Of a stretch of 64,000 nucleotides of DNA, positions 1 to 64,000 are shown one piece after another. The notes under the pieces were generated by a model. It was not told the origin of the DNA. It saw only the letters and a list, made by a program, of their open reading frames with translations, and did not search any database. The number at the start of each line of letters is the position of its first letter. Positions within the stretch are counted from its first letter, which is position 1. Position numbers and translations under genes: made by a program. Source of the DNA: Rhodopirellula europaea 6C (GTDB lineage Bacteria > Planctomycetota > Planctomycetia > Pirellulales > Pirellulaceae); contig NZ_ANMO01000216.1 in NCBI RefSeq assembly GCF_000338295.1, positions 124,001 to 188,000 on the forward strand, written 5' to 3'.

Positions 1-3000
1 TCATCCAGCATCAATCGCGCGACCAAGACATATTCACCGGTGCTAGGTGTGGAGCGATAGAGGTTTCGTCCGATGAACCCTTCAGCGGTGGGCGGCAGGT
101 TGTCGAGGGTGATTCCGTCATTGCGGGCGACGACTTGCATCGAACTGGCGGCGCTGGCACGCGACTCACCGCCGTATGGATCGACGAACGTCATGCGATA
201 GTCGTAAGCCTGGTTCTCTTCCAGTTCGCTGATTCCGACCAAGTTGGGATCAATGCTGGTCGTGACTCCGCTTAGGTCAGGGCTTTGCTCGCTGGTGAGA
301 ATCCCGCCGCGGGTTGTTCCGTCATCCAGATAAAACGTTGCGCGACGATCCAATTGGATCACTAGTTCATAGCGGATGACACCAACTGGAGCGGATAGAT
401 CGCGACGATACAAGTTTCGACCGGCAAACTCAGAAGGCGCCGAAGGCAAGTTGCTCAGTCGAACCGCACCAGTTGTCGACGTCACCGATCGTGTCGCCAA
501 ACTCGCCAACGACTCGTTTCCGTCCTCGGTGACGTAGGTCATCACATAGTCGTATACCCCATCAGCCAGCGAACCCCCGGCGGTCGAAGTTTGGACTGTG
601 ACACTCAAAACATCGGGGCGTTCTTCCAGCAAGACAGGTCCGCCTGGATTGCCTTCGATGGTCAACACTTCGCTGATCGCGTGGACGATATCGTGATCAT
701 CGAAGCGACCACTGACCGTCATCGGTTGCAGTTGGCCGGCAGCGGGAGTGTCGACGCGAACGAACAAGGCGTTGATCGTGTTGTTGATCAGCGTGTTGCC
801 GGCGATCTCAGGACCGACGCGTCCGTAGTCGCTGGTGAACGAAGCGACCGATTGATAGCGGGGCGAATGAAAGTTGGTTTCGCGGAAGCTGTCGGGGTCA
901 GCACTGATGGCGGCATCAGCACTGTTCATGATCGTGTTGTAGATCAACGTTGGTCGACTCTCGTGCATTTGCAGAGGGGTCACGACCGGCGCGTTGGTGT
1001 CGATCTTGCCGCCACCGTATTGCATGTTGGCGTGCGAGACGTAGTCCAGGAAGATCCCTTCGGTTTCCCAAACAGGACGGCCTTCAGCGAAGTCGAAGTC
1101 GTTGCGGAACTCAACACCCGCCCAGTGTCCGGTCGATGGCACGGTGGGCAACGGGTTGTTGTCGATTCCGATGGTTGGGTCATCAAAACTGGTGAAGAAG
1201 ACCTGACCACCATCGGTTGCTACGCCGTTGGAGTCAACAAGAACCGGAGTTCCCAAGACTTGTAGGGCAGCCAACGATCGATCTTCATCGACCGATTCAC
1301 TACCGACGCTGATTTTCGCGGTCCGCAGTTTCAGAATGGCACCCGCGTCGACCATGACGGTGACGCCCTTGGGGACTTCGAAGACGTCGCCGTCTGCCAA
1401 AGCCCGATCGCCTGTACCGCCCCGCCCGATTTCGTAGGCGGGGTTGTCGGCGACCGTGGAAATCAAATTGTCGGCACCCGCACTTGGGAGCAAACGGACG
1501 ATGTCGCCCGGTTCCGCCAACTCAAATGCACGGCTGATCGTCCGCACTGGAGTAGCAAAGCTACCGTCGTTGGTGTCGTCTCCATCGGCGTCTTTCAGAA
1601 CGTACAACACTCGAGGTTCGTCGGCCGCGGAAACTTCGCGAGCGGTGCGGAACCAGAAGTTGAATTCACCGCCTTCAACGCCATCGGCGTCGCCGTCCAG
1701 GCGCGAGCCGGCCGTGTCGGTGATGGTGTTGTTGCTGTCAGGTTTGAAAGTGACACGCAGTTGGTAAGTGCCTTCGGTACGACCACCAAGTGCGCTGCCT
1801 TCGACTTCACCGTTGTACGAGTCGTTGCCGGTGCTGCTTACGCCGAGAACGTAGTTGCCAGCGGTGACGTCGACGGACACCAACGAATCGTTGCTGTAGA
1901 AGTCGTCGTTGGAAGCAACCAACTCATACGAAACCGGGTTGGATCCCGATGCGGGAACGACGCGGTAAAGCTGAACGAGAGTGTCCAGTAAGCTGCTGTC
2001 TTCGAGTCGTTGCGCAAACGTTTCGGCGGTGATGCGACCGGTTTCTGCGACATTGAAGGAGTAGAAGTCGACGTCGTCGCTTTCGGGACGATGCAATGCC
2101 TGGCCGAGCGTGATGTCACTTTGGCTCAGGAATTCAGGTTCGGTCGGTATGTTTGGAAACGAGTTGCCGGCGAATTCGCTGAAGAATTCCGAGTTGGGTT
2201 CATCGGGGCTCGATCCACCCGCGGCGACGCCATCGGGTTGCTCGAACAAATCGCCGATTCCGATGACATTGCCGACGCCACGCAGAGCTTCGACAAACCA
2301 GCTTGGACGGTTGTCGGGTGACAAACCATAGCCATCAAACCATGGTTCGCCGGCATCCATGACCAAGACGCCACGCGATGGGTCTTTTTCGTTGACGCGG
2401 TAGAGGCTGTAAGGCGTGCCTTCACCTGCACCGGTGTCAGCGGTCAGAACGACCGCTTGCAAGTCACCTGTGACGAATTGCAAACCGCTGTCTTCTGTTT
2501 CGACAAACTGGACGCCCATTCGCTTGGAATAGAGATCGAGTACCTCACGAACGCGTTGCTTCTGCGCTTCGGTGATCGCGTTGGAGAGTTTTTGCCCCTG
2601 GGTACCTGTGCCGTACAGTTCAGCAAAGTTGTAGGGGTAAATGTTGATACCGGTGGTGGTATCGATTTGCTGAGTCAATTGTGACTCGCGGCGGTATTCT
2701 CGCAGACCAGCAGCGTCAAACGCGCCCGGCCAGTTTGGGATCACATCGGTGGTTGAGCGGATCAGTCCACCATCCACCAACACACTTTGAGAGCCGCCAC
2801 CGAAATTGGTTCCCAGTGCTTGCGCATTGGTAAACGTGTCAGGTAGTTCGACCGCGGCGACATTGGAAGGAGCCATCGGAAGGTCATCGCCACGTCCGAT
2901 TCGCAAACGGAACGTACCACTGCCACTGTTGGATTGCGGCCCCAACAACGTTGTGGTTCCATCCGTGACGTCCGGCAATTCTGACAGATCAGAATCGAAT

Positions 3001-3821
3001 GTCAGCGTTGCCCGATTGAGCGCAGGATCATATTCGACCAACGTCGGAGCGTAGACCGGATCGTCTGTGTTCTCGACCGTGTCGTTCGTGAAGATCAGTT
3101 TGTAGAAGTCAGGATTGACGACTGGCAACAACACTGAATCGGTTGATCGAACCACACCCGCATTGAGGTTGGACAATGGATCATCGTTGAAGTACACGTG
3201 CACTTGGTCGCGAGCTTGAACTCGTGAGGTGCCATTGAGCGTGATCGGTTGTGGAACAACTGCGACCACCTTTGGCCCAACTTCGATTTCGAAATCGATG
3301 TTCACCGCGGGACGCTGAGGATCGTCCGGTTGAGCCGGCGTGACAGCTTGTCCCGATGCATCACGCAGTGCGACCACGCCCGAGGTCGTGTCGTCGTAAC
3401 CGGAGATCACGATTCGGTAGCGGTCATCGGCCAAAGTTTCAGCGAATCGAGCCACCACAACTCGGCCGCCACTTTGATCGCCTTCAAAACCCAAGAATCC
3501 AGGTTGGATTGGGTCGTTGAAGTCTTCGCTGTCGAAGGTTCCGTCCCCGCCCGCAGCAACGAATCGAATTCCGTCCAGCGTGCTGCCGTCGACCTGCGAT
3601 CCACCATCAAAGCGGAATGTCAATTCGGAGGGAGCCACTGACAGAACGTTGTTGTCGTTCAGATCGAACTGCGAACCTGTGTTCGCGGCCACGCTGACCA
3701 AACGAGGCCCGCTGACAATTTCCGCCGCGAGCAATTCGCGTCGCTCGAGTGTTTGGTGGTGCAAACGGCGAGGTTGCGTCGAAGAACTGCCGCGTCGGCG
3801 AAGATTTCGTCGTTGGGTCAT
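1..3821 (-). CDS. Giant LEPR-XLL-type surface protein, N-terminal part (runs off window)
   Basis: About 1273 codons are present with no in-frame stop, and the gene continues beyond the left edge. The ATG at 3821 opens an Arg-rich N-terminus with the motif LERRELLA (residues 25-32), like the LE-P-R-x-LL motif of giant planctomycete secreted proteins. Next come Ig-like segments, a matrixin/reprolysin-like region (about residues 410-530) whose zinc motif is degenerate (ALRGVGNVIGIGD, R514/N518/D524 at the His positions), and a pre-peptidase-C-like domain near residue 580. From about residue 750 there is a right-handed beta-helix-like region with fibronectin-like modules containing GRNLYR. The layout follows the N-terminus of the neighbouring 6157-residue protein segment by segment, so the two are tandem paralogs. 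The role is inferred as a secreted surface or adhesion protein; no enzymatic function is visible. Confidence 0.85.
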   Translation of the reverse strand, partial: MTQRRNLRRRGSSSTQPRRLHHQTLERRELLAAEIVSGPRLVSVAANTGSQFDLNDNNVLSVAPSELTFRFDGGSQVDGSTLDGIRFVAAGGDGTFDSEDFNDPIQPGFLGFEGDQSGGRVVVARFAETLADDRYRIVISGYDDTTSGVVALRDASGQAVTPAQPDDPQRPAVNIDFEIEVGPKVVAVVPQPITLNGTSRVQARDQVHVYFNDDPLSNLNAGVVRSTDSVLLPVVNPDFYKLIFTNDTVENTDDPVYAPTLVEYDPALNRATLTFDSDLSELPDVTDGTTTLLGPQSNSGSGTFRLRIGRGDDLPMAPSNVAAVELPDTFTNAQALGTNFGGGSQSVLVDGGLIRSTTDVIPNWPGAFDAAGLREYRRESQLTQQIDTTTGINIYPYNFAELYGTGTQGQKLSNAITEAQKQRVREVLDLYSKRMGVQFVETEDSGLQFVTGDLQAVVLTADTGAGEGTPYSLYRVNEKDPSRGVLVMDAGEPWFDGYGLSPDNRPSWFVEALRGVGNVIGIGDLFEQPDGVAAGGSSPDEPNSEFFSEFAGNSFPNIPTEPEFLSQSDITLGQALHRPESDDVDFYSFNVAETGRITAETFAQRLEDSSLLDTLVQLYRVVPASGSNPVSYELVASNDDFYSNDSLVSVDVTAGNYVLGVSSTGNDSYNGEVEGSALGGRTEGTYQLRVTFKPDSNNTITDTAGSRLDGDADGVEGGEFNFWFRTAREVSAADEPRVLYVLKDADGDDTNDGSFATPVRTISRAFELAEPGDIVRLLPSAGADNLISTVADNPAYEIGRGGTGDRALADGDVFEVPKGVTVMVDAGAILKLRTAKISVGSESVDEDRSLAALQVLGTPVLVDSNGVATDGGQVFFTSFDDPTIGIDNNPLPTVPSTGHWAGVEFRNDFDFAEGRPVWETEGIFLDYVSHANMQYGGGKIDTNAPVVTPLQMHESRPTLIYNTIMNSADAAISADPDSFRETNFHSPRYQSVASFTSDYGRVGPEIAGNTLINNTINALFVRVDTPAAGQLQPMTVSGRFDDHDIVHAISEVLTIEGNPGGPVLLEERPDVLSVTVQTSTAGGSLADGVYDYVMTYVTEDGNESLASLATRSVTSTTGAVRLSNLPSAPSEFAGRNLYRRDLSAPVGVIRYELVIQLDRRATFYLDDGTTRGGILTSEQSPDLSGVTTSIDPNLVGISELEENQAYDYRMTFVDPYGGESRASAASSMQVVARNDGITLDNLPPTAEGFIGRNLYRSTPSTGEYVLVARLMLD

Positions 3822-3884
3822 GGTTGACCGAAGCCTTGCAGAATATGAATCAAAAACGGGAGGGAATAAGGGGGGTGCCAATGA

Positions 3885-3906
3885 AGGGGCCCGTTTTCGG
3901 GCCCCT
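3885..3906 (-). terminator. Hairpin between the two giant genes
   Basis: A perfect 9-bp GC-rich stem (AGGGGCCCG / CGGGCCCCT) with a TTTT loop lies 15 bp after the stop of the 6157-residue gene and 64 bp before the next start. There is no strong T-run on the minus strand after it, so it may be a weak or factor-assisted terminator, or a stability element for the long mRNA. Confidence 0.5.
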
Positions 3907-3920
3907 CAGGTCAGCAAATT

Positions 3921-6900
3921 CTAGTTGTGATCAGTTTCATCTGAGAAAAGATCAACCAAGGCGGAGTCAATCGCGCCGTCCAATCCGATGCCTGGTTCGG
4001 ATAACGACGATTCTAAGTCGTCCGCCAGTGCGTTGGCCAACAATTCGTTGCGTTGCGATTGGCTCGACTCAATGTCGAAACCAACCGAAAGCAAATTGTC
4101 CAACGACGCTTCCGCAGAGACAGTCAATTCACCAGCCGGGGTTCGGGAACTGGTGATGGCCGAGGAAATTGGTACCGCGTTGGCCGCCGTGGCAGTTGTG
4201 GCCGCTGGAGACGCCAAAGCTTGGGTGGAACCAAAACGTCCGGCAGAAGCCGAATCCAACGATCCCGAAACGATCGTCGTGTTGTCGGCGAGCAACGGTT
4301 CACCGCCGGCACCGTTGACCGACCGAGTATTCAGCTCGTTGATCACCTGCAACGCATCCAAGGCGGAGATGCGACCATCGCCATTGACGTCGTAGTAATC
4401 CGGTGGTGAAGTCGGAATGCGATCGATCGTCAATTCAGCGTTCGGATCATTGGGATCACGAAGGTCATCACGGTTGAGCAAGTTGATGATTCTGAGCGCG
4501 TCGATTGCCGTGACAAAACCATCCGCGGTCACATCGAATCGGTCCGATGGATTCTGGTAGGCCGATTGCCCGAAGGTAATCGTCACCGTCACCGGTGGAC
4601 TCAGTCGACCCGTGTTGTCTTGCACGCGGTAGGTGAAGCTGTCGCCGGTTGGCAACGGATTCAGCGAGCTGGACTCAGGGTTGAACGTGTAGATGAACGT
4701 TCCGTCGTTGTTTCCGCTGAGCGTGAGCGTTCCGTAAGTCGGTTGTGTGACCGAGCCCGATGCGATCTGCAATGTCGAGTTCAGATCCGGGTCGAAGTCA
4801 TTTCGCAACAGTCCCAAGGCAGGGTCGTTGATTTCAAGACGGCCACCCAGCGATACCGCGTAGGCATCTTCCACACCGGTCGGTGCATCCTCGGCAGCCA
4901 AGACTTGCAATTCAAACTGATGAGTTGCTTGGAATTGTGCGTCACGAGCTGACAGTTCGATCGTCACCTGGCCAGATTGGTTTGGCTTCGGTGTGATTCG
5001 CATCGAGTCGCCAAAGAACTCAATCGATTGAACCAAAGGATGAGCAGCGATTTGGGCCGCTGTCGGATTCACGATCGATCCAAGACGTGTGACCGTGTAG
5101 GTCAGCGTGTCGCCATCCGGATCGAAGAAGACTTGCGTCAGGTCTTCGACGGCGACGTTGTCTTCGATGATCTGCAACGGATTCAAGCTGCCTTGAACCA
5201 CAGGAGCGTCTGGCGATCCGGTGACGGTGACCAAAATCGTTTGACTGGTGGTCAATCCGGAAGGATCGCGAGCGGTGATCAACACTGGGATGCTGTCGCC
5301 GTTTTGGAACGGGACAAAATCGATGTTCAGTTCGTTGCCCGAGACCGTTGGGTTGATCACGGATGTTCCACCCGTCGCCGATACCTCATAGGTCATCGCG
5401 TCGCCGTCTGGATCACGGAACCAAGCGTTCAAGTCGAAGTTAACACCTTCGCCCGTCTGCTTGCGTTCGTCGAATCGCAGAGTCGTTTCGCCTTGAACGC
5501 CATTGATGCCAATGAATTCGGGCTGATTGTTGACGCTGCCAACGTTGATTGTCACCGTCGCAGTCGAGACACCACCTTCGGAGTCCTGAACTTCATAGGT
5601 GAATCGATCGGTGCCGCTGAACTGCGAACGCGGAGTGTAGATCAGTTGGTTGCCGTCCAAGCGAACCGTGCCACCGGCTTCGGTGAAGCGGTTGTTGATC
5701 ACTTGACCGTTGACAATGCGTTGGAACTGACCGGGCACCAGGAAGATCTGCTGACCGTCGTTCTGCTCGTCGATTGGACCGGCGGTGTCGTTGTTCAAAA
5801 TGCCGTCGGCACCATCGACATTGATGGTCAGCGGAGTGTCTTCGTTGGTGCTGTAAGTGTCGTCCACCAAACGAGGATTGTCGTTGATCGGAGTGATCAC
5901 GATGCTCACGCGACCAACCGTTGCGGCGGTTGCGCTGACAATCGCGTTTTGGCCCGGTGCCTCGCGATCCGCGACTCGGTAGATGAACGAGTCAGGTGTG
6001 GCTCCACTGTAATCTTGCGGAGGTGTGTACTGAATCGTTCGGCCGTTGTTGGTGATGGCCAACGTTCCGCCCTGCGTCGTTTGGAACGCGGTCGAGCCGG
6101 TGCCAGCGAACTGGAAGAACAACTCTTGCTCGTTCGGTTCCGAACCAGGTCCAGCGACGAAGTACGGATCGATCAGGTCGGCAGCTGAGAAGACCACTGG
6201 TCCAAGCGATGTTTGATCTTCTTGGCTGACAACGTTGTCTTCCAGGATTGTTTCCGTCGTGAAGACGTCGCTCGGTTGAACACCAGGTTGCAAAGTCGGT
6301 GCATCGTTGACCGGAGTGACCGTGATGGTCGCCGTGATCGCTCGCGAGCTGACAAGTTGTCCATCCGGGTTGCCGGGCGAAACGTCCGTTGCACGCACGA
6401 CAAAGGTCGCTTGCCCAGAGAAGTCCGCATCAGCATCGAAGGTGAATGTTCCATCGACGGCGATGTTCACGACACCAGCAACACGCGTTGCATCGTTGAC
6501 GTCGTAGATTGTCTTCGACCCAATGTCGTCGGCGAAGATCGCAACGTCTTGTCCGTCGGGTTCGACGACCGCACTGAGCAAACCATTGTCATTGGCGATG
6601 GAAGGTGTCAGTGTTCCCGTCGCATCGATCGCTTGCAACGTCGCACCTTCCGCAACGGTGTAGTTGCGGTTCGCTGCGGCGTCATCCACGGTCGGTGGCA
6701 AACCTGGCAACAAGGTCACCAAGTAGTCTTCAACTTCACCGGACAGAGCCAAGCCACTCGGCGACAATCCGCCTTCGGTTGAAACTCGGAATCGAGCGTA
6801 AGTTGCACTCACGCCGGCCGTGGGGGCTGGAGCCGTGTCAGGGAACTGAATCACGAACTGACGAGTGATTTGACCAGGAGTCTCTGGGTTGCTTTCGAAC

Positions 6901-9900
6901 TGAACGTCTTGCAAGACATACTCGCCAGCGTCATCCCAGTCGCCATCGGCGTTGAAGTCGATCCACGCCTGCAGCACGCTGCCTGGCGAAGCGGTGACTT
7001 CAATTGGTGTGATCACGCCTGGGTTGATGATTCCGCCAGGGTTGGTCGCACTGGAGAAGGTCACGCCGTCTTCGTCGTTGCCGGTGAAGTTCACAACGAA
7101 CACCCCATTCTCTTGAGAGATCGAGCGTTCTGCAGGACGAAGAGGGCTTTGATCGATGGCTCGGACGATCGCTGCCGCGATGTCTTCTTCATTGATCAAC
7201 GCGTTGTCGACATTGCCATTCTCATCGAGGGCATCGATTGAGATTGCGAAGTTGTCTTCCTCGAAGCGTCCGTCAACGTCGAATTCCAACGTTGCTTCGA
7301 CACCGCCAACCGTCAACGTGATCGTTTCGCCATCGAACAGGTTCAGCGAAGAGAAGTCCGATGGGTTCACTGCGATGCGAACATCGCCGTCAACAATCGT
7401 GTTGGAGAACAAGGTTGCTGGCAATGGGCCGCCCGCTGGCGTCAGCGGAGACACATCAATGGTCAAGTCGTCACCGTCGGCGGTGCGGACAGCCAAAGCG
7501 TCCACTTCCGCGTCAACGCGACTTCCCAAAACAGGATTGTTTGCACCACCAATCACGTGGCGAGCACCGTCTTGAGCCAAAGTCGTTGGGTAACGACCTG
7601 GAACACCGGCTACCGGGTCGGGTGCGTCACCAAAGTCCAGTCCGATACCGGGCATCAGAATGGTGAACTGGGTCGAGCGATCTTCGCGATTAGGTGCCAA
7701 TGGGTTGCCAGCCAAATCCTTGATGGCGGGCAAGTAGTAGTTGCTGACCGGGCCGTCGATGATCGAAGCGTTCTCGACGAACAAGGTCGAACCACCACGG
7801 TTTTCGGCTAGCAACGTGGTTGTCTCGGGTTGCCCCGGTTGATTGACGCCTTGCAAGGCTCGAAGAATGCTTCGTTTGACATCCTCGGAATTGTTGTCCG
7901 GCGAGATTGGAATCGCGATCGCTCCACCGGGAACACCAACCACATTCAGTGTGGTCGAGCCCGAGATGTCAACTTGGGTGCCCGGCAAATCGTTCAGGCG
8001 AACGGTTCCAGCTTCCACGTCGGCCACTGGCATCAATTCTTGACCCGTTGCAGGATCCACTGCGAATCGCAAACCACCGCGATTGTTGCTGATCGTTGCT
8101 GCCAAGCTTTGAGCGATCTCACCGATCGAGCTGCTGGAGTTGAACGTCACAGGAATGTTGCCCGCACGAACTCCGCCACCACCATCGCTGAGTTCGAACT
8201 CGAACGAGATGTCGACGTCGCCCTGACGCAGTCGCAACACTTCTCCATCGGCCACAATACCGCGGTCGACCGAGATGCCTGGGGTGCCCGGAACGAGCAA
8301 ACCTGGCAAGCCGTTGTTGTCGACGCGATCGCGATCGATGCGTCCCAGCGAGATCTGGTTGTTCGCATTGACTGTGGCGGTCATGTCAGCAGGCGAGGCA
8401 TTGATAACCGCAGCCAAGTTCGCTGCCAACGTCGCACCGTTTTGGTTTGAGTCGTAAGGAACGAAGATCGCACCCGGAACAGGCGTGACGTTGTTCAGAC
8501 CCGTTGGCAAAACGAATTGCAGCACAACGTCGTTGCCCGCGTCGTCTCGCAGAATCAATGCACTGCCATTGGTGATGCTGAATCCGCCAAGGGTTGGCAT
8601 CGTCAACAACAATGGTCCAAAGACTTGAACCGTGCTGCTTTCTGTCACACCGGGTTCGCCACGAACCTCGAGTGAACTTCCGGCGGTGACCGTGATGATG
8701 GCCGGTTGAGGAATGATGTCTTGTCCGTTGACGTTGACCGTCTCGTTGGACTCGACCTGTACCTGGCCGGGAGCAACCACTCGCGAACCCGGGGCCAAGC
8801 CGTTGATCAGATCGGCTGAGTTGTTCAGTGCATCTCGAACCGCGTCAGCCAAATCGCTGGCGGTGTCGGTCAAGCGGAACGGCATACGGAAGTGGCGAGG
8901 CTCAACACCGTCGAAGGTGTCCTGTCCATTTTCGTCCTGCGTGATCAAGTCGAATTCCAACGTGCGTCGAACTTCAAACTCGGAAGTTTCACTCAACGAC
9001 AACCCGCCATAATCGGATTGGAACGTCGCCGTCACGCCGGTTGGCAAGTTCAAGAACACAAACTGGTCTTGAGCGACTGGATCACCATTCAGTCCGGCGT
9101 TGCGGAGCAGGCTTGCCAGTCGGCGAGCAAACTCATCTCGCGAAACGAGAACCAGAGTTTCGTTTCCGACGTCGTCGGTGACCGTTTCGGTGATGTCCAG
9201 AGCAAAGCTGCCTGGAGTCGGGATCAAGTCGTTTTCGGAGGCGTCGATTTGAACTCGAACTCGATCGCCAGCACTCGTTTGTAGAACGAAGACACTGTTG
9301 TCCAGAGTTGCACCGAAATCAGACACGGCCAAACCGGCTGGATAGGCGGTGCCCAATTCGATCGACGTTGAAACCGTTGCGGGGCTTTCAGTCACGCGAA
9401 TGATGTCGCCGTCGCTAATCGGACGGCTGAGTCCGATGGCGGTCAGTTGGCCAGCACTGATGTTGACGAAACCAGCCGAAGGCAAATTCAGGTAAACCGC
9501 ATCATCGACGACAGTCGGAACCAATCCGAGTGCCGAGTTGGACAATGTGTCCGCGATGACCTGAGCCAATTCGATGGAGGTCAACTCGTTTGGAGCGACC
9601 GTGATCACGACAGGAACGAACGATGGATCGCTGAGTGTTCCGTCTTCGGTGAATTCGAAGGTGCGAGTCACATTGCCATTGCTGACGATGAATGTGTCAC
9701 CGACTTGAACGCCACCAAACGCGGTGCCAGCACGAGGTGCTTGCAAGGCTAGCGTACGGGCATCCTGTTCCATGCCACCTGCCGAGGTGTCGACGGTGTA
9801 TCCCGAAGGAGCACCAAGGATGACTCGATCGCCATCAACGACGACTTCGACTTCGAAGTTTGGATTGGCGGCAAGTGCCGTGTTGATCGCCGTTTCGATG

Positions 9901-12900
9901 TCGCGAGCGATACGCTCACGCACTTCTTGGCGACCTTCTGGTGTGTCGACCTGGGTATCGGGAAGGATGATCGGAGTCGCATTGCCCAAGACGGTTCCAT
10001 CGCGATCGAATTCGAACACCAAGGTGTCGTTTTCGCCATCGCCGATACGGAACGAGTCGCCATCGCTGAGACCGCCTGCATCAATGCCAACTTCCGGGAC
10101 GACCAGCGTCAACGTTTCAGGCAAGAACAGTTGGTAGCCCGACTCAAATTCGAAGACGACCGTGCCTCCGTCCGAGTCAGTGATGCTGACTTGTTGTCCA
10201 TCACGCACTTCGCTTGGATCGGGAGCAACGATGACGCTGCGGTCACGGTTGTTCAACGAGATGCTATAAGCGTTTCCTTCTCGCCAAACACCGGCAAGCG
10301 GAGTCAGCGTGATCAGGTTGCTTGTTTCGTCGTAATCGAAGGTGTAGTCGATGCCTTCGGTCAACAACTTTTCATTTTCGAAGACCGCGACGTTGGCGCC
10401 CACGGGACGCAAGCCGTTGATCGCAGCCACCACGACGGTGTCATCATCGATTCCGATTCCGGAGAATGGATTGGACGAGTCACCTGTGTCACGCAGTTGG
10501 ATGGTGAATTTCTGTTGGTTGCCGCCCGTCAATCGCAGGAAGCTGTCGGAGCTATCGCCGTCACGACCCTCGGCATCGTTATCGAGCGGGTCCTGCAACG
10601 TTGCGACCGGGCCGTTGAAGTCGGCCAGTTCGTTTGCACCGCGGTCGATGAACAAGCTTCCGCCGACACCGGATGGAGGAGCTGCCAGATCGTTGTCCGC
10701 ACGCAGCACACCGTTTCCGTCACGGGTTGGTGCCAGGATGTTGCTGGTACCCAGACCAACGCTTTCCTTCACGCCACCAAATGCGTCACGTTCGACCACC
10801 GAGCTCGCACCACTGTCGATCGCCAGCGAGAACAACGCTGGGATGAAGTTGTCACCATTGGCGTTAACGAACAGAGCATCGTTGTTGCCCAACGTGATGT
10901 TGAAGTCATCGGTGCCGCCGTTGACGCTGCTAGGGCCGGTGGCACCATCGGTCGTCAGTCCAACGCCACCATTGTTAACGCTGTTGATGTTCTGACGGAA
11001 CACAGTCGTTTGTGGTTGGTCGTGCTGGAACAGGTTGTTTGTGACAACGACTTCGGATGGCTTGATATGTTCATCCGGATCGGTTGGGTGACTGAAACCG
11101 CGGAATTGGGTTTCCTCGACCACGATGCTTTGGTTCAAGTTCGACAAGACGTTGTTGATCAAGGTCGCACTGCTGCCACCGGTCAACATCACACCTGTTT
11201 CAGGTAGCAATTGGTCCATCTCAACACCTGGTTGAGGGTCCATTCGCAACGGAGTCGTGCCGCCTTCTGGTGGAATGATCTCGACCTTCGCTGCGTTCTT
11301 GATCAGCAGGTAGAGTTCGGTTGTGCCGAGCCCTGACGTTGTCGTGCCAGCAAATCCCAAGCTGTCGACTTCGCTTGTTCGGTCGTGGCCAAATCCGTAT
11401 TGGAAGTCGCTGCCCGTTCCGAATGGGAACGGAATCGAGAAGTTGAAACGTTCCAATCCGGCTGCACTGCCGGCAAGTCCGCCGAGAGCGAGTGCTTCGA
11501 CCCGGGTGATTGGGCCCGCAACAGCACCGATGTCATCGTCATCGGGACCATTGTCAAATTCGTTGTTGGGCAATGGAGGGCTGGTCAGCGTCGGGTTGTC
11601 GACAACTCCTGCTCCGTTGATCGCATTTTGCAGTGCAGAGATGATTTCCGGCGTTCGGAAACCATCGCCAGGTTGCAACGGAACGTTGACAACTGTTTCG
11701 CCGTTGTCGTTTGTGCGGATGCCACCAACGGAATCCGTGAATAGGAACCGAATCGAGTTTGTGCTGTTAGGAGCAACGAATCCGTCCTGACGATCAGGAA
11801 TCTGTGTGATCACGACCGAGGTGCCGATCAAATCATCACCGGTCGATCCCAAGTTGCCTGTGTTTCGGGCCAGGTTCTGGTCGTCGATGCTCAGCACGAA
11901 ATCGCGAGCCGCATAAGCTTCGATTGCGATGGTGTAGTTGCCGGTGATGTCGTTGCTTTTGGCGCGGCCAGACAATGCGTTCGGGTCGTATTCGCCGTTG
12001 GATTGCAACGAAACAGCAACGTAGTAGGTACCTTTGGCCGTCGCGGTGAAGTCCAGGAATGGATCGACCGCACGAAGGTTCGGCTGCGTATCGTCGGCAG
12101 TGTCGACCGGATCGATACCCGTGTCGACAAAGGTGTCTTCCTGTGTTGGATCCGTTGCCGTTTCGAGATAAGACGGAGCTGCGGCGGCATCATTGGATGC
12201 CACTTCAACGCCGTTCGAGTCGAACAGTCGCAGGACCAAATCGGGGCCTTCGGGAATGTCCAAGGCGGCTGCCAACGTGTCGATGTCGACCGTCAAACGA
12301 TCGCCCGCACGAAGTTCGACTTCATAGAAGTCAACGTCTTGCTGAGCGGTCAGCAACGAGTTGCCATTGCCGATCGTTCCGTCGGTGATGTAGGCACCGT
12401 TGTGGGCTTGGCCAACCTTCGTGTCACGAGCACCGCTGATGGTGTCGTCTCCATCGACGCCGTCGATGATCGCGGCCTGGGAGAACTGCGACTCAGTTCC
12501 ATCCTGACCATAGATCGTGTTGTTGACGATTCGCGAGAAAGGTTGTGGAGCTTCCGCGACGGCCGCTGGGCTGGCAACGAATGGGTTTCCACCGCCTTTG
12601 GCGAACGAAGTGTCGAAATAGATCCCAGTCACACCTTCCAGGAACACCGTTGCGGTCGGGAACGAGATGTCGCTGAGGTAGCGATTCTCTTCCAGTTCAT
12701 CGCCGAACTGGATGGATGGCCCGATTGTTGGATGAACCAATTGAACCAGGTCATTGGTCATCAAAATGCTGCCCTGGATGGCTTGATAAATTGCCATCAT
12801 CGCTTCGTGACGGGTGTGAGCGTAGTCACGGCGTGCCGCCTGAGGAATCGTTGGCGGGTTGTAGAGTTGACCCGTATGGCGGATGTAAATCGGCACGTGA

Positions 12901-15900
12901 CCATCAACGTATCCGTCACCACCAATCACACCGCTACCACCGGCTGGCACGACGCCACCCCCAATGTCTTCGAATTCGAATGTGACACGAGTGCCTGCGG
13001 CGTCGATGGTCATCGTCAAACCATCTGCGATGAAGTCGCCGAAGCCGATGTCGCCGAGGAAGTCACCGCTGAAGAACGAATCAATCTGCCATGGTCGTGT
13101 TTCGCCATCCACTTTGATCGCGGAATAGCCAGCACTGTCGATTGTGTTGTTTACGATCGTGACCGAAGGAGCCAAACCACCGATGACGGAGTTGTTCAAC
13201 GTGGGCAGATTGCGGACACCGCCCGGTGTCGTGTTGCCAATCGGAGGCTGTTGCAGGTAAGGATTTTCCTCTCCCGCAAAGAAACCATCGTTGTTGAATC
13301 CGAAGAAGTTCCCAAGGTCCAACGCGAATTGCGAACGCGTCTTGATGTCTTGGGGATCAACGCCCCGGTCGCCTGGTTCGCTCCAAATTCCAATCGCGTG
13401 AACGTCGCTGATTTTGTTTGAGTCGATGAAAAATTGGTCTTGTCGACGCTGGACATTTTGGTCGCCAATGAACTCGGTGTAGATCGCTGGCAAGCGGAAA
13501 GGAGTTCCTGCCGGCACGATTGGATCGGCCGCGTCCGGCACATCTGCGACGCTGTCGACCTTGTAGAAATCACCAACCACGGCAGCGGACAAATTGATCC
13601 GTATGTCATTGTTGCCACCGGTCGTATCACCCGATGAATCCGTTGCTTGAATCGGAATCAAGGCCTGGACGGCTGGAAGGTTGAACGCTGTTCGAATTCG
13701 TTCCGCCACTTCGATTTGGGTGGTCACGCCAACAATATTGATGGGAATGTTACCAGCCAGAACCGATCCGGAACTGTTGAATTCAAACGTCACGCTGCGG
13801 ACGTTGTCCGACATGGTGAACGTGTCACCGTCGCTCAATTGCGATGGGTGAGGAGCGACAATCGTCATCGTCCGTGCCAGTCGCTCGTTTGTATCAAACG
13901 AGGCCGTTGGAGTCTGAGTCGTTGCCGAAGTCGTCGATGTGTATTCCTGACCAGGGCGGATTTCAAGTTGGTATTCGCCGAGGACAGACTGCGATTGTCC
14001 GGTGAATCCAGTGCGGCCTGATGCAGCACCGACAACCAACTCACCACGCTCTGCGAAGCCGACGATGAAGTTGTCGAGGTACAGGCCTTCTCCACCGAAG
14101 ACCGGACCGGTACCGGCAGCTAGGTCGGTGTCGTATTCGAAGCGGATGATGACGTTGGAGTCACCCGCGAATTCTCCCAGGTCCAGTCGAGCCTGATACC
14201 AGTTTTCCAAGGCGTCTTGTTGCAACAACGAGCCGTTGGTACCAGCGATGCCCGCAGCATTGCCCGCCAAAACGGTGTCGCCCTGTTGGTCACTTCGAGC
14301 GATGACGCGAACTTCGTCATCCCCAATGTCGCTGAGCAAGTAATCGAAGTACAGGTAAGGTTGGTCAGCGTCGCTGTAACCCGTCAGGTCAAACGCAACG
14401 CTGTCCAAATCGCCGCGAATCTCGGAACGATCAAAGTACAGCGATTGATTGTTCGGGTCGCCACCACTGGTGACATGGTCCTCGACCGAAACGTTGAGTT
14501 CATAGGTGCCCTGCTGTGGGCGATCCGCAACGTCCAACGAGAACACTTGGTTCGCTGGGTCGTAGGCGGTTGCTTCGGGCGAGACGGCAACGAAGTAAAC
14601 ACCCGCTTGCAAGAACGTTTCGATGTAGGGGTCTTCGCTGAACAGACTCAATGGGTCGCTCGTGCTTCCCAAAGCACCGTAGCTGGTTGGCGCGAATGAA
14701 TTCGTCGCAATCACGGTGCCGAAGGCATCCAGCAACTGCAACTTCAAGTCGACGCTGTCGCTTTCGAAATCTTCGATGTCTGGATCGACGTCGATGCCGC
14801 CGAAGCCAGGGTTGGTGTCATAGGCAAATGGAATGAAACCATTGTCGACGTCCAAGATGACTCGTGAGCCATCGACAGGGACAACGAATTGGTACACATC
14901 GACCACTTCGTTGACCGTGGTCCCGAACACCTTGGTGTGTGGGAGCTGCTGCGAGGTATTTGTGCCGAAGAAGTTCCCGACATTGGGGTCGTCGTTTAGA
15001 CTCCAGCCGAGGTTGGCTTCGAGGTCGTCCGCAGCAAGCAACGAGTTATTGGATTCTGATTCGAATTGAACGCTATCAGGGAACAAGTCCACATTTCGCG
15101 AACCGTTGAAGGTTTGCTTGGAGTTGTGCCCAACATCACGTGCACGATCGAGTGTCGTCGACCAACCGAACGGCAAGACACTGGTGTCGATGAAGAATGG
15201 TTCGACCGGTGCGTCTGCTGTTGTTTGGATGCTGTTGGCGATTTGGTCATCAACAATTCGCAAAATGGAATCAATTGGTTCCAACCGGACCAACGGATCG
15301 GACAAGACATCCGGTGTTGTTCCTTCGCCCGTGACGGCCACGTAGTACGTTCCGTCACCACCTGGCATCGCGAGAGGACCGATGTAAGCGTCCCCGTTAT
15401 CGATGCTGCCTCGCTGCAACAGATCAATTGGCGAGTCGCCCTGGATGGTTTGGTCTTCCAAGATGTTGCTGTCGTTGCCAATCGCAACCAATCGTGGTTG
15501 AGCATCGCCTGTTTCGCCATCGGGATCGTAGAAGATCGAAAGCATCGTGTCGGGACGATTGAAGCCATCGGCATAGTCGATGTCGAAGATCAACGTGTCA
15601 CGACTGACCGCACCTTGTGATCCGAGCACATCGATTTGGTAATGGTCAATGTCTGCGACGGTGTCCAATGAGCCGCCGACGCTGAGCACGCCATTGCGAC
15701 TTTCCAAGGTGTTGCCGAGGTACTGTGCTCGTTGGCCAGGCGTATCCAGATCGGATACCGCGATGTCGTTGCTGGACGTGTTGCCAAACTGCTCGTTCTC
15801 TTGTGCTTCACCCAAAAGTGGCGAATTCGCCATGGCACCGCGGACGTGAATACCGTTGTTCGCATATCGAATGTCTGCGAAGCGAACCATGCTGCCGCTG

Positions 15901-18900
15901 AACTCTTGCTCTTCACGCAAGCGAACTTGGAAACGATAGCCACCACGGGTCAGGCCGCCTTCGGCGTCGTCTGGATTGACTGCCGCACTGCGAACTCGGA
16001 TGAAGTAATTCGACGAGTTGCCAATAGGTCCTGGCAGCGTGATTCGTAGACCGGCATCACGTGGATTGACCGTGTCGTAGTCCATGAATCCATCGAAGTT
16101 CGAATTCGCTTGAAGCGATCCGGCCAAGCCTTCAGCACTTGGGTCGAGGATGGCCACTTCTGCGTCGCCATTGACTTCGTCGAAGGAGTTGTCGCTGCGA
16201 GCGATAACGTTTCCGTCGGGATCAAGGATTTCCAACACGGTGTCCAGCGTGAACGATGTGTGGTCGAGGTCGACCCAAATCTGAGTTCCTGCTTCGCCCG
16301 TGAATGCATAGGTATCGACATCGTTGCTTTGCGAAAGGAAACCTTCCACTTCGAAGCCCAAGCGATTCTGTTCGTCACTGAACAACTCGTTCGGAGCAAG
16401 GGTTCCCAAAGCTTGAGCGGTGACAACCGAGCCATTCAGGCCTGGGCTGATTTCCGACTTCAGTTCGCGTTCCAGGATGAACTCGATGTTTGTGTAATTC
16501 GAATTCTCGTCGAAAAGAATGCTTCGCCAATCATTGGTGTCGGGACGGCTCGCGAAGGAATCACCGTTGGTGTCCAAGAACGCCGTGCCATCTGGCATCA
16601 GACCCGCACCGACGGTATCGTCCGCAAGGCTGGTCAAGACCACTGGTGATCCAGGCATCCCGATGATTTGGACCGTACCGCCAATGCGATCGTCGATGTC
16701 GCCGATCGTTCCCGTCGCGGTCAATCCGGTTCCGCTTGTTGGGCTGAATGCAGTGCCGCTTCCGGAAAGCTTGACGACCAAGCTTTCTTCCGCACGACTG
16801 AACAGACGCAGTCCGCCAGTGGAGTGAAGGTTTCCGACTTCGATGCTGTCGAAGATCATGTGAACGATATCGGTATCGTCCCAGATGCTTTCGGTTGTCA
16901 GTTGGCCACCGCGAATTTCCAAGCCGCTTAGCTGGCGTTCACCCGCCGCTGCATTGGCAACCACTTCATAGCGGTTTTCGCGAATCAATGGACCATAGTT
17001 GTCGTCCAGTTCGGCGAAGTTATCGACTGAACCGGTTTGGCGACCAAGGTCGATGATGCGTTCGGCTGTCATCGAGTTGCTGTCGATGTCGATGATGCTG
17101 CCGCGGTTGTCGACGAAATCGTTGCCAACAATGATTGGCTGGCTGCCACGAACGTGAATCGTGGAAGGCGTAACGCCTGGTCGGCCGAATCGACCGACAT
17201 CGCCCGCACCATCTTGCCCGTCGTCGTTGAATTCGAACCGCGAATTCACGACGCGTGCCGAAGCCTGTTGCAGCTGCAATGGAACGAAGCCGCGGCTTTC
17301 ACCACCGGGAATCAAGCTCACGCCACCGGCATACGCGATCGTCGCTGAATCAAGACTGATATGCGAGTTTGGACCTGCATAGATGCCGGACCAATCGCCG
17401 CGATCGGGATCGAACACCGTGCCAGTTGCCGCGTCGTTGCTGGTATCAAACGTTCCACCAGCACCAAAACGATCGTCCAGCAAGCTGGTGAAGATGACCG
17501 GGCGTTGTGCCGTGCCTTCGGCCAACAACTGAGTGCCGTGGCCAAGCTCGATGCGTGCTCCGTTCAGCTTGACAATCAGACCGGGATCGATGGTAAGCGA
17601 AGCGTCCAAACGACCGCGAACGCCATCCAGATCTGGATCGAGCAGTGTGCTGTTGGCAGCAGTTTGTTCGCCAGTGTCAACGAAGGTTTGACGTGTCGCA
17701 TCCAGCTGAGCGACGAAGACATAGTCGTTCGTGCCCGGGATGCTGCGATACAAACGACGGGCGACGAAGTTGCTGACACCGCCGATGGCGGGCAGATTGC
17801 GAAGTTCAATCGACGATCCGCTCAATGTCGACGGAACCGCAAAATCGCCACTCGGATCGCTAGCCGCTGACTCAAAGCCGAACACGTCGACGAACGTCAT
17901 GCGATAGTTGTAGGTGCCTTGCTCCAAGTTGCCGCCGAGATTCACGTTGCCGGCCGAGCTGGTCAAATCGGGACGGATGCCGTCTTCGATGCTACCGCCG
18001 GGGGTACCGACGATCGACAGGTTTTCAGCCAAGTAGTGAACCACATCGATGTCGTCGAATCGACCGGCAACGGTCAACTCACGAGGTGGTTGGTTCGCGG
18101 TGGTTTGAACACGAATGAACAAACCGTTGATGCTGTTATCGATCAATTGGTTCGAATAGATGTCCGGTCCAACGCGGTCGTAATCCGCGATGAAACGTCC
18201 AGCGACTTGGAACTTAGGACCTTGGAAAGTGGTTTCTTCGAAGGTGTCCGGTGAAGCGCTGATCGCAGCATCAGCACTGCGAGTGATGTCGTTGAACGAA
18301 ATCGTAGGACGTCGACCGATCATGGTGATCGGATTGACCAACTGCTGAACCGAATCGATCAGCAAGTTGCTGCCACCGCCGAAGCGAATTTCTGCGTGGT
18401 TCACACGGTCGACGAAGATGCCTTCGTCTTCCAACGAACTTCGACCTTGAACCGCATCAAAGTCACTGCGGAAGACGATTCCGCCCCAGTCGCCAGGGCC
18501 CGCTGCCGGAGCGATGCCAGCCGCAGCGACATCCACACCACGGTCTCGCATACTGGTCAGGATCACGCTGCCGTTGTCATACGCGGAGGTCGCATCGGAA
18601 ACGTGCGTCAACAGAGTTGTTGTGGGATCGAATGCCGGATCGTTGACGTCATTGTCGGTCGACAATTCAACCAATCGAGGTGTGCCCAAGACTTGCAGCA
18701 AGGATCCGCTGCGGTCGATTTGCAAGCTGCTACTGCCGACGCCAATGCGAGCGCTGCGGAATTTTAGTGCGGCGCCCGCGTCAATGACAGCTGTCACGCC
18801 TTGCGGGACTTCCATGTTGCGGCCGTCTTCCAGCACTTGGCCACCGGTTTCGGTGATGCCAAATTGATAGCTGAAGTTGTCCGCTTCGGTTTCGATGTCG

Positions 18901-21900
18901 CCATCGATACCGCCGTTACCGACGATGCGAACTTGGTCACCAAATCGAGCGACCGAAAACGCGCTGAGCACATCGTCGCTGGCGATGTTGTTGATCGGCG
19001 AATCGATGCTGCCGTCGGCCTGAGCCGCGCCCATCTTATCGACGAAAATCGTGCGACCATGAATGGTCATGCCGCGGAAATTGGTGGACGTTTCGACGGA
19101 ACGTTCGCCCGACAACTGGACCAATTCACCCGATCCGATTACCTCGGCTGATACGCCGGTGACACCCGTCAAAAGATTGATGGAGGTCGCCAATTCGTTC
19201 GCCAAGCCCGCTGCGGGGGAACCCGCACCGACGGTGGCGTTGTACTGAACCACGACGCTGCCTGGGACGGTCGAGCTTTGTCCGATCGGCACAAATTCAT
19301 AAACCCGACGAGCACCCGTTCCACTGATGACCTCAATCGTTTGGTGAGGCGTGATCGAGTTGCCGGTCAGTTCGAATTCCAAGATTCGTTCTTCAGGACG
19401 AGTCTGGAACCAGAACTGGTACAAACCGCCAGCGGCTCCGTCACCGTCACCATCGAGTGGCGTTCCGGGAACACCAATTCGATCGCCGGCATTGTTGCCT
19501 TCGAGGTCCATGTCGCGAAGCACGTTGACTTCATCGACGTTGGGGTCGAACTTGACGAGAAGTTCGTATTCACCTTGTGTTCGCCCGCCGAAACCACTTT
19601 CAGGAATCAATGGGTTGTATTCATCGTTTCCGCTTGCGGCGACACCGATGTAATAGGTTCCCGCTCCCAAGGATGCGGTGAGGAACGAGTCTTCACTGAA
19701 GTAGTCGTCGTTGCGGCTGAGCTGTTCCAAACCACCGCCAGCGAGACTGATGGGCGAGAAGTCCAGGACTTCATTCGGTCGTGAAATGTCGGTTGTGTCG
19801 TTACCTTCGACCAAGCGAGCTTGAACCAGCGATGAAGCAAACGGGTCGTTGTTGATTGCATCGATCAATGCGGACACCGGAACTTCACCCACGCTGCTGC
19901 GACGGGGGACGTCCAGCAGGATGACGTTGTCCAACAATTGGCCGTCATCACCGGTTCGACGCAGCACGCGGACTGCATCATCGTTGGCGGCGCGGTCGCT
20001 TTGAACGAATTCGATTCGAGTTTGATTGCCTTCGGCACCAGCCGCGACGGCCAAGAACTCAACCGACAACGATGGACCCAAGTCGAAGTCGGAAGTTGCC
20101 GATGCGGGGACTTCCTGGAACAACGTCAACGTCGTGTCGAGCAAGCTGGATTGAGCCAGGCGTTCCGCGAAAGTTTCGACGGTCAACGTTCCCAATCGAT
20201 CAGCATCGTTGAGGTTGACCTCAAACCGGTACATGTCGATATCAACACTGTCAGGTTGATACAGGTACTGGCCGTGCAACACATCTGCGTTGCCCGGGAA
20301 GACTGGTTCCAGATCCTTCAGGTCGGCTTCGGTTTCTGGATTGATTGTGTCGTTCAAAAATGCGAACGAACCGCTCAGCAATGTCTCCGGTGGCAATTCA
20401 GGTGCGAATTCCAATCCGAGTAACAAACCGACGCCGGCGGCTGCTTTGCGAGTGAAGTCTTCGCCGTAAGCCGTGCCGAATGTGACTTGGTTGCTAAAGA
20501 CGATCGCTGGATCAGCAAACGTTTCGTCAACACGAACATTCGCGTTGATCACGTTGAAGCTGACCGAGCTCGCCAAACGAGCGTTGTCGCCGACGGCGAA
20601 CGTGATGCCTTCCGAAACCGTTTCGCGGAACTGCACACCAATCTTTGCGGACCATAGGTCCAGCACTTCGCGAACGCGTTGACGTTGGCGTTCGGTGATT
20701 TGGTTGCTGAACGTTGTGCCGCCGGTCGATGCGACGTTAGACTCGAAGTTGTAGGCAATCTCGGTGATGCCATCGACGGAGTCAGCACCGAACAACGGGT
20801 TGAGGTGACCTTGGAAAGCGGTGTCGACTTCGCGGTGCCCTGGATCGTCATTCCCACCGGGAAGATCCAAATCAAACGGCATCGGCGAAATGGATTCGCG
20901 GATCAGAACGCTGGACAACTCACCGGTCGAACCGAGTTCGCCAAGGTTGTACGCGGTCGTGAGCGTGCCGCCCAAACCGACCAAATTGAAATCGCTTTTG
21001 TTGGTCAAGCTCAATGGCAACGCGAGCGAACCAAAGCTGTTGGGGTCCACTTCAACCAAGCCGGCGACCGAGGGCGTGCTTGCCACTGCGACTCGCAAAT
21101 CGTTGACCGTCGGTGTGGATCCACCAAAGTCGACCACGACGCGACCGTTGGCGTCCAGGCTGACTGCCAATCCACCCGCGGCGGAATTGACAAACGTCAC
21201 GGCTCGTTCGGGTTGGTCTTCGCCGAGCAACAACGATCGAATCAAGAACTCGCTGCCGCTGTTGTCCAGAGCAACGCTGGTGAACGGACGAGGAATGACT
21301 TCAGCGGGTTGCAGCTGCAGTTCAGCCGAGCTGCTGATGGCATTGCCAATACGCAGTCGGAACGTGCCGCCACCGACGGGAACAGCGAATGAGTCTTTGA
21401 ACGCGGCCAAGTTGGCTTCGGCTTCGGCCACCGAAGGCGTTCCGGCGACCAAGGCGGCCTCGAGCTGTGCCAGTTGCGATGCGTCCTGAGCGGTCAGGAC
21501 AGCTTGCTCGAACTTCAGATCGTTGATGTCGTCCGTATCGAAGAACAAACGAGCCGTGAAAGTTTTTTGGTCGTAAACAACCTTGGCGGGTTGATAGACG
21601 ACATCGTCGGTGGTGCGAACCGTGTCTTGGGTCAGCAGCAACTGATAGAAACGAGGGTTTTCGGCCGATCGTGTGGTTGGATTGCCGTTGGCATCGTTTT
21701 CGACGAACAACGGATCTTCGTTGAAGTAAACAACGATTTCGTTGCGGTTCTGCGTCAGGCTGCCATCAGCATTGCGAACAACCGGCTGCGGCACGACCGA
21801 TTCAATCAGTGCACCCAGGTCCAAATCGAAGTCGATTGTTTGGACACGCTCACCGGCTTCGTTTGGAACGAACAGTTCCCCGTTCAAGTTGCGAATGCCG

Positions 21901-22394
21901 ACGATGTCTTCATCGGGATTGTCGTAACCAAACAGTTTGATTTGGTAGTCATCGTCCGGCAGGTTTTCGGCAAAGCGAACGATGATCTCGTTTTCGTTGG
22001 GATCGCCCAACGTGATCGAACCCGGTTCGATCACGATCTTTTCGTTGAAGTCGCCATCGCCACCGGCGCGACTGATCTCAACGCCGCCCAGCGTGGTTGG
22101 GTCGATCTGTTGGTTCTCGTCGAAACGGAACGTCAACACGCGAGGGGCGGTTTGGCGGACGGCACCATCGTCGATTAAGTCGCCCTCATTGGGTTGAACC
22201 CCAATGAGCTGTGGCCCAGCCAGCAACTGCCGAGCTTCGAGCGTCTCGACCAAGTGACGTCGACGCTGTTGGCGACTTTCGCCTCCGCGTTTGGACGTCT
22301 TGGACCGACGACGAGCTGGCACCGATGGCGCACGATCGCGGGAGGAGGCATTTTCCGTGGACGGAGACACTGTGTTTCGCTGACGCGAGGTCAT
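3921..22394 (-). CDS. Giant multidomain secreted protein (6157 aa): LEPR-XLL, pseudo-metalloprotease, beta-helix, GEVED, cadherin-like, dockerin
   Basis: A single 18.5-kb frame. The ATG at 22394 is preceded by AGAAGG at 8-nt spacing. Approximate order: Arg-rich head with LEARQLLAG (52-60); metalloprotease-like region (about 560-680) with the zinc motif replaced by AAAGVGLLLGLEF (A653, L657, F663 at the His positions); pre-peptidase-C-like domains near 720, 2030, 2250, 2500 and 3355; beta-helix segments from about 1100. About a dozen copies of a module with the pattern DGDTF-x-IS....TFEF-x-x-x-G occur mainly between 2850 and 5100. A GEVED domain (about 4940-5220) is followed by about six cadherin-like repeats (5235-5940) and a dockerin type I pair (DVTADGFVTAIDALRI, DVNGDGRISALDALQV; about 5950-6020). 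The C-terminal tail is about 130 residues. It probably acts outside the cell as a scaffold, adhesin or matrix protein. No cohesin partner is in the window. Confidence 0.93.
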   Translation of the reverse strand: MTSRQRNTVSPSTENASSRDRAPSVPARRRSKTSKRGGESRQQRRRHLVETLEARQLLAGPQLIGVQPNEGDLIDDGAVRQTAPRVLTFRFDENQQIDPTTLGGVEISRAGGDGDFNEKIVIEPGSITLGDPNENEIIVRFAENLPDDDYQIKLFGYDNPDEDIVGIRNLNGELFVPNEAGERVQTIDFDLDLGALIESVVPQPVVRNADGSLTQNRNEIVVYFNEDPLFVENDANGNPTTRSAENPRFYQLLLTQDTVRTTDDVVYQPAKVVYDQKTFTARLFFDTDDINDLKFEQAVLTAQDASQLAQLEAALVAGTPSVAEAEANLAAFKDSFAVPVGGGTFRLRIGNAISSSAELQLQPAEVIPRPFTSVALDNSGSEFLIRSLLLGEDQPERAVTFVNSAAGGLAVSLDANGRVVVDFGGSTPTVNDLRVAVASTPSVAGLVEVDPNSFGSLALPLSLTNKSDFNLVGLGGTLTTAYNLGELGSTGELSSVLIRESISPMPFDLDLPGGNDDPGHREVDTAFQGHLNPLFGADSVDGITEIAYNFESNVASTGGTTFSNQITERQRQRVREVLDLWSAKIGVQFRETVSEGITFAVGDNARLASSVSFNVINANVRVDETFADPAIVFSNQVTFGTAYGEDFTRKAAAGVGLLLGLEFAPELPPETLLSGSFAFLNDTINPETEADLKDLEPVFPGNADVLHGQYLYQPDSVDIDMYRFEVNLNDADRLGTLTVETFAERLAQSSLLDTTLTLFQEVPASATSDFDLGPSLSVEFLAVAAGAEGNQTRIEFVQSDRAANDDAVRVLRRTGDDGQLLDNVILLDVPRRSSVGEVPVSALIDAINNDPFASSLVQARLVEGNDTTDISRPNEVLDFSPISLAGGGLEQLSRNDDYFSEDSFLTASLGAGTYYIGVAASGNDEYNPLIPESGFGGRTQGEYELLVKFDPNVDEVNVLRDMDLEGNNAGDRIGVPGTPLDGDGDGAAGGLYQFWFQTRPEERILEFELTGNSITPHQTIEVISGTGARRVYEFVPIGQSSTVPGSVVVQYNATVGAGSPAAGLANELATSINLLTGVTGVSAEVIGSGELVQLSGERSVETSTNFRGMTIHGRTIFVDKMGAAQADGSIDSPINNIASDDVLSAFSVARFGDQVRIVGNGGIDGDIETEADNFSYQFGITETGGQVLEDGRNMEVPQGVTAVIDAGAALKFRSARIGVGSSSLQIDRSGSLLQVLGTPRLVELSTDNDVNDPAFDPTTTLLTHVSDATSAYDNGSVILTSMRDRGVDVAAAGIAPAAGPGDWGGIVFRSDFDAVQGRSSLEDEGIFVDRVNHAEIRFGGGSNLLIDSVQQLVNPITMIGRRPTISFNDITRSADAAISASPDTFEETTFQGPKFQVAGRFIADYDRVGPDIYSNQLIDNSINGLFIRVQTTANQPPRELTVAGRFDDIDVVHYLAENLSIVGTPGGSIEDGIRPDLTSSAGNVNLGGNLEQGTYNYRMTFVDVFGFESAASDPSGDFAVPSTLSGSSIELRNLPAIGGVSNFVARRLYRSIPGTNDYVFVAQLDATRQTFVDTGEQTAANSTLLDPDLDGVRGRLDASLTIDPGLIVKLNGARIELGHGTQLLAEGTAQRPVIFTSLLDDRFGAGGTFDTSNDAATGTVFDPDRGDWSGIYAGPNSHISLDSATIAYAGGVSLIPGGESRGFVPLQLQQASARVVNSRFEFNDDGQDGAGDVGRFGRPGVTPSTIHVRGSQPIIVGNDFVDNRGSIIDIDSNSMTAERIIDLGRQTGSVDNFAELDDNYGPLIRENRYEVVANAAAGERQLSGLEIRGGQLTTESIWDDTDIVHMIFDSIEVGNLHSTGGLRLFSRAEESLVVKLSGSGTAFSPTSGTGLTATGTIGDIDDRIGGTVQIIGMPGSPVVLTSLADDTVGAGLMPDGTAFLDTNGDSFASRPDTNDWRSILFDENSNYTNIEFILERELKSEISPGLNGSVVTAQALGTLAPNELFSDEQNRLGFEVEGFLSQSNDVDTYAFTGEAGTQIWVDLDHTSFTLDTVLEILDPDGNVIARSDNSFDEVNGDAEVAILDPSAEGLAGSLQANSNFDGFMDYDTVNPRDAGLRITLPGPIGNSSNYFIRVRSAAVNPDDAEGGLTRGGYRFQVRLREEQEFSGSMVRFADIRYANNGIHVRGAMANSPLLGEAQENEQFGNTSSNDIAVSDLDTPGQRAQYLGNTLESRNGVLSVGGSLDTVADIDHYQIDVLGSQGAVSRDTLIFDIDYADGFNRPDTMLSIFYDPDGETGDAQPRLVAIGNDSNILEDQTIQGDSPIDLLQRGSIDNGDAYIGPLAMPGGDGTYYVAVTGEGTTPDVLSDPLVRLEPIDSILRIVDDQIANSIQTTADAPVEPFFIDTSVLPFGWSTTLDRARDVGHNSKQTFNGSRNVDLFPDSVQFESESNNSLLAADDLEANLGWSLNDDPNVGNFFGTNTSQQLPHTKVFGTTVNEVVDVYQFVVPVDGSRVILDVDNGFIPFAYDTNPGFGGIDVDPDIEDFESDSVDLKLQLLDAFGTVIATNSFAPTSYGALGSTSDPLSLFSEDPYIETFLQAGVYFVAVSPEATAYDPANQVFSLDVADRPQQGTYELNVSVEDHVTSGGDPNNQSLYFDRSEIRGDLDSVAFDLTGYSDADQPYLYFDYLLSDIGDDEVRVIARSDQQGDTVLAGNAAGIAGTNGSLLQQDALENWYQARLDLGEFAGDSNVIIRFEYDTDLAAGTGPVFGGEGLYLDNFIVGFAERGELVVGAASGRTGFTGQSQSVLGEYQLEIRPGQEYTSTTSATTQTPTASFDTNERLARTMTIVAPHPSQLSDGDTFTMSDNVRSVTFEFNSSGSVLAGNIPINIVGVTTQIEVAERIRTAFNLPAVQALIPIQATDSSGDTTGGNNDIRINLSAAVVGDFYKVDSVADVPDAADPIVPAGTPFRLPAIYTEFIGDQNVQRRQDQFFIDSNKISDVHAIGIWSEPGDRGVDPQDIKTRSQFALDLGNFFGFNNDGFFAGEENPYLQQPPIGNTTPGGVRNLPTLNNSVIGGLAPSVTIVNNTIDSAGYSAIKVDGETRPWQIDSFFSGDFLGDIGFGDFIADGLTMTIDAAGTRVTFEFEDIGGGVVPAGGSGVIGGDGYVDGHVPIYIRHTGQLYNPPTIPQAARRDYAHTRHEAMMAIYQAIQGSILMTNDLVQLVHPTIGPSIQFGDELEENRYLSDISFPTATVFLEGVTGIYFDTSFAKGGGNPFVASPAAVAEAPQPFSRIVNNTIYGQDGTESQFSQAAIIDGVDGDDTISGARDTKVGQAHNGAYITDGTIGNGNSLLTAQQDVDFYEVELRAGDRLTVDIDTLAAALDIPEGPDLVLRLFDSNGVEVASNDAAAAPSYLETATDPTQEDTFVDTGIDPVDTADDTQPNLRAVDPFLDFTATAKGTYYVAVSLQSNGEYDPNALSGRAKSNDITGNYTIAIEAYAARDFVLSIDDQNLARNTGNLGSTGDDLIGTSVVITQIPDRQDGFVAPNSTNSIRFLFTDSVGGIRTNDNGETVVNVPLQPGDGFRTPEIISALQNAINGAGVVDNPTLTSPPLPNNEFDNGPDDDDIGAVAGPITRVEALALGGLAGSAAGLERFNFSIPFPFGTGSDFQYGFGHDRTSEVDSLGFAGTTTSGLGTTELYLLIKNAAKVEIIPPEGGTTPLRMDPQPGVEMDQLLPETGVMLTGGSSATLINNVLSNLNQSIVVEETQFRGFSHPTDPDEHIKPSEVVVTNNLFQHDQPQTTVFRQNINSVNNGGVGLTTDGATGPSSVNGGTDDFNITLGNNDALFVNANGDNFIPALFSLAIDSGASSVVERDAFGGVKESVGLGTSNILAPTRDGNGVLRADNDLAAPPSGVGGSLFIDRGANELADFNGPVATLQDPLDNDAEGRDGDSSDSFLRLTGGNQQKFTIQLRDTGDSSNPFSGIGIDDDTVVVAAINGLRPVGANVAVFENEKLLTEGIDYTFDYDETSNLITLTPLAGVWREGNAYSISLNNRDRSVIVAPDPSEVRDGQQVSITDSDGGTVVFEFESGYQLFLPETLTLVVPEVGIDAGGLSDGDSFRIGDGENDTLVFEFDRDGTVLGNATPIILPDTQVDTPEGRQEVRERIARDIETAINTALAANPNFEVEVVVDGDRVILGAPSGYTVDTSAGGMEQDARTLALQAPRAGTAFGGVQVGDTFIVSNGNVTRTFEFTEDGTLSDPSFVPVVITVAPNELTSIELAQVIADTLSNSALGLVPTVVDDAVYLNLPSAGFVNISAGQLTAIGLSRPISDGDIIRVTESPATVSTSIELGTAYPAGLAVSDFGATLDNSVFVLQTSAGDRVRVQIDASENDLIPTPGSFALDITETVTDDVGNETLVLVSRDEFARRLASLLRNAGLNGDPVAQDQFVFLNLPTGVTATFQSDYGGLSLSETSEFEVRRTLEFDLITQDENGQDTFDGVEPRHFRMPFRLTDTASDLADAVRDALNNSADLINGLAPGSRVVAPGQVQVESNETVNVNGQDIIPQPAIITVTAGSSLEVRGEPGVTESSTVQVFGPLLLTMPTLGGFSITNGSALILRDDAGNDVVLQFVLPTGLNNVTPVPGAIFVPYDSNQNGATLAANLAAVINASPADMTATVNANNQISLGRIDRDRVDNNGLPGLLVPGTPGISVDRGIVADGEVLRLRQGDVDISFEFELSDGGGGVRAGNIPVTFNSSSSIGEIAQSLAATISNNRGGLRFAVDPATGQELMPVADVEAGTVRLNDLPGTQVDISGSTTLNVVGVPGGAIAIPISPDNNSEDVKRSILRALQGVNQPGQPETTTLLAENRGGSTLFVENASIIDGPVSNYYLPAIKDLAGNPLAPNREDRSTQFTILMPGIGLDFGDAPDPVAGVPGRYPTTLAQDGARHVIGGANNPVLGSRVDAEVDALAVRTADGDDLTIDVSPLTPAGGPLPATLFSNTIVDGDVRIAVNPSDFSSLNLFDGETITLTVGGVEATLEFDVDGRFEEDNFAISIDALDENGNVDNALINEEDIAAAIVRAIDQSPLRPAERSISQENGVFVVNFTGNDEDGVTFSSATNPGGIINPGVITPIEVTASPGSVLQAWIDFNADGDWDDAGEYVLQDVQFESNPETPGQITRQFVIQFPDTAPAPTAGVSATYARFRVSTEGGLSPSGLALSGEVEDYLVTLLPGLPPTVDDAAANRNYTVAEGATLQAIDATGTLTPSIANDNGLLSAVVEPDGQDVAIFADDIGSKTIYDVNDATRVAGVVNIAVDGTFTFDADADFSGQATFVVRATDVSPGNPDGQLVSSRAITATITVTPVNDAPTLQPGVQPSDVFTTETILEDNVVSQEDQTSLGPVVFSAADLIDPYFVAGPGSEPNEQELFFQFAGTGSTAFQTTQGGTLAITNNGRTIQYTPPQDYSGATPDSFIYRVADREAPGQNAIVSATAATVGRVSIVITPINDNPRLVDDTYSTNEDTPLTINVDGADGILNNDTAGPIDEQNDGQQIFLVPGQFQRIVNGQVINNRFTEAGGTVRLDGNQLIYTPRSQFSGTDRFTYEVQDSEGGVSTATVTINVGSVNNQPEFIGINGVQGETTLRFDERKQTGEGVNFDLNAWFRDPDGDAMTYEVSATGGTSVINPTVSGNELNIDFVPFQNGDSIPVLITARDPSGLTTSQTILVTVTGSPDAPVVQGSLNPLQIIEDNVAVEDLTQVFFDPDGDTLTYTVTRLGSIVNPTAAQIAAHPLVQSIEFFGDSMRITPKPNQSGQVTIELSARDAQFQATHQFELQVLAAEDAPTGVEDAYAVSLGGRLEINDPALGLLRNDFDPDLNSTLQIASGSVTQPTYGTLTLSGNNDGTFIYTFNPESSSLNPLPTGDSFTYRVQDNTGRLSPPVTVTITFGQSAYQNPSDRFDVTADGFVTAIDALRIINLLNRDDLRDPNDPNAELTIDRIPTSPPDYYDVNGDGRISALDALQVINELNTRSVNGAGGEPLLADNTTIVSGSLDSASAGRFGSTQALASPAATTATAANAVPISSAITSSRTPAGELTVSAEASLDNLLSVGFDIESSQSQRNELLANALADDLESSLSEPGIGLDGAIDSALVDLFSDETDHN

Positions 22395-22402
22395 AGACCG
22401 AA

Positions 22403-22408
22403 CCTTCT
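22403..22408 (-). promoter_or_regulatory. Ribosome binding site of the 6157-aa gene
   Basis: AGAAGG on the minus strand, 8 nt before the ATG at 22394. This supports that start over later in-frame ATG codons. Confidence 0.6.
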
Positions 22409-22627
22409 AGGCAGACCAGAGATTGGGTCTTGGTTGGCTTCCGAAACAGCCAATTTCCAACCCAATCCGCCGAACTTGTTGTGAATCTCGGAGCTTCAAC
22501 GGACCGCGGAATTGCGGCCAATCAAAGATCAGTCGTGGATGACAAGGCTGATCTCACGGCGTTGCTGGGGATCGCACCGACGTCAATGTCGGGCAATTGG
22601 GGCGTGGCTCGCGCGATCAGTCCGACG

Positions 22628-22655
22628 AGTATAGTTGGGGTAAATAACGTCGCAA
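22628..22655 (-). promoter_or_regulatory. Candidate sigma70-type promoter of the giant gene, overlapping a palindrome
   Basis: On the minus strand there is TTGCGA (22655-22650), a 16-bp spacer, then TATACT (22633-22628), which is 4/6 and 5/6 of the consensus. The -35 hexamer overlaps the inverted repeat CGCAAA-TT-TTTGCG (22651-22664), a possible operator. It would give a leader of about 225 nt. Read by eye only. Confidence 0.35.
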
Positions 22656-22867
22656 ATTTTTGCGTCGTCGCGACTTACCGCAGCGTTCTCTCGCGGGATA
22701 AATGTGCCAATTGCACCGGTTCTGATGACGAAAGCGACCCAAGAATTACACCCACAGGAGGGGGCGGGAACGGTGGGTCAAAGGTCTCGCAACTCACAGC
22801 CGTCACAATCGACACAATCTTGCGTCAAGTTGGACGTTGGGTCTGCAAAAAAGTTCCCTGAACGAAA

Positions 22868-24226
22868 TCAACGCCGGCGAGGGCGTTTTCGCGTCATAGG
22901 ATTGAGGGTGCGACGTAGCTCTTTCTCTGGCTCGGGCGCCGCCGCGGCAACCGCTGCAGCCTTCTCGGCGGGCGATTCAAAACCCTCCATTTTGTCCCGA
23001 ATCAGCAATTTATTGATGCGTTGCTCAATGCTGGTCAGAATATCGCCTTCTCCAGGAACGACGAACGTGTAGGCAACACCGTCGCGGCCCATCCGGCCAG
23101 TTCGGCCGACACGGTGGACGTAATCGTCGCAATCTTGAGGGACATCAAAATTGACGATGTGTGAGATCGTACTGATGTCAATTCCGCGTCCCACAACGTC
23201 CGTCGCAACGAGGAATTTCAGATTGCCATCGCGAAGTTTTTGGAGGACTCGGTCGCGTTCGCGTTGCTGCAAATCGCCGTGAATCGCACCGCAAGCTCCA
23301 CCGTATTCATGAGAGAGCTTCCGATGTAGGCGATCCGTTCCGCGTTTCGTTCGGCAGAAAATGATCGCTTGTTCAGGTTTTTCGCGTTTCAGAAGCGATT
23401 CTAGCAGTTTGACTTTGTCGTCTTGAGCGATCGTGAAGTATCGCTGCTCGATCGTGTCGACAGCCATCTCGTCTCGGCAACAGTCAATCACGACCGGTTC
23501 GTGCATGTAGCTTTCGGCCAAGCGGCGAACGACCGGAGGAAGCGTTGCCGACAGCAGCAGCGTTTGCCGGTTCCGCGGGCACTTCCGCATGATTCGCTCA
23601 ATTTGCGGCCGGAATCCGATGTCCAGCATACGGTCGGCTTCGTCCAGGACCACGCACCACACGTTGTTGGTTCGCAGTGTTCCTCGTTGCAGGTGATCGT
23701 GTACACGACCGGGGGTGCCGACGACGAGCTGAGTGCCATTTTCCAGCTGGCGTAGCTGGCGGTTCATGTTTTTGCCGCCGGATAAAACGGCGATTTCCGT
23801 CGGAACTCCACGAGCGAGCCGTTCGGCTTCGGCGGCGACCTGGTCAGCCAATTCGCGAGTCGGGACGATCACGATCGCTTGCGGGTCGCGACAATCTTCT
23901 AGGGAATCGAGCTGTTCGAGGATCGGAATGCTGAACGCGGCAGTTTTGCCGGTTCCCGTCCGAGCTTGGCCGATCACGTCTTTGCCATTCAAAGCGTGCG
24001 GGATCAATGCGGCCTGGATGGGCGACGGGGTTGTGAATCCCGCGTCTTTGACCGCTCGACGCATGATCGGCGACAAATCCAATTCGTCAAAGGAATCCAT
24101 CTCTGGCGGGGTTTCCACCGGTCCAACGGATTCTAGCAGAGCAATTGTGTCGACCGGTTCTTCGAAGCGAGCTGGTCGTGATCCGCGTCCTGTACGCGGT
24201 GGGCGTTGATTTCTCATTCTGTTCAT
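22868..24226 (-). CDS. DEAD-box ATP-dependent RNA helicase (RhlE-like)
   Basis: 452 residues with the full superfamily-2 motif set: Q-motif near Q71, ARTGTGKT (88-95), PTRELADQ, GG doublet, TPGR, LDEADRML with DEAD at 195-198, SAT (226-228), ATDVVGRGID, and HRVGRTGRMGR from 371. The C-terminus is short and basic (RKRPRRR), typical of the RhlE/CsdA group, which unwinds RNA duplexes in ribosome assembly and mRNA turnover. It acts in the cytoplasm. It reads in the same direction as the upstream binding-protein gene, separated by 106 bp. The start at 24226 has a poor Shine-Dalgarno sequence, and an ATG three codons later is equally possible. The family is certain; the specific subtype is not. Confidence 0.93.
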   Translation of the reverse strand: MNRMRNQRPPRTGRGSRPARFEEPVDTIALLESVGPVETPPEMDSFDELDLSPIMRRAVKDAGFTTPSPIQAALIPHALNGKDVIGQARTGTGKTAAFSIPILEQLDSLEDCRDPQAIVIVPTRELADQVAAEAERLARGVPTEIAVLSGGKNMNRQLRQLENGTQLVVGTPGRVHDHLQRGTLRTNNVWCVVLDEADRMLDIGFRPQIERIMRKCPRNRQTLLLSATLPPVVRRLAESYMHEPVVIDCCRDEMAVDTIEQRYFTIAQDDKVKLLESLLKREKPEQAIIFCRTKRGTDRLHRKLSHEYGGACGAIHGDLQQRERDRVLQKLRDGNLKFLVATDVVGRGIDISTISHIVNFDVPQDCDDYVHRVGRTGRMGRDGVAYTFVVPGEGDILTSIEQRINKLLIRDKMEGFESPAEKAAAVAAAAPEPEKELRRTLNPMTRKRPRRR

Positions 24227-24332
24227 GCCCGGAAGTCTATCCTCAACTTGTCCTTTGCAACACTGATCAGATGCGGCGGGAACGCAATTTTTGTCGGGTT
24301 ACGACCCGTAGATGCACCTGTGTCAGTCAAAT

Positions 24333-25556
24333 TCACTCTCCTGAGACCGCCGGACGGAGGAGCCGAGCGATGTTTTCGTCGTCTTGATTGTTTGCCGTCG
24401 CGACGAAAACACCAGTATCAATGAATTGTTCCGGTGTTTCGCCACGAAGATGAGCGGCAATCGTTTTGACCGCCTGATAGCCCATCGCGACCGGGTCCTG
24501 CAGCACAATCGCGTTCACTTCGCCGGCCGAAAGGGATTCTCTTAGCGAGTCACTGCTGTCGAACGTGATCAGTTTGACCTTGCCGGCCAAGTTCCTTTCG
24601 CGGAGAGCACGCAGGGCTCCTTCGGCAGTTGGTTCACAGACGGTGCAGATTCCGTCGACTTCATCGCCAAACCGGTTCAGCAATGCCTGAGCTTTGTCGA
24701 TGGCGGATTCCGTGGTGGTGCCAGCGTACTGGTCACTGCTTAAAACTCGGATGTTTGGGTACTCGGCGATGGAATACAGAAAACCCTCTTCGCGTTGATG
24801 AGTGCTTTCACTGCCTTGTTCGTACCTCAGCAAGATCACGTCACCGCCCTTTTCTCCCAAGGCGCTTGCCATCGCCTCGCCCGCCAGTTTGCCGCCTTCG
24901 AAGTTATCGGTTGCGACGTAGGAAACAAAATCGCCAGGGTCGGTGTTCAATCCGCTGTCGAAAATCACAACGGGCACACCAGCTCGGCTCGCTTCTTTCA
25001 CGGGACGAACCAGCGCGTCGGCATCCAAGGGGGCGAGCAAGATTCCATCGACGCGAGCATTCAGGAATCCTTGAACGACATTGATTTGCTCATCGCGGTC
25101 GTTCGCTTTCGATGGGCCTCGGAAGGTGATCTTCGCACCGATTTCTTCGCCGGCTTGCTCTGCGCCGTGTTTGACGGATTGCCAGAAAATGTGAGTGGTG
25201 CTTTTGGGGATGACCGCGAAGTGCAACTCTTTGTTGCCTGAGTCGGCTGACGAGTCCGCAGGAGGCTGGCAGCCAGCGCAGGCCAGCAACATGACGACCG
25301 GCACGAGACAGAATGAGCGACGAACGAGGTTTGCTAGCAATTGACCAATCGAAGCACTTGAGCCAGTCGCGTTGATCAAGCCTCGGTGATCCGATGTTGC
25401 TGCAGAGTGATGACGCAACTCGGCGGAACGTGACGCGGCAGATGAGGGATCACCCGTAGAAACCTGTGAATTTTTCTCGGTGTTGGAATGTGAAGAGAAC
25501 TGCATGGAAGGAGTTGGCTTTGACGGGAGTGAAAAGAAAATCGATAAAGTTTTCAC
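24333..25556 (-). CDS. Ribose/sugar-type ABC substrate-binding lipoprotein (RbsB-like)
   Basis: The mature part (about 310 residues) reads as a periplasmic binding protein of the RbsB/LacI fold: KELHFAVIPKSTTHIFWQSV, DGILLAPLDADALV, GVPVVIFDSGL, YVATDNFEGGKLAGEAM and VLQDPVAMGYQAVKTI. A hydrophobic stretch ends in MLLACAGC, a lipobox-like site (LLAC), so it is probably a lipoprotein. The frame opens at a GTG at 25556 and leaves about 90 polar residues before the signal sequence. The true start is therefore probably further in (a TTG near 25383 is one option), but no clear ribosome binding site decides this. There is no permease or ATPase gene alongside, so it is an orphan binding protein or a sensor component. 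Confidence 0.85.
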   Translation of the reverse strand: MKTLSIFFSLPSKPTPSMQFSSHSNTEKNSQVSTGDPSSAASRSAELRHHSAATSDHRGLINATGSSASIGQLLANLVRRSFCLVPVVMLLACAGCQPPADSSADSGNKELHFAVIPKSTTHIFWQSVKHGAEQAGEEIGAKITFRGPSKANDRDEQINVVQGFLNARVDGILLAPLDADALVRPVKEASRAGVPVVIFDSGLNTDPGDFVSYVATDNFEGGKLAGEAMASALGEKGGDVILLRYEQGSESTHQREEGFLYSIAEYPNIRVLSSDQYAGTTTESAIDKAQALLNRFGDEVDGICTVCEPTAEGALRALRERNLAGKVKLITFDSSDSLRESLSAGEVNAIVLQDPVAMGYQAVKTIAAHLRGETPEQFIDTGVFVATANNQDDENIARLLRPAVSGE

Positions 25557-25678
25557 GCTGATTCTAAACGATTCTCGGGACCAAAATGACTCGGAGTCAA
25601 AGGACCATCAAGAACCTGAAAGAGTTTTTACGAACTCGGCTTGACCCATGAAAGCGGCCCCCGCTAAGTTGCCCCCAT

Positions 25679-25716
25679 CGTCGCAAACGGACCTCCAACC
25701 CGGTCCGATTGCGACG
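25679..25716. repeat. 15-bp inverted repeat with 8-nt loop
   Basis: CGTCGCAAACGGACC (25679-25693) pairs with GGTCCGATTGCGACG (25702-25716) with a single internal mismatch. It could be an operator upstream of the divergent binding-protein gene or a stem of a structured RNA. Confidence 0.65.
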
Positions 25717-25906
25717 TGCGAAGTTTTGAAATCGCATCTCGCATCGGTCGTCTTTTAGTTTTTGATTGAGAGATTGGCTGCGAGATTCTCAAGACGTTTG
25801 GATGGTCACGGATCGACCTAGAAACGCTTGTTAGGATTTTGAAATGACGGACGTTCGGTTGGTGATCACAAGGATGTGCTCACTCGATCGAACAAACCGA
25901 CCACCG

Positions 25907-25973
25907 GCTCCCGGAACAGAAGCGCGTTGTCCTCCGCCCCCCTAGGACCTCGTACTTTCCGGGAGCTTTTTTT
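25907..25973 (+). terminator. Strong intrinsic terminator without an upstream gene
   Basis: The perfect 10-bp stem GCTCCCGGAA (25907-25916) / TTCCGGGAGC (25957-25966) is followed directly by T7. Inside the 40-nt loop a second stem GTCCT/AGGAC can form. It would end a plus-strand transcript starting somewhere in 25600-25900, where no ORF is seen. Confidence 0.75.
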
Positions 25974-26126
25974 ATGCGCCGACCGAGCACTTGATGAGAA
26001 CTCGTTCTGTTCAAGCGTGATGGCGTTGTTGATCGGTCAACGACGGATGACGACGGACTCCCGCCGACGCTGAACTCGGGCGATGGTTTCAAAAACGTCT
26101 CTTGGGGTCGTTCGTCTAAAAGGAGT

Positions 26127-29100
26127 ATGCTTAGCCACGCCGCACCACAATGGAAGAGGATGCGAGCTTACTTTTCATGGATTGAATCGATGGCGATGCG
26201 ACGCAAAGCGGGCCGGAACTACGACCTCGATGCCAAATTGGGTGTCATGGAACGTTCGCAAGAAGTTCGCACTCGGAGCCGACGTCAGGGCCGACTGCAA
26301 CGCAAAAGAACACTGGTTTTGGTGCTTTTCGTTTTTGCTGTTCTCGGTATTGGTGCTTTTCCCAGTCTCATCAGTCATTCGCCGATGGGACGTTCGTTGT
26401 TGGTGCGAACGCTTGACTCGTATGATTTGGATGCGGACGTTGCTTCGATGCAGTTTGGTTGGCTGACGCCTCTGCAAATTCAAGGCTTGCACCTGGTCGG
26501 GCGCACCGGTGGATCCGAGATCACTGTTGACGATTTGCAAACTTCGATTTCACTGAGCAACCTTTGGTCGGGCGATCCTCAAACGGGACAATTCGGCGAG
26601 GTGCTGGTCCGAGGGGTACAGCTATCTTGCACTGTTGATAATGGAACCACTTCGATCGAACAGGATTTGGCAAAGCTTCTCGTCCCGACTGATGAACCAT
26701 CCAACTTCATCCCGCGAGGCACGGTCAAAATCCAAGATCTCGCAATCCAGGCGACCGATGCATCGAGCAACCAAACATGGACGCTGAGCCAATCCCACGC
26801 GAACGCGATTCTCGATGCTTCTTTACTAGATGTCACCTTTGACGGTGTCTTGAGCCAACCCGGCGGTGGCGACGGATCGCTGGCGGGACAACTTAAGTTA
26901 GCGATGGATCCAGCCAACGTTTCCGCCGATGGCGAGCAGTTGGCGGTTGAAATCGACGCCGACTCACTGCCGCTTTCCGTTCTCACCTTGGCTCAACGAC
27001 GCTTCCCCAGCAGCGAATTGCCGACGGCAATCACAGGAGACGTCTCAGGGAAGACACAACTGATTCTGACCGGATCGGGAGAACCCAATCTCGTTTTGCG
27101 TCAATTGTATGTTCGGAACTTGGTGGCGGCTGATGCTCAGACCGGCCGGAAGTTGTGGGACAACGAGTTGGCGACTTTCGACGGCGATTTGCAAATTCGC
27201 GGCGGACGAGTCAACGCACGGCAAATTGCTGCGAAGACGGATTTCGCCAGCGTGCAAATGAATGGATTATTCCCTGATTCGGTTTCATTGGCGGGAACGT
27301 CAACGAATCCATTGGCTTGGCTGAACCAAGTGGACGCAACCGCGACGGTTCAAGTGAACCTGCCACGATTGCGACGCGCATTGCCAGAGTTGTTGCCTTT
27401 GCGAAACGGAGTCACGTTGGTCGATGGGATCGTCGAGGCTCGGATCGAACCCATCGCGAACGGACGGTCCGCGGCTCTTGGTGGCGAAAACGTCCGGCGT
27501 CGTCGCTTGGTCATCCGCAGCGGTGTCATCCAGGCTCAATCCGATGGAGGCGAAGTCCGAGTTGCCCCCATCGACGTGTTGGCGGTCGTTGCCAGCGATT
27601 CTCAAAGACTTTTCGCCGAGCAATTTGAACTCGAAAGCCCATTTGCGGCGATCAATGGCCAGGGCGACTTGCGAAGCGGATCGGCGAATGTGGACATTAA
27701 CTTTGGAAAGCTTGCCCGAATCTTGCGTCCTTTGATTGACTTGGACGAACGAAGGTTGGAAGGCAATGTCCAAGGCGGGCTGCAATGGAACGCTCAGAAC
27801 GACGGGTTGTGGCGTCTGCGTGGGGATGGACGAATGACAGGATTGGCAATCGAGCTGACTCCTGGACAAAGCTTTCAACCTTCCTCGTTACGGTCGCAAT
27901 TGGACGTGACCGGGCGTTGGCAATCGAGTGGTGGTGGACACTTGACGGAATTGACCAGCGGAAAGCTGAATGTTCTCGGTGACGGTCTCGAGGCAGACGT
28001 CGAGTTGGTGCAGGCGATCTCTGGTTTGGATGCCGACCGATTGATTCCATTGCGAATGAGCGGACAAGGTCAACTCAATGCAATCGCGCAGACATTGGCA
28101 CCCTGGATGCCTACCGGTTATGAGTCACTTCAAGGCGGTTTCCGGTTCAACGCTCGAGGTGGCATGAGCCAGTCCGGTGCGGCGTTGCTGGAATCGGTGG
28201 ACGCCCAAATCACACAACTGGAAGTTCCCTTGTCGGAGCAGGTTTGGGAACAGCAACTCGTGAAGCTGCATTTTGATGGCAAGGCGAGCTACCCACAGCA
28301 GGACGTGATCATTCGTTCGATGACGGTTGCCGGGGACGCCGCATCCGCCGCCATTCAGGGTGAATGGATCGGTGGGATGACCGATATCGAAGTTGCATGG
28401 CAAGCGGAACTGGAACGATTGCAAAGCAGTGTGCGGGAACGAATGGCAACTCGTCCGCAGGATCCACGGCTATCGCAATCCAATCCAAAATCGCGATCCG
28501 TCCAACAAGTTGCTTTCCGCAACACGGGAGCAGGCAACACCGAATCCAGTGAATGGTTGCTGCGAGGGAAAATGGAAGGCAGCATCGTGGCAACCGGCGA
28601 CCCCGCGGTCTTGTTCCTCGACTCGCATCTGACCGGACGACAGTTCGAACTCGTCGAGACTGTCCCGCCGACATCTGTCAATTTTAGTAGCACCAAGCGT
28701 GTTGTTTGGGCCGAACCCAATCTTCGCATTGATGGTCGGGCTGAATGGAACATGCAGGAATCATCGCTTCAGGCCAAAGCGATGCAGATCGCCGGCGACT
28801 GGTTCGCGACGACTCTTTCGGGAACCGTCGATTGGAAAGGCGAGCAGCAATCGTTGCGTATGGAAGGCCCCGCGAATTTCAAAATGGACGAAGTCGCGCG
28901 GCGACTCACCGATTTGACTGGCACATTGATCGTTGCCGAGGGAGTCCACCCGACTCCTTTGAAATTGCAGTATGTGCAAGGGCCTAAGGATCAAGTTTCC
29001 TTCAACGTGGACGGCAGTTTGGGATGGGAAAGCGTCGACGCGGCGGGAATGTGGTTTGGACCCGCAGAAGTTCCATTCAAGATGACTGAATCTGTTGTCT

Positions 29101-30014
29101 CCATCGCACCGAGCACCATTCCGGTGCTCGGCGCCAGTCGCTACGTGGAACAACAATATGGCCCGATTGTCGCACCGTTGGATTATGACCCTAACGATCC
29201 CGCAACCTATCAAGTGGCGAACAGCAATTCAGCTGCAAATGGCAGATTCTTGTTGGCGGGAGATGTTCACTATCGCCCCGCTATTTGGATTGATTTGAAG
29301 CCGGGGCCGATCGCGAAGAATGTCCAACTCACTCCTGAGATCACCGGGCAGTGGCTGAAGTACATTGCCCCGATCGCAGCGGATGCCGCTCGAGTCGATG
29401 GAACGTTCAGTGCAACGCTGGAACAAGGAATGGTTTCGATTGACAACCCGAATCAATCGACGATTCGAGGACGGTTGGAAGTGGATCAAGTTCGCATGAA
29501 CGCCGGACCGTTGGCCGATCAGGTGATCGCGGGTGCACGTCAGTTGCAATCACTTGCCGCGTTGGGTTCACGAGCCAATCCACCTCGCAGTGGTCGCACC
29601 TTGATAACGATGCCAGCACAAACGATTGAGTTCAATGTCGCCGGTGGGGTCGTCGATCACCGTGCATTACTTTTAGAAATTGACCGAGCCAAGGTGACCA
29701 CCAGCGGCCGAGTGACGATGGATGGGCAGTTAGATTTGATCGCCCAAATACCGCTGGACGCTTCTTGGATCGGTAGCGACTTGAGTGCACTGACCGGTCA
29801 AACGATTACCATTCCGGTCAACGGAACCTTGGATCGTCCTCGTTTGGATTCGTCAGGAATCCAGCGGATTGTGGCTGATATGGGAACACGTGCGGCTCAA
29901 GAAGCCGGTGCGAACTTCTTGCAGGAGCAAATTGGTAGGGGCCAGCAACAGCTCGAAGACAGTCTGAACAAGGGCTTCGAGAAGCTGCGAATCGACAAAT
30001 TGTTTGGTCGTTGA
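26127..30014 (+). CDS. AsmA-like large membrane-tethered protein
   Basis: 1295 residues in the frame from 26127. A short basic cytoplasmic stretch precedes one hydrophobic segment (VLVLFVFAVLGIGAFPSLI, about residues 65-85). A long beta-rich periplasmic region of amphipathic repeats follows (LEGNVQGGLQW, GMSQSGAALLES, RGRLEVDQVRM), ending in a typical AsmA-like C-terminus (TIPVNGTLDRPRL, then a coiled Gln/Glu tail). AsmA/TamB/YhdP-family proteins bridge the periplasm and are linked to lipid transport or outer-membrane assembly; that role here is inference. It stands alone, convergent with the histidine kinase gene. The start is uncertain: AAAAGGAGT lies only 1 nt before the ATG at 26127, and ATG codons at 26160, 26190 and 26247 are alternatives. 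Confidence 0.8.
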   Translation: MLSHAAPQWKRMRAYFSWIESMAMRRKAGRNYDLDAKLGVMERSQEVRTRSRRQGRLQRKRTLVLVLFVFAVLGIGAFPSLISHSPMGRSLLVRTLDSYDLDADVASMQFGWLTPLQIQGLHLVGRTGGSEITVDDLQTSISLSNLWSGDPQTGQFGEVLVRGVQLSCTVDNGTTSIEQDLAKLLVPTDEPSNFIPRGTVKIQDLAIQATDASSNQTWTLSQSHANAILDASLLDVTFDGVLSQPGGGDGSLAGQLKLAMDPANVSADGEQLAVEIDADSLPLSVLTLAQRRFPSSELPTAITGDVSGKTQLILTGSGEPNLVLRQLYVRNLVAADAQTGRKLWDNELATFDGDLQIRGGRVNARQIAAKTDFASVQMNGLFPDSVSLAGTSTNPLAWLNQVDATATVQVNLPRLRRALPELLPLRNGVTLVDGIVEARIEPIANGRSAALGGENVRRRRLVIRSGVIQAQSDGGEVRVAPIDVLAVVASDSQRLFAEQFELESPFAAINGQGDLRSGSANVDINFGKLARILRPLIDLDERRLEGNVQGGLQWNAQNDGLWRLRGDGRMTGLAIELTPGQSFQPSSLRSQLDVTGRWQSSGGGHLTELTSGKLNVLGDGLEADVELVQAISGLDADRLIPLRMSGQGQLNAIAQTLAPWMPTGYESLQGGFRFNARGGMSQSGAALLESVDAQITQLEVPLSEQVWEQQLVKLHFDGKASYPQQDVIIRSMTVAGDAASAAIQGEWIGGMTDIEVAWQAELERLQSSVRERMATRPQDPRLSQSNPKSRSVQQVAFRNTGAGNTESSEWLLRGKMEGSIVATGDPAVLFLDSHLTGRQFELVETVPPTSVNFSSTKRVVWAEPNLRIDGRAEWNMQESSLQAKAMQIAGDWFATTLSGTVDWKGEQQSLRMEGPANFKMDEVARRLTDLTGTLIVAEGVHPTPLKLQYVQGPKDQVSFNVDGSLGWESVDAAGMWFGPAEVPFKMTESVVSIAPSTIPVLGASRYVEQQYGPIVAPLDYDPNDPATYQVANSNSAANGRFLLAGDVHYRPAIWIDLKPGPIAKNVQLTPEITGQWLKYIAPIAADAARVDGTFSATLEQGMVSIDNPNQSTIRGRLEVDQVRMNAGPLADQVIAGARQLQSLAALGSRANPPRSGRTLITMPAQTIEFNVAGGVVDHRALLLEIDRAKVTTSGRVTMDGQLDLIAQIPLDASWIGSDLSALTGQTITIPVNGTLDRPRLDSSGIQRIVADMGTRAAQEAGANFLQEQIGRGQQQLEDSLNKGFEKLRIDKLFGR

Positions 30015-30069
30015 TACAGCGAGGCAGCTGCACGTTGGGGTCAGTTAGCGAGGATGTCCCTCACCCAAA

Positions 30070-32910
30070 TCAAACTACAGCCGATGCAAACTCACTTGGG
30101 ACCAGCGTTCCTGCTACGTCAGCGATTGGTTTGTCAGACGCTTTCTGGCGATGATTTTGACGTGGTAGACAGAGCGTGAAGAGAGTTCCTTCGCCGAGAT
30201 CACTTTGAATCTCTACCGTTCCGCCATGCAGTTTGGTAATGACGTCGTAAGTGATTGACAATCCCTGGCCGGTGCCCTTGCCAACCTCCTTCGTCGTGAA
30301 GAATGGTTCAAAAGCTTTTGCCTTTACCTCATCCGACATTCCAGGCCCGTTGTCGCGAATTTCGATGTAAACGTTTTCTTCATCGAATCGTGTCTTCACA
30401 TCAATTTTGCCCAGTCCAGAAGAGCCATCGTCAGTCACTTCACCGATGGCGTCGGCTGCGTTGATGATCAGATTCAGGAACACCTGACTGAGTTCAGCCG
30501 GCAGGGCATCGATGGTGGGTAGGCCGTTATCGAGCGAAAGCTCGACTTCAGCGACACACTTCCAACGGTTGCGACTGAGAATGCTTGAATCACGAATCAG
30601 TGTGTTGATATCAGTGTCGCTTTTGACCTGAGATCCCGGATGCGACATGACTCTCATCGCCCGGACAATTTCGACGACTCGTTTGGCCGCGGTCGAGGTC
30701 TCTTCAATCGCCATCGGGAACTGTGAACGAATAAAGTCGAAACGATTTGTTTCGAGGATCTTCGCCACGTTTTCTAGGCGATCTTCACGTTCCTCAGGAC
30801 TCATCTCCAGCAATCCTCGGAACGTATCAGCCACAGTCAGCAGACGATCCGAATGTTCTTGGAGGAAATCGATGTTGCCGCCGATGCACTGCATGGGTGT
30901 GTTGATTTCGTGTGCGATACCAGCAGCGAGCTGTCCGATGGACTCCAGCTTCTGAGCTTGAAGCAGTTTGTTTTCGAGTTTCTTGTAGACCGTCATGTCC
31001 GTCGCGCAGGCGACGAAAACCTGCTCGGACTTGTGTTCGATCGTGAGCGTACGAACATGAACGGGATATTGCGTTCCGTCGGATCGAACATGAGTAGTCT
31101 CGTATTCCGCTTCGACCGCATCGCTGTTGATGATCGGTTTGAGATGTTCTTTCAATCTCTCGCCATTGGATTCGTCCATGAAGTTCAAGAGTGTTTTGCC
31201 ACGGTACCCTGATTCGTCAATGAGCAAATTTTGGCAGGCGGCATTATTGACCTCCAGCAATTCAAAGGTCCGCATGTCGAACACGTAAATTTCGCTCGGG
31301 CACTCCGCTTGAATTTTGGCCAAACCGTTGAGCCGTTCCTCCGCAGCTTTCCGCTCGGTAATGTCGATGTAAGCTCCGACCAAACCAACGCTTTCATTAT
31401 TGAGATTGCACAACGGTGTCTTGCTAGCCAGGACGATGAACTGTTTTCCATCGGAACGTTGCTTCGCCATCTCCTGGTTCTTGATGGGGATTCCAAAATG
31501 CATGATCGAATCCTCGAGCACATTTTTGTGTTCACGAGTTTCTGGTTTCCAAGGAAGTTCGATGTCGGTTTTGCCAACGATTTCGGCTTCTGATGACAGC
31601 CCTATCCATTCCGCGAAAGAGCGGCTGCATCCTTGGTAGACTCCGGCTTTGTCTTTCCAGTAAAGAGGAATGGGGAGGTTGGATAGCACGGAGCCAAGAA
31701 ACAGTTGCTCGTTCGCCAAGTCGGTTGCCGTTTTATCAATCGCGTCGACCTGCATCGCGATGTCTTGCGATACCTTGCGGGTGAGTATGAGGAACACCAG
31801 TCCCAAAATGGCCCCAGAGGCGAGGTTGATCCTCCAGACGTTTCGAATTGCTCTGGCAAAGCTTTCTGCATATCGGTTCTTCAACGTCGTGCCGGCGAAC
31901 GCGAGCCTGCTTCGCTCTTGTTCGAGCACGTTCGCATGCTCCGTTGCGAGTTCGCTGAGACGCTGACGCTCCGATCTGCTTTCCGCGAGTGCAAATTGCA
32001 AGGCGAGGAGCCCGGGCGATTCAAGGTTTGAATCTTCCGTTTGTCCGCTATCGGCCATGTTGCTTGGCAGTGGGTTGAAAATGGTGGTTTCAATTTGCTG
32101 AACCACGTCCAGCTTCCCAATTTCTTCAGTTGATGCTTTTAGTCGCAACAAGAGCGGGCGAATTTTATTCTCGCTCATGTCTGCCAAGTCATCGACATCA
32201 GGAGTCGTCATTAGCTGGCTGAGGTAGAAACGAAGTTGTTTGATATCGCCGCTGAGTTGGTTGGTCAGCGTCGAACCGGCACAGTCCTTCAGGATGTCCG
32301 CAATCGGTTTGGGGGTTTTTGAAAGATGACTTCGCAGTCCAAGTGCCAAACGTAGGCGTTGAATGCCACGTTGGTTCTCAGCCGTCTGCAGCAGTTCAGC
32401 GAGGATCAAGTTCAATTCGGAGTATCGCTGTTGAGCCGTTGCGGTGAGATAGGTGTGTCGGTTTTTCCACGCTTCCGCTTCGATGCTCCATTCCTTCAGC
32501 GGTTCCATTGTGATTCGAAGCTGCTTTTCGCCTTGAAGGCAAAGAGCGGCATTGAGTGAATTGCAGGTGTTTTGGACTAGTGACAGTTCTTCTCGCCAAT
32601 TGTCGTATTGACGGTTCAAGAAGTCCTTGTTTAACGCCGTTGATTCCGAAAGTAGTTGGGTTGCTTCGTGATTGCGGCTGACGGTCGCTCGGCTCATCGC
32701 TAGTCTCGCCTCGTTGACTTGGGCTTCGATAGCGTTGGCTTTTGCGCGACTGTCTTCGTGCCAATTCAACAGAGCGGTTGCGATGACGAAGAACAGAATG
32801 CCGCTGCACACCGCAGTTGCACTGAGCCACCGTACTCGGCGTTGAGCGTCATGAGCATTTCTTGACGGTTGTTTCGTTGTCCCATGATCGGCGTCGTTTA
32901 GACTATTCAC
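30070..32910 (-). CDS. Membrane sensor histidine kinase with PAS domains
   Basis: About 946 residues from a GTG at 32910; the frame is open a further 12 codons upstream. One N-terminal membrane segment ([18 protein letters not shown]) and a second near residue 365 ([14 protein letters not shown]) enclose a helical periplasmic region of about 320 residues. Two PAS domains follow (around [19 protein letters not shown] and [20 protein letters not shown]). The kinase core has an H-box [11 protein letters not shown] (His near residue 667), N-box [10 protein letters not shown]1 DNGPGM, F-box FEPFFTTK and G2 GTGQGLSI. It overlaps the stop of the binding-protein gene by 8 bp, which points to translational coupling and a shared sensing function. 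There is no response regulator or receiver domain in the neighbourhood, so the partner is elsewhere. Confidence 0.93.
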
Positions 32911-34147
32911 GAAGCAGTTCCTTCCACGAGAGTGACTGGCTTCCATCAGCGTTTATCAAAACAGGCCAAACCTTGCTGCTGGCTTGATGGTCCTCGACGT
33001 CCAGCGTCAATGGCGTGCCCAAGCCGATGTCGAATTGCCCGAGTTGTTCCAAGGCCGTCAAGATGGACGACCGACTGATCTCGCCACTAATTGAATTGAC
33101 CGCCCTTATCAGGATTCGTCCGACGACATAGCCCTCCAGCGACACGAACGATAACGGCAGATCGGGATCGTAATCATGCATTGCGTCGCGATATTCGCAG
33201 ACGATTGGGAGGTCGCTATCGAAATGAGGAACCACCTGTGTCGCGACGATCCCGTTGGCCAGATCGCCGAGCGATCGTTGAAGTGCATCGGCGCCCACGA
33301 ACGAGACCGCTAGGAACTGAGGGTTGAAATCGTTCATGCGTGCCAAGCGAACTAGCTTCGAGCAGGGCTCGTAAGTGCCAACCATAATGACGGCTTTTGG
33401 CAGTGGCTGATGCATCAGCAGATCAGCGAGTCCGTCCTCGACTTGTGATGTGTTGCGACGGTAACGACCGTGCGGAACGCTGGATACTTTGACGGGTTGG
33501 TGTCGTCGTATCGCAGCCAAGCCGCCAAAGAAGCCGTCATCACCGTAACTGTCGTTTTGAGTAAAGAATCCAATCTCTTCGGGCTTGATGCCTTTGGCTA
33601 CCAAAGCATCGACCATCGCGGCTGTTTCTTCTGCGTAGCTGGCTCTGTAGTTGATGACATAGTCGGCTGAATCTGCTTTTCGCAGCGCGCTGGCTCCTGT
33701 GAACGCACCAAAAAATGGTGTTTTGGTTTGCTGTGCGATCGGGATCGCGGTGATCGCAGTGGGGGTTCCGACGTTGCCGACGACTGCCAGCACGTTGTGC
33801 TCGTTGGTCAGTCGATGCATATTCGGAGCGGTGCGGGCCGGTTCGTAGCCATCGTCGAGGGCGATGAGCTCGAGCGTGTTGAACGGAAGACGATTTTTCG
33901 CCGTCGCCTCATCAAACGCGGCCAGGATCCCATGTCGCATGTTGATACCAAGTTCCGCGGCCGGTCCGCTCAAAGCGGTCGACATCCCGAAAATCAATGG
34001 TTGCGCATCGACGGGTGACGCAGTGAGTGACTTCGGCGTTTCTCCACCGACTGACGGTGTGCCAACGCAGACGACCGCGAAGATGGTCGCCAGTGTTAAG
34101 TGCTGTTTGAGCGAAAGTGCTCGCGCAGTTGCCCCAATAGTCTTCAT
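32903..34147 (-). CDS. Leu/Ile/Val-type periplasmic binding protein coupled to a sensor kinase
   Basis: 414 residues from the ATG at 34147, which has AAGGGG 10 nt upstream; an in-frame ATG at 34204 is less likely. It has a signal peptide (LTLATIFAVVCVG). The mature protein has the Peripla_BP_6 pattern: FGMSTALSGPAAELGINMRHGI, ELIALDDGYEP, AVVGNVGTPTAITAIPIAQQ, INYRASYAEETAAMV, FLAVSFVGADAL and SLEGYVVGRILIRAV. Proteins of this family bind amino acids, amides or related ligands. The gene after it is not a permease but a PAS histidine kinase overlapping by 8 bp, so it probably presents a ligand to the kinase in the periplasm rather than feeding a transporter (inference). The ligand is unknown. 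Confidence 0.9.
   Translation of the reverse strand: MKTIGATARALSLKQHLTLATIFAVVCVGTPSVGGETPKSLTASPVDAQPLIFGMSTALSGPAAELGINMRHGILAAFDEATAKNRLPFNTLELIALDDGYEPARTAPNMHRLTNEHNVLAVVGNVGTPTAITAIPIAQQTKTPFFGAFTGASALRKADSADYVINYRASYAEETAAMVDALVAKGIKPEEIGFFTQNDSYGDDGFFGGLAAIRRHQPVKVSSVPHGRYRRNTSQVEDGLADLLMHQPLPKAVIMVGTYEPCSKLVRLARMNDFNPQFLAVSFVGADALQRSLGDLANGIVATQVVPHFDSDLPIVCEYRDAMHDYDPDLPLSFVSLEGYVVGRILIRAVNSISGEISRSSILTALEQLGQFDIGLGTPLTLDVEDHQASSKVWPVLINADGSQSLSWKELLRE
32918..32925 (-). promoter_or_regulatory. Ribosome binding site deciding the kinase start
   Basis: GGAAGGAA on the minus strand lies 7 nt before the GTG at 32910, inside the end of the binding-protein gene. It favours that GTG over the ATG at 32946. 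Confidence 0.6.
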
Positions 34148-34546
34148 GAAAGATTGCCCCTTATGTGAAAGACTCACAGGGAACCTAGTTCCTGAATGTT
34201 CCACACCACATGAGTCTTAGGTGAATCAAATCGGTGCAGCAGCCAAACAAACGTGTTCGTGATGGTCGTGTCGAAAATGGAGGCGATTTGCGAGTCGTTG
34301 GTTTCAAACGGCGCCCGTCCAAAAATGGAGGGTCTCAACACGGTCGAACGCTGGGATCGCGGTGAGTTTAAAATTTCCGATTTTGACGACAATGAACGGT
34401 CAACAGTCTCGCTGATCGACGACCGAATTGTGGCTTCGGCGTGGGATGCTCCATTGCGATTGAGTTGTGGGTACGCAGACGAACTAAGCTGGAGGTTGAT
34501 TGAAAGCGAAGTCATAGGCATGTGACGAAGGCGGAGAAGGTGCCCG
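34148..34546. other. Divergent intergenic region, binding protein / Ski2-like helicase
   Basis: This stretch of 399 bp separates divergent genes and presumably holds both promoters; no convincing -35/-10 pair was found by eye. A 90-codon plus-strand ORF (34253-34525) has no recognisable features and was not accepted. Confidence 0.4.
34533..34540 (+). promoter_or_regulatory. Ribosome binding site supporting a TTG start
   Basis: GGAGAAGG lies 6 nt before the TTG at 34547. It is the only good ribosome binding site in front of the helicase frame. Confidence 0.55.
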
Positions 34547-37225
34547 TTGTGCCTGCCCCAATTTGCCGGTGTTGTGATACAAAGACGGCATGAACGCCAA
34601 CTCGCCGTCGACACCCGAGCCCCTTCCCCCCGCCCTACCACGGTCGAGCCTGATCTCGATCGAGACACGTTGGCGGAGGAGTATTTTGAGCTGCTTGCCT
34701 ACGAGCCGTATCCGGTTCAAGAGGAAGCGTTGCTGGCGTATTTCACTGGAAATACGCAGCGGACCGAAGATGGACCAGCGGCTCAGCATGGGGTGCTCGT
34801 CTGTGCACCGACGGGCACTGGCAAGACGTTGATCGCCGAGGCTGCTGTCTACGAAGCGTTGCGGACCGGCAAACGGATGTACTACACGACGCCATTGATC
34901 GCTCTGACCGATCAAAAACTGGACGAACTCAGAGAGTCGGCCGTGCGATGGGGATTCTCAGCGGACCAGGTTGGTTTGGTGACCGGCAACCGCAGCGTCA
35001 ATCCGGACGCTCCGGTGTTGGTGGTTGTCGCCGAAATTTTGCTCAATCGTTTGCTCAACCCGGAGGCATTTGAATTCGACGACGTCACGTGCGTGGTGAT
35101 GGACGAGTTTCACTCGTTCAACGATTACGAACGTGGGGTGGTTTGGGAGCTGACGCTTGGATTGCTACCCAAGCACGTTCGGACATTGCTGTTGAGTGCG
35201 ACGGTCGGCAACTCCATGGCATTCACGAGTTGGTTGCGAAACGCTCACGGTCGAAACCTTCAGTTGGTGCAAGGCACAGAGCGAAAGGTCCCACTGCAGT
35301 ACGAGTGGGTTGAAGACGATTTGCTGAACGAGTTCTGTGAGAAAATTGCGGCCGGTGATGACGAAGAACGTCGAACTCCAGCATTGCTGTTTTGTTTCAG
35401 TCGATCGATGTGCTGGACCAATGCTGAAATGCTCAAAGGCAAATCGCTGATCGACAAAGCACGCCAGAAGGAGTTGTCCGACATCCTGAACGCCTCCGAT
35501 TTCACCAATGGTGTTGGCCCAAAACTCAAGCAAATACTGATGCGAGGCGTTGGAGTTCACCACGCCGGAATTCTTCCTCGTTATCGCCGAATCGTCGAAG
35601 AGTTGTTTCAAAAGAAGCTGCTCAGCATCTGCGTTTGCACTGAAACGCTTGCAGCTGGCATCAATTTGCCAGCACGTAGCGTGGTTTTGCCGAGTTTGCT
35701 GAAGGGGCCACGTGACAAGAAGAAGTTGGTCGACATCGCTTCGGCGCAGCAGATCTTTGGTCGTGCCGGACGTCCCCAGTTTGATGATCGAGGCTACGTG
35801 TTCGCCTTGGCTCATGAGGACGACGTCAAAATCAATCGATGGCGTCAAAAATACGATTCCATTCCGGAGGACACCAAGGATCCGGGATTGTTGAAGGCGA
35901 AAAAACAACTGAAGAAGAAGATGCCAAAACGCCGGGCCGGTGAATCGTATTGGACGCAAACTCAGTTCGAACAATTACAGGTCGCCAAATCGGCGGATCT
36001 GTCCAGTCGCGGAAAGGTGCCTTGGCGGTTGCTCGCGTACTTGTTGTCCAAAGATCAAAACGTCGAGCCGATTCGTGATTTGGTGGGGCGCCGGTTGATG
36101 ACGCCTTCGCGGATCGAGGTGGCTCAAAAGGATCTCAATCGGATGCTGATCACGATGTGGTCGGGCGGTTACATCGAGTTGGATCCACCACCCCGAATTG
36201 CCGCCGAACGAAAGCCCACGCCAAAGGGAACCAAACCTGGGCAACCAAAGCCGGGAACAAATGAGCCCGAGCCGGTTGCAACCGGTGGGTTGTTTGGTGA
36301 GTTGTTGGACGAAATGCGGGCGGCGGAACCTGAATCGAAGCCCGAGGAATCCGCGGGGGAAAATCAGACGCTCGACGACGCGGAAGCTCTCGCCAAACGC
36401 GGTTACGAGCTTGAGGATTACCGACCGGAAACTGCCAAACCGACCGTTCGGCTGGAGCGGCTGGTTCAGCTGAAAAGTGTCAATCCGTTGTTCGGCGTTT
36501 TCATGGCGGATCAGTTGGCGGACGCCGATGAACAAGAACGCATTGCGGCGATGGAAAGCATGCTGGAGGTGCCGGGGTCGGTCGCGAAATTTGCCCGCAT
36601 GCCATCATACGACATCGTCCCGCCGGGTGCCTTGGCCCAAAATCGTTTGGACGCGCTGCTGCTGCAGCGGGGGCTGGCCACGATGGAAGAACTGGGCGGC
36701 GGCAAAGAGGAGGAAGAAGAAGAGGTGAAGGACCGCGGGTTTGGGCGAGTGATGTTCGAGGAACCTCGGGTGTGGCCGCTGACCATCGGCGAAAAGCTAC
36801 TGCGATTGTTCCGAGATGAATTCCCGAAGGTCGATGACGTGCGAGTTCGCCCGGTGTGGATCGTGGGCGAATTGCTGGAATTCGGGGGCGATTTCAATAA
36901 GTATGTCACGGCGAGAAAGCTTCAAAAGGAAGAAGGCATTCTTTTCAGGCATTGCTTGCGAATGATTTTGCTGTGCGACGAAATGGCGAATGTGCCTCCT
37001 AAGGGAACCACTGTTGAGACGTGGGAGGATTGGTTGGACGACATCGCTGACACTTTGACGGAAGCTTGCCGGAAGATCGACCCGCAAAGCACGGATGAAA
37101 TACTGAGTCAGTCCGAATCGCCCCTGACGGATGATTTAACCGGTGGTCGCCGCAACACCGGCAGCAAAAATACCAAACCATTGATCAGCGAATCAGCTGA
37201 GAATGAGGAACAATCGACACCATGA
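34547..37225 (+). CDS. Ski2-like DExH-box helicase
   Basis: 892 residues from a TTG start. Motifs: YPVQEEAL Q-like motif, APTGTGKT (87-94), [22 protein letters not shown] with the DEFH box at 186-189, [37 protein letters not shown] and [12 protein letters not shown]. This is the Ski2/Mtr4/Hel308 group rather than a DEAD-box enzyme; related bacterial proteins are thought to act on RNA or DNA. The C-terminal 400 residues include a low-complexity linker rich in Pro, Glu and Lys and an EEEEEE run near residue 727. The 3' end overlaps lpxK by 4 bp. A second ATG-started frame at 34590 reads through the same first 240 bp, so the N-terminus is less certain than the rest. Confidence 0.88.
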
Positions 37226-38319
37226 GTTGGGACTATCGACCGCTGCTGAGCGGCCAATCTCGAGATCCTTTTTCGTCGATGGCTCGAGGAGCTCTGTGGT
37301 GTGCCAGTGGATTCTACAACGCGGCCGCCCGGCATCGACGTCGGCAATACGACAGCGGCAATCGTGAAACCTGCCACGCTGGGGTTCCGGTCATCAGCGT
37401 TGGCAATCTGACCACCGGCGGGACGGGGAAGACGCCGGTCGTGGCAGATCTGTGTCGTCGGCTTCGTGCGATGGACTTTCGAGTGACGATCGTCAGTCGG
37501 GGCTACGGTGCTAGCGATGGCCGAATGAACGATGAGGCGATGGAGCTTCAAGAGCGTTTACCCGACGTGCCGCACGTGCAGCACCCCGACCGAGTCGAAG
37601 CCGCTCGCATTGCGGTGGAAGAGTTGGCCGCGGAGGTTTTGGTCATGGACGATGGGTTTCAGCATCGCCGTCTGCAAAGAGATTTGGACATTGTTGTCGT
37701 GGATGCGACTTGCCCGTTTGGGTATGGGCACGTTCTGCCACGAGGGACATTGCGTGAACCGCTCGACAGCTTCACTCGTGCGGATTGGGTTTTGATCACC
37801 CGGGTCGATCAAGTCGATCCAGAGGAAGTCCTGGCGATACGGTCCACGATCGCTCAATATGCTCCTGACTGCCCGGTGCTCGAAACGGAGCACCGCCCGT
37901 CAACGATTCAGAGTTCCGTTGGAGATTGGGAGGCGATCGAGGTTTTGGTCGATCAACCGGTCGCGTTGGTATCAGCCATTGGCAACCCCGACGCGTTTGA
38001 GCAAACCGTTCTGGATTGTGGTGCGATCGTGGTCGATCATCTTCGACTGCCCGACCATGATTCGTATGAAAGAGCGACTCGCGAGAAATTGCGTTCTTGG
38101 GTCACCAAGTTGAAAGGCGGCCCGCAACCGCCGCAACGTCTGCTTTGCACTCACAAAGACGCTGTGAAGTTAGCGACCGATTCCATCGCCGGAGTGCCTT
38201 TGGGCTACATGCCCATCGAACTTGCCTATCGTACTTCCGAAGAACCGCTTCAACTGCGGTTAGAATTGTTGATGGGTGGCTCGGTGGAAAATCAGTCGTC
38301 GCGAGAAGATTCGGCGTGA
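37222..38319 (+). CDS. lpxK: Tetraacyldisaccharide 4'-kinase (lipid A biosynthesis)
   Basis: 365 residues. LpxK phosphorylates the 4' position of the tetraacyldisaccharide-1-phosphate precursor of lipid IVA at the inner face of the inner membrane. Seen here: P-loop [13 protein letters not shown] (60-72), SRGYG (92-96), VMDDGFQHR (141-149) and PRGTLREPL, all characteristic of the family. The length is normal. The ATG overlaps the stop of the helicase gene (ATGA), suggesting translational coupling to an unrelated function. The 3' end overlaps the convergent rimK-like gene by 28 bp. With the LpxL-like gene at 45090 it indicates that this planctomycete makes lipid A. Confidence 0.93.
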
Positions 38320-39509
38320 ATGGTCGCGGCCGAATCGGGTAGGCGTTTTATTTTAGGACGACGCTGCTTGCGGACTTTTTCCGGAACCATGCCCCGCATC
38401 GCCTCCAGCTTTCCAAAACAAAGCAATCGGTCGTGCGGTTCCAGCGTTCGTTTCAATCGTGGGTTAGGGATCACCGTCGTGCCTCGGTAGAGCGTCAGCA
38501 CATTGATGTCCAATTCGGGCAAACCGGATTCGTCGATGGTCTTGCCGACGTAGTCCGATCCATCGCGGACGTGCAACTCAGTCACGCCGTATCCGCGGCT
38601 GACGGTCAAACGCTGGCGAACGTCCACTTCGGGAAAGTCAACTTGTGCGGACATGTAATCGATGATCGCTCCAGCGATGTCGAGCTTGGTTGCCGATTCA
38701 ATGCCTTCCAAACCCGGTGAAGAATTGACTTCCATCACCTGCGGACCGTTGGCCCCCTCGAGCATGTCGACTCCGGCAACTCGCAGGCCCATGATTTGAG
38801 CGGCCCGGACGGCGGTTTCTGCGTAGGTTTCATCCAAAACCACCGCTTCAGTTTGACCGCCACGGTGAACGTTGCTGCGGAACTCATTGCCAACGGCCAC
38901 ACGACGCATCGCGGCGACCACGCGATCGCCAATCACGAACGCCCGAATGTCTTTGCCGCGGCTTTCGGCGACAAACTGTTGAACCAGCACGTTCTGCTTG
39001 GTGCTTTGCAAAGTTTCGATGATTGCTTCGGCGACCTTGACGTTCTCGGCTAGGATCACGCCAACGCCTTGGGTTCCTTCCAGCAATTTGATGATCACGG
39101 GAGATCCACCAACACGCTCGATCGCGGGAAGGATGTCTTTGCGGTCGCGAACAAACGTCGTTTTGGGAATCCCGATTTGATGTCGAGACAGAATTTGCAA
39201 GCTACGCAGTTTGTCCCGCGAGTTGCTGATTCCTGCCGATGAGTTGGCGCAGAACACATCCATTTGCTCGAATTGCCGGACAACCGCGGTGCCAAAGTAG
39301 GTGATCGATGCACCGATACGAGGAAGTACACCGTCGTAGTCGCTGAGTTGCTTGCTGCGATAGTAGAGATCGGGTTCACCTTCGGCCAAGTCGATCGCGA
39401 ACTTCAGCGTGTTTAGAACTTTGGCTTTGATGCCTCGTTGTTCGGCAGCTTCCACCAATCGTCGTGTGCTGTAACAACGTGGCGAACATGACAGGATGGC
39501 AAGTTTCAA
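38292..39509 (-). CDS. rimK: RimK-type ATP-grasp glutamate ligase with C-terminal RCK_C (TrkA-C) domain
   Basis: 405 residues from a TTG start (GAGAG 8 nt upstream). Residues 1 to about 300 match Rim[11 protein letters not shown] start, [33 protein letters not shown]-grasp [35 protein letters not shown] and [14 protein letters not shown]. RimK adds glutamates to the C-terminus of ribosomal protein S6 in bacteria such as E. coli. An extra C-terminal domain of about 90 residues ([20 protein letters not shown] ... [11 protein letters not shown]) reads as RCK_C, the ligand-binding module of K+ channels and transporters. That could make ligation respond to a small ligand (inference). It lies downstream of a RimB-like gene on the same strand. 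Confidence 0.9.
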
Positions 39510-39635
39510 GGGTTTTCTCTCAGGATGCTGGGAGTTGCTGAAGGTGGACCACAGGACCCGGCAACGGATGCTTCCGAAGCGAGTGTAAAGGCAGTGTCTA
39601 TCTTCGACCGAGTGCGACGGTCACGTTACGGCGAT

Positions 39636-40169
39636 TCAGTTCAACGGTGGTTCTGTCCCATTGGGACGTTTGCGTCTTCTGCGGCCGGCCAAAAACGATG
39701 CGGCGGAATCGACTAAGAATCGATTTCGAATCGCTTCGCGGCCCACCAGCATACGAAAACCCATTGAGTCACGATTGGCGAGGGTCAGATCCACCAACAC
39801 TCGGCGTCGTAGGATTTCAAGTGCGGTGCGAATCACGATCCGTTCGCTGACATTGCCGTTGCTGCTGCGCACATGGCGACGCTCCAGAATCGGCACATCG
39901 GCTTCGATGTGCAGGTCGTCACGACGCTGGACGGGGTGAATCGAGAAGCGAACCCGCTCCACATCGTTCTCGAAATACGTTTCCACATCGAACGCGTGCA
40001 ACGAGCTGGACCGTGCACCCGTGTCAATCTTGGCCTTAATGTGTCGAACTTTTAGCTCTGGCAATCCAACCCACTCACGCCACCCGATCACGACCAACGG
40101 GTCTGTTGGCAACAATTTCGAGCCGTTGAATTCCGTTTCAGGATGATGAGGGCTAGGATCGTTTGTCAT
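39636..40169 (-). CDS. rimB: RimB-like retropepsin-type protease (ATP-dependent zinc protease family)
   Basis: 177 residues. The core IGWREWVGLPELKVRHIKAK-IDTGARSSSLHAF is the hallmark of the family once called putative ATP-dependent zinc protease. Its D-T-G-A motif resembles the retroviral-type aspartic active site, and in Pseudomonas RimB trims glutamates added by RimK. The conserved REA-IRNRFLVD segment is near the C-terminus. The gene is 126 bp upstream of the RimK-type gene in the same direction, so the pair probably forms a ligation/trimming couple. The C-terminal tail is basic (RRRRKR). Confidence 0.88.
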   Translation of the reverse strand: MTNDPSPHHPETEFNGSKLLPTDPLVVIGWREWVGLPELKVRHIKAKIDTGARSSSLHAFDVETYFENDVERVRFSIHPVQRRDDLHIEADVPILERRHVRSSNGNVSERIVIRTALEILRRRVLVDLTLANRDSMGFRMLVGREAIRNRFLVDSAASFLAGRRRRKRPNGTEPPLN

Positions 40170-40368
40170 TGGCCATCATTGGTGGATAGGATCGCAAATG
40201 GCTGGTCGAATCGGTCGTGCGTGACAACCGAAGCTATCAGTCATTCAGCGTTGGGCTCTCCATCGATTGAGCGCATACGATGAGCGATGGGATGCGTGCA
40301 GATTGACGATTGAGAGTGGGAAACGTCAAGCGGCTCAAAAAACTTTGGCGGGTGCCACGTCAGAGCAT

Positions 40369-40397
40369 CGGACACATTGTTACCGATTCGCTATACT
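40369..40397 (+). promoter_or_regulatory. Candidate promoter of the short-chain dehydrogenase gene
   Basis: CGGACA (40369-40374), a 17-bp spacer and TATACT (40392-40397) lie 74 bp before the ATG. The rest of the 301-bp gap 40170-40470, between divergent rimB and this gene, shows nothing else recognisable apart from a GGAG ribosome binding site just before 40471. Confidence 0.45.
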
Positions 40398-40470
40398 CCG
40401 AGGGCGATTTATTCTGATTTGTTTGCCGGAAATGTTTTCCGTCCTTTGCCCTGCCCCTGGAGTTGAATGA

Positions 40471-41319
40471 ATGTCCGCTGAATCATCCGATTCGATCCCG
40501 CCCGCCGATTCTTCTCAACCGTTGAAGGGGAAGCGTGCATTGATCTCGGGAGCTTCACGCGGAATCGGACGTGGAATCGCGTTGGAGATGGCTCAAGCGG
40601 GTGCGTCGGTTACGATCAATTATCATTCGAATCCCGAGGAAGCCGAGAGCGTCGTGAAAGAGTGCGAGGCGATGGGCGTCTCCGCGTTCGCAATCGGGGC
40701 TGATATCTCAGATGCTGACCAAGTCCAGGACATGGTTTCCAAGGCGTGCGAGCAAATGGGCGGTTTGGACATCGTTGTTAGCAATGCGGCCTACAGCGAT
40801 CGGCATTTGATGTTGGAATCCGACATGGATGAGTTCCGACGGACGATCGATGTCAGTATGTGGGGCGCCTTTCATCTCGTTCGATCGGGCGCCCAAAAGA
40901 TGGTTGACGGTGGCAACGGGGGCAACATTGTTGTCATCAGCAGTCCACACGCGCACATGCCGATGCCCGGCGCGATGGCTTACAACATGGCCAAAGCCGC
41001 GAACGATCAAATGGCTCGGACCGCCGCGGTGGAACTCGCACCGAAACGAATTCGCGTGAACCTGATTCACCCGGGTTGGATCGACACGCCTGGCGAACGA
41101 AAGTTCTTCAAAGAAGAAACGTTGCGTTCCGAAGGGGCCAAGTTGCCCTGGGGGCGTCTTGGTCAAATTCGCGAAATCGGTCGCGGTGCAGTGTTCCTGT
41201 GTGACCCACGCAGTGAATACATCACCGGCAGCACGTTGACGATCGACGGCGGCATCCAATTGCCTTGGCGTGAGATGTACCGTGTCGAAGAGGCTCGCCG
41301 CGAAACGGCAGCGACCTGA
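40471..41319 (+). CDS. Short-chain dehydrogenase/reductase
   Basis: 282 residues with the classical SDR pattern: nucleotide-binding SGASRGIG (26-33), SNAAYS in the position of NNAG, catalytic Ser near 158, Tyr171 and Lys175 (YNMAK), and the C-terminal FLCDPRSEYITGSTLTIDGG that closes 3-oxoacyl-ACP-reductase/glucose-dehydrogenase-like members. It catalyses an NAD(P)H-dependent alcohol/ketone conversion; the substrate cannot be read from the sequence. The start has GGAG 8-9 nt upstream. It stands alone, divergent from rimB and convergent with the MBL hydrolase gene. Confidence 0.92.
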   Translation: MSAESSDSIPPADSSQPLKGKRALISGASRGIGRGIALEMAQAGASVTINYHSNPEEAESVVKECEAMGVSAFAIGADISDADQVQDMVSKACEQMGGLDIVVSNAAYSDRHLMLESDMDEFRRTIDVSMWGAFHLVRSGAQKMVDGGNGGNIVVISSPHAHMPMPGAMAYNMAKAANDQMARTAAVELAPKRIRVNLIHPGWIDTPGERKFFKEETLRSEGAKLPWGRLGQIREIGRGAVFLCDPRSEYITGSTLTIDGGIQLPWREMYRVEEARRETAAT

Positions 41320-41340
41320 TCACGTCTGAGTAGTAGCGAG

Positions 41341-41358
41341 GATCTTTACCACAAGATC
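41341..41358. repeat. Short inverted repeat between convergent genes
   Basis: GATCTT-TACCAC-AAGATC, a 6-bp stem with a 6-nt loop between the SDR and MBL stops. There is no T-run, so terminator function is doubtful. Confidence 0.3.
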
Positions 41359-41379
41359 AGTATACAGGCGCGATCAATA

Positions 41380-42150
41380 TCAAAACGCGACGCTCATTCC
41401 ATCCGTCGCGATTTCGATTGGACAGTCGAGCGATTGGCCTTCGTCTGCGATATCCAATTCGGCAATCGGATTGATGTGCGTGAGCAACAAACGTCGCGGT
41501 TTGGTTTGACCAGCGATGTCCAGTACTTTTCGCAAATAGCAGTGCCCGGTCTTCTCCGCCCACTTCTGATTTTGATTGTCGAAATTGCATTCGTGCATCA
41601 GCAAGTCCGCACCCGACATCCATTGAAGTGATTCCGGATCGTCTTCGCCAAGCGTGTCCGTTGCATAGACCAATGTGGCGGGTGGATCCGACGGAGAAGA
41701 ATCTGGCCGCGGTGTGTTCAGCCGATAAGCCACCGATCCACCGGGATGCTCTTGCGGTCGCCAAGTCATCTCCGTTCCGTGCAGGTCGCACGTGGAGTGA
41801 CCGTCAATCGCTTTCCACGTCACCGGAATCGCAACCGGGAAAAGGCTCTCGTGGAACAAGTGTTCTCGGATGGCTGCCAGCTTGTCTTGCTGACCCCAAA
41901 CACGAACATCCTTCACCGGCCGCTGATGAAGGATATCCAACAAGAACGTCAGCCCGACGACATGATCGAGATGTGCGTGACTGAGAAGGATATCCAGATG
42001 GTCGGTTTCGATGAGCTTGGGCAGGCGAAAGATTCCCGTGCCCGCATCAAGCAGCACGCCGGACTTCGGTAGGAAGTAACACGATGTGTGACGAGATTCG
42101 TTGGGATGATACCCAGCCGTTCCCAAACAATGCACTTCCAGTGTCTTCAT
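41380..42150 (-). CDS. Metallo-beta-lactamase-fold hydrolase (RNase Z-like subgroup)
   Basis: 256 residues. Zinc-binding motif SHAHLDH (H58, H60, D62, H63), DAGTGIFR after the second strand, an ATDT segment (VYATDTLGED), HECNF, and a closing LLTHINP histidine follow the order of the RNase Z/phosphodiesterase-type MBL family. It probably hydrolyses a phosphodiester or related bond in the cytoplasm (no signal peptide). It is divergent from the ABC importer genes across 142 bp. The substrate is unknown. Confidence 0.88.
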   Translation of the reverse strand: MKTLEVHCLGTAGYHPNESRHTSCYFLPKSGVLLDAGTGIFRLPKLIETDHLDILLSHAHLDHVVGLTFLLDILHQRPVKDVRVWGQQDKLAAIREHLFHESLFPVAIPVTWKAIDGHSTCDLHGTEMTWRPQEHPGGSVAYRLNTPRPDSSPSDPPATLVYATDTLGEDDPESLQWMSGADLLMHECNFDNQNQKWAEKTGHCYLRKVLDIAGQTKPRRLLLTHINPIAELDIADEGQSLDCPIEIATDGMSVAF

Positions 42151-42255
42151 CGAATTTCCAATGCCTTCCCCAATGTCACCATCTTAGAGATGTCGTCCAA
42201 GTGGGCTCATTTGTACGTCGTGCGCTGTCTCGTCGGCGAGATACCAAACGTCCTG

Positions 42256-42287
42256 TCAGAGTCCATTGTCGAATGATTAAACTCTGA
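42256..42287 (+). promoter_or_regulatory. Hairpin in the leader of the ABC importer operon
   Basis: TCAGAGT (42256-42262) and ACTCTGA (42281-42287) form a 7-bp stem ending 5 nt before the ATG at 42293. It would cover the ribosome binding region and could affect translation. No TPP riboswitch consensus is present. Confidence 0.35.
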
Positions 42288-42292
42288 TTGAC

Positions 42293-43192
42293 ATGAACGC
42301 CCTACCCGACAAGATCGATGCTGGCACCGCAGTCGTTTGCCGCGATGCCACGGTAACCTATCCCGGAGGCGTGTGCGCCCTCGATCGCATCAATCTAAGC
42401 GTCCGGCAAGGAGAAAGGCTGGCATTTGTCGGCCCGAGTGGATGTGGCAAGACCACCCTGCTTCGGGTGATTGCCGGACTGCAGCCTCTGACCAGCGGTG
42501 TCTGCCAGCGAAGCAATCCGAGCCAGCACGGCAGCGAAAACAAACAGGAAGACGCTGTAGAAAAATCCCAATACGACGAAGCTCACGAAGAAGGACATCC
42601 GTGCGCGGCTGATCGCCGCTCGGTTTCAACATCGTTTGTCTTTCAGCAACCTGCCCTGTTGCCGTGGACCAATGTGCTCAAGAATGTTGCTTTGCCACTC
42701 ACCCTGGGGCGGCGTCGCGAACGCTCCTCCGCGAAAGAACTGCGGGAACGTGCGTTGGCGGCAATCGAGGAAGTGCAACTGACCGAGGCTGCAACTCGCT
42801 ATCCTCACCAATTGTCTGGTGGCATGAAGATGCGAGCCTCGATCGCCCGAGCATTGGTGACGAGACCTGAGTTCTTGCTACTCGATGAACCTTTCGCGGC
42901 ACTGGATGACATGCTGAGGAATCAACTCGGCCGTTTGTATTTGAATTTGTGGCGGCATCATCGATTCACCAGCGTTTTGGTCACACACAACATTGCCGAA
43001 GCGATTCAGCTCAGTGAACGTATTTGTGTGATGCATCGCGGAAGCATCGTCAGTGAAATGGTCAATCCGCTTTCGACATCGAAGCCACACGAGGACCTGA
43101 GACGAACCAATGAGTTTGCAGAGTTCTTTGGCAAGGTCAGCGATGGTCTTGAGAACGCTGCGTCGTCCAATTCGGAAAGGGCGTCCTCATGA
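42293..43192 (+). CDS. ABC transporter ATP-binding protein, NitT/TauT/thiamine-precursor type
   Basis: 299 residues. Walker A GPSGCGKTT (47-55), Q-loop FVFQQPALLPW (Gln118), signature LSGGMKMR (174-181), Walker B LLLDEP (195-200) and switch His VTHNIAEA. It energises uptake by the permease and binding protein that follow, with 4-bp overlaps at the permease junction. Oddity: about 40 polar, charged residues (71-110) sit between Walker A and the Q-loop where relatives have around 10-15. The antisense of this insert codes for a strongly hydrophobic peptide. The motifs are intact, so the enzyme is probably active. Confidence 0.9.
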   Translation: MNALPDKIDAGTAVVCRDATVTYPGGVCALDRINLSVRQGERLAFVGPSGCGKTTLLRVIAGLQPLTSGVCQRSNPSQHGSENKQEDAVEKSQYDEAHEEGHPCAADRRSVSTSFVFQQPALLPWTNVLKNVALPLTLGRRRERSSAKELRERALAAIEEVQLTEAATRYPHQLSGGMKMRASIARALVTRPEFLLLDEPFAALDDMLRNQLGRLYLNLWRHHRFTSVLVTHNIAEAIQLSERICVMHRGSIVSEMVNPLSTSKPHEDLRRTNEFAEFFGKVSDGLENAASSNSERASS

Positions 43193-44004
43193 GCAACGAG
43201 ATGCAACGAGGCTCTCAGACGAATGCCCAAAGTTGGCGTGAGATGGTTTGGACCGCCTTCGCGGTGATTGCGGTTGCTGCATTGGGAATCGCTGCTTGGC
43301 ATTTTGTCGTGAAGCTCTTTGATTTGCCGAAGCTTCTCCTGCCCACACCTTGGCAAGTTGCCGAAGCGGCGTGGCAACATCGGGATGTCTTGCTGAAATC
43401 GGGCTGGATCACACTGTGGACCGCAACCGTCAGTTTGTTCGTTGCGGTGATCATCGGTTGCAGCGTCTCGATCTTGTTCAGTCAGTCACGATTGCTGCGA
43501 CGTGCCCTCTTTCCATATGTGGTGTTTCTGCAAACTGTCCCCATCGTCGCTATCGCTCCACTGTTGGTCATTTGGTCGGGTTACGAGTTTCGAACCGCGG
43601 TCATCGCGACTGTGATCATTTGTTTGTTTCCGATCGTCAACAACGTGACCACGGGGCTGACCTCGGTTCGTCCCGAACACAATGACTTGCTGCGAATGTA
43701 TGGTGCCACGCGATGGCAGCGACTTTGTCGCGTCCAGATCCCAACCGCCATTCCGTTTTTGGTGCTCGGTGCACGAATCAGCAGTGGGTTGGCCGTGATC
43801 GGTGCAATTGTCGCGGAGTTCTTTGTCAGCAACGGGGCTGACTATGAGGGGCTCGGCGCCGTGATGACGGGCTGGCAAGCCCGGACGATGACTGACGCAT
43901 TGATGGCAGCTTTGGCAGTCTCTACGTTGTTGGGTTTGATTCTCTTTGGCGGAGTGAATCTACTGAGTCGAATGTTTTTGAAACGATACCTCCTCGTGAA
44001 TTGA
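43189..44004 (+). CDS. ABC transporter permease, NitT/TauT/thiamine-precursor type
   Basis: 271 residues with about six membrane segments and the BPD_transp_1 EAA-like loop (GLTSVRPEHNDLLRMYGATR followed by IPTAIPFLVLGARISSGLA). LPKLLLPTPWQV near the N-terminus is typical of SsuC/TauC/ThiX-type permeases. The ATG overlaps the ATPase stop (ATGA), with AAAGGG 7-9 nt upstream. It forms the inner-membrane channel of the importer. Confidence 0.92.
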   Translation: MSNEMQRGSQTNAQSWREMVWTAFAVIAVAALGIAAWHFVVKLFDLPKLLLPTPWQVAEAAWQHRDVLLKSGWITLWTATVSLFVAVIIGCSVSILFSQSRLLRRALFPYVVFLQTVPIVAIAPLLVIWSGYEFRTAVIATVIICLFPIVNNVTTGLTSVRPEHNDLLRMYGATRWQRLCRVQIPTAIPFLVLGARISSGLAVIGAIVAEFFVSNGADYEGLGAVMTGWQARTMTDALMAALAVSTLLGLILFGGVNLLSRMFLKRYLLVN

Positions 44005-44012
44005 GTTCACCG

Positions 44013-45050
44013 ATGCAATCGCCAGCCCACTCTGCAACCTTTCGTGCGTCTGAATGGATGCGAAGTTGGTCGTCCGTTGGCTGTTTGCTGCTTGTGGCCG
44101 CGATCGGTTGCTCACAGAAATCAGCAGACTCATCTGGCAATGATTCAGATGATTCGATTCGCAGTGTTTCGGTTCAGTTGAACTGGTACCCCGAAGTTGA
44201 GCACGGCGGCGTTTATCAATCAGTCGTCGATGGAACTTACGATTCGCTGGGACTCGATGTTGATATCCAACCAGGCGGACGCGCCACCCCGATCGCACCC
44301 GAGCTGGCGATGGGACGCAGCCAATTCGCGATCACCAATGCGGACGATGTGGTTTTGTTTCGGGCTCAAGGTGCGGACGTCGTTGCTGTCATGGCAGCCG
44401 TTCAGGACCACCCGCGATGCATTCTCGTGCGAGCGGATAGTGGTGTCGAAAGCCTGGAGAATCTGTCTGGGTTGACGTTGCAACGCCAAGCCGGCCGAGC
44501 GTATCTCGCGTTTCTCGAAAAGCGCGGCTATCTGAAAGATGTTCGTCAGGTGCCTTACCACAACAGCATCGCGGCAATGGTGACCGATCCCAAAATCGCG
44601 GTGCAAGCCTACAGTGTCGCGGAACCGTTGATCGCCGAACAACAAGGACTGGAGGTTCGCACGTTGATGGTCAGCGAGTTGGGATGGAATCCTTACTCGA
44701 GTGTTTTGGTGACGACTGGCGATATGATTCGAGAATCTCCCGAAGTCGTTCGCGCGATGGTGGAAGGAACAGTCGCGGGTTGGAAGAAGTTCTTGGATTC
44801 ACCGGAGCAAGCGAACGCGGCGATTCTCGATGCAAATCAACATGGGATGACCGAAGAAGCACTGCGTTTTGGAGCCGAACAGATGATTCCGTTGGCAATG
44901 CCGTCTGGCAACAGCGACGAAGTCGGCTCGATGAGCGAAACGCGGTGGCAAGAATTGGTCGAGCAGATGACCGAACTGGAGTTGGTCGACGCGGACGCCG
45001 TGAAAGCGGAAGACTGCTTCACGACTGAATTTTTGACTTCGGCGGATTGA
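44013..45050 (+). CDS. NMT1/THI5-like ABC substrate-binding lipoprotein
   Basis: 345 residues from the ATG at 44013; a TTG at 44001 in the same frame overlaps the permease stop and is the alternative. The lipobox VAAIGC anchors it as a lipoprotein. The mature sequence (VSVQLNWYPEVEHGGVYQSV, GLDVDIQPGG, QFAITNADDV, LTLQRQAGRAYLAFLEKRGY, WNPYSSVLVTTGDMI) matches the NMT1 family, which binds hydroxymethylpyrimidine/thiamine precursors, riboflavin or sulfonates. LNWYPE-EHGG is closest to the pyrimidine/riboflavin binders I know, but the ligand remains inference. It is the last gene of the three-gene import operon. Confidence 0.9.
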   Translation: MQSPAHSATFRASEWMRSWSSVGCLLLVAAIGCSQKSADSSGNDSDDSIRSVSVQLNWYPEVEHGGVYQSVVDGTYDSLGLDVDIQPGGRATPIAPELAMGRSQFAITNADDVVLFRAQGADVVAVMAAVQDHPRCILVRADSGVESLENLSGLTLQRQAGRAYLAFLEKRGYLKDVRQVPYHNSIAAMVTDPKIAVQAYSVAEPLIAEQQGLEVRTLMVSELGWNPYSSVLVTTGDMIRESPEVVRAMVEGTVAGWKKFLDSPEQANAAILDANQHGMTEEALRFGAEQMIPLAMPSGNSDEVGSMSETRWQELVEQMTELELVDADAVKAEDCFTTEFLTSAD

Positions 45051-45089
45051 GTCCGCGTTTCAACCTGGTCAACTCGGATGCAGTGCCGT

Positions 45090-46091
45090 TCACGCGGCCT
45101 GCGATGTCGAAGCCGTTGACGTCGAGTTGGCTTGCAACGCTTTTTCTCGCTTCTTTGCCAACCGCCGGGCAACTTTTTCAGGAGGTTTCCGCCAGCGTCG
45201 ATGCAGCCACCAATATTGCTCGGGTGCCAGGTCGATCATCGTTTCGAGTTGTTCGTTGTACCACTCGGTCAGTTGGCCGACGGATTGTCCGTTCTCTGAA
45301 CCGGTGGCCGGGTCCACGACGCCCAGCAATCCGGATTCAAACTGCATCGGTTTGCCTTCAACGCGACGTGTGTACACGCTCAACATCGGAGCGTTCGCCG
45401 TCAGTGAAAACAGAGCGAGAGCTTTGTGGCATGATGCAGGAACGCCACAGAACTCGGTCCACAACCCTTTCTCGCCGGCGTGTTGATCGCCCAACAGAGA
45501 AAGCATTCCGCCTTCGCTCAAGTGTTTTTCGACGATCGGTGCGCACCCGATTTTGTCGACCATGCTTTGGCCCTTCGCACTGCGAAAGTCCTCGACCCAT
45601 TCATGCAGATGTTGGTTGTCCAGTCGCCGGGCGATGGTCAGCGTGCCAACTCCCATCACCCCCATCGTGTAACCACCGACTTCGAAGTTGCCGAAGTGAC
45701 CGGTCACATAGACCGAGGGGCGGTCGATCAACATGTGTTGCAACATCGTCCGGTTACCATGAAAACGAACGTGTCGGTGCCAGTTGCTGCGATGCAATCG
45801 GCGCTGTGCCCAGGCGACTTCGCAAACCATCAGCATCAAGTGATGCCACATCGCGAAGGTCAGTTCTTTTTGTTTCTGTTCGGGCAGGTCGGGGAAAACC
45901 TGTGCCAGCGTCGATTGGATGACCTGTTTTCGAATGGGTAGCGGGCCGCTCAAGATCGCTGCCACGACGCGGCAAAATCGATCGCCCATGTCCAGCGGCA
46001 TGACTTGGATCGACGCAACGATCAAACGCACCATCGCGTAAGCAATCGCGTCGAGAGCACGTTGACGCATCAGACGCAGACGCGATTTCAC
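45090..46091 (-). CDS. Lipid A biosynthesis acyltransferase (LpxL/HtrB family)
   Basis: 333 residues from a GTG with AGGA just upstream. The family catalyses late acyl transfer from acyl-ACP to the Kdo-lipid A precursor at the inner membrane. Seen: an N-terminal hydrophobic anchor, the HX4E active-site motif TGHFGNFE, IARRLDN, the GDQHAGEKGLWTEFCG segment corresponding to the family's D-Q-x-x-G-F-F site, and YWWLHRRWR near the C-terminus. A Ser/Thr/Ala-rich tail follows. It is convergent with the importer operon (39-bp gap). With lpxK at 37222 it supports lipid A synthesis. Confidence 0.9.
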   Translation of the reverse strand: MKSRLRLMRQRALDAIAYAMVRLIVASIQVMPLDMGDRFCRVVAAILSGPLPIRKQVIQSTLAQVFPDLPEQKQKELTFAMWHHLMLMVCEVAWAQRRLHRSNWHRHVRFHGNRTMLQHMLIDRPSVYVTGHFGNFEVGGYTMGVMGVGTLTIARRLDNQHLHEWVEDFRSAKGQSMVDKIGCAPIVEKHLSEGGMLSLLGDQHAGEKGLWTEFCGVPASCHKALALFSLTANAPMLSVYTRRVEGKPMQFESGLLGVVDPATGSENGQSVGQLTEWYNEQLETMIDLAPEQYWWLHRRWRKPPEKVARRLAKKREKALQANSTSTASTSQAA

Positions 46092-46221
46092 GGTTTCCTA
46101 CCCGGATTCAGGACGTTGAGTGATTTGGCTGGCGACTTTCCTGCTCAGCTCGAATTTGCATCGCCGAAGTGGGCGATATCTGGGGATTTTGACGCAATTC
46201 GCCATGCGTCGCCAGATGAAT

Positions 46222-46896
46222 TCAACGTCCGCCTAGAACCGTTTTGGACTGGGGGACCATGGGGGCTCGAACCGTGGTTTCGATCACCAGACGGTTTTCG
46301 TCCCGAAATTCGGTGACGTAACCCGTGACGGTCCAGCGATCGTCGTTGGAATCTTCCTCAATTGCCCGTGAGATTCGGTCAAGCATCAGGTTTTCGGTCA
46401 CCAAGGTCATCGGCACCGCGATGGCTGCCGGGGTGATTGGCAAGTCAGGATCTTCCAGGTTGGTGGAATCAAAGGTTCCAATTCCACGACCGATCGGTTG
46501 CTTCTTTCCGAGCAGCGTTTCTTCTTCTTGGGTGGGTTTGCGAGCCAGCCCGTGTTGGACCAGCGTGTCCAAGTTCTGTTCCCGAACCGAATCCGGTTGC
46601 TCGGGTAGAAAACGCCATCGATGGCCGCTGAGCACGAAGCGTCCCGTGACCGGTCCGACGCGGGTGCCTTCTCGCAAGATCACTCCCGCGGTCGTCAACG
46701 GATCACCGACACCCGCCGCTCCATTGGACATGGACGGCGCGTCCTGGCGGTTGAAACTGGATTGCCCTGCCCCGACTGGATCGGCCGCCGAAACCGTGGC
46801 GACGCCAAAGCAAAGAACGCACGAAACGGCCAGCATCACGGGGATGATGAGCTTGGCCGCGATCGAGTTCCCTTGTATCAGTCGTTTGTCAGGCAT
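46222..46896 (-). CDS. Hypothetical secreted protein
   Basis: 224 residues. The N-terminus is a clear signal peptide (LIIPVMLAVSCVLCFGVATVSAAD, likely cleavage after VSA). The mature part has no domain I recognise. It contains GRFVLSGHRWRFLPE, an Asn/Asp-rich stretch and a beta-rich C-terminus (RWTVTGYVTEFRDENRLVI-ETTVRAP) reminiscent of small OB- or SH3-like folds. It sits 130 bp upstream of the acyltransferase start on the same strand, so co-transcription is possible. Function unknown; an exported periplasmic protein is the safest statement. Confidence 0.75.
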   Translation of the reverse strand: MPDKRLIQGNSIAAKLIIPVMLAVSCVLCFGVATVSAADPVGAGQSSFNRQDAPSMSNGAAGVGDPLTTAGVILREGTRVGPVTGRFVLSGHRWRFLPEQPDSVREQNLDTLVQHGLARKPTQEEETLLGKKQPIGRGIGTFDSTNLEDPDLPITPAAIAVPMTLVTENLMLDRISRAIEEDSNDDRWTVTGYVTEFRDENRLVIETTVRAPMVPQSKTVLGGR

Positions 46897-46967
46897 GGAT
46901 TGATCTCTTCACGCGAGGTGCGAAGCTGTCATCAACAAGGCGTTTGCGCTCATTTCCAAAGAGTCGT

Positions 46968-47270
46968 TCACTCTCGAGGCATGGCGATCGCGTGCAGGCT
47001 GACAACGGTGCCAACGGCGATCATCGCCAATCCCAACCAGCGTGGCGGGTGGACTCGTTTGGTTGGTTTCGGGTGCACCTGCATCAGAAAATTACTGAAC
47101 GAATCTTGGGCGACAACGTTGGACTTCTTTGACATCTTCGCCATCGCTCGCGTCGTTGGTTCATTGAGAACAAACGAGTCGACCATTCGAAATTGGACGC
47201 CCAGCAATATCAGCAGGACTCCGATCATGAAGTACCGATTTCGATTCATGTCCATTGCGATCATTCCCAT
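46968..47270 (-). CDS. Small hypothetical two-helix membrane protein
   Basis: About 100 residues. There are two hydrophobic segments: YFMIGVLLILLGVQF near the N-terminus and WLGLAMIAVGTVVSLHAIA near the C-terminus. They flank a polar loop of about 55 residues rich in Lys, Ser and Pro (MAKMSKKSN, HPKPTKRVHPP). The topology and same-strand context support a real gene. The start is ambiguous among a GTG at 47273, an ATG at 47270 and later ATGs up to 47249. Function unknown. Confidence 0.6.
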   Translation of the reverse strand: MGMIAMDMNRNRYFMIGVLLILLGVQFRMVDSFVLNEPTTRAMAKMSKKSNVVAQDSFSNFLMQVHPKPTKRVHPPRWLGLAMIAVGTVVSLHAIAMPRE

Positions 47271-47420
47271 CACGCGTGAAGCCTACGCTCTGAACTGAGC
47301 GCTGCTGGAAATCATCGACTTGGTCGGCCGTCGAGCTCGAACGATCCGGCTCAGAATCGCGTTGTCGTGAATGACACGAATGATGCAAGCGAATTCAATG
47401 AAGCGGTCGTGACGGTTGCA

Positions 47421-47711
47421 TCACTTGTCAAACAATCCATCGACCAGCGAATGAACGTTTTCGCGAAATCCGGTCAGGGTTGAGTCGGACAGCAATTCGG
47501 AGCGATTGCTCTTCATGATCGCAGCAGCCAACGGTTTGTGCTCCTTCCAATCATCAAGCGTGTAGTCGCGGATGTCGACGTAAACGTCTTGCAGGTTGTT
47601 GCTGATCTTCGGAACCAGGAAAAATCCTTCTTCACCACGTACCAAGTGGTAATGCATCGAACCGTACATCAGCACGGCACCGGTCAACATTCCAAAGAAA
47701 AAACGAGACAT
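47421..47711 (-). CDS. Small hypothetical membrane-anchored protein
   Basis: 96 residues. AAGGA lies 9 nt before the ATG. An N-terminal membrane anchor (FFFGMLTGAVLMYGSMHYH) is followed by an acidic-amphipathic soluble tail (VYVDIRDYTLDDWKEHKPLA, LLSDSTLTGFRENVHSLVDGL). The good ribosome binding site and clear two-part design argue for a real gene. No family recognised. Confidence 0.7.
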   Translation of the reverse strand: MSRFFFGMLTGAVLMYGSMHYHLVRGEEGFFLVPKISNNLQDVYVDIRDYTLDDWKEHKPLAAAIMKSNRSELLSDSTLTGFRENVHSLVDGLFDK

Positions 47712-47784
47712 CCAACCATTCCTTGACCAACGTTTTCGGAAGCTCAGCCGCTCCCGCTTCCTTCATCGTTCGTCATCAAGCGTC

Positions 47785-47833
47785 AAAAAGCAAGGGGATC
47801 TGCCCGCTGTCGACGTTCACGCTCAGCCTTGCT
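47785..47833 (-). terminator. Intrinsic terminator after the hydrolase gene
   Basis: On the minus strand the arms AGCAAGG (47833-47827) and CCTTGCT (47795-47789) are followed by a T-rich run (47789-47785). The first arm lies in the last codons of the hydrolase. It closes the aminotransferase/NRPS-like/hydrolase operon. Confidence 0.5.
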
Positions 47834-48797
47834 GAGCAAACTCAACCGCCCGTTCCGTCACGCGATCAACGATCTTTTTCCGGTCTTCGCAAAGAATCGC
47901 GACGTGATCCATTTCGGGATAGAAATCCACGGTGGCCTGGTCGTTCCAGCGAACACCGGGCAGCATTTCAAAGAATTGTTCGGCGTAGTTGTAAATCTCC
48001 AACGCTCCGCCGGTGTAGATCATGTGCAGTCGGCAACCGCGATCCACCAGACTCTGAAATTCCACTTCCGCAATTTCGCGAGCGGGATACTCACGCAAAT
48101 CAGATCCTATCGGCATCGTTGAGTATTCGGGACTGGAAGAGTCGGGTAGCAATTGCAGCAACCAAGCCAACGCGGAGGTTTTTCCAAGGACCCGTCGGCT
48201 CAAACGTTTCCATGCGTCCAGCGAGGCAAGTCGCGGAACGTAATGGTGTCGAATGCGGTTCCAACGAAAGCGACGCGTGGAAAATCCGCACGCATCCATC
48301 GTGATGATTCCGGATACTCGCGAATCTCTTTGTGCTGCGTGAATCGAATCGTCCGCGCCCGAACACAATCCGAAGAGGATGACGTTTTGGATGCCGTGTT
48401 GTTCTTGAAGCCAATCGATCGCTTCGCGAATTTCATCGCTGGCTCGATCGATCGAACGACCGCTGGCACCCACCGGCAAGCTTTCACCGATACCTGATAA
48501 GTCGAACCGGAAGGATGCAACGCCGCGACAACCGAGTTGGCGTGCGATGTCAACGTGCAGTCGAAATGGTCCGGCGTTGTGCAACATTCCCGGCGTGACA
48601 AAGATCACTGCCGTTTCGGCGTCGACTGGATTGGTGGTTGGATGATAGATGCCGACCAAATGATTTTGGCTACCGAAGACGACCGCTTGTTCCGCGGTGG
48701 CGTGCTCTCGTTTCGCCGCCCGCTGCTTTGACGGGACCAACGTTGGCACGATGGTGGGACTTGCGAATGAGGTCGTGGGTGTGTTGGTTGGGTTCAT
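47823..48797 (-). CDS. Alpha/beta hydrolase with Cys nucleophile elbow (exosortase-hydrolase-1-like)
   Basis: 324 residues. An N-terminal low-complexity segment of about 35 residues precedes an alpha/beta-hydrolase core: AVIFVTPGMLHNAGPFRLHV, FRFDLSGIGES, nucleophile elbow FGLCSGADD with Cys145 where most relatives have Ser, and a late EMDHVAIL holding the probable catalytic His. The GLC-x-(G/A)A elbow and the HNAGPFRLHV-like motif recall the hydrolases found with exosortase A systems. The ATG overlaps the stop of the NRPS-like gene (ATGA), so it belongs to that pathway. It may release or transfer the carrier-bound product; this is inference. Confidence 0.85.
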   Translation of the reverse strand: MNPTNTPTTSFASPTIVPTLVPSKQRAAKREHATAEQAVVFGSQNHLVGIYHPTTNPVDAETAVIFVTPGMLHNAGPFRLHVDIARQLGCRGVASFRFDLSGIGESLPVGASGRSIDRASDEIREAIDWLQEQHGIQNVILFGLCSGADDSIHAAQRDSRVSGIITMDACGFSTRRFRWNRIRHHYVPRLASLDAWKRLSRRVLGKTSALAWLLQLLPDSSSPEYSTMPIGSDLREYPAREIAEVEFQSLVDRGCRLHMIYTGGALEIYNYAEQFFEMLPGVRWNDQATVDFYPEMDHVAILCEDRKKIVDRVTERAVEFAQQG

Positions 48798-51544
48798 GAT
48801 TGCACCTCGATTGCACAGCCGGCGTCGGATTCATCGACCAAGAGTTTTGTGATGTGCCGAATCGCACCGGGTGACGAGAACGCTGACTCGTTGAGTTCGG
48901 GACGGTCCCAGCCGATTTCGTCGTCCATTTGAATGACGGAACCATTGATCAATGACTGCGGGGCATCGATTCCAGGCACCACATAATCTCGGCTGAGCAG
49001 CAACGTGGTTGCGGGATCATCCTGCGAGTCGCTCAGGTTCAACTTCAACTGGCTCAACTGTCGGCGAATGACGTGATTCAGTCGTGTGCCGTAGGCTTGG
49101 TCGATCGAACTGGATTGACGCGGTCGTGCAAAACGCATTTCATTGCTAAGTGTTTCTGAATGCAATTCATCAAGGCTTTGAAGGAATGTCTCTCCACAAA
49201 CGACGGGGTCCCAAAGCAGTTGTTGGTCAATGCCGGTAGCTGCTGAACATGCCGCCAAGGTTGCACCCAGACGAATGCCGATCAGTGAGACCGAATCAAG
49301 CTCATGTCTCTGCCGCATCCAATTCGATACATCGCGAATGTTTTTCATCATCACATGCGGCGAGGCTTCCAATGCGTTGCCGTGTGAGTTGCCCGTTCCG
49401 GCGTAATCGAAACGCAGGACATCGAAGCCTTGTTGAGCCAAATGCACCGCAAGCTGTTGCAGATTTCGATAGCTACGCGCGTACTCATGGCCATAGGCAT
49501 GGCACAGCACAACCGCTCGATTTCGTCGGGTTTGACGCGAGGGTGGCGAGTAATGAACCGCGAAAAGGTCATGTGAACCGCTCGGTAGAAAGAACGCTTC
49601 CATCACCGGCAAACGATCTCGCTGAGATTGAATCGCTGCGGTCGCTTCGTCCGCTGTCTTCGATTCGTCGCCCAACATCGCTTGAATGTGCCGTGCGGCC
49701 AATTCGATCGTCGGGTTGGCAAAAAAATCCCGGACGGGAAGTTCTAAACCCAATTGGTTCTTCAGCCGCGCGACCACCTGCGTCACCAACAATGAACTGC
49801 CGCCGAGCAGGAAGAAGTCGTCGTCGATTCCGATCTGCGGAACCTGCAGGACCGAGCTCCAAATCTCACAAAGTTGTTTCTGCAACTCCGATTGAGGCGC
49901 GACAAGGCTTTCCTCGCGGGCCACGACCGCATGACTGCTGTCCGGAAGGTTTTCACGATCAATTTTGCCGTTGATCGTTTTTGGGAAATGCTCAACGAAG
50001 ACAAATCGTGTCGGCACCATGTAGGGCGGCAGTTTCTCTCGCAGTTGTTTGGCGATTTTGGCCGCAGTCGCGGTGAGTTCGTTCGACGCTTCCTTGTCGA
50101 TGCTGTTGGCAGACAGTGCGTCTGCACCCAATCCGATATGTGCGAGCAAAGTGGTTTGCCCGTCCAGTGTTTCCGCGGTCACCAAAGCCTCTTTGACCTC
50201 GGAAATCGAAGTCAGTGCGGCTTCGATTTCTCCGGGTTCGATGCGGTACGATCCGAGTTTGATCTGATGATCGACTCGGCCGCCAAAGTCGATGTTGCCA
50301 TCGTCCATCCAGCGTGCGATGTCTCCGGTGCGATACCAGCGTTGCGTTTCACCATCTGAATCTTTGCGTTCAATGAAGGCGGCTTGTGTCAGTTCAGGCC
50401 GATTGAGATACCCGTCGGCCAACGCGGGGCCACCGATGAACAGTTGGCCGGTTTCGCCAACGGCGACTTCATTCAAGTCTTTGTCGAAGATGGCGGCGGA
50501 GTAGCCTGGCAGAGGTTTTCCGATCGGCATGTTGGCGGCAGAGAAGTCAGCTTCCGGTACGAAGACCGTCGCGGTGACGGTGGCTTCGGTCGGTCCGTAG
50601 GCGTTGCACCACAGCACGTCGTGATCGCAAATGGTTTGCCAGCGTTGATAGTGATCGACGCTCACTTTTTCTCCCGTGACAACCATCAAGCGGAGACTCG
50701 ATGGAACTTGGGAGTCGGTGGCAACCATCAAATCGACCCATTGATGCCAATAGGCGGTTGCCAAGTGGACGGCAGTGATTTGGAGCGTGTCGATCAAGTG
50801 TGAGAGTTCGTTGGCCGAATTGGCTCGTTCGAGCGGCCGTACCACGACGCAGCTGCCGCACAACAACGGTGGGAAGATCTCTTCGATTGCGATGTCGAAG
50901 GTGAGCGTTGAGAACTGCAGCGTCCGGTCGTCCGCGTGCAAGCGGTAGACTTCCATGTCCGCTTCGCAATAAGTCGTCAAAGCGGCGTGGTTGATCAACA
51001 CGCCCTTGGGATTTCCCGTCGATCCCGAGGTGTACATGACGTAGGCGAGTTGCTCGCCAGTCAGTTTGAAATAGTTTTCGCGAACCGGGAAGCTGGGCGA
51101 GATGCCATCACGGATCAGGTCCGATGCGTCTACCCACTTGAGAGTTGCGCCCGAGTTCGTCGAGCTAGTTGTGGAGTCATTGGCATCGAACAACGAACGA
51201 TATCTCGCGTGGCCGATCAGCGTTTTGATTTTCGCGTCGTCCAACATGAAACGCAGTCGCTCGGCTGGGTACTCCGGATCCAAGGGCACGAAGGCCGCGC
51301 CGGCCAGATGAATTCCCAGCATTGACGCGATGGCGATGGGGCTGCGGTCGACGCACACTCCCACTCGTTCGCCCGGCTGAACGCCGGCGGTTCGCAGTGA
51401 GTCGGCGACGTGACAAGATTGCGAGAGCAATTCGCGGTAGGTCCACGAGCAATCGTCTTGCACGACCGCAACACGGTCTGGCGTGGCTTCGCATTGTTGC
51501 CAAAACAAATCAATGAATGGCGTGATCGAATCAACCGACTTCAT
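48794..51544 (-). CDS. NRPS-like fusion: adenylation domain, carrier protein, alpha/beta hydrolase-like domain
   Basis: 916 residues. Adenylation domain (about 10-540): YTSGSTGNPKG (171-181), FDIAIEEIFPPLL, NAYGPTE (314-320), GYLNRPELT, YRTGD, GGRVDHQIKLGSYRIEPGEIE (421-441), NGKIDR (525-530). Carrier domain (about 550-625): DDDFFLLGGSSLL, with Ser584 as the expected phosphopantetheine site. The C-terminal domain (about 645-916) is alpha/beta-hydrolase-like (VLCHAYGHEYARSYRNLQQL, LRFDYAGTGNS) with elbow GIRLG, so Arg758 stands where the nucleophile normally is. There is no condensation or thioesterase domain. Hand-read specificity residues D217, I218, E221, A264, V288, T290, A315, V323, T324, K527; Glu at the third position suits a cationic amino acid. 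It overlaps both neighbours by 4 bp. Confidence 0.92.
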   Translation of the reverse strand: MKSVDSITPFIDLFWQQCEATPDRVAVVQDDCSWTYRELLSQSCHVADSLRTAGVQPGERVGVCVDRSPIAIASMLGIHLAGAAFVPLDPEYPAERLRFMLDDAKIKTLIGHARYRSLFDANDSTTSSTNSGATLKWVDASDLIRDGISPSFPVRENYFKLTGEQLAYVMYTSGSTGNPKGVLINHAALTTYCEADMEVYRLHADDRTLQFSTLTFDIAIEEIFPPLLCGSCVVVRPLERANSANELSHLIDTLQITAVHLATAYWHQWVDLMVATDSQVPSSLRLMVVTGEKVSVDHYQRWQTICDHDVLWCNAYGPTEATVTATVFVPEADFSAANMPIGKPLPGYSAAIFDKDLNEVAVGETGQLFIGGPALADGYLNRPELTQAAFIERKDSDGETQRWYRTGDIARWMDDGNIDFGGRVDHQIKLGSYRIEPGEIEAALTSISEVKEALVTAETLDGQTTLLAHIGLGADALSANSIDKEASNELTATAAKIAKQLREKLPPYMVPTRFVFVEHFPKTINGKIDRENLPDSSHAVVAREESLVAPQSELQKQLCEIWSSVLQVPQIGIDDDFFLLGGSSLLVTQVVARLKNQLGLELPVRDFFANPTIELAARHIQAMLGDESKTADEATAAIQSQRDRLPVMEAFFLPSGSHDLFAVHYSPPSRQTRRNRAVVLCHAYGHEYARSYRNLQQLAVHLAQQGFDVLRFDYAGTGNSHGNALEASPHVMMKNIRDVSNWMRQRHELDSVSLIGIRLGATLAACSAATGIDQQLLWDPVVCGETFLQSLDELHSETLSNEMRFARPRQSSSIDQAYGTRLNHVIRRQLSQLKLNLSDSQDDPATTLLLSRDYVVPGIDAPQSLINGSVIQMDDEIGWDRPELNESAFSSPGAIRHITKLLVDESDAGCAIEVQS

Positions 51545-52905
51545 GAGACCACCATCGATGAGCCAAGCGAAGCGATTGGCGATCCGGTTGATGGCACGAG
51601 TGCTGATTTGGTTCCAGAGGATTCAAGAAACACTGTTTGCAAGCTTTGTCGAAACAATTGCAGTCCTTGGCGGAGTTGTTGCTCCGGAATGTTCAGGGCC
51701 GGCATGAACTTCAAGACTTCGTCATCGCTGCCGCACGATTCCAATAGCAGCCCATTTTCAAATGCGGTGTCGATGACCATGCGAGCCAGGTCTCCTCGGC
51801 GAATGTCCAATCCCCAAATCATGCCTCGGCCGCGAAGGTCCCAATTCTCGTCCGAGTATTCCGAGATGATGGATGCCAAGTATGTTTGCAGCGTGTTGCT
51901 GCGGACTTGGATGCCATCAACGAATGAAGCATCGTTCCAGTGGTTCAAAACTGCGTTTGCCGCCACGAACGCCAAGTTGTTACCGCGGAATGTCCCGGTG
52001 TGTTGGCCCGGTTGCCAGATATCGCACTCGGGCCGAATCATTACGAGTGACAGAGGCAGACCGCCGCCGATCGATTTGGAAAGACAAATCAGGTCGGGTG
52101 ATAGCCCGGCTTTTTCGAAGCTGAAGAAGTCTCCCGTCCGGCCATTGCCAACTTGAATGTCGTCGATAATCAGCAGCACATTATGCTCGCGGCAGAGCGT
52201 TTGGACTCGTTGCAACCACGCATCGCTGGCCACGTGAATCCCGCCTTCACCTTGGATCGTCTCCAGTACAACCGCTGCGGGAAGCGGCATGCCACTGCTA
52301 CGGTCGGTCAGCATTTTTTCGAGCAAGATGGTCGTGTCGAAATCGCCAAGGTAGCCGTCGTACGGAAGAAAACTGACGTTGTTGTGCGAACCGTAGTATT
52401 CGCTGTGGTAGGTCTGGTTTCCCGTTACCGCTAATGAGCCGAGCGAATGGCCATGATACGCATTGGTGAATGCAACCACGTGAGAACGTTTGCGGTGTTG
52501 TTTGGCGAGCTTGATCGCCGCTTCGACGGCGTTTGTACCCGTTGGTCCGGTGAACTGAATCTTGTAGTCCATCGATCGCGGTTGCAGAATCGTTTGCTCA
52601 AAACACTCCAAGAACTGAGCCTTGGCCTCGGTCGTCATGTCCAACGAATGCTGGATCCCATCGCGAGAGATGTAGTCCAGCAATGCCTGCTTCACCACCG
52701 GCGGATTGTGCCCATAGTTCAGCGATCCAGCACCACAGAAGAAATCGATGAACTGACAACCTTCCGCGGTCGTCAATGTCGAGCCATTCGCTGTTTGAAA
52801 GACGCTCGGGAAGAGTCGGCAATAGCCACGCACCTCTGATTCCAAACGTTCCACGGTGTTGGTTGCTGAATCTGAAATGGATGATGAATGACTCAACCGA
52901 AACAC
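51541..52905 (-). CDS. Diaminobutyrate--2-oxoglutarate aminotransferase (EctB-type)
   Basis: 454 residues from a GTG (no strong Shine-Dalgarno). Class III PLP aminotransferase: FTGPTGTNAVEAAIKLA, NAYHGHSLGSLAVTGN, LETIQGEGGIHVAS, DDIQVGNGRTGDFFSFE (248-264) and PLP Lys277 in LSKSIGGGLPLS. WQPGQHTGTFRGNNLAFVAA closely follows EctB and other diaminobutyrate aminotransferases, which make L-2,4-diaminobutyrate from aspartate semialdehyde with glutamate as donor. EctA and EctC are absent nearby, so ectoine is not the evident product. The stop overlaps the ATG of the NRPS-like gene, which suggests that diaminobutyrate is its substrate. The C-terminal 25 residues are Ser-rich and probably disordered. 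Confidence 0.92.
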   Translation of the reverse strand: MFRLSHSSSISDSATNTVERLESEVRGYCRLFPSVFQTANGSTLTTAEGCQFIDFFCGAGSLNYGHNPPVVKQALLDYISRDGIQHSLDMTTEAKAQFLECFEQTILQPRSMDYKIQFTGPTGTNAVEAAIKLAKQHRKRSHVVAFTNAYHGHSLGSLAVTGNQTYHSEYYGSHNNVSFLPYDGYLGDFDTTILLEKMLTDRSSGMPLPAAVVLETIQGEGGIHVASDAWLQRVQTLCREHNVLLIIDDIQVGNGRTGDFFSFEKAGLSPDLICLSKSIGGGLPLSLVMIRPECDIWQPGQHTGTFRGNNLAFVAANAVLNHWNDASFVDGIQVRSNTLQTYLASIISEYSDENWDLRGRGMIWGLDIRRGDLARMVIDTAFENGLLLESCGSDDEVLKFMPALNIPEQQLRQGLQLFRQSLQTVFLESSGTKSALVPSTGSPIASLGSSMVVS

Positions 52906-52992
52906 CTGCGATCAATGAAGAATTGCGAAGAACAAACTGGCATTGAAAGCTAGAACGCGGCGATTTGTCCGTCGTGCATCGCTGGGTCGGCA

Positions 52993-53024
52993 AGCCAACT
53001 TCACAGAGCAAGTTGGCTGTTTTT
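52993..53024 (+). terminator. Plus-strand terminator-like hairpin upstream of the aminotransferase
   Basis: AGCCAACTT - CACAGAGC - AAGTTGGCT (9-bp perfect stem) is followed by GTTTTT on the plus strand. No plus-strand gene ends here. On the minus strand it sits between the ferredoxin-like gene and the operon as a hairpin without a T-run. Confidence 0.5.
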
Positions 53025-53088
53025 GACGATTGTTCGGTTTCTGCGGTTGGTGATACACATCGCGGTACGCACTCGGGCCAAACGCGAC

Positions 53089-53346
53089 TCAGTCGTTATT
53101 GAACTGCTGCTTGCGGTAGCTCTTGCGATCGTTTTGGTATTGATCAGGATCCGGCAAGACTTCGGCGTCGGGTTGGCTGGATTCAAACAAACGTTGCAAG
53201 AACGGTCGGCACCAACCGCATCCTGTTCCGGCTCCAAAGCACTCCGAGAGTTCGCTAGCACGTCGCGGCTTTTGCACGCGGATGTACTGTTCCACCTTTC
53301 GCCGAGGGACGTGGAAACACAGGCAAAGATCATCGTCGGGTTTCAT
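53089..53346 (-). CDS. Bfd-like [2Fe-2S] ferredoxin
   Basis: 85 residues from the ATG at 53346; the frame is open upstream but the domain begins here. Cysteines C8, C10, C43 and C46 in CLCFHV ... GAGTGCGWC match the CxC...CxxC cluster site of bacterioferritin-associated ferredoxin domains, which in Bfd donate electrons to release iron from bacterioferritin. It has a polar C-terminal tail rich in Asp, Gln and Asn. It lies 183 bp upstream of the aminotransferase operon on the same strand. Co-transcription is possible but the interval holds a hairpin. No bacterioferritin gene is visible in the window. Confidence 0.82.
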   Translation of the reverse strand: MKPDDDLCLCFHVPRRKVEQYIRVQKPRRASELSECFGAGTGCGWCRPFLQRLFESSQPDAEVLPDPDQYQNDRKSYRKQQFNND

Positions 53347-53701
53347 CGTGCGAAAACGTTTTCGATTGTGCCATCGCGTCGCGTAAGGCGAAGCGAACTG
53401 TGTACGGATGGAGAATGGACACGAGATGGGGCGAAGCATTGATGCGACGAATGGTTGCCTGTCATTTCAATTCCGAGGTCATGTTTGCAATGTCGGGAAA
53501 TGCTGGCACGAGAGTGGCAATAGATGCCGACCTACACTGCGATGCTCGGCGCCTGTGGAACGCCTTGTCAATTGAAAACCAAAAACAAGCGGATCGGAAT
53601 GAACCAGCCTGCTGAGTTGATTGACGACATCGAAGTTAGATTAAGAGTCGGGAGGTGCGATAATTGCATCACGCGGACGTCGGTGTAAGCTTGCCCGTGG
53701 T
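53347..53701. other. Non-coding interval, 355 bp
   Basis: No credible ORF, promoter or Fur-box-like sequence was recognised. At its edge the palindrome CCCGTG-GTT-CACGGG overlaps the stop region of the lipoprotein gene. Confidence 0.4.
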
Positions 53702-54127
53702 TCACGGGATAATTGTCGATTGGTCCGAATCGTTTGAAGGGCGGGCTGTTCCGTTGACCTTGACGTTTCGTTTGTCATCGATCACGACCTCATCACCCAC
53801 CTTTAGGTTGCCAAAGTCCTGTGTGTTCAAGACGAACTTCACTTCGGATTCATTGACGCTGTCGAGTTGAATCGTGATTTCGTCGCCGAAGGAGAATTGC
53901 TTGGTTGCATGGGATTCTTCGGGGGAAACGAAATTCGCCTTGATTGAATCCTTGGTGCTAGCACCATTCGAATCCACATCGACACGAAAATGGATTCCGA
54001 AAACCTTTGCCGTTCCGACACCGTTCTCATTTTTTACGAAGTCATCTTCAGTCGGAGGAATTGCAGGTGACCCGCTGCTTCCGCAACCGACGAGTATTAG
54101 CAACAAGATTGAGGCGAATTTCGACAT
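53702..54127 (-). CDS. Small hypothetical lipoprotein
   Basis: 141 residues. It has a short N-terminus and the lipobox ILVGC (Cys15), followed by a Ser/Gly/Pro linker. The globular part of about 110 residues is beta-rich (TAKVFGIHFRVDVDSNG, EITIQLDSVNESEVKFVLN, NLKVGDEVVIDD). The start has GGAAA close upstream. No family recognised. It is probably attached to the inner or outer membrane facing the periplasm. Confidence 0.8.
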   Translation of the reverse strand: MSKFASILLLILVGCGSSGSPAIPPTEDDFVKNENGVGTAKVFGIHFRVDVDSNGASTKDSIKANFVSPEESHATKQFSFGDEITIQLDSVNESEVKFVLNTQDFGNLKVGDEVVIDDKRNVKVNGTARPSNDSDQSTIIP

Positions 54128-54513
54128 GGTTTCCGTTGCAAGCTCAAAAGTTCTTTCGGGTGATGCTGCAGTCTATCAGGTGTCGTCGAATGCCAGGTAT
54201 CTTTTCGTAGACGCACGGCTCAGCGTGGTTGGCCCGCAGCCGAGAAACTGATTCGTGTGAAGCTGGAAAGCCAAACGAATCTTGCGATCATTTCGTGGGA
54301 GAAGACGCCAATGTTTCTCAAACCAAGTCGACCAGACTGAGTGAAGCCCTGCTGTTCTCGCTGCCATCGCTGCAGGAAATGGGAGAGAGGCAAGTTCATG
54401 CGTCAACACGGTCTGGAGTTACTAACCTCGAGCCGCGTAATTTGAAATTCGCTCTAAATGGGACGCCACCCGTCGTATGGGACAGGTGCCTCAAAACACT
54501 GCGACCAAGCTTC
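54128..54513. other. Non-coding interval, 386 bp
   Basis: Lies between the beta-barrel gene stop and the lipoprotein start. Only a 7-bp inverted repeat (GATTCGT 54249-54255 / ACGAATC 54274-54280) stands out. A short minus-strand ORF (54176-54409) has no gene-like features. Confidence 0.4.
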
Positions 54514-56214
54514 TTAGAACTTCCAGCGGTATTCCATACGGGTTCCGTACACGTTTGGTAGATCGCTTCGCCAGCCATGCATGACGTCGAAGCGGAGCAG
54601 CGTGCGGTTGGAAACCGGGAATTGATAGCGTGTGCCGAGTCCAAATTGGTCGCCTTGGACAAATGGGTTGGAGTCGCCGTGTTCGGTGAGGTAGGACGCT
54701 TCCAATAGCAGTTGGCGATCGAGTTGATTGCCGATCAAGTCGATCCCAATCGATCCGCCAACTGTGTCGAACCCAGTTGGGTCCAGCGTCGCAAATCCGT
54801 TCAGGCCGTCGGTGTCGAAGTTGATACCGGTGTTGCGAAGGACGCCTCCACTTCCGCCCGCACGAGCGACGGACTGTGGTCGTCCCCATCCGTAGAAAAA
54901 GTTGGCGTACGGAACCACGGTCAGTGGCGACGAGGTGATCAGGCTGTTTTCCCACAAAAACAAACCGCCGTCAGCTGTCACATCAGCATCGGGCAGGTTT
55001 TGTCCTGTGTTGATAATTAGACGAAGTGAGTTGCTGATTCGATCCAGGTAACGCTTGGTAAAACTGACCGTCATGTTGTGATAGCTTCGACGTGAGTCAT
55101 TGCGGTCTCGCAAGAATGCGTAGCCAGCTTCGATGTATCCGCCGTAGGCTTCGATGAAGCACGCGGTGCCGAAGGCTTGAGCGGCGTGTTTGTCCGTTCC
55201 AAACGCGTTGCTGTTGACTTGGTCGATTGCCGCAAAGAACGTCCAGTCAAAGTTGGCCCAGTTCAGTGCCCGACTATGACGAGCCGGGATTGCAAACGCG
55301 GCACCGGTCACGGCATCTTCCATCCAGATACCATTTTGAAACAGCAGCGGGATCAAACCGATTGTCACAGGCATCTCAGCGGGCGATGACTTTCCATGAA
55401 AGCCGCCCCACATCGCCCCCAAATCACCTTCGAAGAATGCGGTCACAAAGTTAGGATCGAACACACCCTGGTAGTCGAATTTTCCATCTTGGAAGTCCAC
55501 CCGATTGAACTGACCGTTGCGATCAAGCGGCCCGATGAATCCATGGAATCGCTCGGAATCGGTCAGGCGTAGATCGAGGTCCAAATTCAGACGACTGGCC
55601 CAATTGTCGGTTCGCCCCGCTGCGTTGCGACCGGTGATGATTCCGGATCGGAAATCGCCGTACAAGTAGAACTCGGGGCGGGCGAGGTTGGTGCTGCCGA
55701 ACCAATTTTTGCCCCGTGGCGTGATGCCGGGACCATAGAACGTTCGTCCCCACTCAATCCAGGGACTCTGAGTCGGGACCGCGGCTTTCGCGTCGTAAAC
55801 CCATTGCTCGCGGGATCCATCGTGCCAGTTCGATTCCTGCGGTAGCGGAGTGGGGGAGAAGTCGTTGGCGAAGTGCGATAGGTTTTCTAAACCAGCCGAC
55901 TTTGCAAAGTCAGCAGCGGATTCTTCTTCCAGTATCGAATGGTCCGCGAAGGATGGCGATCCAAGCGCGACGTTCGCGTGCCCGGCGTAGTTGAAGTCTT
56001 GCCGTTCCGGAAACGGCGAAGGCGGCAAGTCATCGGCCGTGTCCACAGCGATCGTCGTTGGCGGACTCGCTGGTGATTCCGGCTGGACGAGTGGCAAACG
56101 TTGGGGTCGAAGACGAGCGGTTTGCGCAAGCGAGTTCGCCGGCGTCATCGCCGTTGCAAACACGGCGACACACAACGCGAAAGTGCATTGGCACGAAGAA
56201 TTGAATCGCAACAT
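54514..56214 (-). CDS. Predicted outer-membrane beta-barrel (porin-like) paired with a multiheme cytochrome
   Basis: About 566 residues from the ATG at 56214; a TTG two codons earlier overlaps the cytochrome stop. A signal peptide (LCVAVFATAMTPANSLAQ) is followed by a Pro-rich stretch of about 90 residues. Many alternating amphipathic strands come next (PEFYLYGDFRSGIITGRN, SRLNLDLDLRLTDSERFHGF, FDWTFFAAIDQV, GYIEAGYAFLRDRN, SLRLIINTGQ). The terminal MEYRWKF ends in Phe, the usual recognition signal for barrel insertion. A family assignment (OprB-like or other) is not safe by eye. It starts 2 nt after the cytochrome stop, so the two products probably work together at the outer membrane. Confidence 0.8.
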   Translation of the reverse strand: MLRFNSSCQCTFALCVAVFATAMTPANSLAQTARLRPQRLPLVQPESPASPPTTIAVDTADDLPPSPFPERQDFNYAGHANVALGSPSFADHSILEEESAADFAKSAGLENLSHFANDFSPTPLPQESNWHDGSREQWVYDAKAAVPTQSPWIEWGRTFYGPGITPRGKNWFGSTNLARPEFYLYGDFRSGIITGRNAAGRTDNWASRLNLDLDLRLTDSERFHGFIGPLDRNGQFNRVDFQDGKFDYQGVFDPNFVTAFFEGDLGAMWGGFHGKSSPAEMPVTIGLIPLLFQNGIWMEDAVTGAAFAIPARHSRALNWANFDWTFFAAIDQVNSNAFGTDKHAAQAFGTACFIEAYGGYIEAGYAFLRDRNDSRRSYHNMTVSFTKRYLDRISNSLRLIINTGQNLPDADVTADGGLFLWENSLITSSPLTVVPYANFFYGWGRPQSVARAGGSGGVLRNTGINFDTDGLNGFATLDPTGFDTVGGSIGIDLIGNQLDRQLLLEASYLTEHGDSNPFVQGDQFGLGTRYQFPVSNRTLLRFDVMHGWRSDLPNVYGTRMEYRWKF

Positions 56215-56216
56215 GA

Positions 56217-58241
56217 TCAACGCACCATGAATGTGTGCGAGCCATGGCAGATATCTATCATCCGCTCGTTCATTCGGCGAATCATGTCCGGCGTGCAGTT
56301 GATCTGACGCATGAAATACATCGGTTCGGTCCGGCTCCGCATCCGGACGCTCAGCCGGTACGGTCCCGGGACTCGGAAGGCTTCGGCCGGGATGGTGTAT
56401 TTGGCGATGCGGTGGTCCAAGGGAGCGATGCTGTGAGCTTCCATTCGGATCAATGGCGGGTGGTTGAGCACGCTGATTGGCAACGCACCAGGTCGTAAGA
56501 AAGCGAGCTGGTCCAGGCTGAAGTTCAATGGCAACGCAGCCTCGCGGTCAGTGCCACGGACGTTGTTGATCAAGAACTTGGTTTGCAAGTTGAATAAGTT
56601 TTTGTCACGGGGAATCCGACCCTTGGCCACTTCGACGCTGTGCATGTCGCAAAGGTCTGCATTGGCATCTAAGTAACCCGTTTCCCAAACGCGTTGGTTG
56701 TTGGGATTGATCAGAACGGCGTTGAGCCAAAGTTGTGGTTGAGCACCCAGCGAACCTGTGGGCAAGTTGTGGCCTGTGCTGATGTTGTCGACTCGGTAGC
56801 CCAATTTGAGCGGCATGCCAACTTGAGGTGTCGTGAAAAATACCGGATCACTGACCTGAGCACCGGCTTCCAACGTCATTGCCGAATAGCCGCGTTTTTC
56901 GTTCATCCTGGCGAGGTTGGTATCGATGATCTTGCGACCATCACGCCGATCGTCCGCGTTGTCCCAGGGTTTGGGGAAGTACATGCCGTCCGGCACGTTG
57001 CGTTCAAATTCTTCGGTGCCCCAGCCGGCACGGTCATCGAACAACAGCCACTGGCGTGGTGTGAAGGACTTAGCCTTGGGATTGTGTGGGAAGATTCCCG
57101 GATGAGCGATCGAGTAGCCGGGACCCCAGAACGTATGATTGGAGTGCTTCTTGGGTTGACCGTAGGGTTTTCCCGATAGCTCCGCGACATGACACTCTTC
57201 GTAACCTTCCGCCTTCCCAGGGACAGCTCCCATGTGACAATCTTGGCAAGAGATTCCGCACTTTGCTGCTGGACTGCTGCGGTATTGAGCGTGAACGACT
57301 TCCAATGAGATGCCGGGGTGCACCGCGACTTGGTGGCACGACGCACAAATGTCTGATTTGGTAAGTGGTTCGAAGAAGTACGAACCATTGTGGATCGCTT
57401 GGCCCGGTCCCTTTTGACCGGCGTGGGTTTTTAGTTTGTTCTTTTCAGCATTGGCCAAGGCATCAGCCAACCCGGCTCCGTTGCCACCTCGACCGACCGG
57501 AGCATGGATGTTGCCCGGTTCGATTCGACGATCGCCGTTGCTGCTTCGACCGTAGTGTTCATTGATTCGATGACAAGAAATGCACGTCACGCCTTCGCGA
57601 GCGACGGGTGGTTGATCTAAGATGCTGACCGTGCGCGGAATTTCTAACTGAGTCGCGACGGGTGAATGACATCGCATACAGAAGTAACCAACCGTGCCTT
57701 CGGTTAATTCATTCATAGCTTGTTCAAACCGCTGAAACATTGGCGAGACAGCAGCGTAGGCGTGGCTGCTGACACTCCATTCATCGTAGTGCTTCGGGTG
57801 ACACGCACGGCATGATTCAGCGGACGGGTAGCACTCTTCCGTCCATAGTCCTTCGTGCGGATCTTTCTTCTCTGGATCCTTGGCTGCCGGCGGCTTGATG
57901 GGGTCGTTGCTACCGAGATTCGCGAGAGGATCGGCCTCTGCGGATGGATCGGCGAACGCCGCCAGCGGATCAAGTTCGGCACCAACCAAGCGATCAGGGC
58001 GCCGCGGATTGGTGGGCTGAATGGTTGCAACGGAGGCCGCCGGTTGGCGTCCGTACAGTCTATTTCCCACACCGAGAAGTTGCCCAACTTTCAGCAATTC
58101 TTCATCACTTAAGGTTTGCTGGCCACTGAACGGCACACCTTCGTCGGCGGCCAAGTTTCGTGCGGGCGCGAACCCACTCCATAGGCCCAGCCAGAGCGTA
58201 AGAATCGCGAGCGTTTCACGACGAGGAATGATGAGCATCAT
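56217..58241 (-). CDS. Pentaheme cytochrome c (c554-like multiheme protein)
   Basis: About 674 residues from the ATG at 58241; the open frame starts 18 codons upstream but the signal peptide begins here (MMLIIPRRETLAILTLWLGL). Five CxxCH sites: CRACH, CMRCH, CISCH, CASCH and CQDCH (residues 162-354 counted from 58295), and a sixth degenerate YEECH. The spacing and the order resemble cytochrome c554/c-prime-like proteins. The C-terminal half is a beta-rich domain with STGHNLPTG, a motif seen in other multiheme cytochromes (AGHxxPTG type). It is exported and c-type heme is attached in the periplasm. It is translationally close to the beta-barrel gene. Role inferred: electron transfer at or across the outer membrane. 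Confidence 0.9.
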   Translation of the reverse strand: MMLIIPRRETLAILTLWLGLWSGFAPARNLAADEGVPFSGQQTLSDEELLKVGQLLGVGNRLYGRQPAASVATIQPTNPRRPDRLVGAELDPLAAFADPSAEADPLANLGSNDPIKPPAAKDPEKKDPHEGLWTEECYPSAESCRACHPKHYDEWSVSSHAYAAVSPMFQRFEQAMNELTEGTVGYFCMRCHSPVATQLEIPRTVSILDQPPVAREGVTCISCHRINEHYGRSSNGDRRIEPGNIHAPVGRGGNGAGLADALANAEKNKLKTHAGQKGPGQAIHNGSYFFEPLTKSDICASCHQVAVHPGISLEVVHAQYRSSPAAKCGISCQDCHMGAVPGKAEGYEECHVAELSGKPYGQPKKHSNHTFWGPGYSIAHPGIFPHNPKAKSFTPRQWLLFDDRAGWGTEEFERNVPDGMYFPKPWDNADDRRDGRKIIDTNLARMNEKRGYSAMTLEAGAQVSDPVFFTTPQVGMPLKLGYRVDNISTGHNLPTGSLGAQPQLWLNAVLINPNNQRVWETGYLDANADLCDMHSVEVAKGRIPRDKNLFNLQTKFLINNVRGTDREAALPLNFSLDQLAFLRPGALPISVLNHPPLIRMEAHSIAPLDHRIAKYTIPAEAFRVPGPYRLSVRMRSRTEPMYFMRQINCTPDMIRRMNERMIDICHGSHTFMVR

Positions 58242-58434
58242 CGTGTGAACCTGAACAACCCAAAATCGCATGGACAATCCGAACAAAGCCGACAAACACT
58301 TTGGGGAGATCGACCGGTGGTGTTCGGATCGTCCAGAAGCATCCGCGGGATGCGATCAAACGCCTCAACCGGCAAAGCTTGCCAGGTCGAGGGGTGTGAG
58401 ATTTGCGATCGAGATGTGAATTTAAACTCGCGGT

Positions 58435-58460
58435 TTCATGCGTGTCGTTTCACGCATGAA
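58435..58460 (-). terminator. Hairpin after purN
   Basis: The perfect 10-bp stem TTCATGCGTG / CACGCATGAA with a 6-nt loop lies 21 bp past the purN stop. No T-run follows, so its efficiency as an intrinsic terminator is doubtful. Confidence 0.45.
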
Positions 58461-58480
58461 TTAGGTGTCCGCGACTGATT

Positions 58481-59080
58481 TCACGTGTCTTGCGAGGCAG
58501 CCATCATGCGGATGGCTTCGGGCAAGGTTTCGCATTCGAGTTTGAACACGCGTGACGCGAGGTCATCAGGGGTGTCAGTTGGCAGAATCGGACAGGCCTT
58601 CTGGTGGATGATCGGCCCGTTGTCATAAAGGTTGTCGACATAGTGGACCGTGCAGCCGCTGATTTTTACCCCACGCTCGATCGCTGCCGCGTGCACGTTG
58701 CGACCGTACATTCCTTTGCCGCCAAATGCGGGTAGCAAAGACGGGTGGATGTTGATGACGCGATGTTCAAAGTCGGTTGGAATCAAAACATGTTTCAGGA
58801 AGCCCGCCATGATCACATGCGTTGCTCCGGCCTTTCGACACGGTTCAAACATGGCTTCGCGATAGGTTTCGTCGGATTCGAAATCGGATTTGCGAACGAC
58901 GCAGGTTTCGATGCCCGCATCTTCGGCAATTTTGATTCCGCCCAATCCGTCTCGGCTGGCGATCACCAACCGGAAATCGATCGGCAGTCCATGCTCGTCG
59001 CGATGACGAATCAAATTGGCCAGCGTGCGACCGCCTCCACTGAGGAAGACGGCCACTTTCAATGTGCTTGCATTGCTCAC
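58481..59080 (-). CDS. purN: Phosphoribosylglycinamide formyltransferase
   Basis: 199 residues from a GTG at 59080 overlapping the ileS stop (GTGA), with GGTGAG 7-8 nt upstream. PurN transfers a formyl group from 10-formyl-THF to GAR in purine synthesis. Seen: [16 protein letters not shown] (phosphate-binding loop; family consensus SG-x-G-(S/T)N), [19 protein letters not shown], the catalytic [12 protein letters not shown] (Asn-His-Ser core) and [18 protein letters not shown] with the catalytic Asp. The arrangement RTLANLI rather than SNxxxL and KGMYGRNVH are slightly divergent but fit the planctomycete-type sequence. It is cytoplasmic. Confidence 0.9.
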
Positions 59081-62000
59081 TTGCCACTCACCTTGGCGAC
59101 GTACAATTCGCCGCCTTCGATGGCAACTTGCTGAGCATTGGCCAGAGTGCCAATGACCAGTTCGTCCGCCAACGTCTCGCCACAAATCATGGTGCGATGT
59201 TCCTCGATCGCAGATTGCAGTTCCGCATCGGACGTTTCAATTGCCACTTGAATCCGATCGGTGTATTGGCAATCGAGTTCCTTGCGTTGACTTTGGATGC
59301 CGCGAATCAAGTCCTTCGCCAATCCTTCACGACGTAGTTCAGGTGTGACTTCGGTATTGAGCACGACGACACATCCCGATCCTTGAGCGGCCGCCCATCC
59401 TTCGCGAGCTTGCAGTCGGACCTCGATGTCTTCGCCATCCAATTTCAATGGACCCGACGGAAGTTCCAATTCGACGAAGCCGGCAGTTTGAAGCTGAGTC
59501 AACAACTGGTTGCCGTCGGCTTCTCCCAGCATCTTTTTGACCACGGGGATGTTCTTGCCAACCTTTGGACCAAGCCGTTTGAAGTTGGGGACGATCGTGT
59601 ATTGAACGTAGTCGCCGCCATCGGTCGTGTAATCGACGGCTTTGACATTCAACTCTTCCCGAACCAAAGCGTCGTGGCTTTGCAACCAATCGATCGCTGA
59701 GTCGTCGGTCAAAATCACTTCGACCTTGGACAGCGGCAAGCGAACTTTCAGTTTGGCATCCGCACGAGCCGATCGTCCCATCGATGCAATTTCGCGAAGC
59801 AGTCGCATCGAGTCGGAAAGCTTTTGATCGACGCGGGTGGCATCTGGTTTGGGGAAGTCACAAAGGTGAACGCTCTTCAGTGCCTTGTCGCCAAACGGAG
59901 CGGTCAACTCTTGCCACAACGTGTCCGCCAAGAAGGGAACAAACGGGGCGATGACCTTGGTCAACTCCAGCATGACTTCGTAGAGCGTCCAGTACGCATC
60001 GTGCTTGTCGGGCGAATCCGAATCGGGGGCCCAGAAACGATCGCGACTTCGACGGACGTACCAATTGCTGAGACCATCGAGCAAGTTCGTGATCGCTTGG
60101 CACGCGTTGTAGTTGTCAAACGCATCCATCCGGTTGATGACCGTCGCCAACGTGCGATGCAATTCGGAATGGATCCATCGATCGATTTCGCTCCGTTCGC
60201 TAATTGGGCGATAGGTCGGTGCGGAGGCGAGCGATGCCGGACTCAACTGCTCGTCGACATCCGTCGCGGATGTGGGATCGAAACCGTCGATCTCTGCATA
60301 GATCGAAAAGAAGCTGTACGTGTTCCAAAGCCGCAGCAGGAACTCAGGGATCGAATCGCGGATCGCTTGATCGGCGTAGATGATCGAATTCCAGGGTGCT
60401 TGGTTGGCGAAGAAATACCAACGCATCGCATCGGCGCCGTACTTGTCGAAGATCTCGGACGGACTGCGATAGTTCCGAAGACTCTTGGACATCTTGCCGG
60501 TCTTCTTGGTGAACTTGCCTTCGGCTTGATCTGCTTCGGCTTCTGACAGCAACACCGTTTTCGCTTGACCTTCTTTGCCAGCGGATTCGTACCATTGCGA
60601 CAGCATCAAACCGAGCACGATGCAGTTGCGGAACGGGTGCGGGTAATCCGATTCGCTGTCACGCGACGGTGCCAGTTCGTTTGCTTTCGTTCCGGCTTCG
60701 CGAATCGACGCGCCTTCGCCGAACAACATCGTGCTGATCGCCAGTTGGCTGTAGAACCAACCGCGGGTTTGGTCGATCGCTTCGCTGATGAAGTCCGCTG
60801 GGAACTGCTCTTGGAATTGAGCGTCGTTTTGGTGTGGCCATCCCCACTGAGCAAACGGCATCGCGCCACTGTCGTACCAGCAGTCGATGACCTCGCTGAC
60901 TCGTTGCATTCGGGCACCCGATTCGAATGGCGAATCGTAGGTGACTGAATCGATGTACGGTTTATGAACTCGCAGATCGTCAGGCAGTTCCGGGTTGGCC
61001 GCTTTCGCGTTGTCCCAAACCTGAGTGCCATCCACGCCTGGTTTCGCCAGCAACTCTTCGTAGCTTTCAATGGCTTCCATGCGCCCGGTCGATTGGCAAA
61101 CCCAGATCGGAAGCGGAGTGCCCCAGTAACGCTCTCGGGACAGTGCCCAGTCGACGTTGCTTTCCAGGAAATTCCCAAATCGTCCATCGCGAATGTGTTC
61201 GGGTTGCCAACCGATCTTGCTGTTGTTTTTCAACATCAGATCCCGGAACTTGGTCGTCCGGATGAACCAGCTTTCTCGCGGGTACTGGATCAAGGGGTCA
61301 TCGTCCGCCCGCCAGCAGAACGGATAATCGTGCAGGTATTGTTCCAAGTGCAACAGGCGTCCGGACTCACGCAACGTTCGCGTCAGGGTCTTGTCAGCTT
61401 CTTTGACCCAGACACCTTTCATCGATGCAAACTCGTCGGTGAACTTGCCATTGGGACCGACCGCACACAGCAGCTCGGGACGCTGGCCATCGACAAAACG
61501 GGTTCGTTCCGTCACCAAGACTTCATAGTCGATTTCACCGAAGGCGGGTGCCAAATGAACCAGGCCACTCCCTGAGTCAGTCGTGACAAAGTCAGCGGCA
61601 ACAACGCGCCAATAGAGAGACTCTTCTCCACCAGCGACCAGCTCACCGGTTGGATCGTTTAGTCGAGAGTGGTAATCATCAAACGGAGGTTGGTAGCGTT
61701 GGCCCACGAGCGACTCGCCCGAGATGGTTTCAATAACCGTCAATTCGCGTTTTAGCTTGCCCGCCAGTGACTCGACCAGCGCGGCGGCCAACACCAACTC
61801 TTGGCCGGTCTCGGAATCCTTGACCACGGCGTATTCGAGGTCGGGTTTCACCGCCGCGTACATGTTGCTCGGCAAGGTCCAAGGTGTGGTCGTCCAAACA
61901 ACCAGCGATCGTTCAGGTTGGTCCACCAACGGGAACAAAACATAGACACTCGGGTCAGCAACTTCGCGGTAGCCTTGGCCGACTTCGCCAGCGGAGAGCG

Positions 62001-62583
62001 CCGTGCCGCCTTGGGCCCACCACCACACGATTTTGTGACCTTGGTAAAGCAGTCCGCGGTCGAACAAGTTCTTGAGTGACCACCAAACACTTTCAACATA
62101 GGATTGATGGTAGGTCACATAGGCTTCTTCCAGGTTGACCCAGAACCCGAGCCGGCGGGTCAACGTTTGCCATTCCTGCATGTAACGCCAAACACTGGAT
62201 TGGCATTTCTGGATGAAGGGTTCGACGCCGTAAGCTTCGATTTCTTCTTTGCTATGGATGCCCAGTTCTTTGCCGACTTCGACTTCGACGGGCAAACCGT
62301 GAGTGTCCCAGCCAGCCTTTCGTTCGCAGCGGTAACCTCGCATGGTTTTGTAGCGAGGAAAAACGTCCTTGATCGCGCGCGTCAGGCAGTGCCCGGGGTG
62401 AGGCATGCCATTGGCGGTCGGCGGCCCTTCGTAGAAGACGAATGTTGGTGCGTTGGCGCGACGGGCGAGCGATTGCTCGTAGATCGAATGCTGGTCCCAA
62501 AACGCCAGCACCTGCTCTTCGAGAGTCGGGAAATGGGGGCTTGCGGCGGGGGCACGAAAAGCGGCGGTCGAATTCGCGGACAC
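59077..62583 (-). CDS. ileS: Isoleucyl-tRNA synthetase
   Basis: 1168 residues from a GTG at 62583; the frame is open 45 codons further, but the sequence becomes family-like only at [12 protein letters not shown]. Class I signature HPGH (in [13 protein letters not shown]), [17 protein letters not shown], editing domain ([15 protein letters not shown]), [26 protein letters not shown], and an anticodon-binding C-terminus. The length and motif forms fit the eukaryote-like type 2 IleS. A long hairpin lies just before the start. It is co-transcribed with purN through a 4-bp overlap. Confidence 0.95.
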
Positions 62584-62590
62584 GTGATAA

Positions 62591-62667
62591 CCGGACGAAT
62601 GAGATGGGAATGTCAAAACAACGCATAGTTTTATGCGTTGAAGGACATTTCCCCTACCCCCGTCCGG
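62591..62667 (-). promoter_or_regulatory. Three-tier hairpin in the ileS leader / terminator of the upstream gene
   Basis: Three nested arm pairs occur: 62591-62597 with 62661-62667 (CCGGACG/CGTCCGG), 62606-62614 with 62644-62653 (GGGAATGTC/GACATTTCCC, one bulge), and 62619-62626 with 62633-62640 (CAACGCAT/ATGCGTTG). On the minus strand the inner stem is followed by TTTTG, so it can act as a terminator of the upstream gene or an attenuator. The outer stem ends 7 nt before the ileS GTG. Confidence 0.6.
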
Positions 62668-62680
62668 CTGGCGAGGCTTC

Positions 62681-64000
62681 TCAGGCGACCGCGGCCGCGT
62701 TGGAACTCGCCGCAGCACGCTTCGCCGCCACCATTTCCTGGTATTTCAGCCGCAGAACGTTCAGCCAGTACATGAGGTACAGGTTGGCGACAAAGGACAC
62801 GAGCAGCAACGCATTGAAAAGAGTCTGCGTGGCCACCTTTTCGCGGTTGGATCGATCGCCATTGTCGGAGGTTGCTCCCGTCGTGGCACCTGCGGCGTCA
62901 GTCGAGCCGGAACCGAGACCTCGGGGTGGTGCGGCGCCGGCACTGGGCAATCCTGTCGGAGGCCCACCGGCGGACGTGTTGCTGTTTGCCACATAGGTTG
63001 GAACGGTGTTGGGATAGTTCGCGTTTTGATACGGGTATCCCGTAGCCGGATTGATGTTTGGATCGATCGGCGTGTAAGGCGGATTGGTTCCGTAATTCGG
63101 CACCTGAGGGTACTGAGTCTGGGGCTGAGCCGTGTTTGGATATCCGTTTCTTGGCGAGCCAGCGTATCCGGTTGGGATCGTTGGCGGCGGTTGCTGCGTG
63201 TTGGCGGTTGGGTACGTTTGGCCGTTCGGCCCATACGGGTTTGCCGGAGCACCGGAGGCGGGAGCTCCCGTGTTTGTTTGGCCGTAGCCATTGCTTGACT
63301 GATTGGCGTAGGTGGCGTCTGTCGAATTTCGACCGGTTTGAGTCGTTGTTGACGCATCACCAGGGAATGGGGGGCTGCCGGGATACTGAGAGTTGCCAGC
63401 TGGACTCGTGTTAGCGTTTGCACGATTTTCGGCATAGCTCGAAGAACCCACCGGTCGGCCGTTTTGACCAATGCGGTCGCCATAAACATTCAAGCGATAT
63501 CCAAAACGATCGACAGGATTGCCGGCGTCATCGAAGTCGTAGCCGTTCTTGGGCAGTCGGGCTGCTTCGGCCGCGGTCAGGTGCGGGGCGTACTCATCCC
63601 GCTGGATCGTGTCGTCTCGATCAGTCGCCGTCGTGGAATATGGGGTTTCTCGACGTGAGGGGGAGTTGGCGAGTGCGTCCGAGCTCGATTGACCGTAGGG
63701 ATTTTGTCCACTGATCCCACTGGGCATTTGATTGAAGTTGCCTGTGTTGAGTCCCGTGTTTGTGGCGTTGCGATTGGTTGCGTCCGAACCTGGTCGAGTC
63801 GTTGTGCCCGCGTTGGATGCGGTGGCGGAATTGTTGACGGGCGCGGTCGAAGGACGTTGGGCAGGTCGTTCTCCCAACGCGTACCAATCGTCGTCGTTGT
63901 TTGGCCAAGGTCGTGCGCTGCTTCCTGTGGACGCCGCCGGATCAGTCGATGGGCCTCCGGCACGGGCGGCGCGATCCGTGTTGTTCAGATTGGGATTCCC
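62681..64000 (-). CDS. Low-complexity protein with C-terminal membrane segment (5' end outside window)
   Basis: 440 codons are present. The frame is open to the right edge (upstream residues include [13 protein letters not shown]), so the start is outside the window. Most of the chain is Asn/Pro/Gly/Thr/Gln/Tyr-rich and probably disordered ([31 protein letters not shown]). There is one short folded-looking patch ([38 protein letters not shown]). A single membrane helix ([22 protein letters not shown]) and a basic/Ala-rich end close the protein. It is probably a membrane-tethered protein of unknown function. It precedes ileS on the same strand, separated by the hairpin. Confidence 0.8.

Follow-up and report, generated by a model that had tools for sequence, protein, structure and literature searches.

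A three-gene cassette of an EctB-type aminotransferase, an adenylation-carrier-hydrolase protein and a second hydrolase in Rhodopirellula europaea: a candidate one-module system for diaminobutyrate

In the genome of Rhodopirellula europaea 6C (GCF_000338295.1), we analysed a window of 64,000 nt, that is, the whole stretch from 124,001 to 188,000 of contig NZ_ANMO01000216.1 (hereafter C216), and read from its sequence three minus-strand open reading frames (52905-51541, 51544-48794 and 48797-47823, in positions of the window). They encode, in this order, an EctB-type aminotransferase, a protein that combines adenylation (A), carrier (T) and alpha/beta-hydrolase-fold (H2) domains, and a separate alpha/beta-hydrolase-fold protein (H1).

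51541..52905, minus strand: gene 1, EctB-type diaminobutyrate--2-oxoglutarate aminotransferase, 454 aa, GTG start (TIGR02407, 646.3 bits)
51541..51544, minus strand: overlap of genes 1 and 2, ATGA, 4 bp (sequence)
48794..51544, minus strand: gene 2, A-T-H2 protein, 916 aa (open reading frame and profile matches)
49940..51511, minus strand: adenylation domain of gene 2 (profile match; TIGR01733, PF00501)
50894..50896, minus strand: Asp217 codon of gene 2, pocket position 1, alpha-amine (pocket alignment, codon read)
50882..50884, minus strand: Glu221 codon of gene 2, pocket position 3, side-chain amine (pocket alignment, codon read)
49670..49888, minus strand: carrier (T) domain of gene 2 (profile match; PF00550)
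49793..49795, minus strand: Ser584 codon of gene 2, phosphopantetheine site (invariant in 15/15 sequences)
48830..49609, minus strand: H2 alpha/beta-hydrolase-fold domain of gene 2, exosortase-A hydrolase 2-like (TIGR03101, 88.1 bits, below cut-off)
49271..49273, minus strand: Arg758 codon of gene 2, nucleophile elbow of H2 (GIRLG)
48794..48797, minus strand: overlap of genes 2 and 3, ATGA, 4 bp (sequence)
47823..48797, minus strand: gene 3, H1, alpha/beta-hydrolase-fold protein, exosortase-A hydrolase 1-like, 324 aa (TIGR03100, 89.5 bits)
48363..48365, minus strand: Cys145 codon of gene 3, presumed nucleophile of H1 (GLCSG)
47904..47906, minus strand: His298 codon of gene 3, presumed catalytic His of H1 (His in 18/18 cassette H1s)

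An earlier, sequence-only reading of this DNA had described three genes coupled by 4-bp overlaps, with a ligase, a carrier and one hydrolase in a single chain, a second hydrolase, and neither condensation nor thioesterase domains, and this description holds in all its parts: both junctions are ATGA, gene 2 matches AMP-binding, PP-binding and alpha/beta-hydrolase domains, gene 3 matches alpha/beta hydrolase in Pfam, and the two families that would mark a complete NRPS, condensation and thioesterase, are not among the Pfam matches of genes 1-3. The terminator that was said to close the operon is not supported: the scan detected no minus-strand terminator-like site 3' of gene 3, the region contains 5 such sites versus 7.3 in shuffles, and shuffled versions of the sequence 3' of gene 3 fold as well as the sequence itself (z -0.22).

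Gene 1 clears the cut-off of the EctB equivalog model (552.2 bits) and the ligase of gene 2 is of the NRPS type, with 406.1 bits against TIGR01733 versus a cut-off of 317.4; so is the carrier domain, by its PF00550 match together with Ser584. The substrate pocket of the A domain has the residues D-I-E and, at position 9, either Thr or Ser in 18/18 cassettes; position 4 is uncertain, being Thr263 according to the script and Ala264 in the alignment by eye. As described for PosA in PMC10522769, the residues that correspond to Asp217 and Glu221 bind the alpha-amine and the side-chain amine, respectively, and both are essential. The proposal that the cassette makes diaminobutyrate (Dab) and loads it on a carrier is supported by the EctB score above the equivalog cut-off, the pocket of the diamino-acid type and the conserved gene order, and, to judge from the sequences, Dab is very probably the substrate of the cassette; ornithine or lysine could also be accommodated by this pocket. 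Activation of a fatty acid is disfavoured because Asp217 and the TIGR01733 score are marks of an amino-acid adenylation domain. The genome contains 2 PPTase matches, and in three other loci (L041, L042 and L132), a PPTase gene adjoins the cassette.

EctC, which had been reported as missing, indeed has no match in this genome, and ectoine synthesis is rejected here on that search. EctC exceeds the PF06339 cut-off in 0/15 cassette genomes, with one weak match below the cut-off in G279, and in 2 of 3 further cassette genomes (G784 and G1028), there on other contigs than the cassette; as these two hold an EctC-like gene, their EctB may have another use. In the EctB tree, from which L152 and L155 (copies of L133 and L008) and L164 (internal stop) were left out, and in which L154 was kept though its match spans stops and L166 forms a very long branch, a 97/99 branch has all 18 cassette EctBs on the same side. 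Gene 1 passes the same equivalog model as the EctB of ectoine synthesis but resides in a genome without EctC. The existence of EctB outside ectoine synthesis matters whenever EctB is used as the sole predictor of ectoine production.

The survey of gene neighbourhoods suggested by the sequence-only reading recovered the identical three-gene order in 18 loci, 14 of them planctomycete and 4 from the gammaproteobacterial sample, a conservation that we judge to be beyond chance; the same set, then, recurs in distant bacteria. In two of these loci, L006 and L035, H1 is fused onto A-T-H2. EctB, A, H2 and H1 are inherited together: their distances are correlated, with r of 0.79 to 0.94 across the 6 pairs and 0/1000 shuffles as high for each pair, and the correlation is strongest for H2 and H1.

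The same reading saw in these genes a likeness to the accessory set of exosortase-A loci. At the level of homology the likeness stands, with E values of 2.2e-25 for hydrolase 1 and 6.5e-25 for hydrolase 2, but the scores are far under the cut-offs, an outcome that the reading itself had named as refuting, both for H1 (TIGR03100, cut-off 168.45) and for the isolated C-terminal part that contains H2 (TIGR03101, cut-off 202.75), and the gene 2 ligase reaches 212 bits against TIGR03098, where the cut-off is 592.35. The exosortase-A set likewise comprises an AMP-forming ligase, a carrier protein, H2 and H1, and its members that exceed the cut-offs (L144, L146 and L147) carry the Arg and the Cys of the cassette at the corresponding sites; the cassette differs in that the PLP enzyme of its operon is EctB, that of the exosortase-A set being a PLP-dependent decarboxylase (TIGR03099), in that the locus is devoid of an exosortase, and in that its H1 belongs to a separate branch of the H1 tree. 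The stated absence of an exosortase from the locus is correct, the sole PF09721 match of this genome being on contig C96 and the window on C216. One could imagine that the cassette is a diverged accessory set that serves the C96 exosortase, given that H1 and H2 match the two hydrolase models at E of about 1e-25 and that the genome has one exosortase; we consider this very improbable, since the three models all score under cut-off, H1 is on a different branch, and inspection by eye revealed neither H1, H2 nor ligase near the C96 exosortase. Membership in the exosortase-A accessory set is rejected on the cut-offs, the genomic location and the H1 tree. The likeness holds in the sense that the two hydrolases descend from distant common ancestors, with the NRPS-linked pairs as nearer kin, because the hydrolases are below the cut-offs, the ligase is of the NRPS type and the H1 tree has the branch described next.

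In the H1 tree, whose labels were taken from gene neighbours (the exosortase-A label of L148-L151 was given before their scores, and L150 then came out under the cut-off), the cassettes group with NRPS-linked H1s and the exosortase-A H1s stand apart (98/90 branch). The cassette H1s are not a single clade, as the NRPS-linked L138 falls among three of them. The nucleophile elbow of H1 is occupied by Cys in 61/61 domains and that of H2 by Arg in 50/53, the remaining three (L089, L128 and L129) having Gly that is possibly misaligned; this tally dropped the second H2 fragment of L038, where the elbow column is absent, and three secondary rows (L089, L128 and L129) that the domain table lacks. On these residues, we infer with moderate confidence that H2 is a pseudo-hydrolase that acts as a non-catalytic partner of H1. 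In 8/42 non-cassette loci, H1 was detected and H2 was not, so the two are not always seen together. The pairs linked to NRPS or PKS genes (e.g. L136, L135, L138 and L090), for which we found no family name, share Arg in H2 and Cys in H1 with the cassette; in L135, L136 and L138, H2 is fused behind the last carrier domain, as it is in the cassette, and the pocket code of the cassette recurs in the first A domain of L136. Unlike the cassette, which has a single A-T module and brings its own EctB, these loci have condensation or ketosynthase domains. Of 10 tested NRPS/PKS proteins encoded next to such pairs, 0 matched a thioesterase or reductase family. Small carrier-protein ORFs in the neighbourhood of other pairs were sought by motif, which recovered only the one in L076; as the annotated ones in L128, L130 and L131 were missed, a negative outcome of this search does not mean that a carrier protein is lacking.

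Taken as a whole, the cassette can be read, at roughly even odds (a probability of about 0.5), as a self-contained, one-module NRPS-like system for Dab, in which H2-H1 would stand in place of a thioesterase and the Dab unit would be transferred to an acceptor. EctB would convert aspartate semialdehyde to L-2,4-diaminobutyrate, which the A domain would adenylate and load onto the adjacent carrier domain, itself armed by a PPTase encoded elsewhere in the genome. H2, with Arg for the nucleophile, and H1, a predicted Cys/His enzyme, would jointly replace the thioesterase: H1 would bind the Dab unit through its Cys, as a thioester, and hand it on to a nucleophile, perhaps an amine or hydroxyl group carried by a small molecule or by part of the envelope. 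This last step is modelled on CmaE, SyrC and CysB, which move aminoacyl units off carrier domains, and H1 is, with moderate confidence, more plausibly a transferase than a hydrolase.

CmaE and SyrC are alpha/beta-hydrolase-type proteins with a Cys nucleophile, and H1, through Cys145, has this mark of the CmaE/SyrC/CysB type. A fused Arg pseudo-hydrolase partner is not known for these proteins. By their descriptions, they are separate proteins that take an aminoacyl unit off a stand-alone A-T module (PMC7966384, PMC8748450), as H1 is proposed to do; CysB is described as SyrC-like and a CmaE homologue, and as delivering to a carrier domain the amino acid of a stand-alone module (PMC7966384). Gene 2 could be a loading station from which H1 shuttles Dab in trans to the carrier domain of a larger NRPS, as CysB and CmaE are described to do (PMC7966384, PMC8748450), and an A domain does occur in an open frame of 3666 aa on another contig of this genome. 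We regard this as quite improbable, as the cassette has a scattered distribution and travels without an adjoining NRPS, and local use is suggested by the fusions or overlaps that join its carrier, H2 and H1. Also alike by description is PacP of the pacidamycin pathway (A-T-TE0), a stand-alone A-T with an inactive third domain that lacks the catalytic triad; its transfer to PacH is reported as spontaneous, unlike the role proposed for H1 (PMC8748450). PosA and epsilon-polylysine synthetase, as described in PMC10522769, share with the cassette a single diamino-acid A-T module with Asp at pocket position 1 and Glu at position 3, but where these cationic homo-poly-amino-acid synthetases have a large C-terminal region proposed to be membrane-bound, the part behind the carrier in the cassette matches alpha/beta hydrolases.

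Perhaps no outside acceptor is needed. The cassette is self-contained, an acceptor gene common to the 18 loci was not found, a Dab thioester can in principle, by chemical inference, close on its own side-chain amine, and in L037 an MFS-type gene lies immediately downstream on the same strand, all of which would suit release of Dab by H1-H2 through cyclisation or self-coupling. The product would then be a free small molecule made of Dab alone, such as 3-aminopyrrolidin-2-one (a five-membered lactam), a Dab dipeptide or a diketopiperazine. This is unlikely in our view: the lactam could arise without two dedicated proteins, and other cargo is handled in the NRPS, PKS and ligase-type loci that also have H2-H1, as would suit a pair with a general role in transfer or release.

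Decoration of a surface polymer by the cassette is possible. In its specific form, with H1 acylating the amine or hydroxyl of a sugar while the polysaccharide is being made, so that Dab ends up on a cell-surface glycan or glycolipid, the idea has in its favour that two cassettes, L008 and L133, adjoin polysaccharide genes, with related flippase genes (49% identical) directly upstream of EctB in both and a polysaccharide deacetylase downstream in L133, and that H2-H1 occurs amid polysaccharide genes on Variovorax and Shinella plasmids. Yet the 14 planctomycete cassettes have no polysaccharide neighbour in common, and the proximity to polysaccharide genes may be due to chance, so we hold this form to be unlikely.

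Returning to transfer of Dab from the carrier to an acceptor, a broader generalization can be advanced tentatively, with more doubt than belief: H2-H1 might be a general device for offloading carrier proteins, in which a pseudo-hydrolase with Arg, in most cases together with a Cys transferase, would substitute for thioesterases and conjugate cargo to an acceptor in NRPS/PKS lines, exosortase-A polysaccharide loci and amino acid:[carrier protein] ligase loci, the cassette being its smallest natural version. In NCBIfam, exosortase-A hydrolases 1 and 2 are hypothetical equivalogs whose names carry no function; should the pair transfer carrier-bound amino acids, this would suggest a job for them as well as a release route for NRPS/PKS loci without a thioesterase. 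Among the matches listed for exact phrases in the open-licence PMC literature, judged by title and opening of the abstract, none describes the cassette or H2-H1 as a release pair, a coverage that makes this negative weak evidence of novelty. As a three-gene system for a single amino acid, the cassette would make the role of H2-H1 directly testable in vitro. The AlphaFold model of gene 2 (pLDDT 53.2) was too poor for use; that of the natural H2-H1 fusion of L006 (pLDDT 70.4, pTM 0.48) matched ordinary alpha/beta hydrolases, the only proteins that the H1 profile matched by sequence in the PDB as well.

Three consecutive genes on the minus strand, here called the cassette, encode an EctB-type protein, a fusion of adenylation (A), carrier (T) and hydrolase-fold (H2) domains, and a separate hydrolase-fold protein (H1), where H2 and H1 are named for their likeness to exosortase-A hydrolases 2 and 1:

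52905-51541, minus: gene 1, EctB-type, 454 aa (TIGR02407, 646.3 bits against a cut-off of 552.2)
51544-48794, minus: gene 2, A-T-H2, 916 aa
48797-47823, minus: gene 3, H1, 324 aa

Each junction is an ATGA overlap, in agreement with the sequence-only reading, which had the genes joined by 4-bp overlaps; the terminator that it placed after gene 3 finds no support in a terminator scan or in folding (z -0.22). The A domain matches the amino-acid adenylation model TIGR01733 (406.1 bits, cut-off 317.4), the carrier domain matches PF00550, and the domain hits of the three genes include neither a condensation nor a thioesterase family, so the domain make-up proposed earlier is confirmed. The top NCBIfam match of H2, the C-terminal domain of gene 2, is the exosortase-A hydrolase 2 model TIGR03101 (88.1 bits), and that of H1 is the hydrolase 1 model TIGR03100 (89.5 bits), both below the respective cut-offs of 202.75 and 168.45.

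Matches to protein 2 at an E-value of 1e-100 or better were found in 23 of the 396 genomes of the order; 12 of these matches span A, T and H2, whereas the other 11 fall in larger open frames and are limited to the A-T part. Two of the six listed genomes of the same genus have the cassette. When the 12 full-length matches were combined with Rhodopirellula maiorica, Neorhodopirellula pilleata and a Granulosicoccaceae MAG, the EctB, A-T-H2 and H1 genes were adjacent and on the same strand at all 15 loci. The H1 profile also matched 36 of 321 genomes from the class of this MAG, which belongs to a gammaproteobacterial family, and three of the 20 regions read from 18 of these genomes (L132, L133 and L134) contain the full cassette, so that the same gene order holds at 18 loci. 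At L006 and L035, H1 is fused onto A-T-H2. The remaining flanking genes recur between few loci only, mostly close relatives; among the chosen neighbours that were scanned, a gene for a PPTase, the enzyme that arms carrier domains, adjoins the cassette in at least L041, L042 and L132, and the R. europaea genome has two PPTase matches, both outside the cassette locus.

In the EctB tree, a 97/99 branch separates the 18 cassette proteins from 12 other EctBs; EctC passes the cut-off in 9 of the 13 genomes that yielded the latter. Correlation coefficients for the distances of the four parts (EctB, A, H2 and H1), taken two at a time, run from 0.79 to 0.94; H2 and H1 are the tightest pair, and none of 1000 shuffles gave as high a value for any of the six pairs. 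For each of its four parts, L132, from a gammaproteobacterial sample, has its closest relatives among the planctomycete cassettes; this suggests transfer of the whole cassette between phyla, provided that the L132 genome is uncontaminated. The proposed lack of EctC holds for the 15 genomes of the first set, with no match above the cut-off and one weak match below it, but not for two of the three further cassette genomes, where EctC is above the cut-off on contigs other than that of the cassette. These two EctC-like genes, L167 (G784:C35) and L168 (G1028:C9), pass the Pfam cut-off, and no EctB was found in 15 kb of sequence surrounding each. A survey of Planctomycetota reported ectA and ectB next to ectC in every one of 23 genomes (PMC13342039); that survey started from EctC, so that cassette-type EctB genes fall outside its scope.

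The pocket code of the A domain is D-I-E-x-[VIL]-T-A-V-[TS]-K in all 18 cassettes, position 4 being uncertain. PosA, a delta-poly-ornithine synthetase, requires Asp at position 1 to bind the alpha-amine and Glu at position 3 to bind the side-chain amine; Ser at position 9 helps, and chain length is proposed to depend on position 2 (PMC10522769). Given EctB as the first gene and a diamino-acid pocket, L-2,4-diaminobutyrate (Dab) is the natural reading of the substrate; the pocket taken alone is also compatible with ornithine or lysine. The suggested synthesis of Dab and its loading on the carrier are well supported at the sequence level. A two-module NRPS at L136 (10239-15896) has the cassette pocket code in its first A domain (51% identity), followed by a condensation domain, the second module, a fused H2 and then H1, and is perhaps a Dab-X dipeptide relative.

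The elbow (nucleophile position) of H1, in the motif GLCSGADD, is Cys, and a His near the end of H1 is kept in all 18 cassettes. In H2, the elbow motif GIRLG has Arg at this position, and only one column after this motif is His in 30% or more of the sequences; it sits in the middle of the domain (14 of 18 cassettes), not at the end. Across the surveyed loci, all 61 H1 domains (18 from cassettes, 43 from elsewhere) have Cys at the elbow; of the 53 H2 domains, 50 have Arg and three Gly, the latter perhaps through misalignment. The same pattern is seen in L144, L146 and L147, whose two proteins exceed the exosortase-A cut-offs. The presence of Arg across these loci, exosortase-A members included, makes it unlikely that 'hydrolase 2' is a hydrolase of the usual kind.

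As had been noted, there is no exosortase at the locus: the single match in the genome is on another contig (L045, G000:C96, 17702-19600, a 632-aa ORF). Next to it are a repeat-rich ORF of 497 aa and large ORFs that resemble surface proteins, and no H1, H2 or ligase was recognised beside it by eye. In a tree of 61 H1 rows with four context labels, the six H1s that pass the exosortase-A cut-off group as a 100/100 clade; a 98/90 branch separates them from the rows of the cassettes, of NRPS-linked loci and of amino acid:[carrier protein] ligase loci, and the ligase rows group together (98/93). Fifteen cassette H1s form a 100/99 clade and the other three (L008, L133, L134) a 100/100 clade, next to which the NRPS-linked L138 falls with weak support; the labels change 4 times on the tree (minimum possible 3) versus 22.8 with shuffled labels. 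By this grouping, NRPS-linked pairs are the nearest kin of the cassette, and the comparison with exosortase-A accessory genes is sound as regards distant homology of the hydrolase pair but not family membership.

Of 343 Planctomycetota genomes, 50 have a TIGR03100 match at an E-value of 1e-10 or better, none of them above the cut-off, and regions were read from 20 of the 50; 30 plasmid records have an H1-like match, of which five with gene tables were read and tallied, and two further records without gene tables were read and enter no tally. Together with the MAG-class regions, this gave 42 non-cassette loci. H2 and H1 occur together usually, not always: H1 is without a detected H2 at eight of the 42 (L078, L079, L083, L084, L087, L088, L093, L094). 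An A or carrier domain lies within 5 kb at 18 of the 42, as detected with cassette-built profiles that are insensitive to other carriers; for scale, the R. europaea genome has 8 A-domain matches of that kind in 7.19 Mb. One A-domain match in that genome (G000:C94:79731-81431) lies within an open frame of 3666 aa that is probably a large NRPS. The pairs are found in NRPS or PKS lines, at TIGR03098 (exosortase-A ligase) loci such as L144, and at amino acid:[carrier protein] ligase loci (L129-L131, which L143 and L145 resemble by eye). All ten NRPS/PKS proteins scanned beside pairs contain a carrier domain, and none of these proteins itself contains a match to thioesterase or reductase families. 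The H2-H1 pair may be a general thioesterase substitute, in which case the cassette is its minimal, testable instance, a more interesting point than the exosortase analogy; the titles and abstract openings searched contain no description of such a role.

Plain hydrolysis of the loaded carrier is unlikely because re-making free Dab would be a futile cycle. H1 as the Cys enzyme, with H2 as its Arg partner, may well act as an aminoacyltransferase on carrier-bound Dab, a role that suits a pair whose coding sequences are joined to that of the carrier by fusion or overlap. The closest worked example among the systems compared, and a possible functional analogue of H1, is CysB, which collects an amino acid on the stand-alone module CysH and delivers it to another carrier domain; CysB is reported to be similar to SyrC and to be a homologue of CmaE (PMC7966384; for CmaE, also PMC8748450). 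The neighbouring genes hint at a glycan as the acceptor at some loci, since L008 and L133 adjoin related flippase genes (49% identical) and the Variovorax pair sits between NRPS genes and polysaccharide export genes; no comparable hint was seen in the neighbourhoods of the planctomycete cassettes.

On the Variovorax paradoxus plasmid CP063167.1 (L127, 1-18960), a pair of NRPS genes and the genes for a PPTase, H2 and H1 lead directly into genes for polysaccharide export, tyrosine autokinase and sugar transferase, which looks like an NRPS within an exopolysaccharide locus. A polysaccharide locus on the Shinella plasmid NZ_OZ000531.1 (L128) has an H2-H1 fusion, a carrier protein, an AMP-binding enzyme and a type III PLP enzyme, with no exosortase among the annotated products of 19 kb. 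On Rhizobium, Azospirillum and Mycetohabitans plasmids (L129, L130 and L131), as well as, by eye, at L143 and L145, H2-H1 fusions stand at the cluster end; these clusters comprise an amino acid:[carrier protein] ligase, an acyl-CoA dehydrogenase, a DUF1839 protein and either a beta-mannosidase or a member of glycoside hydrolase family 2. An H2-H1 fusion is also encoded on the megaplasmid of Cupriavidus metallidurans CH34 (L171, 7615-9912), a well-studied, cultivable strain.
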